64,000 nucleotides of DNA from Spirosoma spitsbergense DSM 19989 (GTDB taxonomy: Bacteria > Bacteroidota > Bacteroidia > Cytophagales > Spirosomataceae): positions 3,155 to 67,154 of the forward strand of contig NZ_KB893570.1 in NCBI RefSeq assembly GCF_000374085.1. The letters run 5' to 3'. Positions within the stretch are counted from its first letter, which is position 1. Every line of letters starts with the position of its first letter. The position numbers and the translations under genes are program-made. The notes beneath the pieces are model-generated. The model was not told the DNA's origin. It worked only from the letters and a program-made list of their open reading frames with translations, and did not search any database. Shown piece by piece: positions 1 to 64,000 of the stretch.

Positions 1-277
1 CCCCCGACGCGATACTCTCCCCCGCCGAACCGGTTGTTTGAATAATGTTATTTTCGAGAATGGTGGTGTTTAAAAACCGACGACCAAGCGAAATAGCCAG
101 TACCGCAATGGGAATAGAAGCGGATACGGACAAACCGGCTTTTAGAGACAGATACACCGTTGCGGCTCCAAACAGTACGCCAAACACCGCCCCGGTAATG
201 ATAGCTTTCAGGGTAAACTCAGCCGGTGATTCGGAAGCGGGTATAAATGGCTTATGGGCGGGTATGGGTTGAGACAT
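1..277 (-). CDS. OPT-family oligopeptide transporter, N-terminal part (cut by window edge)
   Basis: Reading the minus strand from the ATG at 277 gives 92 codons with no stop before the window ends, so this is the amino-terminal part of a longer gene. After a short polar leader ([17 protein letters not shown]) comes a hydrophobic hairpin at about residues 25-65 with [20 protein letters not shown], then [20 protein letters not shown]. That start is typical of the OPT (oligopeptide transporter) superfamily, inner-membrane proton-coupled carriers for small peptides or metal chelates. The substrate cannot be told from this fragment. The gene runs away from its neighbour, whose stop lies 71 bases upstream of this start. 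Confidence 0.75.
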
Positions 278-287
278 AGTCTGACAA

Positions 288-317
288 TTTGTGAAGCCTG
301 TAATTGAACTTCACAAA
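288..317. repeat. 9-bp inverted repeat upstream of the OPT transporter
   Basis: TTTGTGAAG (288-296) and CTTCACAAA (309-317) are perfect reverse complements around a 12-base spacer. The repeat sits just upstream of the OPT start codon and just downstream of the AlbA_2-type gene. It has no U-tract on either strand, so an operator or a leader hairpin is more likely than an intrinsic terminator. Function is inferred only. Confidence 0.35.
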
Positions 318-348
318 GTAAGACATTCCCCGCTTATACCCAATCCCG

Positions 349-1014
349 TTATATAGGCCGGGTTGTGTATTGATCCATCACATCGCTGGGATGGATTTCG
401 AGCACATTGGCCAACACAAGCAATACGAGTGTTCGGGACGCTATCCGGCGCGAAATACCAGCAATCGATGCAAATAGATCGACCGTAATGCTGTTGTGCT
501 CGCCGAGATGCTGCATGAGTCGGTGTTCTTTTTCTCCATACGTAAAGCGAATGTGCCGTTCGGCCTGTTCGCCCTTCAGGATTTCGCGCACCTCGCGGCT
601 GGCCTGCACCGATTTATCGGCTACGCGCACGTAAACCTTCTTATCGTCGGGGTTGGCGGGGTCGGGAATAATGTAGTGGGGTCGGGTGGGGCTACGAGGC
701 ACACGAATAACAAGAACTTCCCGTTCGTCGTAAAGCTGCACCCGTTCGATTGTGTAGGAAATACGCGGAAAACAGAATTTGTTGATGGCCCGGACGAGCA
801 GGTATTCATCCTCGTCGGCATATTTCAGTCCCGGAATCCGTTTGTCGTCGGCGACGCCGATGAGCATGATACCGCCGTTTGTATTAGCGAAGGCTACCAC
901 GCCCCGGATTATTTTCTCGGGATGATTTGTTTTCAGCTTAAACTCTAAACTACTACTCTCTCCCCGTCTGACCAGGTTTTTAAGCGCCTGATAGTCCATA
1001 ACCGATGGGTTCAT
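349..1014 (-). CDS. AlbA_2 (Schlafen-type) domain ATP-binding/regulatory protein
   Basis: 221 residues from ATG 1014; a GTG four codons upstream at 1026 is also open. The N-terminal half has the AlbA_2/AAA_4 signature: ESSSLEFKLK near residues 19-28, then GVVAFANTNGGIMLIGVAD. This fold is found in bacterial transcription regulators and other nucleic-acid-binding proteins. The C-terminal part (HRLMQHLGEHNSITVDLFAS and following) looks like a winged helix with a leucine-rich end. Full AAA_4 regulators are usually 400-550 residues, so this is a short version without the C-terminal HATPase region. Probably a cytoplasmic DNA- or RNA-binding regulator; its target is unknown. It is followed by the OPT transporter on the same strand, which it might control, but that is inference. 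Confidence 0.7.
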   Translation of the reverse strand: MNPSVMDYQALKNLVRRGESSSLEFKLKTNHPEKIIRGVVAFANTNGGIMLIGVADDKRIPGLKYADEDEYLLVRAINKFCFPRISYTIERVQLYDEREVLVIRVPRSPTRPHYIIPDPANPDDKKVYVRVADKSVQASREVREILKGEQAERHIRFTYGEKEHRLMQHLGEHNSITVDLFASIAGISRRIASRTLVLLVLANVLEIHPSDVMDQYTTRPI

Positions 1015-1045
1015 CTGGTTGAGCACTGACTTGCTATAAAGATAC

Positions 1046-1053
1046 TACTTTTG
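1046..1053 (+). promoter_or_regulatory. possible -7 box of the crtZ promoter
   Basis: TACTTTTG fits the Bacteroidota -7 consensus TAnnTTTG and lies 124 bases before the crtZ-like ATG. No TTG sits at the expected distance upstream, so the -33 element is not supported. Weak evidence. Confidence 0.25.
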
Positions 1054-1176
1054 AATAAACTTGCAACTATTCTGTATATATCTCTATTTTTCGGTAAAAA
1101 GTTAACCAGTAGAAGCCAACTTTTCAATAAATCAATCTGTTAATAAAACGAATTACACTGCTCAAATAACACGAAT

Positions 1177-1659
1177 ATGTTGATAAACATTGCGCTGGTT
1201 GTAGGCACTTTCCTATTTATGGAAGGTGTTGCCTGGTTTACCCACAAGTACATCATGCACGGTTTTTTATGGAGTTGGCACCGCGATCACCATAATCACC
1301 ACAATGATTTTTTCGAGATGAATGACCTTTTTGCCGTTGTCTTCGCCATCACATCCATCGGTTTGATTGGTACGGGAGTTGCTTTTCCCGAAGTAGGTTT
1401 TTTAACCTGGATCGGAGCGGGAGTTACGCTGTATGGTTTTTTTTACTTTGTCTTCCACGATATTATTGTCCATCGGCGCGTAAAACTGAAGGTTAATACC
1501 AGTGGCCGATATATGCAGCGTATCATGCGTGCCCATTACATCCATCACAAGATACACTCCAAAGAAGGGGCAGAAGCGTTCGGATTTCTTTACGCTCCCG
1601 AAAAATATGATCGGCCCGTGAAAGAGAAGAAGGCAGAGACACAAGCGAGTCAATACTAA
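1177..1659 (+). CDS. crtZ: beta-carotene hydroxylase (CrtZ-type, fatty acid hydroxylase superfamily)
   Basis: 160 residues, the usual length of CrtZ-type non-heme di-iron membrane hydroxylases that add hydroxyl groups to the beta-ionone rings of carotenoids. The histidine boxes are visible: HKYIMH at residues 23-28, HRDHH at 35-39, HDIIVHRR near 92, and AHYIHHKIH near 117. Hydrophobic stretches at residues 2-20 and about 52-90 provide the membrane segments. No other carotenoid gene is adjacent, so it is a stand-alone gene here. Members of the group are commonly yellow or orange, which fits a carotenoid role. A sterol desaturase-like enzyme with another substrate cannot be excluded, but the box spacing and length favour CrtZ. 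Confidence 0.85.
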   Translation: MLINIALVVGTFLFMEGVAWFTHKYIMHGFLWSWHRDHHNHHNDFFEMNDLFAVVFAITSIGLIGTGVAFPEVGFLTWIGAGVTLYGFFYFVFHDIIVHRRVKLKVNTSGRYMQRIMRAHYIHHKIHSKEGAEAFGFLYAPEKYDRPVKEKKAETQASQY

Positions 1660-1805
1660 TTCAGATTGGCAAGGATATAAGAGCAAAGAATTACGACACT
1701 GCCAATCGATAGCTTACTTCTTTATTCTCACGTCTATTTTCGTCTGAATTAGCAGATTGTCGCAGACTTCAGTCAGGGCTATCCGGCTTGACTGAAGAAG
1801 TACAA

Positions 1806-1850
1806 AAAGCAAAAAGGCGTAATTCGAAGAGAATTACGCCTTTTTGCTTT
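1806..1850. terminator. bidirectional intrinsic terminator between crtZ and the DUF2795 gene
   Basis: A perfect 20-bp inverted repeat (1806-1825 and 1831-1850) with a GAAGA loop. The stem is GC-rich in its middle (GGCG/CGCC) and ends in A/T runs on both sides, so it gives a U-rich 3' end in either direction. It lies between two convergent genes and can serve both. Confidence 0.9.
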
Positions 1851-1867
1851 AATGATACCAGGGTGTC

Positions 1868-2089
1868 TTAGTACTCGTCCTCGTTGAAAAAGAAATCATC
1901 TTTAGTGGGATAATCAGGCCAGATTTCTTCAATACTTTCGTAAGGTTGACCGTCGTCTTCAAGTTCCTGAAGATTTTCTACTACTTCGAGGGGGGCACCT
2001 GAGCGAATCGAATAGTCGATTAATTCGTCTTTTGTGGCGGGCCAGGGGGCGTCTTCCAGATAGGAAGCTAATTCGAGTGTCCAGTACAT
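1868..2089 (-). CDS. DUF2795 domain-containing small protein
   Basis: 73 residues, very acidic. The sequence PWPATKDELIDYSIRSGAP and the C-terminal IWPDYPTKDDFFFNEDEY are hallmarks of the DUF2795 family, which is strongly conserved across Bacteroidota but has no established function. The protein has no signal peptide or membrane segment, so it should be cytoplasmic. It has its own promoter-like sequence directly upstream (2129-2156) and the shared terminator directly downstream, so it is a single-gene transcription unit. High conservation, small size and acidity suggest a protein-binding or nucleic-acid-mimic role, but that is only a guess. Confidence 0.92.
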   Translation of the reverse strand: MYWTLELASYLEDAPWPATKDELIDYSIRSGAPLEVVENLQELEDDGQPYESIEEIWPDYPTKDDFFFNEDEY

Positions 2090-2128
2090 AGTATGTCTTT
2101 TAGTTAATAGCTATTTCCAATGAGGGTG

Positions 2129-2156
2129 CAAAAGTAAAAAAAACGGTAATATCCAA
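2129..2156 (-). promoter_or_regulatory. Bacteroidota-type promoter of the DUF2795 gene
   Basis: On the minus strand, TTG at 2156-2154 is followed after 17 bases by TACTTTTG at 2136-2129, matching the Bacteroidota -33/-7 pattern. The ATG is about 40 bases downstream. Confidence 0.55.
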
Positions 2157-2234
2157 GCTATTTTTGCCAAAAATGTTTGACGTATCTGTTTTGCCGGGAT
2201 TTAGGCGATTAACGTGCTGAAAGTTTTTTTGTTT

Positions 2235-2242
2235 TACGTTTG
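2235..2242 (+). promoter_or_regulatory. possible -7 box of the cutC promoter
   Basis: TACGTTTG matches TAnnTTTG; the -33 element is not evident. If transcription starts about 7 bases later, the open TTG codon at 2240 cannot be the start of cutC. This supports the ATG at 2291. Confidence 0.35.
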
Positions 2243-2290
2243 AGTTTGACTGACGGAAAATGTTTCAATTATATTTTTCACGTCCTGAAA

Positions 2291-3034
2291 ATGATGCTTA
2301 TTGAAGTTTGTGTATACTCGCTAGAATCGTGCCAGACGGCACAACGGGCTGGAGCCAGTCGGGTTGAATTATGCGGTGGAATGGCCGAAGGAGGCACTAC
2401 GCCCAGCGCCGGATTAATTCAACTGGCCCGGCAAAACCTGTCCATTCCAATCCATGTGATGATTCGGCCCAGAGGGGGTGATTTTCACTATTCTGAAACC
2501 GAACTGGCGGTTATGAGAGTGGATATTAAGGTGGCTAAATCGCTGGGGGCAGATGGGCTGGTATTTGGGATACTGAATGCCGATGGCACCGTAAATGAAA
2601 CACAAACAAAGGAATTGGTAGAATTAGCCCAACCCTTACCCGTCACGTTCCACCGCGCATTCGATATGACTCGTGACCCGTTGGAAGCACTGGAAGCAGT
2701 AATCAGATCGGGAGCCACCTGCATTCTTACCTCCGGCCAGCATCAGACTGCCGAGCAGGGATTATCTGTACTTCGGCAACTAACCGAAAAAGCAGCTGGC
2801 CGTATCACGCTTATGGCTGGGGCTGGGGTGAATACCCACAATGCAGGTCAATTGGCTGAATCGGGCGTAGATATCCTGCACCTGAGTGGTAGTCAGAAAG
2901 AAGATAGCCGGATGAGGTACCGGCAACCATCGGTATCCATGGCTTCGTCAATAGCTGGCGAATATGAATACATAGAGGCTGGTGAGGATAAGATAAAAAG
3001 CCTGCTTCTCTCTTTTTCGATGCCAAAGCAGTAA
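2291..3034 (+). CDS. cutC: copper homeostasis protein CutC
   Basis: 248 residues from ATG 2291 (a second ATG follows directly at 2294); CutC proteins are about 240-250 residues. It is a TIM-barrel protein: LIEVCVYSLESCQTAQRAGA and RVELCGGMAEGGTTPS at the N-terminus, IHVMIRPRGGDFHYSE near residue 60, and the LMAGAGVNTHNAGQL strand-loop near residue 180 are family signatures. CutC is a cytoplasmic protein linked to copper tolerance, though its biochemical activity is debated. An ArsR-type regulator begins 8 bases after the stop on the same strand, so the two are probably co-transcribed. The frame is also open from a TTG at 2240, but those 17 extra codons do not resemble the family. Confidence 0.92.
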   Translation: MMLIEVCVYSLESCQTAQRAGASRVELCGGMAEGGTTPSAGLIQLARQNLSIPIHVMIRPRGGDFHYSETELAVMRVDIKVAKSLGADGLVFGILNADGTVNETQTKELVELAQPLPVTFHRAFDMTRDPLEALEAVIRSGATCILTSGQHQTAEQGLSVLRQLTEKAAGRITLMAGAGVNTHNAGQLAESGVDILHLSGSQKEDSRMRYRQPSVSMASSIAGEYEYIEAGEDKIKSLLLSFSMPKQ

Positions 3035-3042
3035 CTTCGTTT

Positions 3043-3318
3043 ATGATAGAACCGAATGAGATTGAGAAAACAACTGCCGCAATAGCTAATAAATACCGGC
3101 TCTCAATCCTGCTCGAACTGGCAAAAAAAGGCAGTATCACCGGCACTGGAGCACAGGAAATTACAGGTTTATCGCAACCATGCGTTTCCCACCACGTGAA
3201 ACTACTGGTAGATAGTGGGTTAGTTGTCAGTCAAAAAACGGGCCGTTGCCAGAAGCTTTCGCTCAACAAAGAAGTCTTCGATAAATTGGCCGGTTTTCTG
3301 AAAAAATTGAGCGAATAA
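3043..3318 (+). CDS. ArsR-type winged-helix transcriptional regulator
   Basis: 91 residues, the normal size for an ArsR-type single-domain repressor. The recognition helix region is TGLSQPCVSHHVKLLVDSGL at about residues 45-64, followed by a beta wing, VVSQKTGRCQKLSLN. Such proteins act as dimers on operators and release DNA when they bind a metal or another ligand. There is one cysteine in the recognition helix (Cys at SQPCVSHH) and one in the wing (GRCQK), but the classic ELCVCDL metal site is absent, so the signal may be redox or an organic ligand. It lies between cutC (8 bases upstream) and an Old Yellow Enzyme gene (70 bases downstream), either of which it may control. Confidence 0.85.
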   Translation: MIEPNEIEKTTAAIANKYRLSILLELAKKGSITGTGAQEITGLSQPCVSHHVKLLVDSGLVVSQKTGRCQKLSLNKEVFDKLAGFLKKLSE

Positions 3319-3388
3319 CCGGAAATGCATTTAAACTTTTCGATATATCAGTGCGTTCACCTACCGAAATTCAACCAACTGTTTCGGT

Positions 3389-4516
3389 ATGTCACAGAAA
3401 TTATTCTCTCCTGCCACGCTGGGTAAACTTACCCTGCAAAATCATATTGTGATGGCTCCCATGACTCGTAGCCGGGCTACGGTCGATCATATTCCAACAC
3501 CTATCATAGCGGAGTATTATGCCCAGCGTGCTTCGGCTGGCCTTATCATTACCGAAGATACATCTCCCTCACCCAATGGCGAAGGCTATGCCCGCATTCC
3601 GGGCCTGTATAATGCCGACCAGGTAAACGGCTGGAAACCCGTAACAAAAGCGGTACACGAAAAAGGCAGTAAAATCTTCGCTCAACTCATGCATACTGGG
3701 CGTATCGGGCACTTGGCTAACCTAACTAACGGTGGCGAAGTAGTGGCTCCATCAGCTACGGCAGCCAGCGGGCAGATGTATACCGATACGGAAGGCATGC
3801 AAGACCACCCAACGCCCCGCGCCCTGACTACGGATGAAGTGAAGGCTGTCATTCAGGAGTTTGTTATAGCCGCTCAGAACGCAATTGAAGCGGGTTTCGA
3901 TGGGGTAGAGTTGCACGGAGCAAATGGCTATCTGATCGAACAGTTTCTTAATCCTTCGTCTAATCAACGCACCGACGAGTTTGGCAGTAGTGTTGAAAAT
4001 CGCTCCCGGTTTGTCCTGGAAACAGCCGAAGCCGTTGGGAAAGCTATTGGTTTCGAGAAAACGGGTATCCGGCTATCGCCCTATGGTGCCAACGGCGACA
4101 TGCATCCTTACGATGAAATCGACGAAACGTATACTCACCTGGCGAAGCAACTTAACGAACTTGGTCTAGTATATATTCACCTGGTCGACCACTCGGCAAT
4201 GGGCGCCCCCACTGTGCCTTCACATATTGTAGAAACCATTCGGAATGCATTCAACGGTACGCTCATTCTGTCGGGTGGGTACGATGCAGACCGGGCTGAA
4301 GTGGATCTGGACAATAACAAGGGCGATTTGATTGCCTTCGGCCGTCCATTTATCTCGAATCCCGATTTAGTCGAGCGGTTCAAAACGGGTGCCGAACTTA
4401 ACCAGCCGGATTTCAACACCTTCTACACCCCCGGCGAAAAAGGGTATACCGATTACCCGACTTTACAGAACGACCGTTCGGCTACCATAGATGAAAACAC
4501 GGTCGCTGAAAACTAA
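3389..4516 (+). CDS. alkene reductase, Old Yellow Enzyme family
   Basis: 375 residues, typical for FMN-dependent OYE/NemA-type ene-reductases, which reduce activated C=C bonds of enals, enones, maleimides or nitro compounds with NAD(P)H. Signatures include LGKLTLQNHIVMAPMTRSRA near the start, the active-site HGANGYLIEQFLNPSSNQRT at about residues 174-193, and LSGGYDADRAEVDL near 297. The protein is cytoplasmic. The C-terminal tail after YTDYPTLQ is longer than usual and runs 54 bases into the 3' end of the convergent purU gene. Association with an ArsR-type regulator is common for OYE genes and suggests an electrophile or metal stress response. Confidence 0.92.
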   Translation: MSQKLFSPATLGKLTLQNHIVMAPMTRSRATVDHIPTPIIAEYYAQRASAGLIITEDTSPSPNGEGYARIPGLYNADQVNGWKPVTKAVHEKGSKIFAQLMHTGRIGHLANLTNGGEVVAPSATAASGQMYTDTEGMQDHPTPRALTTDEVKAVIQEFVIAAQNAIEAGFDGVELHGANGYLIEQFLNPSSNQRTDEFGSSVENRSRFVLETAEAVGKAIGFEKTGIRLSPYGANGDMHPYDEIDETYTHLAKQLNELGLVYIHLVDHSAMGAPTVPSHIVETIRNAFNGTLILSGGYDADRAEVDLDNNKGDLIAFGRPFISNPDLVERFKTGAELNQPDFNTFYTPGEKGYTDYPTLQNDRSATIDENTVAEN

Positions 4517-5320
4517 CTTCATTGCTCTGGCCAGTACCTGCTTTTCTACTTCGTGGCCTTCCGTAGCCATGTCGGCAGCGGTATACCGGTGATTTACTTC
4601 TATCACGCTCTGAGCAATGATGGGGCCTTCGTCCAATTCGTTATTCACGTAATGAGCGGTGGCCCCAATTATTTTCACCCCCCGTTCAAACGCCTGCCGA
4701 TAGGGGTTTGCCCCGACAAAAGCGGGCAAGAAGGAATGGTGGATGTTAATAATTCGGTTTGGAAAGTGATTGACAAAATCGGCGGTTAGTACGCGCATGT
4801 ACTTCGCCAGCACTACATATTCCGGTTCGTAACCGGAAAGCGTTTTCAGAATGGCATCTTCGTGTTCTTCGCGGGTTTTGCCCTCGTGCGAGATGTAATG
4901 AAACGGAACCCCAAACTTACTGACCAACGGTTGCAGAGTGTTGTAGTTGCTGACAACGGCCAGCATATTGGCATCTAATTCATCGAACGCGTACCGAATC
5001 AGCAACTCGCCCAGACAGTGGTGTTCTTTAGTAACCATCACCACAATATTTTTCTTCTGCTTCGGATTCAGCCGGAACCGGATAGCCAATGGGTTTGCCC
5101 AATCGGGTAATGTAGTTTGCAATTCGGTCAGCAGCGCGTCCGTATCGAGTGTACCCTCAAACTCCGTTCGCATAAAGAACCGCCCGTCGGGGGTAACGTA
5201 CTCATCGTTATGAATCACGTTCAGATTGTGCCGGAGCAACACGCCCATGACGTGATAAATCAGGCCCTTGCTGTCAGGGCCATCCATGAGCAGAATGTGT
5301 TTGGTACTTGACGTATTCAT
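4463..5320 (-). CDS. purU: formyltetrahydrofolate deformylase
   Basis: 285 residues, as expected for PurU, which hydrolyses 10-formyl-THF to formate and THF and so balances one-carbon pools. An N-terminal ACT domain occupies about residues 8-85 (HILLMDGPDSKGLIYHVMGV). The C-terminal formyl-transferase/hydrolase domain contains NIHHSFLPAFVGANPYRQAF and ATAHYVNNELDEGPIIAQ, including the catalytic Asn, His and Asp positions of the family. The protein ends in the usual way (RVFIYGSRTVVL), so purU is complete. The overlap with the convergent OYE gene is therefore due to the OYE tail. Confidence 0.95.
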   Translation of the reverse strand: MNTSSTKHILLMDGPDSKGLIYHVMGVLLRHNLNVIHNDEYVTPDGRFFMRTEFEGTLDTDALLTELQTTLPDWANPLAIRFRLNPKQKKNIVVMVTKEHHCLGELLIRYAFDELDANMLAVVSNYNTLQPLVSKFGVPFHYISHEGKTREEHEDAILKTLSGYEPEYVVLAKYMRVLTADFVNHFPNRIINIHHSFLPAFVGANPYRQAFERGVKIIGATAHYVNNELDEGPIIAQSVIEVNHRYTAADMATEGHEVEKQVLARAMKLVFSDRVFIYGSRTVVL

Positions 5321-5854
5321 AATCTGACGATTGACCTCAATAAAGTAAGTAAAAGACAGAGCAATTACTACCCGTCTTCTGGTTACTCCCCCCTACGATA
5401 TAAACTACCAGTATAGGGTTCGTACTCGACCAATACTAGGGACACAGTTTTGAGGAAGGCAATTTCGCTGCGGCTAGTTACTATTTGTACGTCTTTCGGT
5501 AGAGGTAGCGAGAAAAACCCTCGGATCTGTAACCGCATCCATATCCAAGAGAAGAATGGATGTACTGGTACTAGGTGAGTTAGTATGCCTATTTTGCCCA
5601 CAACTCATTACACGGAACCAAGATTTGGCAATGGACATCATCGGTAGTAGCAAAAGTGCGTATCAGTTTCGGCATGGGTAGCGAATAAGAAGTATACAAA
5701 ATAGGTGTTAGGCTTCTCTGAAACAAACAAATCATCTACCTTCGGCAATGATTATACGGTAATCATATTGAATCAAAACCTGGTTATTTCTCCTGGTGTG
5801 CTGACTTTATAACTAATTAGTAGATTTAGGACCAAATTAACATTTCCTTACCCT
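5321..5854. other. 534-bp gap with no supported gene
   Basis: Only a 72-codon minus-strand frame is open here (5383-5601); it has no recognisable domain, signal peptide or family resemblance and is not called. A short inverted repeat, CATCCAT (5536-5542) with ATGGATG (5556-5562), is the only structure seen. The right end is AT-rich and probably carries the promoter of the glycosylasparaginase gene, but no full consensus is present. Confidence 0.6.
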
Positions 5855-6820
5855 ATGCTAAATCGTCGCCGTTTCCTAACCCTGAGTTCGCTATCCGGCC
5901 TGTTCCCTTCACTGGCTTTTGCTCATAAAAACAGTGTACTACATTCAGCCCCCACCAGTGGCCCGCTCGTTATCTCTACCTGGAAACAGCCCAAAGCAAA
6001 TGCCGCAGCGCAGGCCGCTTTAGATAAAGGGGGTAGTGCGCTGGATGCCGTTGAAGCAGGCGTTAAAATACCAGAAGCAGACCCCGATGATATGAGCGTT
6101 GGCTATGGGGGCCGCCCCGACCGGGATGGTCACGTTACGCTCGATGCCTGCATTATGGATGAGAAAGGAAATGCCGGGTCCGTGACCTTTCTGGAACACA
6201 TCAAGCACCCCATTTCCGTAGCGAGGGCAGTGATGGAAAAAACGCCACACGTCATGCTTAGTGGCGAAGGAGCCTTAAACTTCGCATTGGCAAATGGGTT
6301 TACAAAAGAGAATCTCCTTACGCCAAAAGCGGAGAAAGAATGGCGGGAATGGCTCAAAACGGCGAAGTATAAACCCATTGCCAATATAGAACGGCACGAT
6401 ACCATCGGAATGCTGGCCATTGATAGCAAGGGTAACATCTCCGGGGCTTGTACTACCAGTGGACTGGCGTATAAGATGCGGGGTCGGGTAGGCGATTCGC
6501 CCATTATTGGGGCGGGTTTGTTTGTGGATAATGAATTTGGAGGTGCCTGTGCTACCGGTTTGGGTGAACTGGTTATGCGTACCTGCGGCTCTTTTCTGGT
6601 GGTTGAGTTAATGCGGCAGGGCCGTACACCCCAACAGGCATGCGAAGAGGCTGCTCTCCGAATTGTAAATAAGCAGGATTTTAAGGATATACAGGTCGGT
6701 TTTCTGGCCGTGAATAAGCAGGGAGAGTACGGCGCATTTAGCATTCAGAAGGGTTTTAACTACACTATCACGCTAAACAGGGCTGTACAGGTAATTGATG
6801 CTAAATCATATTTAAAATAA
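5855..6820 (+). CDS. N4-(beta-N-acetylglucosaminyl)-L-asparaginase (glycosylasparaginase)
   Basis: 321 residues. An Ntn-hydrolase that cleaves the GlcNAc-Asn bond of N-glycopeptides and matures by autoproteolysis. The cleavage motif HDTIG is present with Thr183 as the predicted new N-terminal nucleophile, followed by ACTTSGLAYKMRGRVGDSPI, which carries substrate-binding residues. The precursor starts with a twin-arginine-like leader (LNRRRFLTLSSLSGLFPSLAFA), so the enzyme is probably exported folded to the periplasm, where it could process glycoprotein or glycopeptide debris. The gene stands alone between two gaps. A general isoaspartyl peptidase is the alternative, but HDTIG and GYGGRPDRDG fit glycosylasparaginases better. 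Confidence 0.93.
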   Translation: MLNRRRFLTLSSLSGLFPSLAFAHKNSVLHSAPTSGPLVISTWKQPKANAAAQAALDKGGSALDAVEAGVKIPEADPDDMSVGYGGRPDRDGHVTLDACIMDEKGNAGSVTFLEHIKHPISVARAVMEKTPHVMLSGEGALNFALANGFTKENLLTPKAEKEWREWLKTAKYKPIANIERHDTIGMLAIDSKGNISGACTTSGLAYKMRGRVGDSPIIGAGLFVDNEFGGACATGLGELVMRTCGSFLVVELMRQGRTPQQACEEAALRIVNKQDFKDIQVGFLAVNKQGEYGAFSIQKGFNYTITLNRAVQVIDAKSYLK

Positions 6821-6916
6821 ACAAATTTTTCTTTTATTGTTTATACTAGTTATTTGCAAGGTAAAAGTATGCTGTAGGTACCCATACTAACTAATTACTC
6901 AAAATCAGTAACTACA

Positions 6917-8737
6917 TTGGAATCAGTCTTTTCAACATCGAAGCGGAAACTCCTACTCGAAATAGCCTGGGAGGTATGTAATCAGGTAGGCGGAATTTAT
7001 ACGGTTATCCGGTCGAAAGTACCGGCAATGGTCGAAAAGTGGGACGATAACTATGTAGCCCTGGGGCCTTACTTCCCACAGCGGTCAGCGGCCGAATTTG
7101 AACCTATTGTTGAACTGGACGAAACGGAAATTGGACAGACCGTTCGGAAGATGCGTCAATTGGGGTACGGGGTTGAGTATGGTTACTGGCTCGTTACGGG
7201 CCGTCCCCGGGTAGTGCTGTTCGATATAAACAGCATTAGTACAGACCAGTTGAATCAAATAAAGACGCAACTATGGATAAACCATCAATTATCCACACTA
7301 AATGTTGAAGACCTCGTCAACCAGACGATTGTTTTTGGCGAGATGGTGCGTCAGTTCATTACCCTGCTGGCCGAAGGACACGCAAAACGGGTTGATTTTG
7401 TAGCGCATTTTCACGAATGGATGGCCAGTACCGGCCTGCCTGATCTGCGTCGCGATAACGTTAAAGTAGCGACTGTTTTCACCACTCACGCTACGATGCT
7501 GGGTCGGTATCTGGCTCAAAATGAACCGGGCTTTTACGGCAAACTACCCTTTTTCGACTGGAAGCGGGAAGCACAGCATTACGGAATTGAAACGCAGGCT
7601 ACCATCGAGCGATTAGCTGCGCTGCAAGCAAACGTGTTTACAACGGTTAGCGACGTAACAGCGCGTGAATGTGAGGTTTTTCTGGGTCGAAGTCCGGATC
7701 TTGTCCTCCCCAATGGTCTTAATGTGACTCGTTTTGCCGCCGTTCACGAATTTCAGAATCTGCACGTCCAATACAAGGAGAAAATTCATGAGTTCGTAAT
7801 GGGGCACTTTTTCCAGAGTTACTCGTTCGATCTGGAAAAAACGCTCTATTTCTTTACCTCGGGCCGTTTCGAGTTTTCCAATAAAGGCTACGACATCACC
7901 CTGGAAGCCTTGGCCCGTCTGAATCATCGGATGCGGGAAAATAATATGGACATGACGGTGGTCATGTTTATGGTTACCAAGCAGCCTTACACCTCTATAA
8001 ATCCAGAAGTACTTCATTCGCGGGCACTGCTCAATGAAATTCAGGAAACCTGCGAAAGCATTGAAAAACAGGTAGGTGACCGATTATTTCATGCGGCAGC
8101 CTCCAACACGCAGAGCACGAAACTGCCGGATCTAAACAATTTTGTGGATGAGTACTGGCGCCTTCGCCTACGGAGGACAGTTCAGAGTTGGAAAACGCAT
8201 CGATTACCTCCCTACGTTACCCACAATCTGGTACAACCGGATGATATGACCCGGTTTATCGAAAAAGCAAATCTGGTCAACAATGAATACGACCGGGTCA
8301 AAATCGTTTATCACCCGGATTTTATTGCCTCTACCAATCCCCTGTTTGGCCTGGATTACAGCCAGTTTGTTCGGGGCTGCCACCTTGGCGTATTTCCGAG
8401 TTATTATGAACCGTGGGGCTATACACCCCTGGAATGCGTTGTACGAGGCATTCCAACGGTTACCAGCGATCAGTCGGGTTTCGGTGATTTTATCATGCAG
8501 ATTATGCGTGATTACGAAAACCGGGGTATATACGTTATCAACCGGCGCACCCAGTCGTTCGATGAAGCTGCTGACCAACTGACCGATGTACTGTACCGGT
8601 TTGTCAAAATGGCCCAGCGCGACCGTATCAAGCAGCGAAATCAGGTGGAAAGTATCGCCGATGTGTTCGACTGGAGCAGTCTTCGCTCCTACTACGATAC
8701 GGCGCACGATTTAGCATTGAAGCGGAAAAAGCCGTAA
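6917..8737 (+). CDS. glycogen synthase, GT3 (eukaryote-type) family
   Basis: 606 residues starting at TTG 6917. No in-frame ATG or GTG fits: the next Met comes after the conserved NQVGGIYTVIRSK loop, and an in-frame stop lies at 6875. The KLLLEIAWEVCNQVGGIYTV start, WKREAQHYGIETQATIERLA, the long insert typical of GT3 and the C-terminal SYYEPWGYTPLECVVRGIPT with the E-x7-E catalytic pair identify a GT3 glycogen synthase. GT3 enzymes of fungi and animals use UDP-glucose and are usually allosteric; the bacterial GlgA family (GT5) is different. Bacteroidota often carry this GT3 form. No branching or debranching enzyme is adjacent. The downstream leader and mogA follow on the same strand. Confidence 0.92.
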   Translation: MESVFSTSKRKLLLEIAWEVCNQVGGIYTVIRSKVPAMVEKWDDNYVALGPYFPQRSAAEFEPIVELDETEIGQTVRKMRQLGYGVEYGYWLVTGRPRVVLFDINSISTDQLNQIKTQLWINHQLSTLNVEDLVNQTIVFGEMVRQFITLLAEGHAKRVDFVAHFHEWMASTGLPDLRRDNVKVATVFTTHATMLGRYLAQNEPGFYGKLPFFDWKREAQHYGIETQATIERLAALQANVFTTVSDVTARECEVFLGRSPDLVLPNGLNVTRFAAVHEFQNLHVQYKEKIHEFVMGHFFQSYSFDLEKTLYFFTSGRFEFSNKGYDITLEALARLNHRMRENNMDMTVVMFMVTKQPYTSINPEVLHSRALLNEIQETCESIEKQVGDRLFHAAASNTQSTKLPDLNNFVDEYWRLRLRRTVQSWKTHRLPPYVTHNLVQPDDMTRFIEKANLVNNEYDRVKIVYHPDFIASTNPLFGLDYSQFVRGCHLGVFPSYYEPWGYTPLECVVRGIPTVTSDQSGFGDFIMQIMRDYENRGIYVINRRTQSFDEAADQLTDVLYRFVKMAQRDRIKQRNQVESIADVFDWSSLRSYYDTAHDLALKRKKP

Positions 8738-8743
8738 ACTGAT

Positions 8744-8822
8744 GTGTGAACTATGATGTAGGATGTGGATAACCACAGACACCTTACATCATAGTTTGCC
8801 TATACAACCTCATAGTTCACAC
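8744..8822 (+). promoter_or_regulatory. structured leader with two alternative stems between glycogen synthase and mogA
   Basis: The segment 8749-8760 pairs perfectly with 8785-8796 (12 bp), and inside that stem GTGG/CCAC (8765-8768/8773-8776) closes a small loop. The overlapping segment 8744-8756 pairs perfectly with 8810-8822 (13 bp). The two stems share bases 8749-8756, so they exclude each other. The distal arm ends directly at the GTG start of mogA. This may control translation or termination; no U-tract is present after either stem. Confidence 0.55.
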
Positions 8823-9344
8823 GTGATCAAAATCGGTATTATTAACGTCTCAGATCGGGCAAGTGCGGGTATATACGAAGATATTCCCGGAAAAGCCGTG
8901 GTTGGTTTCCTAACCGAATGGCTCAGTTGCGACTGGCAACCCGTTTACCGCATCATTCCTGACGAGCAAAATCAGCTGGAAGCCACCCTGATTGAACTGG
9001 CCGACCAGGAAGGTTGCTGTCTGGTCGTTACAACCGGCGGTACCGGTCCTGCTGTGCGCGACGTAACTCCCGAAGCTACGGAAGCTGTCTGCCAGAAATT
9101 GATGCCCGGTTTTGGGGAGTTAATGCGGCAGGAAAGCCTAAAATACGTCCCAACGGCCATTTTATCCCGCCAAACGGCTGGTATCCGGAATCAGACACTT
9201 ATGCTGAATTTACCGGGCAAGCCGAAGGCCATAGGCCAATGCCTATCGGTCGTGTTTCCCGCTATCCCCTATTGTATCGACCTTATCGGCGGGCCTTTCC
9301 TGACTACCCACGAAGATAAAATGGCTGTATTCAGACCGAAATAA
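8823..9344 (+). CDS. mogA: molybdopterin adenylyltransferase (MogA/MoaB family)
   Basis: 173 residues from GTG 8823, which gives the normal family start IKIGIINVSDRASAG; the frame is open 20 codons further upstream, but that part lies in the leader hairpin and has no family resemblance. The GGTGPAVRDVTPEAT motif at about residues 72-86 is the molybdopterin-binding signature. The enzyme adenylates molybdopterin with ATP, the last activation step before molybdate insertion. C-terminal LNLPGKPKAIGQCLSVVFPA is also typical. No other molybdenum cofactor gene is present in the window. ActB, encoded later in the window, belongs to the molybdopterin oxidoreductase superfamily but is thought to bind no cofactor. 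Confidence 0.9.
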   Translation: MIKIGIINVSDRASAGIYEDIPGKAVVGFLTEWLSCDWQPVYRIIPDEQNQLEATLIELADQEGCCLVVTTGGTGPAVRDVTPEATEAVCQKLMPGFGELMRQESLKYVPTAILSRQTAGIRNQTLMLNLPGKPKAIGQCLSVVFPAIPYCIDLIGGPFLTTHEDKMAVFRPK

Positions 9345-9370
9345 TAGTGTTTCCTGCCTATTGAGGGGCG

Positions 9371-10591
9371 TTACGCTGGAAAGCTCACTTTTCCCATTGT
9401 TACACTGGGAACGCCCTCTCGCTTGCCGAATGACGTACGCCCACCAGCCAGGCTTTCATTCGCTAACACAGCGAATAAGACAGCTTCTTTGGCATCACCG
9501 TTTATACCAAGCTCATTTGTCCGACCAAAGGTACAATCGGGCAATAATGTCTGGAGCGTACGAGTGAGCACAGGATTGTGAACCCCTCCCCCACTCATGT
9601 AAATCCGAAATATGTGGGAATTAGCGTTCCCACATATTTCTTTGCCCTGTATGGTACGACTAATAGCATTTACAATCGTTTCAGCGCTGAATTGTACCAG
9701 CGTAGCCATTAAATCGGCGTTTGATAGAGCCTGGGTTTGACTCTTATCCTGAGCATCATTGACGTAATCCGTATTAAAAACTTCCGGGCCAGTCGTTTTA
9801 GGGAAAGGTGCCTCGAAGAACGCATTCGACTTCAATGCCTGAAGCAATGCATTATTAACAGTTCCGGAAGCCGCTAACAGACCGTCTTCATCGTACGGTT
9901 TATTCAGGAATTGGCGGGCATAAGCATCCAATAGTGTATTACCCGGTCCGGTATCCGTCGTGAAAACGTTGGTGGCGTCTCCATCGGCTGGTAGATAGGT
10001 AAAATTGGCAATACCACCCATGTTTAGCAGAATACGATTTTCATTCGGTTCAGAGAACATGAAGTAATCGCCGTAGACAGCCAATGGCGCCCCTTCGCCC
10101 CCGTGGGCTACGTGTTTCTGCCTAAAGTCGCTAAAGGTGATTATACCGGTTACAGCCGCAACATGGTCGCCATCGCCAATCTGGAGCGTAGCGTTAGGAA
10201 ACTTCTCCTTTTGATGCTGACTTTTAGGAGCGTGGTAAACAGTTTGCCCATGACTAGCCACGCAGTCGATTATATCAGGCTGGATACCCCAGGTCTGTAA
10301 ACAATCAAGAACCATTTGCCCATGCAGCCTGCCAATGTACGGGTTTAGCAAACAAAGGTGTTCGAAATTGATTTGGTCTTTGGCAAAAATCAGGCGAATA
10401 TCGGCTTTCAGCTCATCAGCATAGGGCACTGTAGCGAACGCTTCGAGTATAACGTTGGTATCGGGACCGCTGCCTGAAATTCGGCATAGTGCCACATCAA
10501 GCCCATCGAGCGAAGTACCGGACATAAGACCAATGATTCGACGTTCGGTTTTTTGGGCGATATCGTATAAATGCTGGATTTGTACGTTCAT
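9371..10591 (-). CDS. anmK: anhydro-N-acetylmuramic acid kinase
   Basis: 406 residues. AnmK opens and phosphorylates 1,6-anhydro-MurNAc to MurNAc-6-phosphate in cell-wall recycling. The ATP-binding phosphate-1 loop IGLMSGTSLDGLDVALC is at about residues 20-36, VASHGQTVYHAP near 112-123, and NMGGIANFTYLP near 194. A C-terminal IYMSGGGVHNPVLTRTLQ is also typical. Proteins of this length are usual in Bacteroidota (about 400 residues against about 370 in enterobacteria). It is convergent with mogA, with only 26 bases between the stop codons and no obvious terminator there. Confidence 0.94.
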   Translation of the reverse strand: MNVQIQHLYDIAQKTERRIIGLMSGTSLDGLDVALCRISGSGPDTNVILEAFATVPYADELKADIRLIFAKDQINFEHLCLLNPYIGRLHGQMVLDCLQTWGIQPDIIDCVASHGQTVYHAPKSQHQKEKFPNATLQIGDGDHVAAVTGIITFSDFRQKHVAHGGEGAPLAVYGDYFMFSEPNENRILLNMGGIANFTYLPADGDATNVFTTDTGPGNTLLDAYARQFLNKPYDEDGLLAASGTVNNALLQALKSNAFFEAPFPKTTGPEVFNTDYVNDAQDKSQTQALSNADLMATLVQFSAETIVNAISRTIQGKEICGNANSHIFRIYMSGGGVHNPVLTRTLQTLLPDCTFGRTNELGINGDAKEAVLFAVLANESLAGGRTSFGKREGVPSVTMGKVSFPA

Positions 10592-10709
10592 ACTGAAGAA
10601 TTTGTTGACTGAAGTTAATTTTAGCGTTCACTGGCTCGTTTTTACGTTGGTCAGTAAGTCGCGCCGGCACAAACGCCAAACAGCAAAGTAAAAAAATCTA
10701 AAACCGTAT

Positions 10710-11600
10710 ATGAATTTCTGGGGCGATGAGCAGTTCACGTTTTTTGAAAGCATTCTGTTTTCGGCATTGGGCCATTCGGTTACTATCAGCGACATGCAGT
10801 TCGTGTCCGGTGGCAATATTAATACTTCCGCGCAGGTATCTTCTTCTGCGGGCGTTTTCTTCATAAAGTGGAATCAACTCGAACAGGATGTCTCGCCCGA
10901 TATGTACGAAACGGAGGTTGAAGGACTGTCTCTGTTACGTCAGACGAATACCTTTTACATTCCACAGGTCATTGGGTACGACCGGCATCTGGGCAAATCC
11001 TATTTGATTCTGGAATTCATTGAGGGTGGTTTTCCCAATAAAACCTACTGGGAAACGCTCGGTAGGCAACTGGCGCAATTGCACACAAATACACAACAGG
11101 AATTTGGTTTACGGTTCAATAACTACGTTGGTTCCTTACCACAAACCAATACGTTGACAACCGATGGGTACGATTTCTTTTTCGACTATCGCCTGTTGCC
11201 TCAGGCCGGCATGGCACTTTATGAAGGTTTGTTGCCTAAAAAATCCTACGACGCCCTTTTCCGTCTGCGCGACCGATTACCTGAGCTGTTGCCAAATGAA
11301 AAGCCCGCGCTACTTCACGGCGATTTATGGTCTGGCAATGTCCTGCCTACCCAACAAAATCAGCCCGCCCTGATCGACCCTGCGGTTTATTATGGATTTC
11401 GGGAGGCTGAACTCGCCTTTACCAAATTGTTTGCCGGATTTGACACTCACTTCTATAACGCTTATAATGAGGCATCTCCACTCAAGAGCGGTTTCGAGGA
11501 GCGGATAGCTATCTATAACCTCTATCCGCTACTGGTTCATGTGAATCTGTTTGGGTCCGGTTACGTTAGTGGCGTAGAACAGGTGTTAAAACGGTTCTGA
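10710..11600 (+). CDS. fructosamine kinase family protein
   Basis: 296 residues with a protein-kinase-like fold. Visible are ILFSALGHSVTISDMQFVSGGNINTSAQV at the N-terminal lobe (VSGGNINTS nucleotide loop), the catalytic loop ALLHGDLWSGNVLP at about residues 203-216, and the metal-binding LIDPAVYYGFREAELAF after it. These match the fructosamine-3-kinase family, which phosphorylates ketosamines on glycated proteins or free sugar-amines and so starts deglycation. Bacterial substrates are mostly ribulosamines or erythrulosamines. The protein is cytoplasmic. It is followed on the same strand by the DEAD-box helicase after a structured 106-base gap. Confidence 0.9.
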   Translation: MNFWGDEQFTFFESILFSALGHSVTISDMQFVSGGNINTSAQVSSSAGVFFIKWNQLEQDVSPDMYETEVEGLSLLRQTNTFYIPQVIGYDRHLGKSYLILEFIEGGFPNKTYWETLGRQLAQLHTNTQQEFGLRFNNYVGSLPQTNTLTTDGYDFFFDYRLLPQAGMALYEGLLPKKSYDALFRLRDRLPELLPNEKPALLHGDLWSGNVLPTQQNQPALIDPAVYYGFREAELAFTKLFAGFDTHFYNAYNEASPLKSGFEERIAIYNLYPLLVHVNLFGSGYVSGVEQVLKRF

Positions 11601-11604
11601 AAAT

Positions 11605-11697
11605 AGTTGTAAATCGTGAAAGTTAATGACTGACGAATGGTGCTGTTAACCAGCGTCGGCCGCTTATGACGTTTACGATTTGCAACTTCTACGACTA
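11605..11697 (+). promoter_or_regulatory. structured leader with alternative stems upstream of the DEAD-box helicase
   Basis: GTTGTAAATCGT (11607-11618) can pair with ACGATTTGCAAC (11675-11686) over 12 positions with one G-U pair. The overlapping TAGTTGTA (11605-11612) can also pair with TACGACTA (11690-11697) over 8 positions with one G-U pair. The two pairings share 11607-11612. The helicase ATG starts 9 bases after the distal arm. The layout repeats that of the mogA leader. Confidence 0.45.
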
Positions 11698-11706
11698 CTT
11701 TCTTCT

Positions 11707-13122
11707 ATGGAAATTAATTCTTTCGAGCAATTCGACCTGAACCGGCAACTCTTAAACGCGGTGGCTGACCTGGGTTATAGCGAGCCAACACCCATTCAGC
11801 AACAAACCATTCCGCTGAGTCTGGGAAACCACGACGTACTGGGCATTGCCCAGACGGGTACCGGTAAAACGGCGGCTTATCTTTTGCCGTTGCTCATGAA
11901 AATAAAGTATGCACAGGGGCAAAACCCACGGGCACTGATTCTGGCGCCAACGCGGGAACTGGTCATGCAAATAAACCAGGCCGTCAGCGAACTGGGGAAA
12001 TATACTGATTTGCGGCACCTGGCCCTTTTTGGGGGGTTAGGCCCCAAAACCCAGATTGAGACACTGCGGAAAGGCGTCGATTTGATCGTCGCTACCCCCG
12101 GCCGCTTCATGGACCTATATCGCCTTGGCGAGATCGTGACGAAAGAGATTAAGACCATGGTGCTCGACGAAGCCGACAAGATGATGGATATGGGCTTTAT
12201 GCCGCAAATCCGGTCTATTCTGGAGGTGATTCCAACCAAGCGTCAGAATCTGCTCTTCTCAGCCACCTTTGGTGGACGCGTAGAACGACTCTCGGGCGAA
12301 TTTCTGGAAGCCCCTATAAAAATAGAGGCAACCCCTCAGGCATCCACTGCCGACATGGTTAATCAAATCATGTATGAGGTACCGAACTTTCGGACCAAAA
12401 TCAATTTATTGGACACGTTAATCACGAACGACGCTTTTCACCGGGTTATCATTTTTGCCCGTACGAAAGGTACCGCCGAGAACATTTACAAGTTCCTGAT
12501 CCGTAAAGTTGTTGAACCCGACAAGGTGCGGGTCATCCATGCCAACAAGGGTCAGAATACCCGTATCAACGCGATGGAGGCCTTTAAGGAAGGCAATGTG
12601 CAGGTACTGGTTGCTACAGACGTGGCCGCACGGGGCATCGATGTAGCCGAAGTCAGCCACGTTATCAACTTCGATTTACCCCTGATTTATGAAGACTACG
12701 TACACCGGATTGGCCGGACTGGCCGCGCCATGCATACGGGCGAAGCGATAACGTTTCTGACAACGGCGGAGGAATATCACGTACAGAAAATTGAAAAGAT
12801 CATTCGTATGACCATCCCGCGTCACCCCTTACCCGCTGGCGTAGTGGTTACCGAAACCCCTTTTGACGAGCAGCAGGCCATGCTCCGGGAAATTGATGAG
12901 CAACGCCGGAAAGAAAATCCAGATTTTTTAGGCGCCTTTCACGAAAAAAAGGCAAAGAACGCACATGGCCCTAAAGTACGCTCCAGTGACCGGTCAGGTG
13001 CTACTGCGGGTACGAAGTCAACTCCACGCACCGCAGGGCAAAAATCGGGTAAACCGGACCGCAGAACTCCTGGTTCGGCAAAGGGCAAAACGGGCGGATC
13101 AAAACGGGGCGGCAGGCGGTAA
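11707..13122 (+). CDS. DEAD-box RNA helicase
   Basis: 471 residues from ATG 11707; nine further upstream codons to a TTG are open but lie in the leader structure. Canonical motifs are present: Q motif (GYSEPTPIQQQTIPLSL), motif I AQTGTGKT at about residues 51-58, PTRELV, motif II VLDEADKMMDMGF, motif III SAT, and motif VI HRIGRTGRA. The C-terminal 70 residues are rich in Lys, Arg, Gly and Ser (ending GGSKRGGRR), an RNA-binding tail as in RhlE-type helicases. It probably remodels rRNA or mRNA, for example in ribosome assembly or cold growth. The 5' leader could allow autoregulation, as known for other DEAD-box mRNAs. Confidence 0.94.
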   Translation: MEINSFEQFDLNRQLLNAVADLGYSEPTPIQQQTIPLSLGNHDVLGIAQTGTGKTAAYLLPLLMKIKYAQGQNPRALILAPTRELVMQINQAVSELGKYTDLRHLALFGGLGPKTQIETLRKGVDLIVATPGRFMDLYRLGEIVTKEIKTMVLDEADKMMDMGFMPQIRSILEVIPTKRQNLLFSATFGGRVERLSGEFLEAPIKIEATPQASTADMVNQIMYEVPNFRTKINLLDTLITNDAFHRVIIFARTKGTAENIYKFLIRKVVEPDKVRVIHANKGQNTRINAMEAFKEGNVQVLVATDVAARGIDVAEVSHVINFDLPLIYEDYVHRIGRTGRAMHTGEAITFLTTAEEYHVQKIEKIIRMTIPRHPLPAGVVVTETPFDEQQAMLREIDEQRRKENPDFLGAFHEKKAKNAHGPKVRSSDRSGATAGTKSTPRTAGQKSGKPDRRTPGSAKGKTGGSKRGGRR

Positions 13123-13179
13123 TTTGCCGGTAATGTACTAACTTGGATTCCCCTTTCGTTGTATCGGGAGACAAACCGC

Positions 13180-14001
13180 ATGCAGTACTTCCTTTCTATG
13201 AGCGTTCGCATAAAACTGATACAGTGGGCTTTAGTTGCGTTACCGCTTTTGTCGGCCGCGCAAACAAAGGAGTTCATCATATCGGCTCGTTCGGGCGATA
13301 CGGTTCGGCAGTCAAACGCCAGCCGTGATCGTTCGGAATCAGTTGCCCAATCAACGGAAACCGCTCCGGTTGCCGGATTGGAAACTGAAGGAGGTGCTAT
13401 CAATACCCTGCCTCTTTTTGGCGAACGGGCTAAAACGACTGCCCAGATTGATGCAGACATTCACTTCCTGAACGACTGTGACCGGAACTTCGCCAGCCGC
13501 CCCGAAGCCAGTAACTTCTTTGCTGCTCGTGGCTGGGACTATATTGCCGATGGGCAGTTGGATACGGCGGCTCACCGCTTCAATCTATCCTGGTTACTCA
13601 ATCACAAAAACGTGGATGCTTATTGGGGACTGGGTGTAGTTTGCTATCAGAAAGACCAGTTACCCAATGCCATACGCATGATGCGCAAAGGACTAGCCGT
13701 TGATGATAGCAACACGGTATTATTGACAGATTTAGCTACTGTGGAGATTAAACAATACCAGCAGAAGCCAGACGATGAGCTGTTGGCTCAGGCAGAGAAC
13801 CATTTACAACGGGCGATAGCGGTAAATCCCTCCGCTCCATCCTATCAAAAATTGTCGGTTATTTATTATCTAAAAGCCAATTATGGCAGAGCCTGGGAGT
13901 ACTACCACCAGGCCCGTACCCTCGATCTTTCTTCCCTCGATATAGGGTATTTGAATGAGTTGCTAGCCAAGCAGCCTGATCCCCAAGGAGTATTTAAGTG
14001 A
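13180..14001 (+). CDS. exported tetratricopeptide-repeat protein
   Basis: 274 residues from ATG 13180; ATG 13198 (MSVRIKLIQWALVALPLLSA) gives a more compact signal peptide and is an equally good choice. After the predicted cleavage near SAAQ there is a Ser/Thr-rich linker. From about residue 110 onward come at least three TPR-like helical pairs: ARGWDYIADGQLDTAAHRFN, AYWGLGVVCYQKDQLPNAIR, and YQKLSVIYYLKANYGRAWEY. TPRs mediate protein-protein contacts, so this is probably a periplasmic scaffold. No enzyme motif is visible. It follows the helicase on the same strand and is convergent with the MORN-like gene. Confidence 0.75.
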   Translation: MQYFLSMSVRIKLIQWALVALPLLSAAQTKEFIISARSGDTVRQSNASRDRSESVAQSTETAPVAGLETEGGAINTLPLFGERAKTTAQIDADIHFLNDCDRNFASRPEASNFFAARGWDYIADGQLDTAAHRFNLSWLLNHKNVDAYWGLGVVCYQKDQLPNAIRMMRKGLAVDDSNTVLLTDLATVEIKQYQQKPDDELLAQAENHLQRAIAVNPSAPSYQKLSVIYYLKANYGRAWEYYHQARTLDLSSLDIGYLNELLAKQPDPQGVFK

Positions 14002-14024
14002 AATAGGAAAGAGAAACCATACTC

Positions 14025-15047
14025 TTAATTCTCCGTTTCTTCTTCTTCAACAACCTTTTCCTTCGATCGCTGGTATGTTACTTTCCCTTTCTCGTCCCAT
14101 TCAGTAATCGTGTAAGGGTCAAACTCAGTATCCCACTGATTAGCCGGGTACTGCATGAGCTTCCGGCGCATCCGCCGACCGCTTGGGTTTATGGGGTAGA
14201 ACTCAGTCCACCGCCCTACTTTTACTCCATTGTCATACTTACCCTCTTCGGCCACCAAACCATTTTCATGAAAAGCCATGTAGGTGCCATTTAGTTTGCC
14301 ATACTCTATAGGTAAGACTTCCTTAACCTTTCGGTGCGTTGAGTCATAGTATGATAGTCTCGATTCGGCCGGAACGCCCTGATGCCAATAGGCTTTATCG
14401 AGCAGCATAAAATTAGCGTCATACTTCTCCCAGCGGCCGTCTTTCATGCCGGCATAGTAGTACCCCTCTTCCAGTAAATCGCCGTTCTGATAGCGTTTGT
14501 ACGGCCCGTGAAGCAATAAACCCGCACCCTCATTCCGAACAATGGAACTGGTTACCCGACCCGAGCGCTGGTAGTAGCGAACAATATCCCGAACGTAAGT
14601 CAGTGGCTTGGTTGCATCGTTGTCGCGCAGTACATAAAATTCCTCTACAATAGTTCTGTCGCCACTACCAAACTTGGTGTATGCCTTCACCATCGATAAG
14701 CCTTCATATTCCGTTTTCGACAGTTTGTTTTTAGACTTCCGGTCGGCCTTCTGCTTTTTGAGTTGTTTTACTTTCAGACCCAAATCTGGCATGATACCCG
14801 CTACATAATCATCTTTTTGCTTTTTCAGGGATGACATGGTTGGCAGACCAAGCGTTGTTAGTGACGACGGCACAGAGGAGAAGCCGGACAAAGGTGAAGC
14901 AGGTGCGCCAGAAGGGGCTAAAACGGGCTTTGATGCCGTAGTAAGCGATGCCGGAGCCGATGGCAAGGGAACCGTTTGTGCACGCACTGACACTAACAGT
15001 GTCGTTAATGTCAATAAAGAAGTTAATTTGTATACAAAAGCAAACAT
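14025..15047 (-). CDS. exported protein with MORN-like (YwqK-type) repeats
   Basis: 340 residues. An N-terminal signal peptide (KLTSLLTLTTLLVSVRAQ) is followed by a Pro/Ser/Ala-rich segment to about residue 70 and a Lys-rich stretch. From about residue 175 come repeated aromatic-glycine units such as LLHGPYKRYQNGDLLEEGYYY, KDGRWEKYD, LNGTYMAFHENGLVAEEGKY and KVGRWTEFY. These resemble the MORN/YwqK repeat family, misleadingly annotated as antitoxins in databases and common in Bacteroidota secreted proteins. The C-terminus is acidic. Likely periplasmic or surface-associated; function unknown. Confidence 0.7.
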   Translation of the reverse strand: MFAFVYKLTSLLTLTTLLVSVRAQTVPLPSAPASLTTASKPVLAPSGAPASPLSGFSSVPSSLTTLGLPTMSSLKKQKDDYVAGIMPDLGLKVKQLKKQKADRKSKNKLSKTEYEGLSMVKAYTKFGSGDRTIVEEFYVLRDNDATKPLTYVRDIVRYYQRSGRVTSSIVRNEGAGLLLHGPYKRYQNGDLLEEGYYYAGMKDGRWEKYDANFMLLDKAYWHQGVPAESRLSYYDSTHRKVKEVLPIEYGKLNGTYMAFHENGLVAEEGKYDNGVKVGRWTEFYPINPSGRRMRRKLMQYPANQWDTEFDPYTITEWDEKGKVTYQRSKEKVVEEEETEN

Positions 15048-15060
15048 GGCTATAGAACTG

Positions 15061-15087
15061 TTTGATGCCTGAAGTTTGTTAAGTTTG
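15061..15087 (+). promoter_or_regulatory. possible promoter of the GDP-fucose synthase gene
   Basis: TTTG at 15061-15064 and TAAGTTTG at 15080-15087, 15 bases apart, approximate the Bacteroidota -33/-7 pattern with a short spacer. A start near 15094 would leave a 5' leader of about 70 bases before the GTG codon. Confidence 0.4.
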
Positions 15088-15164
15088 CAACGCTGTAAAA
15101 AGCCCTATTATTTTATCCATTCATCCGTCTGGCTTTCAGGCGGCTAAGCTTAGGTTCAATTTTC

Positions 15165-16106
15165 GTGGAAAAACAGGCTCGTATTTATGTTGCCGGACAC
15201 CGGGGGATGGTCGGCTCAGCTATCGTTCGTAAGCTTCAGGATGAAGGTTACACTACTATTATTACCCGTACATCATCGGAGTTAGATTTACGAAATCAGG
15301 CGGCAGTTACTGATTTCTTCGATCAGGAAAATCCGGACTATGTTTTTCTGGCCGCTGCTAAAGTTGGGGGTATTTTAGCCAATAACACCTATCGTGCCGA
15401 ATTTCTGTACGATAACCTGATGATTGAGTCAAATATTATTCATAGTGCCTACAAAACAGGCGTTAAGAAGTTGTTGTTCCTTGGCTCCTCCTGTATTTAC
15501 CCAAAACTGGCTCCTCAGCCATTAAAAGAAGAGTACCTCCTGAGTGGTTATCTTGAATCGACCAACGAGCCGTACGCCATCGCTAAAATTACGGGAATCA
15601 AACTGTGCGACGCTTATCGAAGTCAGTACGGGTGTAACTTTATTTCGGCCATGCCTACCAACTTGTACGGACCGAATGATAACTATAACCTACAGGGATC
15701 TCACGTGTTACCCGCTCTCATCAGAAAGTTTCATGAGGCTAAGGTAAATGATGAGCCAACCGTTGAGGTATGGGGTACTGGTTCGCCCATGCGCGAGTTC
15801 CTGCATGCCGATGACCTTGCCGATGCGTGTTTCTTCCTGATGGAAAATTATAACGATGAGCTTTTCGTCAACATCGGTACGGGTGAAGATGTGACCATTC
15901 GTGAAGCAGCCGAGTTGATAAAGGATATTGTTGGCTTTGAAGGCGAACTACGCTGGAACACAGAAAAACCTGACGGAACCCCACGTAAGCTTATGGATGT
16001 GTCCCGTCTGCACGAAATGGGCTGGAAACACAGAACAGAACTGCGGCAGGGCCTTGAGATGACCTATCAGGATTTTCTGGCAAACGAAGTGCTTTACATT
16101 GAGTAA
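15165..16106 (+). CDS. fcl: GDP-L-fucose synthase
   Basis: 313 residues starting at GTG 15165, consistent with the family start QARIYVAGHRGMVGSAIVRK (NADPH-binding GHRGMVGSA). It is an SDR epimerase/reductase converting GDP-4-keto-6-deoxymannose to GDP-L-fucose. The catalytic region is complete: FLGSSCIYPK at about residues 107-116 and the YAIAK Tyr-Lys pair near 136-140, plus LYGPNDNY. GDP-fucose feeds fucosylated surface polysaccharides or glycoproteins. GDP-mannose dehydratase, the preceding enzyme, is not in the window. The convergent neighbour is a NeuD-like acyltransferase, so the locus may serve cell-surface glycan synthesis. A hairpin covers the stop codon. Confidence 0.95.
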   Translation: MEKQARIYVAGHRGMVGSAIVRKLQDEGYTTIITRTSSELDLRNQAAVTDFFDQENPDYVFLAAAKVGGILANNTYRAEFLYDNLMIESNIIHSAYKTGVKKLLFLGSSCIYPKLAPQPLKEEYLLSGYLESTNEPYAIAKITGIKLCDAYRSQYGCNFISAMPTNLYGPNDNYNLQGSHVLPALIRKFHEAKVNDEPTVEVWGTGSPMREFLHADDLADACFFLMENYNDELFVNIGTGEDVTIREAAELIKDIVGFEGELRWNTEKPDGTPRKLMDVSRLHEMGWKHRTELRQGLEMTYQDFLANEVLYIE

Positions 16107-16112
16107 AGCACT
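16088..16112. terminator. hairpin spanning the fcl stop codon
   Basis: AGTGCTTTAC (16088-16097) and GTAAAGCACT (16103-16112) form a perfect 10-bp stem with a 5-base loop. The TAA stop of fcl lies in the right arm. No U-tract follows, so it could be a weak terminator or a 3'-end stabiliser. Confidence 0.45.
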
Positions 16113-16164
16113 CTGCGACTCCTGCTAATTTAGGAATCGTGGTATTGCAACAGTGGCCTGTTCG

Positions 16165-16797
16165 CTACATTTTCTTTGCCGGGTTACCAAAAACGGTGGC
16201 CCCGGCTATTACGTCTTCTACTACTACGGATCCTGCTCCGATACGGGCATTTTTGCCGATTTTAACGCCGGCTATTACAGTTACGCCCGTTCCAATAAAA
16301 GCCCCTTCTTCTACTACGGCATCACTATTTAGTATACTTCCGGTTCCAACCATAACGTAGTCACTCACTTTTGCCCGGCTTTCAATGATAGCCCCGGCCT
16401 GAATGATGCAGTGCTGTCCTACCTCAGCAAAAGGATTAATAACTGCCCGGGCGGCTACTAAGTTGCCATGCCCAATCACGGCTAGTGTCGAAACGGTTGC
16501 GGTATCATGAATCGCATTGACCGGCTGTACTTTGCGCCGTTCGTTCAGTAGTTTGACCAGACGTTTACGGACACGGGTATCCCCAATGGCAACGAATGCT
16601 TCGCATTTATTCCCAACCAGCTTCAGGAAACCATCATCATCCGTTTCGCCCAGCACCGATACAGCGCCAAACTCCTGGCCATGTAATTCTTTATTGTCAT
16701 CTAACAGACCGTAAACAACAACACTATTGCGTTGAAACAGGTCTAAAGCCGTCAAGCCTAAACTTCCTGCTCCGAAAATGAGCACTGGATTTTCCAT
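16165..16797 (-). CDS. NeuD/PglD-like sugar O- or N-acyltransferase
   Basis: 210 residues. The N-terminal domain is a Rossmann-like fold (LIFGAGSLGLTALDLFQ near residues 6-22) that binds the nucleotide-sugar. The C-terminal half is a left-handed beta helix with hexapeptide repeats: NPFAEVGQHCIIQAGAIIESRAKV in parts, then GTGSILNSDAVVEEGAFIG and KIGKNARIGAGSVVVED. This architecture matches NeuD, PglD and related acetyl-CoA-dependent transferases that act on sialic acid or on UDP-4-amino-sugars. The catalytic His (NAIHDTATVS, at about residue 99) is present. Convergent with fcl; its substrate may be a surface-glycan sugar, but that is inferred from context. Confidence 0.85.
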   Translation of the reverse strand: MENPVLIFGAGSLGLTALDLFQRNSVVVYGLLDDNKELHGQEFGAVSVLGETDDDGFLKLVGNKCEAFVAIGDTRVRKRLVKLLNERRKVQPVNAIHDTATVSTLAVIGHGNLVAARAVINPFAEVGQHCIIQAGAIIESRAKVSDYVMVGTGSILNSDAVVEEGAFIGTGVTVIAGVKIGKNARIGAGSVVVEDVIAGATVFGNPAKKM

Positions 16798-16909
16798 GTA
16801 GAGTGGTTTATTAAGTCAATATGAACAAGTGCTTCCTTAGCGCTATAACCTTGTCAATTTGGTAACATTTAAATAAATCTTACGTTACAATCAGCCTGTA
16901 TTTTCGCCT

Positions 16910-17734
16910 ATGCAATTAAACACGCAATTCCGGACGATAGTACTTTCTGATATACACCTCGGTACAGCCGGATCGAAAGCGAAAGAAGCTACTGAGTTTT
17001 TACGCTACTACTCGTGTCAGAAACTGATTCTCAACGGTGATATAGTCGATGGCTGGCAATTAAAGCAATATGGCACCTGGAAGAAAAAGCATACTGCCTT
17101 TTTTAAAACAGTTTTGAAGCAAATCGTTCGTCATGACACGAAAGTTATTTACCTACGGGGTAATCACGACGATTTTCTTGACCAGATAATGCCCCTTAAA
17201 GTAGGCAAGAATTTTTCTATACGTAAAGATTATACCCTGACTTCCGGCACTAAGAAATTCTACGTCACGCACGGCGACGTTTTTGACTCGATTACTTCAC
17301 AAATGAAATGGCTGGCTTACCTGGGAGATATGGGCTACACGTTTCTGCTTTGGGTCAATAAATTTTATAACAACTACCGTAGCTGGCGCGGCTTACCATA
17401 TTACTCCCTCTCGCAACAGGTAAAATCCCGCATAAAAAAGGCCGTCAGTTATATCTCTGATTATGAACAAAAGCTAACTGAATTGGCCCGTGCCCGCCAT
17501 TGCGACGGCATCATTTGCGGGCATATCCATCAACCTGCCATTCACACCCTTGATGGTATCATTTACATGAATTCGGGCGATTGGGTAGAGTCGTTAAGTG
17601 CCTTAGTCGAAGACCATGAAGGTAACTGGAGCCTGCTTTACTACACGCCTGATTTAACGGACAATGAAACGGGCATTACGGAAAAACCAGTCGATACTAC
17701 CAAACAAATTATTGATAACGCAGTCCCGGTTTAG
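16910..17734 (+). CDS. UDP-2,3-diacylglucosamine diphosphatase-like metallophosphoesterase (LpxH family)
   Basis: 274 residues. The calcineurin-type metal motifs are all present: LSDIHLGT (residues 11-18), NGDIVDGW (near 43), LRGNHDDF (near 83), VTHGDVFDS (near 120) and GHIHQP (near 203). This matches the LpxH/LpxG-like phosphoesterases that cleave UDP-2,3-diacylglucosamine to lipid X in lipid A synthesis. Bacteroidota frequently have this longer form. It is followed after 21 bases by a glycosyltransferase on the same strand. That pairing leaves open a role in another glycolipid. Confidence 0.85.
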   Translation: MQLNTQFRTIVLSDIHLGTAGSKAKEATEFLRYYSCQKLILNGDIVDGWQLKQYGTWKKKHTAFFKTVLKQIVRHDTKVIYLRGNHDDFLDQIMPLKVGKNFSIRKDYTLTSGTKKFYVTHGDVFDSITSQMKWLAYLGDMGYTFLLWVNKFYNNYRSWRGLPYYSLSQQVKSRIKKAVSYISDYEQKLTELARARHCDGIICGHIHQPAIHTLDGIIYMNSGDWVESLSALVEDHEGNWSLLYYTPDLTDNETGITEKPVDTTKQIIDNAVPV

Positions 17735-17755
17735 GCTCATAAAACCCTTCTTGTT

Positions 17756-18901
17756 ATGCGTATTCTATTTCTGGTACAAGGTGAAGGTCGGGGGCATTTA
17801 ACACAAGCGCTGTCGCTGTCCCAAATTTTACAAACGGCAGGCCATGAAGTTACCGGTGCTATCGTTGGCGTGACGGCCGAGCGCAACATTCCTACTTTTT
17901 TCAGTGAAAAGTTCACGGCTCCGGTTATTCCCATCTTCAGCCCTGGTTTAGTGTACAACGCAGGAACCAACGCACTGGAACCCACTAAAACAACCCTACG
18001 GGCAATTCGGACTATCCGGCCCTTTTGGCGAAGTCTGAAGCAGGTACGGGCCATTATTGACAGACACCGACCCGATGTGGTGGTCAATTTCTACGAAATG
18101 CTGGGCGGGATGACGTATGCCCTACTCCGCCCATCGGTACCTATGCTATGTATTGCCCACCAGTACATGGCCTTTCACCCCGATTTTCAGCGGCCCAAAG
18201 GACAATGGTTTTATCGGCAGGCTTTTAAGTTCAACACGCTGTTAACCTGTTTTGGTGCACATGAGCTTTTGGCCTTATCGTTCGATAAACAACCTGATGC
18301 ACTTAAAAAACGTGTTCGTATCGTACCACCCCTACTCCGGAGAGAGGTCACCGAAATAAAACCGTCGGCAGGAGATTTGTTACTGGCTTATGTTACGCAG
18401 CCTGGCCTGAAAACAGAACTGCTCAATGCACACGAGCAACACCCGGAGATTCGGATGGATGGCTTTCATTCGGGGGTGAGCGTACCGGATCAGATTATTG
18501 ATGATACTCTGAGTTTTCACGCTATCGATGGCCAGCGTTTTCTGGAGTTTATGGCGCGGTGTAAAGCTATTGTTACAACGGCCGGGTTTGAGTCGGTTTG
18601 TGAAGCGGCTTATCTGGGTAAGCCTGCCCTTATGATACCACAACCGAACCACTTTGAACAGGCCTGTAATGCCATCGACGGGCAGCGTGCCGGGGTTGGA
18701 ACGGCCGCTGACCGATTCGATCTGGATCAACTCCTGGCTTACCTTCCCAACTATGACACGCACCTAAGTGAACGCTTCCGGGCCTGGCATGGACAAGGGC
18801 ACTTTATGTTCCTGGCGGCTATTAATCGGGCGGCTGCGTCGTCAAGTAGCTCATCGGGTGGATTCTTCTCGACTCGTATGCGTCATCTACTTCGTTCCTA
18901 G
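17756..18901 (+). CDS. MurG-like (GT28-type) glycosyltransferase
   Basis: 381 residues. The N-terminal GEGRGHLTQALSLSQIL (residues 9-25) is the acceptor-side glycine-rich loop of GT28-like enzymes. The C-terminal domain has AIVTTAGFESVCEAAYLGKPALMIP and QACNAIDGQRAGVG, the nucleotide-sugar side. A hydrophobic segment near residue 120-140 may attach it to the inner face of the membrane. It forms a likely two-gene unit with the LpxH-like gene, suggesting a role in glycolipid or lipid A-like assembly. A run of six serines sits near the C-terminus (AASSSSSSGG). Its last 15 bases overlap the 3' end of the convergent NAD-binding gene. The sugar donor is unknown. Confidence 0.8.
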   Translation: MRILFLVQGEGRGHLTQALSLSQILQTAGHEVTGAIVGVTAERNIPTFFSEKFTAPVIPIFSPGLVYNAGTNALEPTKTTLRAIRTIRPFWRSLKQVRAIIDRHRPDVVVNFYEMLGGMTYALLRPSVPMLCIAHQYMAFHPDFQRPKGQWFYRQAFKFNTLLTCFGAHELLALSFDKQPDALKKRVRIVPPLLRREVTEIKPSAGDLLLAYVTQPGLKTELLNAHEQHPEIRMDGFHSGVSVPDQIIDDTLSFHAIDGQRFLEFMARCKAIVTTAGFESVCEAAYLGKPALMIPQPNHFEQACNAIDGQRAGVGTAADRFDLDQLLAYLPNYDTHLSERFRAWHGQGHFMFLAAINRAAASSSSSSGGFFSTRMRHLLRS

Positions 18902-19720
18902 TTGGTAGAAGAACTGTAACGGGTCAGGATAACTAAATGTGTATTGTGTGACTTGAAGCAGTTTTTCGACACTGACAACCTTATATGGAACGGGGTGATC
19001 GGGTTGCTCAAACGTTGGTAATTGGTAATCGAAATCCGCACAGCTTTTTTGGTAGATGTCCCTCCGAAGCGGATGCTCAGGGGCTACAGCATTGAATACT
19101 CCTTCAAGGCGTTGCTGAATTAATGTGAGCAAAATACCCACCGCGTCATCCTGATGTAGATAATTAACGGGCACATCGCCACTGCTTATTGTTTTTCCAG
19201 CAATGTACTTACCCGGAATACGGTCGTACCCCATTAAACCACCGCAGCGCAGTACCGTGACAGCCTTTTTTTGTGCTAGTGCCAGCACAAGATGTTCAGC
19301 CTGAACCAGCGCAGGCGCAGCCGATTGCCCGGGTGTTGTTACGTCATCTTCAACAACAACCCGATTCAATTCCGGATAAACCGACGTTGAACTAACATAG
19401 ATAATGTGCTTTATATCCGACACATTGATGGCCTCCGTTAGTTGCTGTATTTGTTGCGGATGAAAACCTTCACCAAACTTACCCGCTTTGGGAGGTACGT
19501 TGATGACAAGTGTATCGGCATCTAATAAACTATTTAAATCACCTACGGGGGCTGGATTCAACTGTAGTTGATAGGCTTCAATACCTGCCTGATTCAAATC
19601 AAAAACTTTGCCGGAGCTGGTAGCACTACCCTTAACTTTATTACCAGTTAACTGTAGCTGTTTTGCCAGTGGCAGTCCAAGCCAGCCTAATCCAATGATG
19701 GAAACGGTTGTATCTGCCAT
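18887..19720 (-). CDS. NAD(P)-binding SDR-like protein (YeeZ type)
   Basis: 277 residues. The start VSIIGLGWLGLPLAKQL is a Rossmann dinucleotide-binding loop (GxGxxG-like), then VINVPPKAG and IIYVSSTSVYPE with a Ser-Thr typical of atypical extended SDRs. The catalytic Tyr-x3-Lys is not clear, as in YeeZ-type members with unproven activity. Cytoplasmic, no signal peptide. It precedes, or is co-transcribed with, nothing obvious: its upstream neighbours on the same strand are the sigma-factor module, 3 bases away from the 338-residue outer-membrane protein gene. It may thus be the last gene of that operon. Confidence 0.8.
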   Translation of the reverse strand: MADTTVSIIGLGWLGLPLAKQLQLTGNKVKGSATSSGKVFDLNQAGIEAYQLQLNPAPVGDLNSLLDADTLVINVPPKAGKFGEGFHPQQIQQLTEAINVSDIKHIIYVSSTSVYPELNRVVVEDDVTTPGQSAAPALVQAEHLVLALAQKKAVTVLRCGGLMGYDRIPGKYIAGKTISSGDVPVNYLHQDDAVGILLTLIQQRLEGVFNAVAPEHPLRRDIYQKSCADFDYQLPTFEQPDHPVPYKVVSVEKLLQVTQYTFSYPDPLQFFYQLGTK

Positions 19721-19723
19721 GAA

Positions 19724-20740
19724 TTAGAAACCAATTCCAAACGTGAGTGTGCGGACATCCGGTCCTTTGTCGAGCTGAAAAAGAGGATTCAGGTCATATT
19801 TCACGAAAAAATTCAGACTTTGAATCCCAATGTGTGCCATAACACCATACCGGAAATTGTTGAGGTAGTAATCCGAATGCCGTCGATCTTTGCTACCATC
19901 GGCTTCTTTTATTTTCCGATAACTATCAAGTCGGTAATTGGCATAGCCTCCTACACCTATATGGCCTACTTTCCGACCATCACTGTTGTAGAATGTAACG
20001 CGTGGAACCACCGGAACCCCGATAGTACATACAGTTAATTTGCTTTTTTGTAAATCACGGCCTGCATCGGGAAAAGCAACGGCAACGGGTCCCTTTTCAA
20101 CCACATTATTCCCCTCGAACATAAAATTATTCCAGGCTACCTCAACACCATAATAGAGCTTCAAGGACGCGTGTTTACCCCGAATGATGGTAGGCATGGC
20201 ACCCACAGATAAAGCAATGTATCGGGAGCCAAAAGGGCTTAATGCCGGGTATGTAGGATTGTCCGATTGCTGAATGAAGTTATTCAGGCCAATGCTTATG
20301 CCATAATCAAAACTGCTCTTATCCCGTCTCCGGCGTTTTGCCTGTGTGTAGGCCCGGTTGCTGCTATCCTGCCCTGCTGGCTTTGTTCTGATGGTATCGT
20401 CTTTGCTGTTGATGACAATAGTGAATCCATCTTTCTTTTGTGTCAAGACCAGTACGGTATCTTTCAGGAAACGTTCCCCATCCTGCGAAATGGCCGTTTG
20501 ACCACCCGGCACGGAATCGAGTTTCATTCCCATTTCCCGAACGATTTTATTCAGATCGTAATTCGACAATGCCTGAATACCTGCTTTATCTGGCGCATAG
20601 ATGACTAGTCGGGTACGATTAGCAAATCGAATCACCAATGAGTCTGTCGGGCTTACGGGTGCTGCGTTAACCCCTGACGTGACAACCATCAACAGCAGTG
20701 CAGTCATCGTGGCTATGGTGGTAAACAGCCTATTCATCAT
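19724..20740 (-). CDS. predicted outer-membrane beta-barrel protein of the sigma-factor module
   Basis: 338 residues. A signal peptide (TTIATMTALLLMVVTSGVNA) is followed by a region to about residue 140 with many Asp, Lys and Thr residues. From about residue 145 the sequence alternates in the way of outer-membrane strands (DYGISIGLNNFIQQ, RYIALSVGAMPTI, KLYYGVEVAWNNFMF, HIGVGGYANYRLDSY). It ends in GPDVRTLTFGIGF, with the aromatic last residue favoured by the BAM machinery. Its start codon overlaps the stop of the preceding membrane gene by 4 bases (ATGA), so the two are translationally coupled. No family recognised; probably a sigma-regulated envelope protein. Confidence 0.7.
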   Translation of the reverse strand: MMNRLFTTIATMTALLLMVVTSGVNAAPVSPTDSLVIRFANRTRLVIYAPDKAGIQALSNYDLNKIVREMGMKLDSVPGGQTAISQDGERFLKDTVLVLTQKKDGFTIVINSKDDTIRTKPAGQDSSNRAYTQAKRRRRDKSSFDYGISIGLNNFIQQSDNPTYPALSPFGSRYIALSVGAMPTIIRGKHASLKLYYGVEVAWNNFMFEGNNVVEKGPVAVAFPDAGRDLQKSKLTVCTIGVPVVPRVTFYNSDGRKVGHIGVGGYANYRLDSYRKIKEADGSKDRRHSDYYLNNFRYGVMAHIGIQSLNFFVKYDLNPLFQLDKGPDVRTLTFGIGF

Positions 20741-21648
20741 TTTTCGGATTTATCTTTTTCAAAACTTTGTTTCAGTCCGCTATAAGCACGGCCCAGTAAA
20801 CCCTGGTCCTCATTGCTGGGATTGTCGTGCCGGGCAAATACTTCACCCTGTTTGATTCGTCTGACCTGTTGCCATAGGTTGCCACTTTTGGCTTCTTTTT
20901 CAGGCTTTTCCTCATTGGTAACTACAGCAATACGTTCTTTTTTGGCGATCTGCTGAGCGGCAACCAGTGATGCGGGTTCTTCAATTGTTACCGTTAACAC
21001 ACGTTCGACCGGAGAAGCAGGTTTTACCGTATTCTCGGCTAGTCGATCTGTGTTCGTATCGACCGAATTAGTGGTTTTTAAATCTGACAGCCTCATATCG
21101 GTCAATTCAGCCTTATCCTCACGCTGTGGTATTTGAACCAGAACAGATTGCTCGTTTTCGGACGCAGAGGTCGCCTTATTTCTCCTTTGCCCTAATTGAA
21201 CGTAGGTATTAGCTGACGACTTACTCTTCTGTGGAAGCTCTACAGGCTTATTAGCGGTAGCTAAATGATTTTCTAACTCTACCTGAACCTGTTGTCCATC
21301 AGACTTTTCCTCCATTATACTTTTATTTACTGAATTTCCGTTCTGGTCCGTCACTGGCTTTTGTGGTTTACTAACGCTGGTAGCTACCTGCTCCCCCTTC
21401 TCTAGCGACTCTGAATTAGACTGTAAATACAACCAGCCAAACAGGCAGACTAATAGCAGACAGGCAGCGATTGCCATGTATCGCTGTATGGTTATGTTAG
21501 GCCAGATTACAACGCGTGCTTCTGGTTTTACCTTGCTCATTCGTGCCTGCAACCGCTCAAAACCGTCAGGGCTGGGCGATAATGATGCGTTGCCCAGTTT
21601 GCGGGCAAACAACTCATCAATCGGCTGATTCTCTTCCTGTTTTTTCAT
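20737..21648 (-). CDS. single-pass membrane protein, probable anti-sigma factor
   Basis: 303 residues. A cytoplasmic N-terminal part of about 65 residues (EENQPIDELFARKLGNASLS) is followed by one transmembrane segment (MAIAACLLLVCLFGWLYLQ, about residues 72-90). The rest is a long, charged, low-complexity periplasmic region rich in Glu, Lys, Gln and Val, likely disordered or coiled coil. Position (9 bases after an ECF sigma gene), topology and N-terminal length fit an anti-sigma factor that holds the sigma factor at the membrane. The zinc-binding HxxxCxxC motif is absent, so it is not a ZAS-type anti-sigma. The next gene overlaps by 4 bases. Confidence 0.7.
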   Translation of the reverse strand: MKKQEENQPIDELFARKLGNASLSPSPDGFERLQARMSKVKPEARVVIWPNITIQRYMAIAACLLLVCLFGWLYLQSNSESLEKGEQVATSVSKPQKPVTDQNGNSVNKSIMEEKSDGQQVQVELENHLATANKPVELPQKSKSSANTYVQLGQRRNKATSASENEQSVLVQIPQREDKAELTDMRLSDLKTTNSVDTNTDRLAENTVKPASPVERVLTVTIEEPASLVAAQQIAKKERIAVVTNEEKPEKEAKSGNLWQQVRRIKQGEVFARHDNPSNEDQGLLGRAYSGLKQSFEKDKSEK

Positions 21649-21657
21649 CGTATCGGT

Positions 21658-22236
21658 TTAACTGGCCCGCCGTTGTAGGATAGGGTCCTTTTCTATTTTC
21701 TTTAAGTTAGCCTGCAATAACAGTCTTGCCCGGCTCAGTTGGGATTTTGATGTTCCCTCCGAAATTCCCAGCATATCGGCAATTTCTGCATGATTGTACC
21801 CCTCAATCGCGTAGAGATTAAACACTGTTCGGTATCCATCGGGCAGTTGATTGACAATCCGTAATAGATCATTCTCATTTAGTGACGTATCTGCCCAGGC
21901 ATAATCTGGCTCTATCTGGATTTCTTCAATAGGTATTTCCTGCCGCCATTGTTTATTCTTCCGCAGAAACATTAGTGACTCTGTCACCATAACCCGTCTT
22001 ATCCAGCCCTCAAAACTGCCATCTTCCCGAAACTGTTGAATCTTCTCAAAAACGCGCATAAAGCCATCCAGCATGACCTCCTCGGCATCGTCTCTATTAG
22101 CACAGTAACGAGTACAAACGGCCAGCATCTTGCCCGCAAATCGTTCGTAAAGAACTTTATGAGCACGGCTTTCTCCCCGCTTCACGGCAGCTATCAACTG
22201 GGCTTCAGTCGAAAAAAAAGGGATAAGTCGAAGCAT
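21658..22236 (-). CDS. RNA polymerase ECF-type sigma factor
   Basis: 192 residues, normal for the sigma-70 ECF subfamily. Region 2 spans about residues 27-95 (AHKVLYERFAGKMLAVCTRY, DAEEVMLDGFMRVFEKIQQF) and region 4 about residues 125-178, with the helix-turn-helix YNHAEIADMLGISEGTSKSQ followed by LSRARLLLQANL. It should direct RNA polymerase to a small regulon. The anti-sigma-like membrane protein and an outer-membrane protein follow in the same operon, so the module probably reads an envelope signal. No target promoter can be assigned from the window. Confidence 0.93.
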   Translation of the reverse strand: MLRLIPFFSTEAQLIAAVKRGESRAHKVLYERFAGKMLAVCTRYCANRDDAEEVMLDGFMRVFEKIQQFREDGSFEGWIRRVMVTESLMFLRKNKQWRQEIPIEEIQIEPDYAWADTSLNENDLLRIVNQLPDGYRTVFNLYAIEGYNHAEIADMLGISEGTSKSQLSRARLLLQANLKKIEKDPILQRRAS

Positions 22237-22312
22237 AACTGTTCAGGTTCACTAGCAAGATGCAAGTTAACAGGGCCGAGGTTGCATGAGCGAAAAAAAA
22301 TATTCACATAAA

Positions 22313-22334
22313 AAAAGGGCTTTAAAGCCCTTTT
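22313..22334 (-). terminator. intrinsic terminator overlapping the DUF983 stop codon
   Basis: AAAAGGGCTTT (22313-22323) followed directly by AAAGCCCTTTT (22324-22334) is a perfect palindrome. On the minus strand the stem is followed by a run of seven T. The DUF983 TAA stop lies at its centre. It ends the respiratory operon just before the sigma-factor gene. Confidence 0.85.
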
Positions 22335-22699
22335 ACGTAATTGATACCTGCCACATAATGCAACCAGACAACGCGTGATATTCGAAAATTGATTGGAGCA
22401 ATCAGTACCATAACCGGTGCAATAATTGCTGCATACACCCAGCCTTGTGGATCATTGCCCAGATAAAATAGCAGAAAGCCTAAAACTAGGGCCACGCCCC
22501 CCGAAACGGCATAACTTACATACATAGCCCCAATAAAGTAACCTGGCTCAACTTCGTAACGCAGTCCACAATGTGGACAGAGTTCATACATGTCGTCAAA
22601 TTTCCTCAAGGAATAGAACGGGCTTTTAAATATTTTCCCTTTTCTACATCTGGGACATAGCCCGTTTAACGCGGCCTGCAATTTCGAGACGTCTTCCAT
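22322..22699 (-). CDS. DUF983 family protein (cytochrome oxidase operon)
   Basis: 125 residues from ATG 22699; a longer frame is open to 22765, but those residues overlap the upstream gene and look unlike the family. It begins with a zinc-ribbon-like part, GLCPRCRKGKIFK and ELCPHCGLRYEVEPGYF, and continues with two transmembrane segments (ISYAVSGGVALVLGFLLF-type stretch and AAIIAPVMVLIAPI). DUF983 proteins are small membrane proteins often found near cytochrome oxidase genes and are suspected assembly factors; function is not proven. The first 56 bases overlap the 3' end of the CAMC protein gene in another frame. Last gene of the operon. Confidence 0.85.
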   Translation of the reverse strand: MEDVSKLQAALNGLCPRCRKGKIFKSPFYSLRKFDDMYELCPHCGLRYEVEPGYFIGAMYVSYAVSGGVALVLGFLLFYLGNDPQGWVYAAIIAPVMVLIAPINFRISRVVWLHYVAGINYVKGL

Positions 22700-22925
22700 G
22701 CTCCTGTTTGCTATTCCGATACCACAGGTAGCCAATAGTGGCAACAATGAGATAGGGAGCCACAAATAAATATAAAATACCTAGATTAAGATTCGATGCT
22801 ACTCCACTCCGGCCATTGCTTACTGTACTCTCTACAGTTCCCCTACACATAGCACATTGGGCCATTAGGTCCGGAGTAAGTGCCAATAGGCAGATTATCA
22901 ATACCCACACTTTCCAACTTCTCAT
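22644..22925 (-). CDS. small membrane protein with CAMC motif (cytochrome oxidase operon)
   Basis: 93 residues. Signal peptide or N-terminal membrane anchor (WVLIICLLALTPDLMAQ), then CAMCRGTVESTVSNG, then a second membrane segment (LGILYLFVAPYLIVATIGYL) and a basic C-terminus. Proteins of this shape occur in cytochrome oxidase clusters of Bacteroidota, with the CAMC motif in the periplasm. Two cysteines two residues apart next to a methionine suggest copper or thiol chemistry, for example in CuA assembly with the nearby SCO protein. That is inferred. The 3' end overlaps the DUF983 start. Confidence 0.75.
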   Translation of the reverse strand: MRSWKVWVLIICLLALTPDLMAQCAMCRGTVESTVSNGRSGVASNLNLGILYLFVAPYLIVATIGYLWYRNSKQEHGRRLEIAGRVKRAMSQM

Positions 22926-22938
22926 CTCTTAAATCAGA

Positions 22939-23481
22939 TTAATGAATGTAATAAGGCTTAATCATCAAATACACAATTACCCCCGTAGTACTAACGTAAA
23001 GCCAGATTGGAAAAGCATACTTCACGGTTTGTTTATGCCTGGAAATTTGACCACTCAATGCAAAATAGACAGCTCTCAAAACAAACCATACAACAACAAC
23101 TGATAGCACAATATGCGACACCAGTAGAAAATAATACACGGGACGAATCCAACCCTGCCCACCATAAGCTGTTGACTCATTAGTCAGGTGGTATAGCACG
23201 TAACTAACCAGGAAAAGCGACCCAAGCGTAAATGCCATTAGCATTGTACGTTTGTGAGCCTCTACCTTCTTTTGCTTAATGAAATATAGCCCAGTCAGTA
23301 ACAGGACAGATGTAATGGAATTGAGAACGCCATTGATGTGCGGTAAGTACGTTGTCCAACTGCCCAGATCAACTTTTTGGCGAAGGCTCAATAAGACTGC
23401 CACCGCAATAGGAATTGCGAGGGCCAGGATATTGATAATCCGGTTCGCTTTCTGCTCCTGAACTGGTTGCAATACTTCCAT
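22939..23481 (-). CDS. DUF420 family membrane protein
   Basis: 180 residues with about five transmembrane helices (IINILALAIPIAVAVLLSLR, VLNSITSVLLLTGLYFI, TMLMAFTLGSLFLVSYVLYH, YYFLLVSHIVLSVVVVWFVL, PIWLYVSTTGVIVYLMI). DUF420 proteins are related to the CtaM/YozB group, known in Bacillus to be needed for aa3-type oxidase activity. The conserved histidines (HINGVLNS, HKRTM, YHLT, SHIVLS) are visible. It lies between the SCO gene and the CAMC gene with short spacers, so it is part of the oxidase assembly set. Confidence 0.88.
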   Translation of the reverse strand: MEVLQPVQEQKANRIINILALAIPIAVAVLLSLRQKVDLGSWTTYLPHINGVLNSITSVLLLTGLYFIKQKKVEAHKRTMLMAFTLGSLFLVSYVLYHLTNESTAYGGQGWIRPVYYFLLVSHIVLSVVVVWFVLRAVYFALSGQISRHKQTVKYAFPIWLYVSTTGVIVYLMIKPYYIH

Positions 23482-23490
23482 ACCGATTAC

Positions 23491-24201
23491 TTATTCTTTG
23501 CTGTAAATGTCAAGTAAAACCCTGATTTCGAGCACTAATTTGTCAACATCCTCTTTGTCTGTGCCATCATAAAATCCACGCACAATACCTTCCTTATCTA
23601 CTAATACCAACTTTTCGCTGTGAATAAAAGTTTCGTCGGGATTACCTTCCTTCAAGCCAGCATCAACCGTTGGTAAATAATAGCCGTGCATGGCCAAATC
23701 GTAAATTTGGGATTTAGTACCCGTCAAAAAATACCATTTACCGGGTATGGCTTCGTATTTCCGGGCATAGGCTTTTAGCTGTTCCGGGCGGTCATGCGCT
23801 GGATCAACCGTGTGTGATAGAAAAACGATATTTGGATTGTTTATAAATATATCCTGTACCCTGGTAAGCTGCGACGAAATGCGGGGGCAGATGGTGGTAC
23901 AGCGAGTAAAGAAGAAATCAGCTACGTAAATTTTACCTTTTACAATCGATTGGTTTACCGTATCACCATCCTGATCGATGAGCTGAAAGGGCGGAATGTG
24001 ATTATAGATAGTGTCGGTCATTATGCTACCATCGGGCAAGCGGACTTTCCCCATCAACGGTTCACCTCTGACTGAATCTATTTTGGGTAAATAGCGGGAT
24101 AGCACATAATGATTTTGTGTGCCATACCGTAGAAAAAGATACAGCAAAGCCGGAACCAGCAGCGTAGCGAGCAGGATTCCGGCTTTCCTAAAAACCTTCA
24201 T
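23491..24201 (-). CDS. SCO1/SenC family copper chaperone
   Basis: 236 residues. One N-terminal membrane anchor (ILLATLLVPALLYLFLRY) and a periplasmic thioredoxin-like domain. The copper-binding CxxxCP motif is present as CTTICP at about residue 99, and the distal His lies in NPDETFIHSEKLVLVDKEG. SCO proteins deliver copper to, or reduce, the CuA centre of oxidase subunit II. That subunit (CtaC) is encoded in the same operon and has an intact CuA site, so the pairing is coherent. Start ATG 24201 is 5 bases from the subunit IV stop. Confidence 0.93.
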   Translation of the reverse strand: MKVFRKAGILLATLLVPALLYLFLRYGTQNHYVLSRYLPKIDSVRGEPLMGKVRLPDGSIMTDTIYNHIPPFQLIDQDGDTVNQSIVKGKIYVADFFFTRCTTICPRISSQLTRVQDIFINNPNIVFLSHTVDPAHDRPEQLKAYARKYEAIPGKWYFLTGTKSQIYDLAMHGYYLPTVDAGLKEGNPDETFIHSEKLVLVDKEGIVRGFYDGTDKEDVDKLVLEIRVLLDIYSKE

Positions 24202-24205
24202 AATT

Positions 24206-24529
24206 TTATCTTAACTGAAAAATTGAGCCGCCTTCCAGTAGGAGTGCTGTCAGCAGCCAGATTATGAATGCTATTGGTATAACAATTGCCCAAATCAGAC
24301 TCTTCACCTCATGCTTAAGGTGCATAAATTCACCAACAATGTAGAAGGCTTTAACCAGCGTCATGATGACGAAGAATGAGGTCCTGAGACCACCAGATTT
24401 CATCAGATAAGCAAGCGTAAATTCAACTACAGTAATACCTAGCAAAATCCAGAATGTACGCCATATAGCACCTGTATTAGCGGGTGGAATTTCGCCAACT
24501 TCGTGGGTTCCGTGTGTGTGATCAGTCAT
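24206..24529 (-). CDS. cytochrome c oxidase subunit IV family protein
   Basis: 107 residues with three transmembrane segments: TFWILLGITVVEFTLAYLM, FFVIMTLVKAFYIVGEFM and IWAIVIPIAFIIWLLTALL. The FYIVGEFMHLKHE motif is a hallmark of bacterial subunit IV (CtaF/CyoD-like). The N-terminus is short and His-rich (DHTHGTHE). It stabilises the oxidase but carries no cofactor. Located directly after the two subunit III genes. Confidence 0.9.
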   Translation of the reverse strand: MTDHTHGTHEVGEIPPANTGAIWRTFWILLGITVVEFTLAYLMKSGGLRTSFFVIMTLVKAFYIVGEFMHLKHEVKSLIWAIVIPIAFIIWLLTALLLEGGSIFQLR

Positions 24530-24546
24530 CAGTATAAAAAATTATA

Positions 24547-25344
24547 TCAAACCAGATAGAAGAACGTAAATACAAATACCCAAACGAGATCAACAAAGTG
24601 CCAGTAAAGACCTACTTTCTCAACCATTTCGTAATGACCCCGTTTTTGATACAAACCCGTTGCTGACCGGTAAAAAATCAGAATGTTCAAAATGACGCCA
24701 CTAAACACGTGCGTTCCGTGAAAGCCGGTGATAAAGAAAAATAGATCAGCAAAGGCAGGTGGGCCATATTGGTTTTCTACGAGATTAGCACCAAAAATAG
24801 TACGTTGTACATTCTGCCCATTAATAATCTCTGTAATCGTCGTGCCCGTTTCGGTACCATGAATAAAGTGCGACCATTCCCAAGCCTGACTACCGAGGAA
24901 AGCTAACCCGCCCAATATTGTCCACAGCATGTATTTTTCCACATCGGCTTGATCCATCCGGTGTCCTGCTTCAACAGCTAATACCATGGTAACACTGCTG
25001 AAGATGAGGATAAACGTCATTATACCGACGAAAATCAGCGGAGCATTCACTCCATGCAGAAAAGGGAGAGAGGAATAGACCATTTCAGGCGTTGGCCAGT
25101 ACAAGTTCGAAAACTTGAATACTTCACCAAAAACAGCTGGATCCCAGGCCGGATAACTATACCGAATCAACCCGTACGTAACCAGCAAAGCCGAAAACGT
25201 AAATGTGTCGGAAATAAGGAAGAACCACATCATCAGTTTGCCGTAGCTCACTTTCATGGGTTCGACACCGCCCATCCAGGTTTTTTTATCGAACACTTGG
25301 TCCGACTCAGTGGTCAGGGTATCGTGGGTTACAGTAGCCGCCAT
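24547..25344 (-). CDS. ctaE: cytochrome c oxidase subunit III (copy 2 in operon order)
   Basis: 265 residues, seven predicted transmembrane helices. Family landmarks: KLMMWFFLISDTFTFSALLV, AGHRMDQADVEKYMLW, HGTHVFSGVILNILIFY and the C-terminal VGLYWHFVDLVWVFVFTFFY. Subunit III binds no metal but supports proton uptake and stability. This is the longer of two adjacent subunit III genes. Compared with the 196-residue copy it has an extended N-terminus and an insert (GTTITEIINGQNVQRTIFG). Confidence 0.92.
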   Translation of the reverse strand: MAATVTHDTLTTESDQVFDKKTWMGGVEPMKVSYGKLMMWFFLISDTFTFSALLVTYGLIRYSYPAWDPAVFGEVFKFSNLYWPTPEMVYSSLPFLHGVNAPLIFVGIMTFILIFSSVTMVLAVEAGHRMDQADVEKYMLWTILGGLAFLGSQAWEWSHFIHGTETGTTITEIINGQNVQRTIFGANLVENQYGPPAFADLFFFITGFHGTHVFSGVILNILIFYRSATGLYQKRGHYEMVEKVGLYWHFVDLVWVFVFTFFYLV

Positions 25345-25359
25345 GCGTCTAAGAAATTA

Positions 25360-25950
25360 TCAATGAAAATAGACTAAAAAGAAAAACAAATACAACCACA
25401 AAATGTCTAAAAAATGCCAGTATGCAACTGCAATTTCAATCTGATTCAGGCTTTTAGCATGTATTCGCAATCTAAAACAAGCTATCAATGCCACCAGTAA
25501 TACAACCAGTCCTGATATCAGGTGAAATCCATGTAATCCGGTGAAAATATACATGAATGACCCGGCTGGATTTCCGACAAAGAATACATTTTGGTTGACC
25601 AAATCTATCCAGCCCTGAAACTGCATGTATAGAAAAATCACTCCCAGCACAAAAGTAATAGTTATCGCTGTCTTCAGGGTGCCGAACTTATCTTTTTTTG
25701 CTGCTATGTACGCCCAATGCATCGTAATGCTACTTAATACCAGCACAACGGAACTGTATGTAAAAATTGATGGAATATCGTATTCCAACCAGTTCCCCTC
25801 CGCTCTCCGTACCAGATACGCACTAGTCATTGCCGCAAACAGCATGATGATACTCACGATGAATAACCAGAGGATAAACTTCCGGGGATTCATCGAGAGC
25901 GTCTCCTGCGGCTCTTCTATTACTGAAATTTCACTAATTACTTCGCTCAT
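25360..25950 (-). CDS. cytochrome c oxidase subunit III (short copy)
   Basis: 196 residues from ATG 25950 (MSEVISEI); the open frame reaches 26019, but those codons overlap ctaB and have no family resemblance. Five transmembrane helices, with GLHGFHLISGLVVLLVALIA and IAVAYWHFLDILWLYLFFF as subunit III landmarks. The Glu-containing region is shorter than in the other copy. Two subunit III genes in tandem are common in Bacteroidota oxidase operons; one may replace functions of subunit IV or interact with ACIII. Confidence 0.9.
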   Translation of the reverse strand: MSEVISEISVIEEPQETLSMNPRKFILWLFIVSIIMLFAAMTSAYLVRRAEGNWLEYDIPSIFTYSSVVLVLSSITMHWAYIAAKKDKFGTLKTAITITFVLGVIFLYMQFQGWIDLVNQNVFFVGNPAGSFMYIFTGLHGFHLISGLVVLLVALIACFRLRIHAKSLNQIEIAVAYWHFLDILWLYLFFFLVYFH

Positions 25951-25960
25951 GGTTCTGTTG

Positions 25961-26839
25961 TTATACTTTATCGAAAAGATAAACAATCTGTACCAGGGGC
26001 AGGTAGAGCAACGATCCAAACATCATTTGCAGAGCCGCCTTGTCGGTACAGGTTCTCATTAAGTGAAACGTTTGAGCCAGAAACAAGATTCCGCCAATCA
26101 TAGCTACTAAGGCTGAATTTATGCCTGTCATTCCAAGTAAGTATGGCAACCAGCCTACTGGAATCAGAAAGAGCGTATAAATCATTATTCTGAAAGCAGT
26201 TTCGGTTGTTTTTCCTTCACCCGGCATCATTTGAATGCCTGCTTTCTTGTACTCGTCAAATGCCAACCATCCTATTGCCCAGAAATGAGGAAATTGCCAG
26301 AAGAATTGGATGGCAAATAGAATTCCAGGTGCCCAGCCGAAATGATTCGTTGCAGCAACCCAGCCAATCATGGGGGGGAAAGCACCAGGCAATGCGCCAA
26401 CAAATACGGCAATCTGGCCTTTACGTTTGAGGGGAGTATAAACAAACCCATAAAGGAGTAATGACAATACAGCTAATGCAGCAGCCCGGACATTGAATAC
26501 TTCTACGAACAGAAAACAGCTGATACCAAACAGAACAAAGGCAAATATTGCCGCTTCCTGTGCGGAAAGCCGCCCGGTAGGTAATGGACGAACTGCAGTC
26601 CGTTTCATTACTTTGTCCGAATCCTTTTCAATAATCTGGTTAATAATGTTTGCGGCCCCCGTAATACTAATCGAAGCAATAACCAGCGCGACTATTTTCC
26701 ACCAGTTGACCTGATCAACAGCTAAGCAATAGCCAAATACCCCAGAGAATACTACCGCAAGTGTCAGTTTCAGTTTTATCAGTTCAATGTATGCCCTGAT
26801 TTTATCGCTTATATCAGTTAATGCTATTAATTTTTGCAT
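25961..26839 (-). CDS. cyoE: heme O synthase (protoheme IX farnesyltransferase)
   Basis: 292 residues, eight or nine transmembrane helices of the UbiA prenyltransferase fold. The first Asp-rich motif is NIINQIIEKDSDKVMKRT at about residues 65-82. The second lies around WLAFDEYKKAGIQMMPGE. It attaches a farnesyl group to heme B, giving heme O, the precursor of heme A for the aa3-type oxidase. The gene starts 1 base after the ctaA stop codon, which points to translational coupling with heme A synthase. Confidence 0.93.
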   Translation of the reverse strand: MQKLIALTDISDKIRAYIELIKLKLTLAVVFSGVFGYCLAVDQVNWWKIVALVIASISITGAANIINQIIEKDSDKVMKRTAVRPLPTGRLSAQEAAIFAFVLFGISCFLFVEVFNVRAAALAVLSLLLYGFVYTPLKRKGQIAVFVGALPGAFPPMIGWVAATNHFGWAPGILFAIQFFWQFPHFWAIGWLAFDEYKKAGIQMMPGEGKTTETAFRIMIYTLFLIPVGWLPYLLGMTGINSALVAMIGGILFLAQTFHLMRTCTDKAALQMMFGSLLYLPLVQIVYLFDKV

Positions 26840-26840
26840 G

Positions 26841-27863
26841 CTATATTTTTACTAACCGGGATTTATCCGGTACTCGTTCAATATCCACTCCAGCTTCCTT
26901 CCACAATAACACGGTCACAAATTGTAGTCCGATAACACCAATAGACAGTAATAAATGGATAGGCTGTAGCAGCGCTGGCACACCAAAATAAGCCATTATT
27001 ACGCCGGTTAAGATTTCCAGCACGATAAACAAAAGCAAAACGCCTGGTATCCACTTAAACCAACCAACTCTATCATTTTTCCGTAGTTGGTAAATTAACA
27101 AAAGATTGACCGCTAAAATTACCAGGGAGAAAGAGCGATGGATATAAAATTCCAGACCTATTTGGCTAATCCAGTTTTCACGTTGTGAATAACCAACTTG
27201 TTTTATTACAGCATCGAGCGCTCCTCTTACCTGAGTACCTAATAGTAACTGTGTAAGGGTTAAACCAATTACCCCAATCAGTAACCAGCGCATTCCGTTC
27301 CGTCTGCTGCTTTGACCTACTACGGGTAAGTAATAATTACCTCTTGAACATACTAGGGCGAATAGAAGTGCAAATACAACTAAAATAGCTAGGGATAGGT
27401 GAGCGGTTATCATGTACTGCGCCAACTCGGTAGCCACCACACGGGAACCGAGCCATCCATTGGCCCCGACAAGTACAAAGGCTGCTACACTAGCCCAAAC
27501 GATGGATCTTTTCTTTTGCCAATAGGTTAAAGATGCCAGCAAGGTGCCGAAAACGAAAAAACCAACCAATACGCCTAACAAACGATTAGCATACTCTATC
27601 CAGGTTTTTACGGCGTTGAATTCAACTTCGCCTTTGAGTTTGACTCCGTAAATTTCCCGGTAGTTTGGCGGTAATTGTGAAAACTCCGTGGGCGGAACCC
27701 AACGTCCGAAGCACTTTGGCCAATCTGGACAACCCATTCCAGAGCCTGTTGCTCTAACAATGCCACCTGCTAGTATAAGCAGATAAACTAAAACTATTGT
27801 TAGAAACACCAAACTCTGGAATCGCTGTTCTCGCTTATCAATGAGGCTGGCTGAATTGGTCAT
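26841..27863 (-). CDS. ctaA: heme A synthase (COX15/CtaA family)
   Basis: 340 residues with eight transmembrane helices. Key features: GGIVRATGSGMGCPDWPKCF near residues 37-55, with a Cys pair in the first periplasmic loop, the EYANRLLG motif with its Glu/His ligand region, and HLSLAILVVFALL. COX15 oxidises heme O at C8 to give heme A. The 5' end overlaps the 3' end of ctaD by 26 bases. It is placed directly before heme O synthase in the transcription order. Confidence 0.93.
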   Translation of the reverse strand: MTNSASLIDKREQRFQSLVFLTIVLVYLLILAGGIVRATGSGMGCPDWPKCFGRWVPPTEFSQLPPNYREIYGVKLKGEVEFNAVKTWIEYANRLLGVLVGFFVFGTLLASLTYWQKKRSIVWASVAAFVLVGANGWLGSRVVATELAQYMITAHLSLAILVVFALLFALVCSRGNYYLPVVGQSSRRNGMRWLLIGVIGLTLTQLLLGTQVRGALDAVIKQVGYSQRENWISQIGLEFYIHRSFSLVILAVNLLLIYQLRKNDRVGWFKWIPGVLLLFIVLEILTGVIMAYFGVPALLQPIHLLLSIGVIGLQFVTVLLWKEAGVDIERVPDKSRLVKI

Positions 27864-29721
27864 TCAAATTTTGGGCCTCTATTTCTTTTTCCAGACCAAT
27901 CAGCTCATTCTCATGAGGCAAATTAGATTCTGGTGTTTGTGAATAAGGTACATTCTGAGGAATGAAGTCATCCTTAGCTCCAGGCTTGCTGTAATCATAA
28001 GGCCAACGATAAACAGCAGGAATTTCACCTGGCCAGTTACCATGCCCGGGATTTATTGGAGCTGTCCACTCGAGCGTGTTTGATTTCCACGGATTCTGTG
28101 GCGATTTCTTACCTCTAATAAGACTATTCACAAAATTATAAATGAATATCCATTGGGCTGTGAAAGTAAAAATGGCCGCAAGACTAATGAAGCTATTCAT
28201 GTCGGCGAAGATATTCTTCGTGAAGTCATAGCTTGTAAACGCATAGTAACGACGTGGGAAACCTGCTATACCAATATAGTGCATCGGGAAAAACACCAAG
28301 TATATTCCAATAAATGTTAACCAAAAGTGAATGTATCCCAGTTTTTCATCCATCAATTTACCAAACATCTTGGGGAACCAATGGTATACGCCTGCCAGTA
28401 AACCAAAAGCCGAAGCAGCTCCCATTACTAAGTGGAAGTGGGCCACCACAAAATAAGTATCGTGCAATTGGATATCAAGGGCCGAGTTACCCAGAATAAT
28501 ACCTGTCAAACCACCTGATATAAAGAACGATACCAGTCCTATAGAGAACAGCATGGCTGGAGTGAACCGAATATTACCTCGCCAGAGTGTTGTAATGTAG
28601 TTAAACGCTTTTACAGCTGATGGAACAGCAATAATCAACGTCAGAAACATAAATATCGAACCGAGAAATGGATTCATTCCCGTTACGAACATGTGGTGAG
28701 CCCATACGATAAAGGCCAGAAATGCAATTCCCATCATGGATGCAATCATTGCCCGATAACCAAAAATTGGCTTTCTGGAATTAGTTGCAATAATTTCGGA
28801 AGTCATGCCCAAAGCAGGCAGCAACACAATATACACTTCAGGGTGCCCCAGGAACCAGAACAAGTGCTGGAACAAAATTGGGCTACCGCCTACGTTAGGC
28901 AATGCCTCTCCTTTAATATAAATCTCTGATAGGTAAAAACTTGTCCCGAAGCTACGGTCAAAAATCAGTAGTAACGCTGCTGATAATAACACAGGAAATG
29001 AAATCAACCCTAGTATAGCCGTCAGCAAAAATGCCCAGATTGTAAGAGGCAGTTTGCTAAAAGACATTCCACGTGTCCGCAGGTTAATTACGGTTGTAAT
29101 GTAGTTGATACCCCCTAAAAGTTGCGATACAATGAAGAGAGCCATACTAATCAACCACAAGGTCATCCCCAACTCTGAGCCTTTGTGCGCTTGTGGTAGC
29201 GCACTAAGTGGTGGGTAAATTACCCATCCACCCGCAGCAGGGCCGGTCTCAATGAAAATTGACGAAAACATGATAACGCTGGCCAGGAAAAAGAACCAAT
29301 ACGATAACATGTTTAGAAATCCCGAAGCCATGTCCCGTGCGCCAATCTGTAATGGAATAAGGAAGTTGGAAAACGTACCACTTAAACCGGCAGTCAATAC
29401 AAAGAAAACCATGATTGTTCCGTGCATTGTTACCAGAGCGAGGTAAAAATTGGGATCAAGCTTACCCGTTTCATTGATCCAGGAACCCAAAATTGGTCGC
29501 AGGAATTCTAACTTCATACCGGGAAAACCCAACTGAAGACGGAATACAACCGACATACCAATGCCAATTATAGACCAAAAAATACCCGAAATCAGATACT
29601 GTTTGGCGATAGTCTTGTGATCTTCCGAGAAAATGTATGTACGCCAAAAACTTTGCGGTTCATGGTGGTCCTGCTCTACTGCATGAGCCACGGTTGCCGA
29701 GTTAGTTGTTACAGTCGACAT
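27838..29721 (-). CDS. ctaD: cytochrome c oxidase subunit I
   Basis: 627 residues, twelve transmembrane helices. Ligands and channel motifs: the low-spin heme His in FVLTAGLSGTFSNF region (helix II, MHGTIMVFF), WFLGHPEVYIVLLPALGM (CuB His and the Tyr cross-link), AHHMFVTGM (CuB His-His), and DTYFVVAHFHLVMG (high- and low-spin heme His). It reduces O2 to water at the heme a3-CuB centre and pumps protons. HPEVY with the cross-linked Tyr marks an A-family enzyme. The C-terminal 90 residues are a charged extension, and the last 26 bases overlap ctaA. Confidence 0.96.
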   Translation of the reverse strand: MSTVTTNSATVAHAVEQDHHEPQSFWRTYIFSEDHKTIAKQYLISGIFWSIIGIGMSVVFRLQLGFPGMKLEFLRPILGSWINETGKLDPNFYLALVTMHGTIMVFFVLTAGLSGTFSNFLIPLQIGARDMASGFLNMLSYWFFFLASVIMFSSIFIETGPAAGGWVIYPPLSALPQAHKGSELGMTLWLISMALFIVSQLLGGINYITTVINLRTRGMSFSKLPLTIWAFLLTAILGLISFPVLLSAALLLIFDRSFGTSFYLSEIYIKGEALPNVGGSPILFQHLFWFLGHPEVYIVLLPALGMTSEIIATNSRKPIFGYRAMIASMMGIAFLAFIVWAHHMFVTGMNPFLGSIFMFLTLIIAVPSAVKAFNYITTLWRGNIRFTPAMLFSIGLVSFFISGGLTGIILGNSALDIQLHDTYFVVAHFHLVMGAASAFGLLAGVYHWFPKMFGKLMDEKLGYIHFWLTFIGIYLVFFPMHYIGIAGFPRRYYAFTSYDFTKNIFADMNSFISLAAIFTFTAQWIFIYNFVNSLIRGKKSPQNPWKSNTLEWTAPINPGHGNWPGEIPAVYRWPYDYSKPGAKDDFIPQNVPYSQTPESNLPHENELIGLEKEIEAQNLNDQFSQPH

Positions 29722-29757
29722 AGTATTTTGTTGTTGTGATGTGTACGATTTAAAAAA

Positions 29758-30876
29758 TTAACGAAGTGTTGAACTTGCAACTGTCACTCCACCTTTGAGC
29801 ACAGAGGCCGTAACACTATCAGAAGGGGCTGATACTGCATCAGCAGGCAAATACTTAGCTGCCTTTGCTTTTAAGTTTGACGGAATACGGGCTGCCAATT
29901 CGGGTGTTGAGGTTAGTAGCGGCTTTTGCTCTTTACACCAGGCAAGCCATGATGCCTCATCTTCCACTATCAACCGAATTCGCATCGAAAAGTGTCCCTG
30001 TCCGCATACTTCCGTACAAGCAATTTCGTACGTAAAGTCTGGATTGCCGGTGAGATTCCGCATTTCATCCGTTGTCTTATCAGCAGTGAACTGAAAACGA
30101 GTCGGCATACCGGGAACAGCATCCATCTTTACCCGTAAGTGTGGGATAAACACGCTGTGCAATACATCACGGGCACGGATCTTCAACAAGATTGGTTTAT
30201 TAGCAGGAATATGCAATTCAGACGTCGAGGTGAAATCATCGAATGATGCTTCATCGGCGTAATCGATACCCGTATCGTTGTTGTTGTCGATAAGCTTGTA
30301 GTTAAACGCTCCCAGTTTGTTGTTGTCAACACCTGGATAACGAACAATCCAGTTAAACTGCTTTCCAACTATCTCAAACACTTGAGCGTTTTCCGGAGCC
30401 TCAGCCATAATATCACGCCATGCCCTCCATCCTGTAAAGACTAACAAGGCCATTATCACCGCAGGAATAACGGTCCAGATTAATTCCAGTTTGTGGTTTT
30501 CTGGATAATAAGAGGCTTTACGTCCTTCCTTGTGCTGATAACGCCAGGCAAAACCAAATAGCAAAGCATTTGTCACAACAAAAGCGATGGTTATTATGCT
30601 CATGCCTAGCCAGAATAAAAAGTCTGTATGACGGCCATGCGGTGATGACGCTTCAGGTAAAAAGAACTGCTTCGCATACAAAAAGGACCAGACAGCTCCA
30701 ATCAGACCTACTATAAAGAATGCCAGAAATAGCGTCCCATTGATTTTGTTACTCATACCAATCTGGCCGTCTTCAACGGGACCACTCGCATTTTTGACCA
30801 CCTTAGCCATTCTGGAGACTACTAGTGCAGCAAGGCCCAGAAATATTATCGATAACAGTGCGACTATATAAACCAT
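29758..30876 (-). CDS. ctaC: cytochrome c oxidase subunit II
   Basis: 372 residues. An N-terminal extra transmembrane segment (YIVALLSIIFLGLAALVVS) precedes the two normal helices (LFLAFFIVGLIGAVWSFLY and FLFWLGMSIITIAFVVTNAL region, then LIWTVIPAVIMALLVFTGW). The periplasmic cupredoxin domain has the full CuA site, CTEVCGQGHFSM at about residues 285-296, plus the upstream His in VLHSVFIPHLR. There is no CxxCH motif, so it is not a caa3-type fused subunit. The electrons must come from a separate heme, and in this operon ACIII is the obvious donor. Confidence 0.95.
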   Translation of the reverse strand: MVYIVALLSIIFLGLAALVVSRMAKVVKNASGPVEDGQIGMSNKINGTLFLAFFIVGLIGAVWSFLYAKQFFLPEASSPHGRHTDFLFWLGMSIITIAFVVTNALLFGFAWRYQHKEGRKASYYPENHKLELIWTVIPAVIMALLVFTGWRAWRDIMAEAPENAQVFEIVGKQFNWIVRYPGVDNNKLGAFNYKLIDNNNDTGIDYADEASFDDFTSTSELHIPANKPILLKIRARDVLHSVFIPHLRVKMDAVPGMPTRFQFTADKTTDEMRNLTGNPDFTYEIACTEVCGQGHFSMRIRLIVEDEASWLAWCKEQKPLLTSTPELAARIPSNLKAKAAKYLPADAVSAPSDSVTASVLKGGVTVASSTLR

Positions 30877-30894
30877 TGTCTTTTACGGTTATTG

Positions 30895-32196
30895 TTAAAT
30901 ATCATGATGCAGGCTTTCTTCCAGCATCGGGTGATTTCTCGGGACCAAATTAGCTTTTGCCAATTGGGAATAAATTGTCCAGATAAAACCACAGGCAAAA
31001 ATCAAAATCATTCCAAATTCCATCGGCCCAAACCCTGCATGCTCACCTACGGTTCCCGGCATTATGTTAACGTAAAAATCGAAGTAATGACCAATTATAA
31101 TACACCAGGCAGCTAACTTCAGAATACTGTACGTGCGCTTTGCATCTCTTGTCATTAGAATCAAAAAAGGAGCAACGAAACAAAGGAATAGATTTACCCA
31201 AAATGGAGTCATGTAAATCCCCCCATAACCAGTAAAGCGTTCGCGATAGTAAATAGTTTCCTCTGGCAGGTTAGCGTAATAAATAAGCATAAATTGTGCA
31301 AACCACACGTAAGTCCAGAAAATAGTGAAGGCAAACATGAACTTCCCGAGGTCATGCAGATGACTTTCATTTACCCATTGCATGTATCCCCGCTCTTTAA
31401 GTGTGACTACTGTTAGAGTGATTATTGCCAGCCCGGTAACGTGCCAGCTTGCCAGTGTGTACCAACCAAACATGGTACTAAACCAGTGCGTGTCGATAGA
31501 CATGATAAAGTCCCATGCCGACGTAGACGAAGTCACACCAAAAACCAACAAAAAAGCTGTCCCAAACTTTACACTTTTTTCATAATACTCAGTTCCACCA
31601 TGTAAATCCTCCTGCAGTGAGAAATTACGAAGCATTCTCCACAAGCCGTACCACAAGGCAAAGTATAGGATTATACGGGTCAAGTAGAATGGCGTATTCA
31701 GAAACCCAGATTTTCCGGCAATAATTGGATCATATTCAGGGCTGGCTTTATCATACAAGCCCGGATTTGTCCAGTGAAACAAATCATGTCCTGCAATAAA
31801 GTATGTTGCCAGCATAACGAAACCCATAATGGGAAGATAGGCCGGTAAAGCCTCAGAAACACGTTTGAACGCAACAGACCAGCCTGCTTGTGCCAAGTAG
31901 TTGTACGACATGAAGAACATACCAATGACGGATGCTCCTGTGAAATATACACTGTTTAACCAAACGTTAGCCCACAGGCGATTTGTCCATTTATAGGCAT
32001 GGTGGCCCGCTTCGTGGGCACCACCTTCCTGAGCAACTGATGCCGTTTCGTGAGAACCAACACCCGACGCCAGTAGGAAAGCCCCTATGGCTACTAATGC
32101 AACTCCAGTGCCAATGCCAATTAAAAGCCGACGCTTGGTTTCTGCAGTAAATTCAAATTCTTCGTCTAAGGAAGCTATTGCGTGAGCCGATGCCAT
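30895..32196 (-). CDS. actF: alternative complex III membrane subunit ActF
   Basis: 433 residues, about ten transmembrane helices, no cofactor motifs. It matches the quinol:cytochrome c oxidoreductase membrane subunit family, a paralogue of ActC/NrfD without the quinone-site pattern. Signatures: FFMSYNYLAQAGWSVAFKRV, TSSTSAWDFIMSIDTHWFST and GMILIFACGFIWTIYS. In the ACIII complex it forms the membrane base opposite ActC and may take part in proton translocation. Gene order actE, actF, ctaC is typical for Bacteroidota. The 78 bases upstream, after actE, contain an imperfect hairpin close to the ATG. Confidence 0.94.
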   Translation of the reverse strand: MASAHAIASLDEEFEFTAETKRRLLIGIGTGVALVAIGAFLLASGVGSHETASVAQEGGAHEAGHHAYKWTNRLWANVWLNSVYFTGASVIGMFFMSYNYLAQAGWSVAFKRVSEALPAYLPIMGFVMLATYFIAGHDLFHWTNPGLYDKASPEYDPIIAGKSGFLNTPFYLTRIILYFALWYGLWRMLRNFSLQEDLHGGTEYYEKSVKFGTAFLLVFGVTSSTSAWDFIMSIDTHWFSTMFGWYTLASWHVTGLAIITLTVVTLKERGYMQWVNESHLHDLGKFMFAFTIFWTYVWFAQFMLIYYANLPEETIYYRERFTGYGGIYMTPFWVNLFLCFVAPFLILMTRDAKRTYSILKLAAWCIIIGHYFDFYVNIMPGTVGEHAGFGPMEFGMILIFACGFIWTIYSQLAKANLVPRNHPMLEESLHHDI

Positions 32197-32274
32197 TCTT
32201 AACAGTTTTCAGTTAGTGGTTATCAGTTTGGGTTCGATACGTATCTATCGAAGACCTTCAACTAAAAACTAAAT

Positions 32275-32886
32275 TTATCCTTGTTGTAATTTATGTACAT
32301 ACTGCACAATCCTCCACCGATCATCCGGTGTGATTTGTGAACCATGAGGCCACATCCGTCCTTTCCCATGCGTAATCACGTGAAAAATATGCCCATCGTT
32401 CATTGTTTTATAAGCATCCGTTGAGTAGTTAGGAACGCCTTTATATTGCTTGGCAACCGGACCATCTCCTTTACCAGTAGCTCCATGACAATGGCTGCAA
32501 TAACGGGTATATAAGACCTGCCCCTCCGCCAGTGCTTTTTCAGAATCTGGTATAGGGTTAGTTAATACGCGCTCTGCAATGCCTATACTATCCGCTGGAA
32601 TATTGTACATCATCATGTCGGTCGTTTCAAACGCTCCCTCACCAAATGTTGTGCGGTAGTTTGGGCGTGCAACTGTTCCTTTAGCTGGAAGGCGCATATT
32701 TAAACCTTCCGGATTTATTGAATTTGGTCGAATCTGGCGATAAGGCTCATAGCCTATAGCGTCATACATCTGAGGGGCGTATTCAAGGCCAGTATTATTA
32801 TGACCTTTCTTACAGGATGTCCCCCCAAGCATCAATCCAACCAATGCTAGTATTGTTACGCCTGTATGTTTAGTTATCATTCCCAT
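32275..32886 (-). CDS. actE: alternative complex III monoheme cytochrome c ActE
   Basis: 203 residues. Lipoprotein-like leader: MGMITKHTGVTILALVGLMLGGTSC with the lipobox Cys at about residue 25, so it is anchored to a membrane. A single heme motif CSHCH lies near residue 133, followed by GATGKGDGPVAK, and the distal Met is in GKGRMWPHGSQI. This monoheme cytochrome takes electrons from ActA and passes them to the oxidase in known ACIII complexes. It follows actD by 8 bases. Confidence 0.93.
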   Translation of the reverse strand: MGMITKHTGVTILALVGLMLGGTSCKKGHNNTGLEYAPQMYDAIGYEPYRQIRPNSINPEGLNMRLPAKGTVARPNYRTTFGEGAFETTDMMMYNIPADSIGIAERVLTNPIPDSEKALAEGQVLYTRYCSHCHGATGKGDGPVAKQYKGVPNYSTDAYKTMNDGHIFHVITHGKGRMWPHGSQITPDDRWRIVQYVHKLQQG

Positions 32887-32894
32887 CCTTGATA

Positions 32895-33428
32895 TTAAAA
32901 CTGCTTAACGTTTACTTCTGCGGCCCCTGAATCTTTCAGTATCTGCTCGATGTCGCCCTCAACGATGTTATTTTTACTCAGGTCAATGGCCATCGCGAAT
33001 TTGTTATCGGTCGTCCGTAAATCATACATGAGTGGTTTTACGGTTGGGCCCATTCCGTTTGATATCAGGAATGTTCCTACCATACCTAATGCACAAAAAA
33101 GTACGGTTAACTCAAATATGATAGGCACGTAAACTATGGGAGAATAAGAGTTTTTACCTCCAACAATCATTGGCCAATCAAAACCTTCCGTATAATATGT
33201 AAGAGCAAGAGCCGTAAGGGTTCCTGATAAAGCAAACATAAATGCTGCTATTCCTAAGCGACTACGGGGGTGGCCAAGCGCAATGTCAAGGCCGTGAATT
33301 GGAAACGGAGTATAGACTTCATGAATCCGTACACCTGCATTTTTTACCTCTTTAACGGCTTGTAAGACCACATCATCGTCATCAAAAATGCCGACCAGGA
33401 ATTTACCGCTACCATGTACGTCTGACAT
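32895..33428 (-). CDS. actD: alternative complex III subunit ActD (DUF3341)
   Basis: 177 residues. Two transmembrane segments: IAAFMFALSGTLTALALTYY and IVYVPIIFELTVLFCALGMV, with a cytoplasmic N-terminal region GIFDDDDVVLQAVKEVKNAG. DUF3341 proteins are the ActD subunit of ACIII. It holds ActC and ActF together in the membrane and contains no cofactor. The ATG at 33428 is 39 bases after the actC stop on the minus strand. Confidence 0.94.
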   Translation of the reverse strand: MSDVHGSGKFLVGIFDDDDVVLQAVKEVKNAGVRIHEVYTPFPIHGLDIALGHPRSRLGIAAFMFALSGTLTALALTYYTEGFDWPMIVGGKNSYSPIVYVPIIFELTVLFCALGMVGTFLISNGMGPTVKPLMYDLRTTDNKFAMAIDLSKNNIVEGDIEQILKDSGAAEVNVKQF

Positions 33429-33467
33429 ACTTTTTTTGTCCAGCTTTTACCTGAAACTTTTGTTGTT

Positions 33468-34898
33468 TTATTCTACGTCTTTGTTGAACGTTGGATTCGC
33501 TACACGTTCTCCTTTCGCTACTCCCGAAACAGACACAGGCAGTCGCTCTGACGACGACTTTATAACCGCTTTAACTTCGGCCATATTCACTACTGGCAGG
33601 AATTTGGAGAACAATAGGAACAGGGTAAAAAAGAAACCAAACGTGAAAATAAAATCGCTTATATCGAACAGCGTTGGGTGAAACATGGCCCAACTCGATG
33701 GCAGGTAGTCCCGGTGTAGGGAGGTGGCAATAATTACAAACCGCTCAAACCACATACCGATATTGACAATAACCGATAGTACAAACGTCCAGACAACACT
33801 CCGGCGAATTGTACGCGACCAGAAAAGCTGCGGTGTAAGTACGTTGCATGTCATCATTGTAGCGTAAGCCCACCAATACGGTCCGGTAGCCCGGTTGATA
33901 AAGGTGTAGCTTTCGAATTCATTTCCAGAATACCAGGCAATGAAAAATTCAGTCAAATAAGCAACCCCTACAATTGAGCCTGTCAACGTGATTACCTTAT
34001 TCATTGACTCGATGTGCTCAACCGTAATATAATCCTCTAGTTTAAAAACGACACGGATAATCAAAACCAGATTCTGCACCATGGCGAAACCGGAGAAAAT
34101 AGCTCCAGCAACGAAATATGGAGGAAATATGGTTGTGTGCCAGCCAGGAATAACAGATGTAGCAAAGTCCATACTCACAATAGTATGTACAGACAGTACA
34201 AGTGGGGTCGACAAACCAGCCAGAATAAGACTCATGTACTCATAACGTGCCCATGTTTTAGCCGAGCCGTTCCAGCCCATAGCAAAGGCGCCGTAGATAT
34301 ACCTTGAAACCTTGCTTCTTGCCCGGTCTCTGATTGTAGCCAAATCAGGGATAAGGCCCATGTACCAGAACACAAGTGATACAGTGAAATAGGTACTAAT
34401 GGCAAATACGTCCCACACAAGCGGAGACTTAAAATTTACCCAAAGTGAACCGAAAGTATTCGGCAACGGTAATGCCCAGTAAGCCAGCCAGGGCCGCCCC
34501 ATGTGCATCAAAATAAAGCTGGCAGCGCACAATACTGCAAAAATGGTCATGGCTTCAGCAGCCCGGTTAACAGCGGTTCTCCACTTTTGACGGAACAGAA
34601 GTAGGATAGCGGAAATAAGGGTACCGGCGTGACCAATACCAACCCACCAAACGAAGTTAGTAATGTCCCATGCCCAACCAATTGTTTTATTAAGCCCCCA
34701 AACGCCCAGGCCTTCCCACCATGTCCAGAAGACACAGGCAGTTCCGTAGATGAGCACAACCACCGAAATGGTAAAAGCTATAGTCCACTCGCGGGTGGGT
34801 GCGCCTTCAACCTGTCGGCTAATATCCTCCGTGACGTCGGCATAAGTCTTGCCACCGGTAACGAGAGGAGGTCTTACGGCTGATGTAACATGCGACAT
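33468..34898 (-). CDS. actC: alternative complex III membrane subunit ActC (NrfD/polysulfide reductase family)
   Basis: 476 residues with about ten transmembrane helices. NrfD-family motifs include WVGIGHAGTLISAILLLFRQ (with the His near the quinone site), FILMHMGRPWLAYWALPLPN and the region around SLILAGLSTPLVLSVHTIVS. In ACIII it receives electrons or protons from menaquinol next to the ActB iron-sulfur domain. Its paralogue ActF is encoded three genes later. The last 20 residues are basic and hydrophilic. Confidence 0.95.
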   Translation of the reverse strand: MSHVTSAVRPPLVTGGKTYADVTEDISRQVEGAPTREWTIAFTISVVVLIYGTACVFWTWWEGLGVWGLNKTIGWAWDITNFVWWVGIGHAGTLISAILLLFRQKWRTAVNRAAEAMTIFAVLCAASFILMHMGRPWLAYWALPLPNTFGSLWVNFKSPLVWDVFAISTYFTVSLVFWYMGLIPDLATIRDRARSKVSRYIYGAFAMGWNGSAKTWARYEYMSLILAGLSTPLVLSVHTIVSMDFATSVIPGWHTTIFPPYFVAGAIFSGFAMVQNLVLIIRVVFKLEDYITVEHIESMNKVITLTGSIVGVAYLTEFFIAWYSGNEFESYTFINRATGPYWWAYATMMTCNVLTPQLFWSRTIRRSVVWTFVLSVIVNIGMWFERFVIIATSLHRDYLPSSWAMFHPTLFDISDFIFTFGFFFTLFLLFSKFLPVVNMAEVKAVIKSSSERLPVSVSGVAKGERVANPTFNKDVE

Positions 34899-34989
34899 AT
34901 ATCTACAATAGTTATTATTTAAAACTTACGATTTGTGGAAAAATAATGTTTAGTTCATTACTGTTCCGTTTTCGTACATCCTGGTTAAT

Positions 34990-37900
34990 TTATGCGTGTA
35001 CTTCCTTATTCGCTTCCTTCGAAGGCTCTTCGTCTTTATTCCGAATCTTCGTCAGGTACGAGATTTGTGGCCTGACATTGATTTCCTCCAGTACGTGGAA
35101 GGCACGACCCTGTTGCTCTACCATTAGCACTTTTGAAATAGTACTTTCCGGATTGTTCATATCCCCAAATGTAATGGCATTTGTTGGACAGGACTGAGAA
35201 CAGGCAGTTTGTACCTCATCAGGAGCCAAGCGACGACGCTCTTTTTTAGCCGTTAGCTTACCTTCCTGTATTCGCTGAACACAGAATGAGCATTTTTCGA
35301 TTACCCCACGCGACCGAACAGTCACATCAGGATTGATACTCATTTTACCCAGATCGTTATTATATTGATAATCAAAATTATCGTTATCCGTGTACTTGAA
35401 CCAGTTGAACCGTCGCACCTTATAGGGGCAGTTATTGGCACAATAACGGGTGCCAACGCAACGATTGTATGTCATCTGGTTCAACCCTTCCGTGCTGTGA
35501 GTAGTAGCTAAAACCGGGCATACGGTCTCACAGGGAGCATTGCTGCAATGCTGACAAAGCATTGGCTGGAATGTTACCTCCGGATTGGCCGAAGCTACTT
35601 CTAAGGCGGAGTAATCTTCTGCCTCTGCATCACTGCTGTAGTAGCGATCAATCCGCATCCAGTGCATCTCGCGCCGATTAATTACTTCCTGACGACCTAC
35701 TACCTGAATGTTGTTTTCTGCATTACAGGCAACCACACAGGTACCGCAACCAATGCAGGAGTTGAGGTCGATAATCATTCCCCAGGAGTGGTTAGGTTTT
35801 CCGTAACCATCCCAAAGAGTAATATTAGTAGCGTCGGTTGGGCCTTTTGAAGTCTGTACTTTGGGCTCATGCCGTCCCGCTTTAGGGTTCTTCTGGTACG
35901 AAGCCAGACGCGACTCCTGCAACACGGCTGTGCGACCCATTACAGTGTCATGCGTTTGCGTTTGGGCAATAATATGGGATCCACTCGCTTTTTCAACTTT
36001 CGCGCTAAAAGCTGTGTACATAATGAATCCGTCAGCTACTGTAGCAAGCGGGTAGGCGTTCTTGCCAACACCATTGGCTGACTTACCCCCTTTCTCGCGA
36101 CCGTACCCAATAGCGACAGAAACAGTATTATCTGCCTGACCGGGTTGAACCAACACGGGCAAATCAATAGACTTTCCATTCACAGATACAGTAACCATGT
36201 CATTCTGAGCAAGCTCCATATCGTGGGCTGTCTTCTGCGAAAGCGCTGCGTAATTATCCCAGCAAGCCTTGGAAACGGGATCGGGTAATTCCTGAAGAAA
36301 AGGATTATTAGCCATTGCGCCCGTGCCAATACCAACTGATTCATATAGCGATAACTCCATACCAGTAGTTGGCTTGTAACGCTGCGCAATAGCAGCACCA
36401 GCGGCAGCAACGTTACCAACGAAAGACGCGCCACCAGTTGGTGCCTCATCTTTATTCGGCTCGAACACCCCAATATTCAAACTCTGTACCCAAAACTTCT
36501 CGAACGAACTAAATCCAGTATCTTCAGTAAAGAGGTTTTCCTCCCAGTAATTTTTCAGGTATGTCTGGTAGTCATTTGGCTTGCCAGCCCACGTCAGCAG
36601 ACTCGACTGAAACTGGCGCGTTTTATAGATATTCGTGATAGCTGGCTGGGTGAGACTATAGTAGCCTTGTTTTGGCTCAGCATCATTCCAGCACTCCAGA
36701 TAGTGAGGAGCGGGGGTGATGTATTTAGCCAGAGAAGCCGTTTCATCAGCCCTATCGGCGAAAGAAACGGATAAAGCCACTTTAGGCAGAGCCTCAGCTA
36801 ACTCAGCACCCCGGGGATGATCATAAACTGGATTTGCTCCAAAAAACAGAATGGCCCCAACCTGACCCGATTTTGCCTCGTTAATGAAGGCATTCATTTG
36901 CTGGTCACTACCCTGGCGATAATTAACCGGGGTATTTATATCAATCGTTGTTCCGTAACTACCTAACAAGCCATTTAGGGCGTTAACAACGGTTTGCACA
37001 TTCGGATCATTCGAGCCAGATATGACTAATGCTTTACCACGTGAATTAGCCAGATCAGAAGCAGCTTTATCCAGATTAGCAACTTCAACAGACGACGTAC
37101 CGATACTGGTACCCCCCAATTTAGCCGCAACTTTGTTGTAGAGAGCCGCAACGACCAGTCCTTCCTGAGATGGTTTGATAGCCGTACGATAATCAGCATT
37201 GGAGCCGGTCATTGAAAGACCCGTCTCAAATTGATAATGCCGGGACATCGTTTTCTTACCACCACCAACAGCGCCAATTTTACGCCCTTTGGCGTACGCA
37301 CTCATAAACTCGATGGGAGCAATCCAGGAACCCAGAAAATCAGCATTGATACTTACAATAGTATCTGCCTTGCTGAAGTCATATGAAGGAATAACTGCCT
37401 TACCAAAAGAACTTTGGTTAGCCTGTATTAGACCGGCAACTGAATAAGCATCGTACGTAATATGGCGAGCCGATGGATATTTGGCTACAAAGTCGGCCAC
37501 AACCGCTTTCGTTGTTGGGCTTAGAATGGTCGATGTGATAATGCGAATTGCACCGTTCTTACCAGCGACCGAATTAAGCTGGTTAATAATTTCCCGGTCC
37601 GCCGTTGCCCAGTCAATATCAGCATCTCCCCGCTTTGGGCCTTTCAGCTTATCGATATCATACAGCGAAAGAACGGATGCCTGAACACGGGCAGTTGTAC
37701 CCCCTTTCGATATACTTGATTGCTGATTGCCTTCAACTTTTATCGGTCTCCCTTCACGGGTTTCCACTAGTACCGCAGCATAATCCCCCCCTTCACTGAA
37801 GGTCGATGCGTAATAATCGGAGATTGATGGAAAGGTGAACTCTGGCTTATTAATGTACGGTATTGCCTTGTGGACGGGTGTTTCGCAGGCGGCTAGTGTA

Positions 37901-38097
37901 ACGGCTGCCATGCCAAAGCCCATTACTTTCAGAAAGTCACGGCGCTGGGTATTCGAACCACCGAGCAAACCATTCAGGTCATTCGACGATTCACTTGGGT
38001 CAGGATTAGCAAATTCGCTGTTGGCGTTTTTTACAAACGTCGCATCGTTGCGTAATTCCTCAACCCCTTTCCAGTACCGTTTAGATGTATTTTCCAT
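34990..38097 (-). CDS. actB: alternative complex III iron-sulfur/molybdopterin-like subunit ActB
   Basis: 1035 residues from ATG 38097 (MENTSKRYWKGVEEL); six further upstream codons are open but not typical. An N-terminal TAT-like sequence RRDFLKVMGFGMAAVTLAAC at about residues 52-71 shows export. A long molybdopterin oxidoreductase-like region follows, thought to be cofactor-free in ACIII. The C-terminal ferredoxin-like domain holds the cysteine clusters: CIGCGTCVVACNAEN, CQHCSNAPCETVCP, CVGTRYCANNCPYK and CSFCVQ with CSQSCP. These fit three 4Fe-4S and one 3Fe-4S clusters. It carries electrons from quinol toward ActA. A hairpin-bearing 108-base gap separates it from actA. Confidence 0.96.
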   Translation of the reverse strand: MENTSKRYWKGVEELRNDATFVKNANSEFANPDPSESSNDLNGLLGGSNTQRRDFLKVMGFGMAAVTLAACETPVHKAIPYINKPEFTFPSISDYYASTFSEGGDYAAVLVETREGRPIKVEGNQQSSISKGGTTARVQASVLSLYDIDKLKGPKRGDADIDWATADREIINQLNSVAGKNGAIRIITSTILSPTTKAVVADFVAKYPSARHITYDAYSVAGLIQANQSSFGKAVIPSYDFSKADTIVSINADFLGSWIAPIEFMSAYAKGRKIGAVGGGKKTMSRHYQFETGLSMTGSNADYRTAIKPSQEGLVVAALYNKVAAKLGGTSIGTSSVEVANLDKAASDLANSRGKALVISGSNDPNVQTVVNALNGLLGSYGTTIDINTPVNYRQGSDQQMNAFINEAKSGQVGAILFFGANPVYDHPRGAELAEALPKVALSVSFADRADETASLAKYITPAPHYLECWNDAEPKQGYYSLTQPAITNIYKTRQFQSSLLTWAGKPNDYQTYLKNYWEENLFTEDTGFSSFEKFWVQSLNIGVFEPNKDEAPTGGASFVGNVAAAGAAIAQRYKPTTGMELSLYESVGIGTGAMANNPFLQELPDPVSKACWDNYAALSQKTAHDMELAQNDMVTVSVNGKSIDLPVLVQPGQADNTVSVAIGYGREKGGKSANGVGKNAYPLATVADGFIMYTAFSAKVEKASGSHIIAQTQTHDTVMGRTAVLQESRLASYQKNPKAGRHEPKVQTSKGPTDATNITLWDGYGKPNHSWGMIIDLNSCIGCGTCVVACNAENNIQVVGRQEVINRREMHWMRIDRYYSSDAEAEDYSALEVASANPEVTFQPMLCQHCSNAPCETVCPVLATTHSTEGLNQMTYNRCVGTRYCANNCPYKVRRFNWFKYTDNDNFDYQYNNDLGKMSINPDVTVRSRGVIEKCSFCVQRIQEGKLTAKKERRRLAPDEVQTACSQSCPTNAITFGDMNNPESTISKVLMVEQQGRAFHVLEEINVRPQISYLTKIRNKDEEPSKEANKEVHA

Positions 38098-38205
38098 GCT
38101 TATTGTATGCGGCAATGGTTAAGATAAAATGTATGGTTTACGATAAGTACTGTTCAATGACTGACTTATTCGCCATCATACATTGCTTAGTATTCAATAG
38201 ATTGA

Positions 38206-39480
38206 TTAATAGTGACATTTGGAACATTCCAGACCACCGATGTTAGCTACTTTGAGCGGCTCTTTGCTTTCTTTCCGGTGTATGGCTACAAACTTGTCGT
38301 AGTAGGCATTGTCTTTGGTGTTTACCTCCGTGCGACGGTGACAGTCAATACACCAGCCCATCGTTAATGATGACCGTTGCTCTACAACTTCCATCTTTTC
38401 AATTTCACCATGGCAGGTCTGACACTGCACATTGCCCACGTTCACGTGCTGAGCATGGTTGAAGTAAGCAAGGTCTGGCAGATTATGAACCCGTATCCAT
38501 TCAATCGGCTGGTTATTTTCGATTGCCGCGTAAATCTTCTGAATCTCCGGAGATTCCTTTTTAATCACGCCATGGCAGTTCATGCAAATGTTTGCCGCCG
38601 GAATAGTAGCGCTCTTCCCTTTCTGAGCACCAGTATGACAGTAATTACAATCGATTTTATACTGACCAGCGTGCAGTTTGTGCGAGTAAGCAATTGGTTG
38701 CTTCGGCGCGTATCCTTTTTGAACGCCAATACTGTAGGCACCGTCAATCGTTTCTTTCGTTGCTACTAATAAAAATAGGACGATAACGATTGAACGAAGG
38801 GTTGAGTTATTAAAAGCGTCTGACATCCCCGTTTTAAGCCGCTGACCGAAGGAAGACGTTTGAACACTTTCCGTTGTAACAGGTGATACTGCTTTCGACA
38901 GTATAGTTACGATAACCAGTAGAACACCTAGCACTAGCAACATAACGATTAGTAATGCTACCAGAACAAATGTAAACAACTCTGATGGACCGGAAGATGC
39001 CGATGCATTAGCTACGGTTGGTCCACCACTGTCAGTACCTGTAGGCGCAGTACTAGCAGTTATAGCGGGTTTGTTTGCCTGGTCGATGTAGGCGAGTATG
39101 CCATCAATGTCAGCGTCCGATAAACTAGGGAAGCTCGACATCTGCACTTTACCGTTGGCGTTGAACACCTGGTTGGCATACGCATCACCAGTTGCGATAA
39201 CGGCCGACGAATTTCGGATCCACTTATGCAACCAGTCTCTACTGGGTGCCCGCTCTTCAATTCCTTTCAGTCCTGGGCCCACGACTTTCTCTCCCGTTAC
39301 CGCGTGACATTGGGCGCAGTTATTGGTGAACAGGGTCTTTCCTTTCTCAGCATCACCACCGCCTGCTGGAGCTGCAGCGGCACCACCAGCAGTTGAGTCC
39401 TGCGCTTTCACCTGATTACTGAAAACCAACAGCATCAAAGAGAAAAAGGCAATACCGCAAAGCTTATATACATAACTCAT
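38206..39480 (-). CDS. actA: alternative complex III multiheme cytochrome ActA with extra N-terminal cytochrome domain
   Basis: 424 residues from ATG 39480, which gives a clean signal peptide (KLCGIAFFSLMLLVFSNQVKAQ). The frame is open up to 39543, but the promoter there rules out the longer start. There are six CxxCH motifs. CAQCH (residues 55-59) belongs to a monoheme cytochrome c domain. It is followed by a Ser/Ala/Pro linker and two hydrophobic segments. The C-terminal part has CNYCH, CMNCH, CQTCH, CIDCH and CSKCH, the pentaheme ActA core. ActA passes electrons from ActB to ActE or the oxidase. The fused monoheme domain is extra to the five-heme core usually described. Confidence 0.94.
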   Translation of the reverse strand: MSYVYKLCGIAFFSLMLLVFSNQVKAQDSTAGGAAAAPAGGGDAEKGKTLFTNNCAQCHAVTGEKVVGPGLKGIEERAPSRDWLHKWIRNSSAVIATGDAYANQVFNANGKVQMSSFPSLSDADIDGILAYIDQANKPAITASTAPTGTDSGGPTVANASASSGPSELFTFVLVALLIVMLLVLGVLLVIVTILSKAVSPVTTESVQTSSFGQRLKTGMSDAFNNSTLRSIVIVLFLLVATKETIDGAYSIGVQKGYAPKQPIAYSHKLHAGQYKIDCNYCHTGAQKGKSATIPAANICMNCHGVIKKESPEIQKIYAAIENNQPIEWIRVHNLPDLAYFNHAQHVNVGNVQCQTCHGEIEKMEVVEQRSSLTMGWCIDCHRRTEVNTKDNAYYDKFVAIHRKESKEPLKVANIGGLECSKCHY

Positions 39481-39540
39481 TTTACGAACTACATTAATTG
39501 AGTGAATCAACATAATCACTGCTGCTTTTTTATTAGCCCT

Positions 39541-39572
39541 CAAAAGTACGACACGATTGCTGTATAGGCAAA
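39541..39572 (-). promoter_or_regulatory. promoter of the act-cta respiratory operon
   Basis: On the minus strand TTTG (39572-39569), a 20-base spacer and TACTTTTG (39548-39541) match the Bacteroidota consensus very well. The predicted start near 39535 gives a leader of about 55 bases to the ActA ATG. This is the best promoter in the window. Confidence 0.65.
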
Positions 39573-39750
39573 AAATGGTGTTTAGTTATTTTTCAGGCCT
39601 TTTTATTTATATTGTTTCTAATTAACCCGCCAATTATATTCTCTATCTTCGCTTGGCAGGTTCTTTTTCCAGCACGAAAAAATGCCATTTCGCTAACCTC
39701 AGCGCGAGTGTCAGCAAAATGGCAAATAGCTATATAATCTGTTTTCAAAG

Positions 39751-39821
39751 AGGTTCCGAGCGGATTCGAACCGCTGTACGAGGTTTTGCAGACCACTGCC
39801 TAGCCACTCGGCCACGGAACC
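39751..39821 (-). tRNA. tRNA-Cys (anticodon GCA)
   Basis: 71 bases on the minus strand. The acceptor stem GGTTCCG pairs with CGGAACC, and the discriminator base is T (U73), as expected for tRNA-Cys. The anticodon loop reads CTGCAAA with GCA, and the T-arm is GCGGTTCGAATCCGC. The CCA end is not encoded. A TATGTTTG box lies upstream on the same strand. Confidence 0.95.
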
Positions 39822-39864
39822 TTATCTAACCCCTAACACATGGTTGCCTATGCATTTGGGAGTG

Positions 39865-39872
39865 CAAACATA
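39865..39872 (-). promoter_or_regulatory. -7 box of the tRNA-Cys promoter
   Basis: Minus-strand TATGTTTG matches TAnnTTTG and ends about 43 bases before the mature 5' end of tRNA-Cys. No clear TTG at the -33 position. Confidence 0.4.
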
Positions 39873-39913
39873 CGATTTAATCCGATACGGGGAAAAGGTA
39901 TGGCAAAAAAAAT

Positions 39914-40074
39914 AGGGCGATTGCATGAAAGTGGTAGTTAGCTATCGAAAGTGATTCGCACGTAAAGAATTGATTGTTTTCATGTCAAATCAGGTCGTTT
40001 TCAATGCTAGTTAAATCGCCATAAAACGGTATAGTACCATGCTTTCTTAGAAATATTATTCGTGCAATTGCCCT
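39914..40074. ncRNA. candidate structured RNA, about 160 nt, between tRNA-Cys and rpsA
   Basis: Distant segments pair in nested order: 39914-39926 with 40062-40074 (13 positions, one wobble on the plus strand), 39927-39931 with 40042-40046, 39932-39936 with 40035-40039, and 39942-39945 with 40031-40034. Together this gives a rod closed by a long stem. On the plus strand the two odd positions of the outer 15 pairs are G-U wobbles; on the minus strand they become A-C mismatches, which favours plus-strand transcription. The minus strand in turn has eight T after the closing stem, which would fit termination. GGCGATT (39916-39922) can also pair with AATCGCC (40014-40020), an alternative fold. No consensus promoter was found on either strand. 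Length and rod shape recall 6S RNA, but no known family is identified. Confidence 0.3.
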
Positions 40075-40082
40075 ACAAAAAA

Positions 40083-40112
40083 AAGCCCCTGAACATCAAA
40101 TTTCAGGGGCTT
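40083..40112 (-). terminator. intrinsic terminator of rpsA
   Basis: AAGCCCCTGAA (40083-40093) and TTCAGGGGCTT (40102-40112) form a perfect 11-bp stem. On the minus strand the stem is followed by a run of eight T, in the right place after the rpsA stop at 40137. Confidence 0.92.
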
Positions 40113-40136
40113 CTCAATATAGCAGAGACGGAGGTA

Positions 40137-41915
40137 TTAATTGCGTCCTTCCATTTGCTCTTTCAGCGCAGCCAGTGAATCCAGATCACCTAGTGTAGCA
40201 CCACGCTCAGGAGCCGAGGGAGTAGCTTTAGGCGTTGAGGCTTTAGCCACCTTCTCTTTCACAGGCTCATTCTGTTCCTGCCACGTTTTCGAATGCGACA
40301 GCATAATGCGTTTCTCATCTTTCGAGAATTCAGTCACGCGGAAGTCCAGGGATTCGCCAACTTCAGCGAATGTACCGTCTTCTTTAGACAAATTTTTCAG
40401 CGAAGAGAATCCTTCGATACCGTAAGGTAACTCAAGGGTAGCCATTTTATCATTCTTATTCAGGATAGTACACTTGTGTACTGTACCCACAGCAAAAACA
40501 GTTTCGAAGGTATCCCATGGGTTTTCTTCGAGTTGTTTGTGGCCTAAGGCCAGACGACGGTTGTCTACGTCCAGTTCCAGCACAACAACTTCCAGTTCAT
40601 CGCTAACCTTGATGAAATCAGAAGGGTGTTTGATCTTTTTCGTCCAGGAAAGGTCAGACACGTGTACCAGACCGTCAATGCCTTCTTCCAGTTCGAGGAA
40701 CAGGCCAAAGTTGGTTAGATTACGTACTGTGCCTTTATGTTTCGTACCAACAGCATACTTAGCCCGTAGTTCTGGACGAGTCCAGGGATCTTCGGTCAGT
40801 TGTTTGATACCGAGCGACATTTTGCGGTCGTTCCGGTCAAGCGTGAGTACCTGTGCCTCTACTTCGTCACCTACTTTCAGGAATTCCTGTGGGTTACGCA
40901 GATGCTGCGACCACGACATCTCCGATACGTGAATCAGGCCTTCAACACCAGGTTGAATTTCGAGGAATGCGCCATAATCAGCTACATTCACGATCTTACC
41001 TTTCACTTTCGAACCAACCTGAATTTCTTCAGCCAGGGCATCCCAGGGGTGAGCCTGTAGTTGCTTCATGCCCAGCGAAATCCGCTTTTTATCTTCGTCA
41101 AAGTCAAGTACAACAACATTGACTTTCTGATCGAGGTTGAGGACTTCGGATGGGTGACTGATGCGGCCCCACGAAATATCCGTGATGTGCAACAGACCAT
41201 CAACACCACCAAGATCGATAAACACACCGAAGTTGGTCATGTTCTTAATTACGCCTTCCAGTACCTGACCTTTCTCAAGGTTATTCAGGATCTGAGCGCG
41301 CTGTGCTTCAAGATCTTTCTCGATCAGGACTTTATGCGACACAACAACGTTGTCATTAGCATAATTGATCTTGACCACTTTTACTTCCATTTTCTTACCA
41401 ACGAAGATATCGAAATCCCGAATTGGCTTCACATCGATTTGTGAACCAGGCAAGAAAGCTTCAACACTATAAATATCTACGATCAGACCACCTTTCGTCC
41501 GGCGTTTTACGAATCCATCAATAACGAGGTCTTCGTCCAGCGCCTTCTGAATTTTCTGCCAGGCAGTAATTACTTTCGCTTTTTTGCGCGACAGAACCAA
41601 CTGACCGTTGGGGTCTTCCTGATTCTCCACGTACACTTCAACTTCGTCACCCATCTTTAGATCCGGAATATCCCGAAACTCAGAAGCAGGCACCAATCCA
41701 TCCGACTTAAAGCCGATATTTAGTAATACTTCCCGATCTGTTATCCCAACGACGGTCCCCATTACCACTTCTTTCTCTTTAACCTCCGACAATGTATTGT
41801 CGTACAGTTCCAACATCCGGTTGCGTTCAGCATCCGAATACCCAGTCCCAAATCCTTTGTTGTCTGCCCGATCCCAGTCGAATGCTGGCAGTTCGCGTTG
41901 CTGCGTTTTGCTCAT
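40137..41915 (-). CDS. rpsA: 30S ribosomal protein S1
   Basis: 592 residues from ATG 41915 (MSKTQQRELPAFDWDRADNK). The frame is open 57 codons further upstream, but that stretch includes the promoter and is unlike the family. Six S1 (OB-fold) domains are visible, starting near residues 50, 130, 215, 300, 385 and 470, for example GVIKNMTNFGVFIDLGGVDG and GTVRNLTNFGLFLELEEGID. The first two are more diverged and hold the ribosome-binding site; the others bind mRNA. A Lys/Ala/Pro-rich C-terminal tail follows. In Bacteroidota, which rarely use Shine-Dalgarno sequences, S1 is important for leader recognition. Confidence 0.96.
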   Translation of the reverse strand: MSKTQQRELPAFDWDRADNKGFGTGYSDAERNRMLELYDNTLSEVKEKEVVMGTVVGITDREVLLNIGFKSDGLVPASEFRDIPDLKMGDEVEVYVENQEDPNGQLVLSRKKAKVITAWQKIQKALDEDLVIDGFVKRRTKGGLIVDIYSVEAFLPGSQIDVKPIRDFDIFVGKKMEVKVVKINYANDNVVVSHKVLIEKDLEAQRAQILNNLEKGQVLEGVIKNMTNFGVFIDLGGVDGLLHITDISWGRISHPSEVLNLDQKVNVVVLDFDEDKKRISLGMKQLQAHPWDALAEEIQVGSKVKGKIVNVADYGAFLEIQPGVEGLIHVSEMSWSQHLRNPQEFLKVGDEVEAQVLTLDRNDRKMSLGIKQLTEDPWTRPELRAKYAVGTKHKGTVRNLTNFGLFLELEEGIDGLVHVSDLSWTKKIKHPSDFIKVSDELEVVVLELDVDNRRLALGHKQLEENPWDTFETVFAVGTVHKCTILNKNDKMATLELPYGIEGFSSLKNLSKEDGTFAEVGESLDFRVTEFSKDEKRIMLSHSKTWQEQNEPVKEKVAKASTPKATPSAPERGATLGDLDSLAALKEQMEGRN

Positions 41916-42009
41916 AAAAAAGTTTCCTGACCCACTCAGTACATCAGCCCGTAGGTCAATGGCAGGCTGACTTTTAGTTATAAAAAATGATCGCCTTGAA
42001 AAAGGACTG

Positions 42010-42029
42010 CAAAGATAGCGATTGCTATC
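42010..42029 (-). promoter_or_regulatory. rpsA promoter -7 box with overlapping inverted repeat
   Basis: Minus-strand TATCTTTG (42017-42010) matches TAnnTTTG, about 95 bases before the rpsA ATG. A perfect inverted repeat, GATAGC (42014-42019) and GCTATC (42024-42029), overlaps it and could be an operator. The T-run upstream has a TTTG only 12 bases away, so the -33 part is weak. Confidence 0.45.
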
Positions 42030-42085
42030 CAAAAAAAGTTTCGGAATTACGAATAGTCTTTGAAATTGAGAGAGTAAGGTGCCCA

Positions 42086-42144
42086 AATCATAAACAGTCG
42101 GGGTGGCACACCAGCAAGTGTACTAACCCCGACTGTTTATGATT
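42086..42144. repeat. 19-bp perfect inverted repeat between the HNH gene and rpsA
   Basis: The arms 42086-42104 and 42126-42144 are exact reverse complements with a 21-base loop. The arms hold a GC core (GTCGGGGT/ACCCCGAC) and AT-rich ends. No U-tract follows on either strand, and the left arm is 69 bases upstream of the rpsA -7 box. It ends 7 bases after the HNH stop codon, so it may end HNH transcription or stabilise its 3' end. Confidence 0.6.
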
Positions 42145-42151
42145 CGCGCCT

Positions 42152-42667
42152 TTAATTGAAGGCTTTTTCTTTTTTTGCCAGAAAAGGCATCCAGCTTTGC
42201 TCGATAGTACCGGAAAATTCGCGTAAAAAAACCAGAAACGTAGGTTTGAACGGTTTCTGGCGCAGCTTTATATTTGCTTCTTCGGGGGTGAAGTCTCCTT
42301 TCCTGGAATTACATCTTTTACAAGCCGTTGCCAGATTATCCCAACTGGTTTTTCCACCCCTTGACTTTGGCATTACGTGATCGAGCGTCAGGTCGTCGGC
42401 GGTACCGCAGTACTGACAATGATAGCCATCACGTTTGAAGATATTCTGTCGGGTAAGCATTACACCTTTATACGGCAGATTTATGTAGCGATGGAGCCGA
42501 ATGACCGTCGGCATCGGAAACTCGGCAGATACGGTTCGAAGCATGAACTGTTCCGATTCGGCAACGAGTTCAGCTTTGTTCAAATAAACCAGCAGGAATG
42601 CTTTTGGAACGGAGCAAATGCTGAGCGCACTGTAATCTTGATTTAAGACTAATACTTTCCTGCCCAT
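42152..42667 (-). CDS. HNH endonuclease family protein (housekeeping type)
   Basis: 171 residues from ATG 42667 (MGRKVLVLNQDYSALSICSV); the frame stays open 16 codons upstream. The zinc-ribbon HNH core is CQYCGTADDLTLDHVMPKSR and then WDNLATACKRCNSRKGDFTP, with four Cys and the HNH/N residues. Such small HNH proteins (MGRxVLVLN start) are chromosomal in most Bacteroidota and often sit near rpsA or rRNA-related genes. Their role is unknown; the family is not part of a restriction module. The strand and spacing suggest a separate unit from smpB, 75 bases upstream. Confidence 0.9.
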   Translation of the reverse strand: MGRKVLVLNQDYSALSICSVPKAFLLVYLNKAELVAESEQFMLRTVSAEFPMPTVIRLHRYINLPYKGVMLTRQNIFKRDGYHCQYCGTADDLTLDHVMPKSRGGKTSWDNLATACKRCNSRKGDFTPEEANIKLRQKPFKPTFLVFLREFSGTIEQSWMPFLAKKEKAFN

Positions 42668-42742
42668 GTTACGTTTAGATGCCACTGTACGGTAGCAAGT
42701 TACAGAGTTATCCACATAAGGCCAAGAATTGTGAAAAATTTA

Positions 42743-43204
42743 TCAGTACCGCTCGCGTTGCATATCCCGCTCCACTTCACGCTCTTTAATACTGTCGCGT
42801 TTATCGTATAATTTCTTCCCTTTAGCCAGCGCAATATCGACTTTGGCAAATCCACGTTCATTGGTAAATAAACGGGTTGGCACAATGGTGAGGCCCTGGT
42901 CTTTAAGTTTTTCGTTCAACTTTCGTATCTCCCGCTTTGTAAGCAAAAGTTTTCGGTCCCGAAGGGGTTCGTGGTTGTAGTGAGTTCCCTCGGTGTACAC
43001 CGAAATACTCATCTGCCGAATAAATAACTCATCGTTGAGAATGAGACAATAAGCATCCTGCAAATTCACCTTCCCCTGCCGAATAGATTTAATTTCAGTA
43101 CCGGTGAGTACAATACCAGCCGTATACGTCTCCAGGAATGAGTATTCAAATGAAGCCCGTCGGTTTCGGATATCGACTTGTTTAACAATAGAGGCAGAAG
43201 CCAT
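42743..43204 (-). CDS. smpB: SsrA-binding protein SmpB
   Basis: 153 residues, the standard size. Family landmarks: NRRASFEYSFLETYTAGIVL at the N-terminus with the OB fold, GTEIKSIRQGKVNLQDAYC, and the C-terminal KGKKLYDKRDSIKEREVERD helix that enters the mRNA channel of stalled ribosomes. SmpB delivers tmRNA to rescue ribosomes and tag nascent peptides. The tmRNA gene is not in this window. Start ATG 43204 fits the family. Confidence 0.96.
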   Translation of the reverse strand: MASASIVKQVDIRNRRASFEYSFLETYTAGIVLTGTEIKSIRQGKVNLQDAYCLILNDELFIRQMSISVYTEGTHYNHEPLRDRKLLLTKREIRKLNEKLKDQGLTIVPTRLFTNERGFAKVDIALAKGKKLYDKRDSIKEREVERDMQRERY

Positions 43205-43246
43205 GACAATTATTTTTTTAGTAAGCAGTAGAGGTCTGTTGACTAC

Positions 43247-43639
43247 CTAACGTAACCGCCTTAATAAACTTTCTCCCAATACCAGCACGACTAATCCTGG
43301 CAGGAGTATGGCTCCCGCCCGAAAGCCAGCCCCGGTTAGTTTATAAACGCCTGTACTATACTGGGTAAAACTCTGAAACAAATAGTATACCGCACCAGCC
43401 AGTAAGGCAACGGTAATGCCAATGGATAATGGTTGACTTAACTGTCGGACTCCCCACGCCATCAATGCTATCACCCCCACAACCAGCGAAACAGTACCCA
43501 GCGCTTTAGGAAACGTTTCAATGGCGCTATAGTCGAAAAAGAATATTCCAGCCCGGCCAATTAAATTAGGATGCGCCAGAAGCCAGGCGTCAAGGACAAT
43601 AAGTACTATAAGGAAAATGTAAAGAGAGGAATTACGCAT
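43247..43639 (-). CDS. small membrane protein of unknown function
   Basis: 130 residues from ATG 43639 (MRNSSLYIFLIVLIVLDAWL). The open frame reaches 43699, but the promoter-like box at 43665-43672 makes a later start more likely. Four transmembrane segments are predicted: IFLIVLIVLDAWLLAH, LGTVSLVVGVIALMAWGVRQ, IGITVALLAGAVYYLFQSF and FRAGAILLPGLVVLVLGESL. No family recognised. It is divergent from the accessory block that starts at 43792. Confidence 0.6.
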   Translation of the reverse strand: MRNSSLYIFLIVLIVLDAWLLAHPNLIGRAGIFFFDYSAIETFPKALGTVSLVVGVIALMAWGVRQLSQPLSIGITVALLAGAVYYLFQSFTQYSTGVYKLTGAGFRAGAILLPGLVVLVLGESLLRRLR

Positions 43640-43664
43640 AAGTCTTATAGAACGAAAGGACATG

Positions 43665-43672
43665 CAAAAATA
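43665..43672 (-). promoter_or_regulatory. -7 box of the small membrane protein gene
   Basis: Minus-strand TATTTTTG fits TAnnTTTG and sits 26 bases upstream of ATG 43639. No -33 TTG at the right spacing. Confidence 0.4.
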
Positions 43673-43791
43673 AGGTAAGAAAACGGTTAGGTTTGGCATT
43701 TAAAACTCAGTTTGAAAGATTCTTGCGTAGCAATCAATCCAAAATTGGTAGATTTGGACTCTCAGTTTATACAAACCAGTCACCGTTTAGA

Positions 43792-44706
43792 ATGACCTTT
43801 CCCGACCTCAAAAAATATACTTTCTCTGGCCATGACAGCTTTCAATGCCGATTGTTATGGCTCAAGAAAGGCTACGATTACCTACTCAATGAACATTCCT
43901 TTGCTGCCGACGACGCTCCCGTTCGGCTGGGCGTTGGCAACAATATGGTGCGCTCCATCCGGTACTGGCTACGCGCATTTGGCCTGACCGACGAGGACGA
44001 GAAACTCACCAAATTAGCGCACTTGCTCTTCGATAGCCAAACCGGCTTCGACCCTTTTCTGGAAGACCAGGCAACGCTTTGGCTATTGCATAGGCAGTTG
44101 CTCATTACCCGCCATGCGTCAACGTACTGGCTCATCTTTAACGAGCTGCGCCGTCGCCGACCCGAATTTGCGGTCGATGATTTCGTGCAGTACGTAACGA
44201 AAGTAAAGGCGGAACAGGAAAAATTTACGGCCAATGCCGACACGCTTGCCAATGATTTCAAGGTGTTTACTAAGTTATACATTCAGGGCGGGCGGCAGGC
44301 TAAAGATCGCGAAGAAGGCTTTGCCGGAATCCTTACCGAACTCGATCTACTTAAACCATTGGAACGCAAAGCAGACGATGGCAAGTCGCTCGGTACGGTA
44401 TATTCCATTCCGCTGACTGACCGCGCCGACCTGCCCGCCGAATTAATCCTTTATTGCCTGCTCGATACACCCGGCCTGAGCCTTTCCATTAACCTCGAAA
44501 CCCTTGAAACGGAGCCGGATATGCCCTGCGCGGTGTTCGCGATGAACCGGGCCGGTCTATTACAGAAGATCGATCAACTTACCGACCGATACCCTAACCT
44601 GCTCATTTATAGTGATCAATCTGGTGTGCGTGAACTCCAGTTCAAAGAAAAGCCGACCGACAAATTCCAGATTCTCCGCGATTACTATGTCCCAGCCCTT
44701 GTTTAA
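43792..44706 (+). CDS. DUF4007 family protein (defence-island associated)
   Basis: 304 residues from ATG 43792 (MTFPDLKKYTFSGHDSFQCR); the frame is open back to a TTG at 43693 but without family resemblance. FSGHDSFQCRLLWLKKGYDY and VRLGVGNNMVRSIRYWLRAF are the DUF4007 landmarks. DUF4007 genes occur next to PAPS-reductase-like, P-loop ATPase and BrxL genes in BREX type 4 and phosphorothioation-type islands. Its biochemical role is unknown. It is intact here. Its last 20 bases overlap the start of the ATPase remnant, so the two were translationally coupled. Confidence 0.88.
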   Translation: MTFPDLKKYTFSGHDSFQCRLLWLKKGYDYLLNEHSFAADDAPVRLGVGNNMVRSIRYWLRAFGLTDEDEKLTKLAHLLFDSQTGFDPFLEDQATLWLLHRQLLITRHASTYWLIFNELRRRRPEFAVDDFVQYVTKVKAEQEKFTANADTLANDFKVFTKLYIQGGRQAKDREEGFAGILTELDLLKPLERKADDGKSLGTVYSIPLTDRADLPAELILYCLLDTPGLSLSINLETLETEPDMPCAVFAMNRAGLLQKIDQLTDRYPNLLIYSDQSGVRELQFKEKPTDKFQILRDYYVPALV

Positions 44707-44983
44707 CCAGTCGGTCAATATTGTTCGTAATGCCGATCGGACGCTGACCTATTATCCAACCGACAACACCCGGCGCATTGTATCGCAACTGCTTACCGAT
44801 TACCATGCGGGATTGAGGGCTTTTACGCTCATCAGTTCGTACGGCACGGGTAAAAGCGCGTTTTTAACGAGTGCCAAAACCCGCCGTCGGCGCATGTCGG
44901 GCCTCTATGAAATACTATCAAAATCGCCCTTTCGACTAAAACAGGAGTTACGTCTGAAACGCAAGAGTTATGCAACTTCCTGA
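44687..44983 (+). pseudogene. truncated P-loop ATPase, BrxC-like N-terminus
   Basis: The ATG at 44687 (MSQPLFNQSVNIVRNADRTL) opens a reading frame with a Walker A motif, ISSYGTGKSAFLTS, at residues 49-62. After about residue 62 the sequence becomes basic and stops at 44983. The start resembles large (over 1000-residue) ATPases next to DUF4007 in BREX type 4-like clusters. Only about 60 residues remain, so a large internal deletion is likely. Just after the break another frame reads PKPAVGACRASMKYYQNRPF and stops at 44939, which looks like the end of a different gene joined at the deletion point. Inference only. Confidence 0.7.
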
Positions 44984-46067
44984 TAGCGAACGCTTAGACG
45001 TTGCTAAACTCTCGTCGGCGTTTTCGAACACGACCAATTCCTACAAGTTTTACTGGTTGCTCGCCATTCTAGATTGCCTAGCTGAAACCGGGCAAACGCA
45101 GCTTTCCATGCGGGATTTATCACTACGTATGGTGGCTATGGTCTGGTATCCACTTGATTATTTCAAACTCTCGTTTGGCAAGCAGGACGGTTTTAAACCG
45201 ATTGCCGATTACGTTTCTCAACTCCTGACAGTTGATAATAGCACGAACGCGCCAACCTTGTTCCTGCAACTGCAAAGCCGTCTTACCAATGCCGAATTAG
45301 AGCAGGTTTACCGGAAAGTCAAGATTCTACTTGATTGGGTACCGTATCGGTTTATCCGCCCGTTTTTCGCGCAGGAAACACGAGGTTTACTTGACTACAA
45401 AGTCAATAACCAAATTGTTGAATTAGCTAATAAGAGCCAGGATGCACCGTATCGTTTCTTGGGAGAGTTCATCGAGATAAATGAAGATTGGGCTGCCTAT
45501 TTTAGCCGCCACCTATTCATTTTGCGAGGTTTCACGTGCTGGCATCTGGTTCGGTTTCTCCAGAAAAACAACCCAAACGTAACGGGTCTAACCGAGAAGT
45601 TAGATAAACCTGCCGAACGGGATTTAAAACAGGCCGGGCGTTTCTGGAAAGGTTATCTAGCCGAGAATCCGGGTATGTCGTGCATCTATTCCGGTCAGGC
45701 AATTACGACCTCGAATCTGAGTCTTGACCATTTTCTACCCTGGACGTTTGTAGCCCACGACCAGCTTTGGAACATCGTTCCAACCCCAAAATCGGTAAAT
45801 TCAGCTAAAAACGATTGGTTACCTTCATTGGACTTATACTTTGATCGATACGCCCAACTTCAACACAAGGGGTTTAGTTTCTACGTTAAAAAGGGCAATC
45901 AAAAAATTCTGGAAGATTATCACGTACTATTCGCTCAAAACGTAGAATTTATTCGGCAACAATCGTTTACAGATTTTAAAGAACGGTTGGCACGTCAGAT
46001 AATGCCGCACCTGCAAACGGCACAGAATCTGGGCTTTTCGCACCCGTTCATCTACAAAAAGCCGTAA
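44970..46067 (+). CDS. HNH endonuclease domain protein of the defence remnant
   Basis: 365 residues from ATG 44970; the start MQLPDSERLDVAKLSSAFSN with NTTNSYKFYWLLAILD is typical of a large HNH protein family found in defence clusters. The HNH core is CIYSGQAI at residues 238-245 with the unusual single Cys-x2-Ser in place of Cys-x2-Cys, then LSLDHFLPWTFVAHDQLWNI (Asp253-His254) and SVNSAKNDWLPS. The protein seems full length. The missing second Cys means the zinc-binding pair common in HNH ribbons is not formed. It overlaps the ATPase remnant by 14 bases and ends 23 bases before the methyltransferase-HIT gene. Confidence 0.8.
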   Translation: MQLPDSERLDVAKLSSAFSNTTNSYKFYWLLAILDCLAETGQTQLSMRDLSLRMVAMVWYPLDYFKLSFGKQDGFKPIADYVSQLLTVDNSTNAPTLFLQLQSRLTNAELEQVYRKVKILLDWVPYRFIRPFFAQETRGLLDYKVNNQIVELANKSQDAPYRFLGEFIEINEDWAAYFSRHLFILRGFTCWHLVRFLQKNNPNVTGLTEKLDKPAERDLKQAGRFWKGYLAENPGMSCIYSGQAITTSNLSLDHFLPWTFVAHDQLWNIVPTPKSVNSAKNDWLPSLDLYFDRYAQLQHKGFSFYVKKGNQKILEDYHVLFAQNVEFIRQQSFTDFKERLARQIMPHLQTAQNLGFSHPFIYKKP

Positions 46068-46090
46068 ATCCACAAAACCTGAATAGCCAC

Positions 46091-46918
46091 TTGACCGCAA
46101 AACAGCGCGATGCCCCATCGCTGCCGGTTCGTATGCTACACGAACGGCGGTTGCTTCGGGGAACGGTTCTGGATTACGGTTGTGGCTTCGGGCAGGATGT
46201 TCAATCTTTGCGAACTAAAGGTTTCGACGCGGACGGCTATGACCCGCATTATTTCCCTGAAATCCCCAGTCACAAGTTCGACACAATTGTCTGCTTCTAC
46301 GTCCTGAACGTTCTATTCCCCAATGAGCAAACCGAAGTGATGATGAACATTTCTCGGTTGCTTAAGCCTACTGGCCGGGCGTACTTCGTGGTTCGGCGCG
46401 ACATTCAGCGCGACGGATTCCAAACGCATCAGCTACACGGCAAACCGGTTTATCAATGTTCGGTTACACTACCCTTCACATCCATTTTTCGGAACGAAAA
46501 CACTGAATTTTACGAGTATCAGCATTTCAACCAGTTGCAAAACCGGTACGAAACTTGCCCTTTCTGCGTCCCGAAGCCAAAACTTAAACTGTTGGTCGAG
46601 ACAACACAGAGTTACGCCGTACTGGATGGCTACCCCGTCAGCAAGGGCCACGCGCTAATTATGCCTAAAACGCATACCGTCAACTTTTTTGATTTGCCGT
46701 TTGCTAAACAAATGGATAGCTGGCTAGTAGCCAATAAAGTTCAGGAAATGTTAACCAAACACTACGCGCCGGATGGTTTTACGGTGGGCCTGAACATTGG
46801 TGCGGCAGCAGGGCAAAAATTCCCGCATGCAAGTATCCACATCATACCACGCTACACAGGTGACGTAGTGAACCCAGGTGGCGGAGTTCGCAACGTGATT
46901 CGTAAGAATCTGTGGTAA
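46091..46918 (+). CDS. methyltransferase-HIT domain fusion protein
   Basis: 275 residues from TTG 46091; an ATG at 46133 would remove the first 14 residues. The N-terminal part is a SAM-dependent methyltransferase with TVLDYGCGFGQDVQSL (residues 25-40) and FDTIVCFYVLNVLFPNEQ, close in style to the methyltransferases of phosphorothioation islands. From about residue 155 (CPFCVPKPKLKLLVETT) there is a HIT domain with YPVSKGHALIMPKTH. The HIT triad reads His246-x-Ser248-x-His250 instead of His-x-His-x-His, so the usual nucleophile is replaced by Ser. The two domains may work as a nucleotide-handling and methylating unit. In the same frame, directly after the TAA, the BrxL remnant begins. Confidence 0.85.
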   Translation: MTAKQRDAPSLPVRMLHERRLLRGTVLDYGCGFGQDVQSLRTKGFDADGYDPHYFPEIPSHKFDTIVCFYVLNVLFPNEQTEVMMNISRLLKPTGRAYFVVRRDIQRDGFQTHQLHGKPVYQCSVTLPFTSIFRNENTEFYEYQHFNQLQNRYETCPFCVPKPKLKLLVETTQSYAVLDGYPVSKGHALIMPKTHTVNFFDLPFAKQMDSWLVANKVQEMLTKHYAPDGFTVGLNIGAAAGQKFPHASIHIIPRYTGDVVNPGGGVRNVIRKNLW

Positions 46919-47748
46919 CAAGCTAAGTACACTTGTAAATCGTTATCGTTCGGGCAGTTTTCGCGTTACTCCCGGCTCATCGAAGGCGGGGCCGTGTCGC
47001 CCGCCGTATTGTTTTACAACGAGAACACTAAAGTACCGGGACTATTCACGCAGTTCGATATTGTGGTGTTTGATGAAGCACAAACGCTGTCATTCAGCAG
47101 CCCCGACGAGACCGTTGCCAAACTGAAAGGGTATCTCGAACAGGGAAAATACTCGAAGGGTAAATTTACCGTTTCTGCCGATGCCGGTGCGGTTTTCATT
47201 GCTAACGTACAATTACCCCGCAGGGCGTACCAGTTCACCCCAATAACCTCTTCGGCGAATTACCCACGATTTTACAGGAATCGGCCCTGCTCGACCGGAT
47301 TCACGGCATCCTACCAGGCTGGAACCTGCCCCGGCTCAGCACCGACGCCCTATCGAAAGGCGTTGGATTAAAAGCCGATTACCTCGGCAAAATTTTCCAT
47401 GCCTTTCGCTTCCGCATCGAGTATGACAAGTTTGTGGAAGAACGCGCCTACCGCATACATTCGAAAGACCTGCGCGACGTGCGGGCCATTCTAAAGTTGG
47501 CATCGGGCTTTCTGAAACTACTTTTCCCTGATTTATCGACCGCTACCGAATCCGAATTTGTGCGGTATTGTCTCGAACCCGCCGTTGCTCTGCGCCAGCG
47601 ACTCCGTGACCAGCTACATTATTTAGACCCGGAGTTCCCTAACTACGAAATCCTCATCAACCCCGAAGCTGCACCAAATGAAGTACACACGGCAATCTCT
47701 CTCGAAGAACCTGCTGAAGATTCGGAAGTGTTGGATACTAGTGCGTAG
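46919..47748 (+). pseudogene. BrxL-like (Lon-related AAA) gene, N-truncated and frameshifted
   Basis: From 46937 the plus strand reads SFGQFSRYSRLIEGGAVSPA, then IVVFDEAQTLSF (Walker B) and LKGYLEQGKYSKGKFTVS, characteristic of the BrxL AAA domain. The Walker A and N-terminal half are missing. Near 47210-47214 (CAATT) one base appears lost: the frame changes and continues as TPQGVPVHPNNLFGELPTIL, DRIHGILPGWNLPRLS and RAYRIHSKDLRDVRAILKLA up to the stop at 47748. Frames 2 and 1 join exactly with a one-base deletion. The protein is thus broken twice. BrxL is a DNA-binding AAA motor of BREX and similar defence systems. Confidence 0.8.
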
Positions 47749-47785
47749 AGAATGACAGCTTACAGAATTAAGCAGATCAATTTTC

Positions 47786-50659
47786 TTACCCCGCCAGTTC
47801 CATCTTCAAAAACTTTCCGGTATAGCTTGCTTTCACGCCAGCCACTTTCTCCGGCGTTCCCTCGGCGATGATGTATCCCCCTTTATTACCACCTTCGGGA
47901 CCAAGATCGATGACGTAATCGGATACTTTGATCACATCCAGGTTATGCTCGATAATGAGGACCGTGTTGCCTTTATTGGTTAGTTTGTTTAACACGTCCA
48001 GCAGATGAGCGATGTCCTGAAAGTGCAGCCCTGTAGTAGGCTCATCAAGGATGTAGAGCGTTTTGCCGGTATCTTTTTTCGAAAGTTCTTCGGCCAGTTT
48101 CACCCGTTGTGCTTCGCCACCCGATAAGGTTGTGGCATGCTGACCGAGAGTGATATAACCCAAACCGACATCGTTCATCGTTGTTACCTTGCGAAGAATT
48201 TTCGGCTGACTGGCAAAGAAGTCCAGCGCCTGTTCAACGGTCATATCCAGCACATCGGCAATAGATTTACCTTTGAAGCGTACCTCCAGCGTTTCGCGGT
48301 TAAACCGTTTGCCCTTGCAGGTTTCGCACAACACGTGGACATCAGGTAGAAACTCCATTTCGATTTTCTTCATGCCCGCGCCTTCGCAGTCTTCGCAACG
48401 GCCGCCCTTTACATTGAACGAGAACCGACCGGGCTTATACCCCCGGATTTTGGCTTCGGGCAGTTCAGAAAAGAGTGCTCTTATTTCCGAAAACATGCCA
48501 GTATACGTCGCAGGATTGGAGCGGGGGGTTCGGCCAATGGGCGACTGGTCCACCTCAATTACCTTATCTAGGAACTCCAGTCCCTCCACCGTCTTAAACG
48601 GTAACGGTTCGCGCTTCGACTTGTAGAAGTGTCGATTTAGTACTGGAAACAAGGTTTCATGGATGAGTGATGACTTCCCACTTCCCGATACACCCGTAAT
48701 GGTGACCATCCGGCCAAGCGGGAGTTTCAGCGTTACGTTCTTCAGGTTATTGCCCGTAGCATTTTTTATGATCAGAAATTTGCCGTTGCCTTTTCGCCGT
48801 TCGGTAGGTACGTCTATAGCGCGCCGGCCGCTCAGGTAATCGGCGGTGGTACCGCCGTTGCGGATGAATTCTTCGGGTGTTCCTATACCAACCAACTGCC
48901 CCCCGTGCCGGCCTGCACCAGGACCAATGTCCAGAATAAAGTCCGATTCGAGCATCATGTCTTTATCGTGCTCAACCACCAGCACCGTATTGCCCAAATC
49001 ACGCAGGTTTTTTAGTGAGTCTATCAACTTGACGTTGTCGCGCTGGTGCAGACCGATACTTGGCTCATCCATGATATACAGGACTCCTACTAACTGCGTT
49101 CCAATTTGGGTCGCTAACCGAATACGCTGGGCTTCGCCCCCCGATAAGGTCCGTAAGGGGCGGTCGAGGGTGAGGTAATCAAGACCGATGTCCATCAGGA
49201 AACCGATACGTTTACGGATTTCTTTCAGAATTTCTTTGGCGATTATATTTTGCCGGTCCGTCAGGCGGCTTTCCAGGCCATTGAACCAGTCCGACAGTTC
49301 CGAAATATCCATCCGGGCCAGTTCGGATATGTTCTTTTGGGCAATTTTAAAATAAAGCGACTCTTTTTTGAGCCGGGCGCCTGCGCACTCAGGACAGGTT
49401 TTCACGACCATAAAGTCTTTTAACCATTCCTGTATTTTATCCGTACTATTTTCCTGTTGCCGCTTCAGAAAATGGACAATTCCCTCAAACTTGAAACTGT
49501 ACGTTTCAGCAGCTGCTTTTTCAGAAGATACCCCGTCTGTTAGTTCTTCCGTTCCATACATCAGTGCATACAGCAAATCGGCCGGGAATTTAACGACGGG
49601 CGTGGTAAGGTTGAGTTTATACTTTTTCAGGATGGCCTCAATCTCCTTAAAAATCCACAATTCCCGGTACTCGCCCAGGGGAGCAATAGCGCCCCTGCTT
49701 ATACTCAGCGATTTATCCGGAATGACCGACTCCTCCGTTATTTCTTCCACAACACCTAACCCATTACAAACGGGGCAGGCACCGTAAGGCGAGTTAAACG
49801 AAAATGAATTGGGCGACGGCTCATCGTAACTAATGCCCGATTCGGGATCCATCAAGTTTTGAGAAAAGTAGATTAAATGCCCCGAACCATCCAGCATTTG
49901 CATCGCCCCTTTTCCCTGTTTCAAAGCCGTCTGTACTGACTGACTCAGGCGGTACCGGTCGTCTGGCTTAGGCACGAGACGGTCAATCACAATTTCGATG
50001 TCGTGAATTTTATAGCGATCCAGCTGCATCTTGGGCACAATGTCCTGCACTACGCCATCTACCCGCACTTTGGTGTACCCGGTTTTGGCAATCTGTACGA
50101 ACAATTCCCGATAATGACCTTTCCGGCTTTTAATAATTGGGGCTAACAGCGTTAACTTCTGCCCGACATACTGCTCCAGAATGGTATCAATAATCTGGTC
50201 CTGCGACTGACGTTCCATTTTGCGGCCTGTCAGGTAGGAAAAGGCTTCGCCGGAGCGGGCGTAAAGCAATCGAAGAAAATCGTATATCTCGGTTGTCGTA
50301 CCGACCGTGGAGCGGGGATTTTTTGATGTCGTTTTCTGCTCGATGGAAATCACCGGACTCAGGCCGTTGATTTTATCTACGTCGGGACGCTCCATATTGC
50401 CGATGAACGAGCGGGCGTAAGCCGAAAAACTCTCCATGTAACGTCGCTGACCTTCCGCATAAATCGTATCGAAGGCCAGCGACGATTTGCCGCTGCCACT
50501 GATACCCGTCACCACCACCAATTTATTGCGGGGAATGGTAACGTCGATGTTTTTGAGGTTGTGTTCGCGGGCACCCAGTACTTCAATCTGGTCGTATCCC
50601 GTCAGGTCTATATCAGTAAGGCCGGATTGCCGGGTTGTAAGCTTTTCTTCTGTCGTCAC
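47786..50659 (-). CDS. uvrA: excinuclease ABC subunit A
   Basis: 957 residues from GTG 50659 ([13 protein letters not shown]). The frame remains open to 50809, but this stretch encodes the neighbour's terminator hairpin and is not protein-like. UvrA finds lesions and loads UvrB in nucleotide excision repair. Both ABC domains are present: Walker [10 protein letters not shown] at residues 52-60 and GVSGSGKSS in the C-terminal half, signatures [14 protein letters not shown] and [14 protein letters not shown]. Zinc-binding Cys pairs lie in [17 protein letters not shown] and CEDCEGAG with CETCKGKR. It is the form with [17 protein letters not shown] typical for Bacteroidota. Confidence 0.95.
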
Positions 50660-50764
50660 GCAGCGTTGGGTTATTCTAAACAACAACGAAAAGGGAAGGG
50701 GGAGAGTTTCCCGAAAACAGAATGGATTTGTGCGTATAGTCCCTTTGCCACTATCCAACAAAAA

Positions 50765-50800
50765 GGGTCCGGGCAGAACAATGATGTTCTGCCCGGACCC
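50765..50800 (-). terminator. intrinsic terminator of the outer-membrane protein gene
   Basis: A perfect 16-bp stem (50765-50780 with 50785-50800) with a 4-base loop, GC-rich. On the minus strand it is followed by TTTTTG. It lies 34 bases after the stop codon of the outer-membrane protein gene and upstream of uvrA. Confidence 0.92.
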
Positions 50801-50833
50801 TGGTTTCACCTGTTTTTTCTTATTTAAACTTCC

Positions 50834-51466
50834 TTAAAAGAAAGATAACCGAAGAACAAACGGACTGCCGTAAATAGTGCGAGCCAGGTTATTATCATTG
50901 TAATTAAGATTATACAGCGCGGTCAAATTAACCCCGAATCGACGCGAAATAGGTTGTGAGTATGTTACACCGACCAAAGGAGATGTCAGCGCATCACTCG
51001 TCGTGCGGCCTGTCTGGTTTTCCGTCAGTTGAACCGTAGTACTTTCCAGTTCGCCATGCAGATACAGATTGGGCAGTATGGATGGAATGAATTCATACAT
51101 TAAAAAACCACGACCACCGTACTGATTGTACGTCAGGTAAGGAACAGTGGTTCCCGTGTTAGTATACGATTTATAGCGCGTATAGGTGTAGCTTCCACCA
51201 ATGCCAATAATCATCCGCTCAGTGGCTTGATAAGCAATAACGGGCGAAACACCCAGGCTGAATGGGTTACCGAAACGAAATCCATTGATACCACCGCCAA
51301 AACGAAGCCGCTGGCCAAATGGTAAAGGACGCCCTTCAGGCGTTTGTGTTTTCAAAGGGTCATGGCCTTGGTCCCGGCGATCTTCTGGGTCTTCGGTTAG
51401 TTGTCCGAACGCCAGACTACTGCTCAACAAAGCCGTGATAAACAGTACCTTTCGAATATAATTCAT
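50834..51466 (-). CDS. small outer-membrane beta-barrel protein
   Basis: 210 residues. A signal peptide ([16 protein letters not shown]) is followed by a short acidic segment with [16 protein letters not shown]. The remainder has alternating hydrophobic strands, e.g. [38 protein letters not shown] and [10 protein letters not shown], and ends in Phe, typical of outer-membrane barrels of eight or so strands. No specific family can be named. It is a single-gene unit with its own terminator. Confidence 0.75.
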
Positions 51467-51507
51467 GGTATTTTTTACAGAAAATTAACGTATACTCCTT
51501 AACGAAA

Positions 51508-52137
51508 TTAAAACGTAAATTCTTTTACTTCGGGGTCATTCAACAGACGTTTTATACATTTTTCATGGTTTTTCTTCGCCCCGTTAACGCGCCAGTGCCC
51601 GATGATTTCCATACCAATTCGCTGCTGCTGGCTACGGGTCGGCGATAAGCCACATTCTTCAAAGAAATCTTCGTACCGTTTCAACGTCTTATTATGAAAG
51701 GCAGTCACGATTCTATAATCTCTTGACTGATTCAACTTCTGAATCCAACCGTCGAATTTGACCAATAGTAGCAGCGAACCCAGCACAAATACAAACCCTA
51801 TGATGGCAACCTCATACTGACCAGCGCCTATACACATACCTAACGCAGATACGACCCAAACCGTTGCGGCCGTTGTCAGACCTTTTACCCGATTATCTTC
51901 ACGAAAGATGATACCCGCCCCCAGAAAACCGATACCATTGACAATGTTAGCAGCAATACGGTCGCCAGACCCGCCAATGCGGCTGGACAGCATAGTGAAC
52001 AGAGCTGATCCTACGCAAATCATAATCATGGTGCGCAAACCAGCCGCCTTGCCATGGTATTCACGTTCGGCTCCAATTAGCCCACCTATTAGTAAGGCGG
52101 CACTCAATCGAATAATATCTTCCTCTGCAAATACCAT
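51508..52137 (-). CDS. MgtC/SapB family membrane protein
   Basis: 209 residues. The MgtC core covers about residues 8-135: IIRLSAALLIGGLIGAEREY, AAGLRTMIMICVGSALFTML and GIGFLGAGIIFREDNRVKGL, then TTAATVWVVSALGMCIGAGQ. After the membrane part comes a soluble ACT-like or regulatory tail of about 70 residues. Family members are linked to growth at low magnesium and to control of F1Fo-ATPase in pathogens; function in environmental bacteria is unclear. It is divergent from the second uvrA gene, which starts 120 bases away. Confidence 0.9.
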   Translation of the reverse strand: MVFAEEDIIRLSAALLIGGLIGAEREYHGKAAGLRTMIMICVGSALFTMLSSRIGGSGDRIAANIVNGIGFLGAGIIFREDNRVKGLTTAATVWVVSALGMCIGAGQYEVAIIGFVFVLGSLLLLVKFDGWIQKLNQSRDYRIVTAFHNKTLKRYEDFFEECGLSPTRSQQQRIGMEIIGHWRVNGAKKNHEKCIKRLLNDPEVKEFTF

Positions 52138-52256
52138 AGCTATAAAGTACGTGTAGCCGATGACGGAATCGGCCTTAAAACCTTATCATTCTTTAGAAAC
52201 CATATCCCGAAATAAACCGTTAAAATCAAGATAGAGTTTACCCTCATTACCAACGA

Positions 52257-55163
52257 ATGATTCAGACCACGGAAACCGGCCCAGCCGGTACAATACCTTC
52301 TGTTGACAATCTAGACCCCAAGCAGTTTATCATCATTAAAGGGGCGAAAGTACATAATCTTAAAGGAATTGACGTTGCTATCCCCCGTAACAAACTAGTT
52401 GTGCTGACGGGCCTATCAGGTTCCGGCAAATCATCGCTGGCATTCGATACCCTGTTTGCCGAAGGACAGCGTATGTATGTCGAAAGTCTGAGTAGCTACG
52501 CCCGGCAGTTCCTGGGGCGTATGGAAAAACCTGAGGTTGAATACATCAAAGGCGTATCGCCCGCCATTGCCATCGAGCAGAAAGTCTCAACCCGTAATCC
52601 ACGCTCAACGGTTGGTACCTCCACGGAGATATATGACTACCTGAAATTGCTTTTTGGCCGGGTAGGTATCACCTACTCTCCCATTTCGGGCCACGAAGTG
52701 CGTAAGGATACAGTTACGGATGTTGTCAACTTCATGTATGGGTTTGAAGCCGGACAGCGGGTCATGATTATGGCTCCGCTCCACGTTCGGGAAGGGCGAA
52801 CCCTGGCTTATGAACTGAATATACTGATTCAGAAAGGCTATACGCGGATTGTAGCGGGTGGGCAGGTGCTTCAAATTGAAGATGTACTGGAGAACGGTGC
52901 CCGGATTGACGTAGAAGGTGTTAACGCCGATGCGCCAAATTCGCTGGAAATCCTCGTTGACCGGGGTACGGTGCTGTACGACGAAAATAATCAGCCGGAC
53001 GAGGATAACCAATATCGCTTTTCTGACTCCGTGCAAACGGCCTTCAGCGAAGGTGAAGGCTCCTGTCGGGTCGACATTGTGGGCAGAGAGTCCCGGATTT
53101 TTTCGGACCGGTTCGAAATGGATGGAATCGTTTTTGAAGAACCTAGTGTCAACCTGTTCACCTTCAATAACCCCTACGGGGCCTGCCGTCGGTGCGATGG
53201 GTTTGGCAAAGTGCTGGGTATCGATCCGGATCTGGTTGTTCCGGATAAAAATCTATCCGTTTTTGAGGGTGCTATTGCTCCCTGGCGCAGTGAGAAAATG
53301 AGTGAAGAGTTCCTGAAGCCGCTGCTCAAAAACGGCATTCGGTTCGATTTCCCCATTCATCGTCCTTATAAGGACCTGACCAATGCCGAACGGGACTTAC
53401 TCTGGACCGGGAATAAATACTTCGACGGGTTGGATTCATTCTTCAACTTCGTCGAAAGTCAGACGTTCAAGGTACAATATCGGGTGATGCTCTCCCGCTA
53501 CCGGGGCAAAACGACCTGTCCTGAGTGCCGGGGGTCGAGGCTTCGCAAAGATGCAGGCTACGTGAAAGTAGGGGGCAAGTCTATTACCGACCTGGTTCTG
53601 TTACCGCTCACTCAGGTTACCGCTTTCTTTCAGGGTCTGGAACTGCCCGTTCAACTGCAACAGGTTGCCAACCGTATATTGATTGAAATTCGGAATCGTC
53701 TGGATTATATGGAGCGGGTAGGGCTTGGTTATCTAACCCTCAACCGACTCACAAACTCACTATCTGGTGGTGAATATCAGCGTATTAAGCTGGCTACATC
53801 GCTCGGCTCAGCCCTGGTCGGCTCCATGTATATTCTGGACGAACCCAGTATTGGTCTGCACCCCCGTGATACCAAACGGTTGGTGAGTGTCCTGGAATCG
53901 CTGCGCGACATGGGCAATACCGTCATTGTCGTTGAACACGAAGAAGAGGTCATGCGCTCTGCCGACCAGCTTATTGACATTGGTCCGGACGCCGGTTCAT
54001 TGGGTGGCCATCTTGTATTTCAGGGTACCTGGTCTGATATTGAACGGATGGAAGGCGAACCCATATCAATTCCTCAAAGCCCCTATCCATCGCACACGAT
54101 CGACTTTTTGACGGGCCGGGAAACGGTACCGGTACCGACTTTCCGCCGTAAGTCCAGCAATTTTATCGAATTGAGAGGGGCACGGGAAAATAATCTAAAA
54201 GACGTTGATGTCCGGTTTCCGCTCAATACCCTGACCGTGGTGACGGGCGTTTCGGGTTCGGGCAAGAGTACGCTTATTCGGAAGGTTCTCTACCCGGCTC
54301 TGATGCGGAATCGGGGGGAAGCGGCCGAAGAAGCGGGGAAATATAACTCACTGGAGGGTTCGCTCAACCGGATTTCGGCCATTGAAATGATTGACCAGAA
54401 CCCCATCGGTAAATCAAGTCGCTCAAACCCGGTTACGTATATAAAAGCCTACGACCACCTGCGTCAGGTCATGGCCGACCAGCCTGTATCGAAATCGAGG
54501 GGGTACAAGCCGAGTCATTTCTCGTTCAACGTAGATGGTGGACGCTGTGAAGTATGCCAGGGCGAAGGCGAAGTAAAAATTGAAATGCAGTTTATGGCCG
54601 ACATTTACCTTAAGTGTGAGGGTTGTGGCGGTAAACGGTTCAAACAGGAAGTACTGGAGGTAACACTGCACGATAAAAACGTGGCGGATATTCTGGATAT
54701 GACCGTTGATGAAGCCATTACGTTCTTCCGCCCGGTAGAGCCAAAAATGGCCGACAAACTACAGCCTTTGCAGGATGTAGGACTAGGTTACATTGGTTTG
54801 GGACAATCGGCAAACACCCTTTCTGGTGGGGAAGCCCAACGGGTAAAACTGGCTTCGTTTCTGGGAAAGGGGAATCCAAACAAAGGTGGTACCCTGTTTA
54901 TTTTCGATGAACCGACCACGGGACTGCACTTCCACGACATTCGTAAACTCCTCTCCGCCATCAACGCGCTGGTTGATCAGGGGGATTCGGTCATTATTAT
55001 CGAACACAATATGGAGGTTATTAAAAACGCCGACCATATCATCGACCTCGGCCCCGAGGGTGGCGAAACGGGAGGATACGTTACGTTCACAGGAACACCG
55101 GAAGAAATGGTCAAACTAAGCGATGGCAATTATACGGCGGAGTACCTGAAGGGAAAGGTATAG
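52257..55163 (+). CDS. excinuclease ABC subunit A paralogue
   Basis: 968 residues. Full UvrA architecture: Walker [10 protein letters not shown] at residues 52-60, zinc-finger Cys pairs in CRRCDGFG and CPECRGSRL, the first ABC signature as [16 protein letters not shown], and in the C-terminal half GVSGSGKST with [30 protein letters not shown] and [11 protein letters not shown] complete the second zinc module. It differs clearly from the minus-strand uvrA, e.g. [20 protein letters not shown] and the distinct region around residue 110-150. Many Bacteroidota carry both types. The second type may act in repair or in tolerance to DNA-binding agents. Confidence 0.94.
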
Positions 55164-55238
55164 CGTCTGGAAGGACCGTTAAAACAATAAAGGACATGAG
55201 AATGAATGTTCCTTCATGCTGCCAATCAACTTCTCGCG

Positions 55239-55246
55239 TATTTTTG
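55239..55246 (+). promoter_or_regulatory. -7 box upstream of the SGNH/DUF11 gene
   Basis: TATTTTTG matches TAnnTTTG; the predicted start near 55254 gives a 20-base leader before ATG 55273. No clear -33 TTG. Confidence 0.4.
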
Positions 55247-55272
55247 CCTGAATCAACGTATTATGCTGTTTC

Positions 55273-57651
55273 ATGTCCACCTCCGTTAAGTGGGTTCTTC
55301 TTCTACTTTGCTGGCCGGTTATAACCGTTGCCCAGCTCCAGATTTCGCATCCGGGAACACGCTTTGTGGTGCAGCGCGGTGCCAACGGAAATGGACAGCT
55401 GTATATATCTGGCCGGTTTACAGGTTTGGCAGACCGGGTGGAAGCGCAACTGACACCGGTTGCAGCGGGTCAGGGAACAGCCACGGGTTGGCAACCAGTG
55501 CAGGTCAATCCAGCCAATAACATTTTCCTGGGGGCTATTACCGGCGTTGGGGGCTGGTACGTACTAACAGTCCGTACGATGCTGAACAATACGGTGGTGG
55601 AGCAAACCTCTGTTCAGCCAGTGGGCATTGGCGAAGTATTCGTCACTGCCGGACAGTCGAACTCACGGGGCCTGGGTATTGGCGATAACGACCTGGGAAC
55701 CAACACCGACCGGGTGAGCGCAATAGATTCCATCAATCATTATTACCCTCCGGGAAACAGCCCGCTCGTTTCCTCTGGCGATCCTTCACCCGTGCCTAGA
55801 TTTAAAGCGTTAACCGCAGCCAAACGCGTGTTTCCCATGGCCGAAAGTTCGTGGGCGTGGGGGGAGTTAGGCGACTACATCGTTACCCGTTATAATGTCC
55901 CCGTTGCTTTCTACGTAACGGGTTGGGACGGGTCCACCATAGAAAATTGGTTTAAGACGGCCAACGGCCAACCCACCTGTAACCGCTATAACTGCACGGC
56001 CGGGGACTGGCCCAATCTACAACCGTATACCAATCTTAAAAACGTAATGCAGTATTACCTGTCTGTAGCCGGCGTTCGGTCCGTTCTGTGGCAACAGGGT
56101 GAGGCCGAGTACGGGGATGCCAATTCCGGTAGCATTCCTCTCTATGCAGACCAGCTAACGAACGTTATCCAAAAATCGCGGCAGGATTTTGGCGGACGAA
56201 ATCTGCCCTGGATGGTAGCCAGAGCCTCTTTCGACGGCAGTGTAACCCGTCAGGCTGTTATTGACAAACAGAACCAGGTAATCAATACGCCGGGTTTAAA
56301 CGTTTTTCCGGGACCCAACAACGATGGCTTCACGCTTCGTAATGCAGGTTCAAATGACGTACACTTCCGTAATAGCAGCCGTCCCTCTCCGAATCCGCAA
56401 TATTACCTGAATAACAATACCATTCCACCGGATATGGGCCTGTCTACGTTAGCCCGTACCTGGAATAACAGCCTGGACAATGCTTTTTTTCAGAATGCCC
56501 AGCCGATTACTCCTACGCAGTTTGCCGTGACGGGAAATCTGGCTAACTACGTATTACCCGGTTCTACCCTTGCTGTGTCTTTTGCTTCAGTTGGCTCATT
56601 CAATGGGGATAATCAGTGGCAGGTGCAGTTACTTGACTCACTGGGGCAATACCTGAGTGTTCTGGGTAGTGGAGCCACCAGCCCCATTCAGGTTACATTA
56701 CCCGGAAACCTGCAAAGTGGCCGCTTCCAGATTCGGGTAGTGGCCTCATCACCCGCACTACCCGCCGTACCGTCTAACTTATTTCAGCTAACCAACCAGG
56801 CCGATGTCAGTCTAGGAATGGATATCGACCAGCGAATTCCGGATATCAACACACCCGTTACCGTTAGCATTTCCGTTCGGAATGATGGCATTGGTCAGGC
56901 CACGGGGGTAGTTGTCAGAAACCGGCTCCCTCCTAACCTGGCCTTTATTTCCTCGTCCGACTTTTCCGCCAATGAAGGTGTACTGACCAGTTCTGCCCTT
57001 ACTGTTAATGTTGGTGAAGTGAAGGTTCTTAATTTCATAGCGCAGCCAACGGCAGCTGGTATCTATCAGAACGCAGCTGAGGTGGCTCAGGAAACGAATA
57101 CGGATAGTGACAGCCAGCCCAACTCCGGCACAGGTGATGGACAGGATGATGCCGCCCAAGTCGATTTCCGGACCCGTCAGAGCAGTAATTCACTGTTTGT
57201 ATCGCCTAACCCAAATCAGGTACCACTACCCGCCGTGGCCAGTAACCAGCCCGCACCTGACCCTAACAAAGCGGATGTCAGCATAAGTTTGGCCGTCGAT
57301 ACCCGAACGCCGAAAATAAACGATGTAGTCACGTACACGCTTACGATAAAAAACCAGGGTGGTTTGTCCGCAACGGGTCTATTCGTAACGGCTTATCTGC
57401 CTAGTGGCCAAACGTTTGTATCGGGGGATGATTTCGGCCTGTCGGGTGGTAACCCGGTGAGTGGGGTAAGTAGTCTGGCGGCTGGCAGTAGCATTTCAGT
57501 TCGGTTCCGGGCTACCATTACCGCAGCGGGCTATAGTACCTGTAGTGCTCAGGTAACTGCCGTTAATGAACCCGACCCGGACTCTACGCCTAATAATGGT
57601 ACAACTAACGGAGAAGATGATACCGCACTGGTTGATTTGAGGGCACAGTAA
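55273..57651 (+). CDS. secreted SGNH-type esterase with two DUF11 domains
   Basis: 792 residues. A signal peptide (VKWVLLLLCWPVITVAQ) comes first. The catalytic domain spans about residues 110-400 with the nucleophile motif GEVFVTAGQSNSRG (Ser129), WQQGEAEYGD near residue 275 and DVHFRNSS near 362. It resembles sialate O-acetylesterase/SASA-type carbohydrate esterases. A beta-sandwich linker follows (TQFAVTGNLANYVLPGSTLA), then two related DUF11 domains starting near residues 515 (ADVSLGMDIDQRIPDINTPV) and 675 (ADVSISLAVDTRTPKINDVV). DUF11 domains often act as stalks or adhesion units. It ends without a clear type IX sorting domain. Likely extracellular or surface polysaccharide deacetylation; substrate unknown. 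Confidence 0.85.
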   Translation: MSTSVKWVLLLLCWPVITVAQLQISHPGTRFVVQRGANGNGQLYISGRFTGLADRVEAQLTPVAAGQGTATGWQPVQVNPANNIFLGAITGVGGWYVLTVRTMLNNTVVEQTSVQPVGIGEVFVTAGQSNSRGLGIGDNDLGTNTDRVSAIDSINHYYPPGNSPLVSSGDPSPVPRFKALTAAKRVFPMAESSWAWGELGDYIVTRYNVPVAFYVTGWDGSTIENWFKTANGQPTCNRYNCTAGDWPNLQPYTNLKNVMQYYLSVAGVRSVLWQQGEAEYGDANSGSIPLYADQLTNVIQKSRQDFGGRNLPWMVARASFDGSVTRQAVIDKQNQVINTPGLNVFPGPNNDGFTLRNAGSNDVHFRNSSRPSPNPQYYLNNNTIPPDMGLSTLARTWNNSLDNAFFQNAQPITPTQFAVTGNLANYVLPGSTLAVSFASVGSFNGDNQWQVQLLDSLGQYLSVLGSGATSPIQVTLPGNLQSGRFQIRVVASSPALPAVPSNLFQLTNQADVSLGMDIDQRIPDINTPVTVSISVRNDGIGQATGVVVRNRLPPNLAFISSSDFSANEGVLTSSALTVNVGEVKVLNFIAQPTAAGIYQNAAEVAQETNTDSDSQPNSGTGDGQDDAAQVDFRTRQSSNSLFVSPNPNQVPLPAVASNQPAPDPNKADVSISLAVDTRTPKINDVVTYTLTIKNQGGLSATGLFVTAYLPSGQTFVSGDDFGLSGGNPVSGVSSLAAGSSISVRFRATITAAGYSTCSAQVTAVNEPDPDSTPNNGTTNGEDDTALVDLRAQ

Positions 57652-57669
57652 CGGCCCTATACGTTCTGT

Positions 57670-57710
57670 ACGATCCTGCCAGTATAAACTATTTATACTG
57701 GCAGGATCGT
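57670..57710 (+). terminator. intrinsic terminator after the SGNH/DUF11 gene
   Basis: A perfect 19-bp stem, 57670-57688 with 57692-57710, with a 3-base loop. TGATTTTAT follows. It separates the esterase gene from the DUF1549 gene. Confidence 0.85.
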
Positions 57711-57796
57711 TGATTTTATAACAATCATTGCTTTTCTTAGTACAAAACTTCGTTATCCTGCTTTTAGGACTAAGAGGTAATTGTCGTATAAATCGC

Positions 57797-60586
57797 ATGA
57801 AAACGCAGTGGCTTTTTATTGGGGTAGCAGGAGTTGGCGTTGCTTTACTCCTGTCATCGTTTCTCGGCATTTTCGAGAAGCGGGTGGACTACAATACCCA
57901 AGTAAAGCCGTTGCTGAACAAGAATTGTATTACCTGCCATGGCGGGGTAAAAAAAGCGGCTGGCTTTTCCCTGCTCTTCAAACAGGAAGCACTGGCACCT
58001 GCCAAATCAGGGAAACTGGCCATTGTGCCCGGTGATGCCGATGCCAGCGAAATGATTCGTCGGTTGACCCTGACAGACCCCAACGAACGGATGCCTCTCG
58101 ACCATCCGGCCCTGAAACCCGATGAAATCGATTTACTCCGCCGATGGATTGATCAGGGTGCCAAATGGGGCGACCATTGGGCATACCAACCTGTCGAAAG
58201 GCCCGATGTTCCCACTACGGGCAGCTTCTGGAACCGATTGACAGCCTTTATTCCGGGGCATGATAAAGACAGGTGGGCTACTAATGAAATCGACCATTTT
58301 ATCCTCGACAAACTAGAGCAGGAAGGCTTAACTCCCTCGCCTGAAGCCGACCGGGCTATTTTAATTAGGCGGGTATCCCTCGATTTGACCGGACTTCCCC
58401 CCACGGAAAAAGAAGCCGCTGATTTTATCAGTGATACCTCACCCGACGCATACGAAAAAGTAATTGACCGATTACTCAAATCCCCGGCTTATGGCGAACG
58501 CTGGTCTGGAATGTGGCTCGATTTAGCCCGTTATGCCGACACCAAAGGCTACGAACGCGACCCCGGTCGCAAAATATGGCGATACCGTGACTGGCTGATT
58601 AAGGCATTTAATGACGACAAGCCCTTCAACAAGTTTACGGTGGAGCAACTAGCAGGTGATTTATTACCCGCCCCTACCGACGACCAGTTCGTGGCAACCG
58701 GTTTTCATCGGAACACGATGAACAACGATGAGGGAGGTACGCAGGATGAAGAGTTTCGGGTGGCGGCTGTTATTGACCGGGTCAATACGACCTGGGATGT
58801 GTGGCAGGGAACAACCTTCGCCTGCATTCAGTGTCATAGTCATCCCTACGACCCTTTCACCCATGATGAGTATTATAAGTTTATGGCGTTTTTCAATAAC
58901 GCACGCGACGAAGACGTAACGAGTGATACCCCCACACTCCGCTTCTACAAACCTGACGATTCGCTCAAAGTAGTTTCACTCCAGCAATTCATCAAAACGA
59001 CCGTTGCCAAACCCAAACAGGCGCAACAAACGCTGAATCAGGTTACAAAACTCGTCCGAACGGTAGAACCTAAAATTAACTCCCACGATTTCGATCAACT
59101 GGTTAATGCCTCATTGCTGGATGCCAAATACTTTGGTTTTCAGGATAAGGGGTCAACCCGGATTAAAAATGTAACCCTGACCGGGCGCCCCCGGCTATTG
59201 ATAGCCTGGGGAACAAAAGCCACCGACGCTACCGTCACTATTCGGCAGGACAAACTCGATGGCCCCGTTTTAGCGCGTGTGCCAGTACCTAACACCGGTA
59301 GCCAGGGAAATGACACAATCCAAATGATTCCGTTACCGGACGTTCGGGGAAAGCATAACCTCTATTTGTCACTGAACAGCCCAACATCGCCTAAAGATTG
59401 GGTTCAGATAAAGTGGGTATCCTTCCAGCCCGTGTTACCCGGACAGCCGATGGATGCATTGGGGAAGAAAGATCAGCTTCTACTGGACATTCTGAACGCC
59501 GATGCAGCACAAACACCCATCATGCTGGATGGTACAGGCGATTTAGCCCGCGAAACACACGTTTTTGAACGGGGAAACTGGATGGTGAAGGGCAAAAAAG
59601 TTTCGCCTGATGTGCCGAAATCGTTTCCGGCTATGTCTCCCGACTTACCTAGAAACCGGCTTGGGATGGCTCGCTGGCTGGTGAACCGGAGTAATCCGCT
59701 TTCAGCGCGTGTTGCCGTGAACCGCTTCTGGGAACAGTTATTCGGGACGGGTATTGTTGAAACAATAGAGGATATGGGTACGCAGGGTATCCCACCTACC
59801 CACCGAGAACTGCTTGACTATTTAGCCGTTGAGTTCATGGAAACCGACCGATGGAGTATGAAAAAACTCCTGAAAAAAATAGTTATGTCGGCTACGTATC
59901 GGCAGCAATCCAGTGCATCACCCGAATTATTAGCCAAAGACCCTTATAACAGGCTGTTGGCGCGCGGGCCACGCGTTCGTTTATCAGCCGAAGTGGTGCA
60001 TGACCAGGCCCTAGCGGTGAGTAAGTTATTGAGTCAGAAAATGTATGGTCCCAGCGTGATGCCCAGTCAGCCGGATGGTATCTGGCAATCACCCTATGAT
60101 GGCGAAAAATGGAAGCAGAGCACGGGTGAAGACCGCCACCGGCGCGCTCTGTACACATACTGGAAACGAACGGCTCCTTACCCGTCAATGGTAACATTCG
60201 ATAGTCCCAGCCGGGAGTTTTGTCAGCTTCGCCGGTTACGCACCAATACCCCGTTGCAGGCATTAGTAACGCTTAACGACCCGGTTTATGTAGAAGCAGC
60301 CCAGCATTTGGCCGACTACATGAGCAATCATGGTAAGTCGCCGGAGGGACAAATTCAGGCCGGTTTCCAGCAGATTATGCTGCGCAACCTTCCCTCGAAA
60401 AAACTGGCGGTTCTGGTTCGGCTTTATCGGACAACGGAGCAGTATTACCGAAAAAAGCCGGGAGAAGCCGAAGCCCTACTGGACAGACCCGGATTTGACT
60501 GTACGAAGGTTTCGCCCCAGTTAGCAGCCCTGACCGTTACGGCTAATACCCTGCTGAATTTGGATGAAGTGCTGACGAAGGAATAG
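57797..60586 (+). CDS. DUF1549/DUF1553 protein with N-terminal cytochrome c-like domain
   Basis: 929 residues from ATG 57797; 23 earlier codons are open but lie before a clean membrane anchor (WLFIGVAGVGVALLLSSFLG). Residues 44-48 CITCH belong to the planctomycete-type cytochrome C (PSCyt1) domain. DUF1549 (PSCyt2) follows with RRVSLDLTGLPPTEKEAADF, GERWSGMWLDLARYAD and FACIQCHSHPYDPFTHDEYY (second CxxCH). DUF1553 (PSD1) lies in the C-terminal third: NRLGMARWLVNRSNPLSARV and RLRTNTPLQALVTLNDPVYV. These proteins were first seen in Planctomycetes and always pair with DUF1501. Function is not established; sulfatase or glycan-related oxidative chemistry is suspected. Confidence 0.93.
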   Translation: MKTQWLFIGVAGVGVALLLSSFLGIFEKRVDYNTQVKPLLNKNCITCHGGVKKAAGFSLLFKQEALAPAKSGKLAIVPGDADASEMIRRLTLTDPNERMPLDHPALKPDEIDLLRRWIDQGAKWGDHWAYQPVERPDVPTTGSFWNRLTAFIPGHDKDRWATNEIDHFILDKLEQEGLTPSPEADRAILIRRVSLDLTGLPPTEKEAADFISDTSPDAYEKVIDRLLKSPAYGERWSGMWLDLARYADTKGYERDPGRKIWRYRDWLIKAFNDDKPFNKFTVEQLAGDLLPAPTDDQFVATGFHRNTMNNDEGGTQDEEFRVAAVIDRVNTTWDVWQGTTFACIQCHSHPYDPFTHDEYYKFMAFFNNARDEDVTSDTPTLRFYKPDDSLKVVSLQQFIKTTVAKPKQAQQTLNQVTKLVRTVEPKINSHDFDQLVNASLLDAKYFGFQDKGSTRIKNVTLTGRPRLLIAWGTKATDATVTIRQDKLDGPVLARVPVPNTGSQGNDTIQMIPLPDVRGKHNLYLSLNSPTSPKDWVQIKWVSFQPVLPGQPMDALGKKDQLLLDILNADAAQTPIMLDGTGDLARETHVFERGNWMVKGKKVSPDVPKSFPAMSPDLPRNRLGMARWLVNRSNPLSARVAVNRFWEQLFGTGIVETIEDMGTQGIPPTHRELLDYLAVEFMETDRWSMKKLLKKIVMSATYRQQSSASPELLAKDPYNRLLARGPRVRLSAEVVHDQALAVSKLLSQKMYGPSVMPSQPDGIWQSPYDGEKWKQSTGEDRHRRALYTYWKRTAPYPSMVTFDSPSREFCQLRRLRTNTPLQALVTLNDPVYVEAAQHLADYMSNHGKSPEGQIQAGFQQIMLRNLPSKKLAVLVRLYRTTEQYYRKKPGEAEALLDRPGFDCTKVSPQLAALTVTANTLLNLDEVLTKE

Positions 60587-60598
60587 AACGTAAACGCT

Positions 60599-62101
60599 AT
60601 GAATAAACTCCTGCAAGAACTACAGCAAGCCGCTGCCGAGCGCGAAACCCGGCGGCATTTTCTGCACACCTGCTCAACAGGACTGGGCGCAATGGCCTTT
60701 GGTTCTCTATTGCAGAGTTGTAACTTCCTGACTAACAACGATCGGCAACCTAACACCGTGGGTTCTGCGATTCAATCCGATGAACCAACGGCCCCGCACC
60801 CATCGGCCTATCTACCTAAGGCCCAACGTGTCATTTACATTCACATGGCCGGTTCGCCGAGTCAATTGGAGTTGTTTGATTACAAACCGGAACTGGCTAA
60901 GTATAACGGGAAAGACTGCCCGCAGGAACTACTAACGGGTAAAAAGTTTGCGTTTATCCGGGGGGTCCCCAAAATGCTGGGGCCACAGGGCAAGTTCGCC
61001 CAACATGGCCATTCAGGGGCATGGGTATCCGACTATCTACCCCACTTGCAGGGTGTAGTCGATGATATCACCTTTCTAAAAGCCATGCACACTGACCAGT
61101 TCAACCACGCCCCGGCGCAGTTGCTGATGCACACGGGCAGTGCCCGGCTCGGCCGCCCCAGTATGGGCTCATGGGTGACGTATGGATTAGGAACCGAGAA
61201 TGATAATCTACCGGGTTACATTGTCCTGGCATCAGGAGGAAAGCAGCCTGATGCGGGAAAGTCGGTCTGGGGTAGTGGATTTTTGCCAACTGTCTATCAG
61301 GGCGTTCAATGCCGCACCGATGGTGATCCTGTCCTTTTCGCATCAGATCCGTCGGGTATGAACCGCGACATTCGAAAGCAAACCATCGACGCGATCAGTG
61401 AGATTAATCAGCAACAGTATGATGATGTGAAAGACCCCGAAATTCTGACCCGTATTGCCCAGTACGAGTTGGCTTTTCGAATGCAGATGTCGGTGCCGGA
61501 TGCGATGGCCATTAAAAACGAGCCCCAGTATATTTTGGACAGCTACGGTGTTGACCCAAATAAAGGATCGTTTGCCCGAAACTGCCTGCTGGCCCGTCGG
61601 CTGGTGGAACGCGGTGTGCGCTTCGTGCAACTTTTCGACTGGGGCTGGGATACCCACGGCACCAGTGCCGATGGTTCTATTGATGTTGGGCTGAAAGAAA
61701 AATGCCATCAATCCGATCAGGCCGTTGCCGCGTTACTGAAGGACCTTAAGCAGCGTGGATTGCTGGATGATACCCTGGTTGTTTGGGGTGGTGAGTTTGG
61801 CCGGACACCCATGCAGGAAAATCGGGATGGGCAGGTATTGCCTTTTATGGGCCGCGACCATCATCTCGAAGCATTCACCGTCTGGATGGCGGGTGGTGGC
61901 GTAAAAAAAGGCTTTTCGTTCGGAGAAACCGATGATATTGGCTACTACGGCGTAAAAGACAAAGTGCATATTCATGACCTTCAGGCTACCATATTACATT
62001 TACTTGGCTTTGACCACACCAAACTGACCTACCAGTTTCAGGGTCGCCCTTTCCGGTTGACTGATGTCGCCGGCAAGATTGTCAAGCCTATTCTGGCCTA
62101 A
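60599..62101 (+). CDS. DUF1501 domain protein, Tat-exported
   Basis: 500 residues, 12 bases after the DUF1549/DUF1553 gene, so the two form an operon. A twin-arginine leader with a lipobox-like end, TRRHFLHTCSTGLGAMAFG to SLLQSC (Cys41), suggests export of a folded protein. The DUF1501 fold belongs to the alkaline-phosphatase/sulfatase superfamily: HMAGSPSQLELFDYKPEL, HSGAWVSDYLPHLQGVVDDI, LFDWGWDTHGT and VVWGGEFGRTPM with conserved Asp and His residues. The paired arrangement with DUF1549/DUF1553 suggests joint action in the periplasm. Confidence 0.93.
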   Translation: MNKLLQELQQAAAERETRRHFLHTCSTGLGAMAFGSLLQSCNFLTNNDRQPNTVGSAIQSDEPTAPHPSAYLPKAQRVIYIHMAGSPSQLELFDYKPELAKYNGKDCPQELLTGKKFAFIRGVPKMLGPQGKFAQHGHSGAWVSDYLPHLQGVVDDITFLKAMHTDQFNHAPAQLLMHTGSARLGRPSMGSWVTYGLGTENDNLPGYIVLASGGKQPDAGKSVWGSGFLPTVYQGVQCRTDGDPVLFASDPSGMNRDIRKQTIDAISEINQQQYDDVKDPEILTRIAQYELAFRMQMSVPDAMAIKNEPQYILDSYGVDPNKGSFARNCLLARRLVERGVRFVQLFDWGWDTHGTSADGSIDVGLKEKCHQSDQAVAALLKDLKQRGLLDDTLVVWGGEFGRTPMQENRDGQVLPFMGRDHHLEAFTVWMAGGGVKKGFSFGETDDIGYYGVKDKVHIHDLQATILHLLGFDHTKLTYQFQGRPFRLTDVAGKIVKPILA

Positions 62102-62173
62102 TAAGCTGTTTGAGTTAGCGATTGTGACCAGAAGACGGGTGCTGTGGTTAAAGAAATCAACCCAAACAAGCTT

Positions 62174-64000
62174 CTAAGCGTTATGCTGAACATTTTCCTT
62201 AATCCATACCAAACACGCCCGAAAACTTTCGAAAACGTGTTCTTTGGGTATCAGATTTGGAATCAGGTTTACCTTTTCAAGCATTAGCTTAGGCTGTTGC
62301 TGTATTCCTACAATCAGAACGACTTTGTCGCTGTTTACTAAACCGGTCAGCACTTCTTCCATAGCGTACAAACCCGATTGGTCCATGTAGGGTACTTGGC
62401 TCATCTGAATGATAATACTGCCTGCCGTAGTAGGAATCTGTTTGGCTAGCTGCTGAAAATCGGAGGTGAAACCAAAAAAAAGCGGGCCCTTGATCTGCTT
62501 GACAAATACTTCTCCTTTCAGTTCTTCCGGAAAGTCAGACTCATCGGTCCAGGTTTCGTCAGCTAGTGGAATAACATCGGAATCTTTTGAGGTAAGGTCG
62601 CCAATCTTTTTCATGAACATCAGCGAAGCTATTACAAGGCCAATACCGACGGCATATACCAAATTCCAGAACGTCGATAGAATCAGTACAACCAGCATAA
62701 TGATAACCTCGCTCTTTGGCATATACGGAATAGCCCGCAATCCCCGGTAGTCCATAACCCCAATACCTACCGTCATTAAGATACCGGATAGCACAGCCGC
62801 AGGAATCTTTGAGGCTACCGGGCCCAGAACCAATAGAATCATCAGCACCAAAACTGCCGACAGCATACCCGACAGCCGGGTTTTTCCGCCTGAGTTGATA
62901 TTGACCACTGTACGGATGGTAGCACCGGCCCCCGGCAAACCGCCAAAAATAGCGGCTATACTATTACCAATACCCTGCCCCACCAGTTCGCGGTTAGGGT
63001 TGTGCCGGGTTTTGGTCATGTTGTCGGCTACTACGGAGGTAAGCAGGGAATCAATACTACCCAGCAGGGCCAGCGAAAGAGCCGTAAAAACATAGGGACT
63101 TAGCGCAGTAAAACTAAATCCGGTAAAAATTTCGAATACCGGTTGCGGTAAGCCCGAGGGAATGGCTTCAATGGGTTTATAAGGCAACCCAAATCCATAC
63201 GCGATACCAGACATGACCAGGAGAGCTACCAGCGTACTCGGCACCCTGGTAGTTATTCGTTTGAAACCGTATATGATGAGAATAGTGCCCGCAGCCAGCA
63301 TAACCTCCAGCCAATTAATGTTTTCGATAGCACGGGGTATCATTTTTATGGCACCAACAACGCCACTGCTTTCTTTGGCCGCCAATGATTGGGACTCCTG
63401 CCGTATCTGTTCCGGTGTTACCAACCTGGCTTTGCGTATCGTTTCCCTGAAATCCTCAATTACGTTTATGTTTTCTCCAGCTTCCTCTTTCAGAATATCA
63501 TCCACAATAACCTCCTCTGCCCTGGGCTTGAACTGACTGACAAAGGCAATATCTTCTTTTGGATAATAGCCCAATGAGGGAATAATCTGAGTAATGATGA
63601 TAATTACGCCGATGGCTGTCATAAACCCCGATACTACAGGGTAGGGTATATATTTGATATATTGACCCATACCCACGCTCCCCAGTACTACCTGAATAAG
63701 GCCCGATAACAGGAAAACGCTCATTATGAGTGGTAATGCTCTGGACACATCGCCTTCATTGACCGCTATAATGTTGGTAATAACAACCATACTAATAGCC
63801 GTCATCGGGGCTGTCGGACCAGATACCTGGGTATTTGTACCACCAAGCAAGGCTGCAAAAAAGCAGATGAAAATGGCCCCGTACAGACCGGCGCTAGGCC
63901 CGAGCCCTGAGCTTACCCCAAATGCAAGAGCAAGTGGCAAGGCCACAATCCCAGCCGTAATGCCACCGAAAAAATCGCCCTTTACGTGGGTAAAATCGAA
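62174..64000 (-). CDS. SulP family anion transporter (cut by window edge)
   Basis: At least 609 residues; the 5' end is outside the window. Read from 64000, the minus strand gives FDFTHVKGDFFGGITAGIVA, the usual SulP beginning, so only the first few residues are missing. About ten to fourteen transmembrane segments follow, with LALAFGVSSGLGPSAGLYGA and the GGTNTQVSGPTAPM loop. The C-terminal STAS domain covers about the last 110 residues (GPLFFGFTSDFQQLAKQIPT, SQVPYMDQSGLYAMEEVL with the conserved Asp-Gln-Ser-Gly). SulP proteins exchange sulfate, bicarbonate or other anions. An insert of about 90 residues between the early helices (KPRAEEVIVDDILKEEAGEN) is longer than usual. Confidence 0.93.
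   Translation of the reverse strand, partial: FDFTHVKGDFFGGITAGIVALPLALAFGVSSGLGPSAGLYGAIFICFFAALLGGTNTQVSGPTAPMTAISMVVITNIIAVNEGDVSRALPLIMSVFLLSGLIQVVLGSVGMGQYIKYIPYPVVSGFMTAIGVIIIITQIIPSLGYYPKEDIAFVSQFKPRAEEVIVDDILKEEAGENINVIEDFRETIRKARLVTPEQIRQESQSLAAKESSGVVGAIKMIPRAIENINWLEVMLAAGTILIIYGFKRITTRVPSTLVALLVMSGIAYGFGLPYKPIEAIPSGLPQPVFEIFTGFSFTALSPYVFTALSLALLGSIDSLLTSVVADNMTKTRHNPNRELVGQGIGNSIAAIFGGLPGAGATIRTVVNINSGGKTRLSGMLSAVLVLMILLVLGPVASKIPAAVLSGILMTVGIGVMDYRGLRAIPYMPKSEVIIMLVVLILSTFWNLVYAVGIGLVIASLMFMKKIGDLTSKDSDVIPLADETWTDESDFPEELKGEVFVKQIKGPLFFGFTSDFQQLAKQIPTTAGSIIIQMSQVPYMDQSGLYAMEEVLTGLVNSDKVVLIVGIQQQPKLMLEKVNLIPNLIPKEHVFESFRACLVWIKENVQHNA

Follow-up and report, generated by a model that had tools for sequence, protein, structure and literature searches.

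The closest described relatives of the locus analyzed here are the BREX type 4 systems and the systems linked to phosphorothioation (PT). BREX type 4 combines a PAPS reductase/DUF4007 component with BrxC, PglZ and BrxL, often together with a cysteine desulfurase, and the available article text names stand-alone HNH domains among the BREX accessory nucleases (PMC12839542); these domains may include the HNH_4 family discussed below. PT-linked effectors with an HNH domain are already known in kind, namely SspE, DndI and the SBD-HNH enzymes. For one of the latter, ScoMcrA, published work shows that the dnd island was missing from 10 of the 10 exconjugants examined after transfer into Dnd+ S. lividans and that the PT-cleaving HNH enzyme and the PT writer did not coexist (PMC3009677).

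Here we describe a short gene block from Spirosoma spitsbergense DSM 19989 that was found in a 64,000-nucleotide stretch of contig NZ_KB893570.1 (hereinafter, the window; this genome is denoted G000, compared genomes G###, loci L###, and contigs C#). The block includes genes for an HNH_4 nuclease and a methyltransferase-HIT fusion (MTase-HIT), which are together referred to as the pair or the duo. The reading that we prefer, tentatively and with slightly less than even confidence, is that the block arose by deletions from a PT-writing island gained through horizontal transfer and that the pair is a writer-independent, modification-dependent nuclease module.

Composition and insertion site of the block

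Profile searches recover all five parts that the first-pass annotation had read in this region, in the claimed order and all on the plus strand. The first gene (43792..44706) is an open frame for DUF4007, i.e., SspB (PF13182, E 2.3e-69; PADLOC SspB, E 6.4e-95), which covers positions 1-288 of the 288 of PF13182 and shows 3 departures from the 40 columns conserved at 85% or more. It is followed by a stub of the SspC/BrxC ATPase (44690..44983), where the claimed P-loop ATPase N-terminus of about 60 residues matches positions 2-49 of 1039 of the SspC model (E 2.7e-18) and a second piece can be added; by the open frame of the HNH_4 nuclease (44970..46067; PF13395, E 5.2e-9), in which the active-site residues are kept; and by the open frame of a class I methyltransferase fused to a HIT domain (46091..46918; PF13489, E 1.4e-11, and PF01230, E 4.3e-17). 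The last part (46919..47748) is the C-terminal half of BrxL, from about residue 254, and, as had been proposed, it lacks the N-terminal half and is frameshifted, with PF13337 matched by the pieces 74-172 and 222-311 of 313 in two frames. MTase-HIT runs straight into BrxL, and neither a PAPS reductase nor PglZ was detected in the block among the ORFs or with the Pfam and PADLOC profiles. The searches thus agree with the original reading that the reductase, PglZ and most of the ATPase are missing and that the DUF4007, HNH and MTase-HIT frames are open, with the addition that MTase-HIT is without the start used by its relatives. In terms of BREX type 4, the DUF4007 component is complete, whereas PglZ and a complete BrxL are absent. 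The identification as a phosphorothioation-linked remnant is upheld by the profile matches of DUF4007, BrxL and an ATPase of the BrxC/SspC type, components that BREX type 4 shares, and the origin of the block from a PT island is almost certain.

The block is flanked by smpB on one side and uvrA on the other, with a gene for a 150-aa membrane protein between smpB and the block. In the same neighborhood of G028 (L147), blastn and tblastn searches identify 51 bp at the place occupied in the window by a segment of 4,143 bp (43640..47782), and the flanks on the smpB and uvrA sides align in three pieces with 85-90% nucleotide identity. Because this syntenic site is empty, the block represents a true insertion, and the proposed insertion next to uvrA is borne out. 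By contrast, the comparison of the smpB-uvrA interval did not produce an intact island at the same site in relatives: none was found among the 30 smpB loci opened (the window's own and 29 others, from 57 genomes with smpB), and only G028, besides the window, has the membrane-protein gene within 1.5 kb.

Deletions in the window and a parallel case in the same genome

In G002, related DUF4007 and SspC genes are intact: a DUF4007 protein 80% identical to that in the window is followed by an SspC ORF of 1,116 aa and then by the beginning of SspD. Compared to G002, the window SspC lacks 1,944 bp (648 codons), in frame, such that about 60 codons, the deletion and about 29 codons of the later part precede the HNH start; a 6-bp microhomology, GCGTTT, is found at both ends of the deletion, the junction lies near 44858-44863, and the HNH start codon falls inside the stub ORF. 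The BrxL frameshift is located between about 47225 and 47257, and there is no stop inside either piece. The DUF4007 genes of the window and G002 differ with dN of 0.158 and dS of 1.28, and most of this divergence may predate the decay. For the window HNH and MTase-HIT, comparison with relatives yields dN of 0.18-0.26 with dS saturated or at least 2.5, and because the synonymous sites are saturated, no dN/dS is claimed for these two genes.

SspD has no match in the whole G000 genome, and DndC is represented only by a 32-residue match inside a 54-aa ORF. Therefore, no PT writer is detectable in this genome, the SspBCD writer being left with an internally deleted SspC and no SspD, and the Dnd writer with a DndC stub. 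The latter is an N-terminal dndC stub on C8. About 20 bp beyond it starts the intact gene of an HNH_2 nuclease (L159:9596-10762 for stub and nuclease), and the N-terminal part of this protein matches SBDHga1, a sulfur-binding domain (8h0l, E 2e-10); a DndA-like cysteine desulfurase is encoded further along C8 on the other strand. In G017, a relative of this SBD-HNH protein is encoded within 20 bp after a full-length dndC. Taken together, the C8 stub and the block in the window indicate that G000 has twice kept a PT-linked HNH nuclease behind a collapsed PT-writer gene.

The HNH_4 nuclease and the MTase-HIT fusion

The window HNH protein retains the active-site residues D253, H254, N268 and N277, which are invariant in 52 of 52 family members, and departs from none of the 79 conserved columns. 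An Asp-His dyad with two Asn, as in the Cas9-type HNH, is present, and the PDB matches of the C-terminal part are Cas9 HNH domains; the spacing of the active-site residues equals that of SpCas9. The N-terminal half is possibly a winged helix; a profile comparison detects no match between it and 28 SBD-HNH proteins, although by structural comparison a sulfur-binding domain in this half is still conceivable, and PADLOC gives no SspE, SspF, SspG or SspH match for the family. A search at E of 0.001 or better yields 1,732 protein clusters, the best 120 of which were viewed. In the viral collection, a single HNH relative (L207, 33% identity) was confirmed among 50 pattern matches, so that no link to phages is apparent. 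This relative (L207:395-3575) adjoins a ribosome-protection-type GTPase and DNA methyltransferases, a context more like that of an integrated element than that of a phage. G000 encodes a second HNH_4 copy, 64% identical and without MTase-HIT, on C11 (L047:11420-14451), next to two serine-recombinase-like genes; the related locus of G009 (L048) has similar neighbors and an in-frame TAG.

The MTase-HIT start of the relatives (e.g., G017), nine codons upstream, is not a start codon in the window, where the next start in the segment 46064-46091 is a TTG nine codons later, within the conserved N-terminus. The glycine motif of the methyltransferase is kept in 48 of 48 members, and the (D/N)PPY-type motif, which is characteristic of DNA methyltransferases, was not seen when the MTase-HIT sequence was read by eye. 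In HIT hydrolases and transferases, the central histidine of HxHxHxx is the nucleophile. The window protein has HxSxH in place of this catalytic motif; of the 48 members, 25 contain all three histidines, 17 carry S, T, A or G instead of the central one, and 6 show other patterns. HINT1 turns nucleoside thiophosphates into phosphates, releasing H2S, according to the accessible text of PMC8775712; a role of the HIT domain as a phosphorothioate desulfurase is weakened for the window, where the central histidine is replaced by serine. Replacement of the writer by MTase-HIT was considered as well and rejected: MTase-HIT is present in 10 of 15 loci with broken writers compared to 5 of 14 with intact ones (p 0.14; 9 loci with less than 1.2 kb after HNH left out), under automatic and coarse labels by which L087 counts as intact despite a short SspC, L111 as intact on the strength of nothing but an SspH-like ORF, and L090 as broken although the contig ends there. 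A comparison of phylogenetically independent pairs likewise shows no signal linking MTase-HIT to broken writers.

Genomic contexts of the pair

One scan over 84,980 species genomes, with loci picked via HNH, yielded 62 HNH loci from Bacteroidota, Chloroflexota, Planctomycetota, Cyanobacteria and other lineages; 61 were counted after exclusion of a duplicate of the G009 locus. The neighbors were assigned by matching stop-to-stop ORFs to profiles that had been built from a small number of sequences, and DndB and DndE were without a profile. Within the flanking DNA examined, at least one PT-system gene is found in 26 of the 61 loci and MTase-HIT in 28 of the 61; among the loci flanked by 5 kb or more on each side, a PT gene is present in 17 of 33. 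The neighbors include SspB, SspC, SspD, PglZ, BrxL, SspFGH, DndC, DndD and DndFGH. The array SspB-SspC-SspD-HNH-MTase/HIT is complete in L100 and is present in L074 with a split SspC ORF, and HNH follows complete or contig-long SspC/SspD in L074, L100, L112 and L090. Several HNH loci are devoid of both PT genes and MTase-HIT in the flank examined. In three loci, a KptA/Tpt1-type RNA 2'-phosphotransferase is encoded between HNH and MTase-HIT (L050:10850-11398, L073:8157-8795, L170:2616-3167); an RNA-repair gene would not be expected in an operon linked to PT.

The second sample consists of 390 Cytophagales genomes, 30 of which yield strong matches to HNH (E of 1e-48 or better; a few of these are fragmented or contain a stop). 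With thresholds of at least 270 bits for DndC and at least 175 bits for SspD, these writer genes are found in 20 and 41 genomes, respectively (61 together). Ten of the 30 HNH carriers also carry a writer (odds ratio 3.0, p 0.015), so that HNH is enriched in genomes with writers; in the other 20, no DndC or SspD is detected above these thresholds.

In many stand-alone loci, the pair consists of two overlapping genes. In six species of one genus (L193, L194, L197, L202, L203, L204), it is located at a common site directly after atpG (ATP synthase gamma); in G085, which is among these species, SspD is encoded elsewhere in the genome. For the closest pair of these loci, dN/dS is 0.076 for HNH (dN 0.070, dS 0.921) and 0.087 for MTase-HIT (dN 0.086, dS 0.992), and it is below 0.13 in all comparisons with finite dS (10 of 15 for HNH and 11 of 15 for MTase-HIT). 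These low values indicate that the pair is constrained without an adjoining PT island. The duo is probably a functional module in the family as a whole; that it is still functional at the locus in the window has an even chance.

Recurrent truncation of PT genes upstream of HNH

In 12 loci (the window, L046, L056, L058, L063, L071, L078, L079, L082, L095, L113 and L115), HNH is located within 0.8 kb downstream, on the same strand, of a PT gene that is missing its end or middle. The genes and breakpoints differ. In approximate terms, and counted in residues or profile positions, DUF4007 ends at 32 in L046 (G017), 33 in L078, 63 in L079, 72 in L063 and 173 in L071; SspC ends at about 60, with a further piece, in the window, and at 110 in L082, 287 in L058, 522 in L056 and 729 in L115, and contains an internal gap from about 97 to 912 in L113; and SspD ends at 78 in L095. 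In L046, L071, L078, L079 and L082, the frame of the cut gene ends 2-18 bp before the HNH start. The missing 3' parts were not found downstream.

The differing breakpoints suggest separate deletions with similar outcomes. In the HNH tree, 11 of the 12 loci (L113, with a split HNH, is left out) require 9 label changes, at least 6 of which are forced by supported branches; these figures bound the label changes but do not count deletions because a change may reflect a later loss of the stub. For eight of the 12 loci, the quality of a metagenome assembly or draft may play a part: seven are titled as MAGs (L058, L063, L078, L082, L095, L113, L115), two of which (L095 and L113) start where their contig does, and L071 comes from an uncultured lineage, whereas G017, L056 and L079 are strain genomes. 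Outside the 12 are L050 and L073, which lack SspB and retain SspC solely as a C-terminal part, the 5' side being lost, and L087, with a doubtful SspC ORF of 933 aa. A search that did not start from HNH found DUF4007 in 43 of the 390 Cytophagales genomes, and the only match confined to the N-terminus (G406:C3, profile positions 1-65) stands before an HNH-MTase/HIT pair; this is one case from a search that would miss stubs of about 30 residues, and DUF4007 of G103 is merely split.

The first-pass annotation had considered a retained trio of DUF4007, HNH and MTase-HIT. HNH, mostly with MTase-HIT, indeed persists, but DUF4007 itself is cut in other writer-less loci (G017, L063, L071, L078, L079), and hence the retained unit is the HNH-MTase/HIT duo.

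Origin and possible function of the pair

Under the preferred reading, deletions in an acquired Ssp/BREX type 4 island removed SspD and PglZ entirely, the greater part of SspC and one half of BrxL, and the frames of the pair and of SspB stayed open. We infer that the pair acts in defence and can do so without a PT writer of its own. The presumed substrate of HNH would be DNA carrying a modification, with PT as the first candidate; gating would presumably come from MTase-HIT, which would assist or restrain HNH; and the effect would presumably be directed against phages. Modification-dependent cleavage as such may occur but is, on balance, somewhat unlikely. It is nevertheless preferred over the alternative activity because a nuclease acting on unmodified DNA could not outlive the protective writer unless the protection was replaced, whereas one acting on modified DNA could, and because of the incompatibility of a PT-cleaving HNH enzyme with a PT writer cited above. 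While the writer is present, HNH would have to be held in check; should the restraint fail, cells deleting the writer would survive, as in the ScoMcrA case, and HNH would then stay as a type IV-like restriction module.

Plain recent decay, whereby an Ssp/BREX type 4 island was acquired and partly deleted and DUF4007, HNH and MTase-HIT are open as too little time has passed, is fairly unlikely but is, along with the swap of restriction-modification partners discussed below, one of the two main competing explanations. Even a clearly dead gene stays mostly open here, given that BrxL shows one frameshift and no stop in about 286 codons; zero disablements in 944 codons are only mildly unlikely (0.09); the usual start codon of MTase-HIT is gone; and HNH is broken in L079, L113 and G009. 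Nevertheless, the full match of the window HNH to the conserved columns, the similar outcomes in other lineages and the purifying selection on the stand-alone pair all speak for retention.

A bolder possibility, which we consider quite unlikely, is that the pair is a PT-system effector that turns on its own writer. A PT-sensing HNH would repeatedly select for deletion of SspC/SspD (of dndC in the SBD-HNH case) and would then be kept, expressed from the ssp-operon stub, as free-standing restriction against PT-bearing or otherwise modified DNA.

A swap of restriction-modification partners is distinctly unlikely: HNH would cut unprotected DNA, PT would formerly have protected the host, and MTase-HIT would now provide the protecting modification and render the writer dispensable. 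Such a swap would account for survival without a writer and is compatible with the overlap of the two genes in stand-alone loci and with the universal glycine motif of the methyltransferase next to a degenerating HIT triad. However, MTase-HIT is not significantly linked to broken writers, several HNH loci lack both a PT gene and MTase-HIT in the flank examined, and the sequence read by eye shows no (D/N)PPY-type motif. Insertion of the pair as a mobile cassette into ssp genes, the stubs being the insertion points, could be invoked to explain the many differing breakpoints in SspB, SspC and SspD beside the pair, and the second HNH copy adjoins serine recombinases, but this scenario is very improbable given that the missing 3' halves are not found downstream and that L074, L100, L112 and L090 show the gene order from which deletions would give the stubs. 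Finally, an assembly or sequencing artefact in the window is hardly conceivable: the G000 assembly is a 237-contig draft, but the block contains several independent rearrangements, one with a microhomology junction, between flanks syntenic with G028.

If the duo is an effector that outlives its writer, PT defence and type IV restriction would be tied together by a repeatable evolutionary route, the broken appearance of some PT loci would be accounted for, and an uncharacterized nuclease family would for the first time have a function that can be tested. Broken loci of this kind serve as natural experiments, revealing which PT-island genes can be lost together and which are kept.

Comparison with known systems

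The block resembles BREX type 4 in the array of DUF4007 with remnants of an SspC/BrxC-type ATPase and BrxL, and L056, L082, L115 and L095 carry HNH upstream of PglZ and BrxL; unlike BREX type 4, the block has no PglZ and no PAPS reductase, and its ATPase and BrxL are broken. The SspBCD systems with SspE or SspFGH share SspB with the window, and in L100 and L074 the HNH-MTase/HIT pair occupies the place of the effector, although the HNH family has no match to the PADLOC models of SspE, SspF, SspG and SspH. With the SBD-HNH type IV enzymes (ScoMcrA, SprMcrA), the HNH_4 nuclease shares the combination of an N-terminal half with a C-terminal HNH and the linkage to PT genes, whereas its N-terminal half shows no profile similarity to the SBD-HNH proteins. 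TIGR04096, the model of a PT-associated putative methyltransferase, matches locally all 31 MTase-HIT proteins scanned; in the window, the match covers the first 75 residues with 57.9 bits, below the curated cutoff of 150, and the remainder of the protein is the HIT domain. The terms HIT and KptA are absent from the main text of PMC12839542, and the pair is unnamed in the literature surveyed on HNH, HIT or methyltransferase with phosphorothioation, which consists mostly of abstracts (along with PMC12839542, PMC10853773, PMC11931770, PMC3009677 and PMC8775712). As far as this literature extends, what is new is the HNH_4-MTase/HIT pair itself, along with its occurrence on its own and its recurrent placement after truncated genes of the writer.
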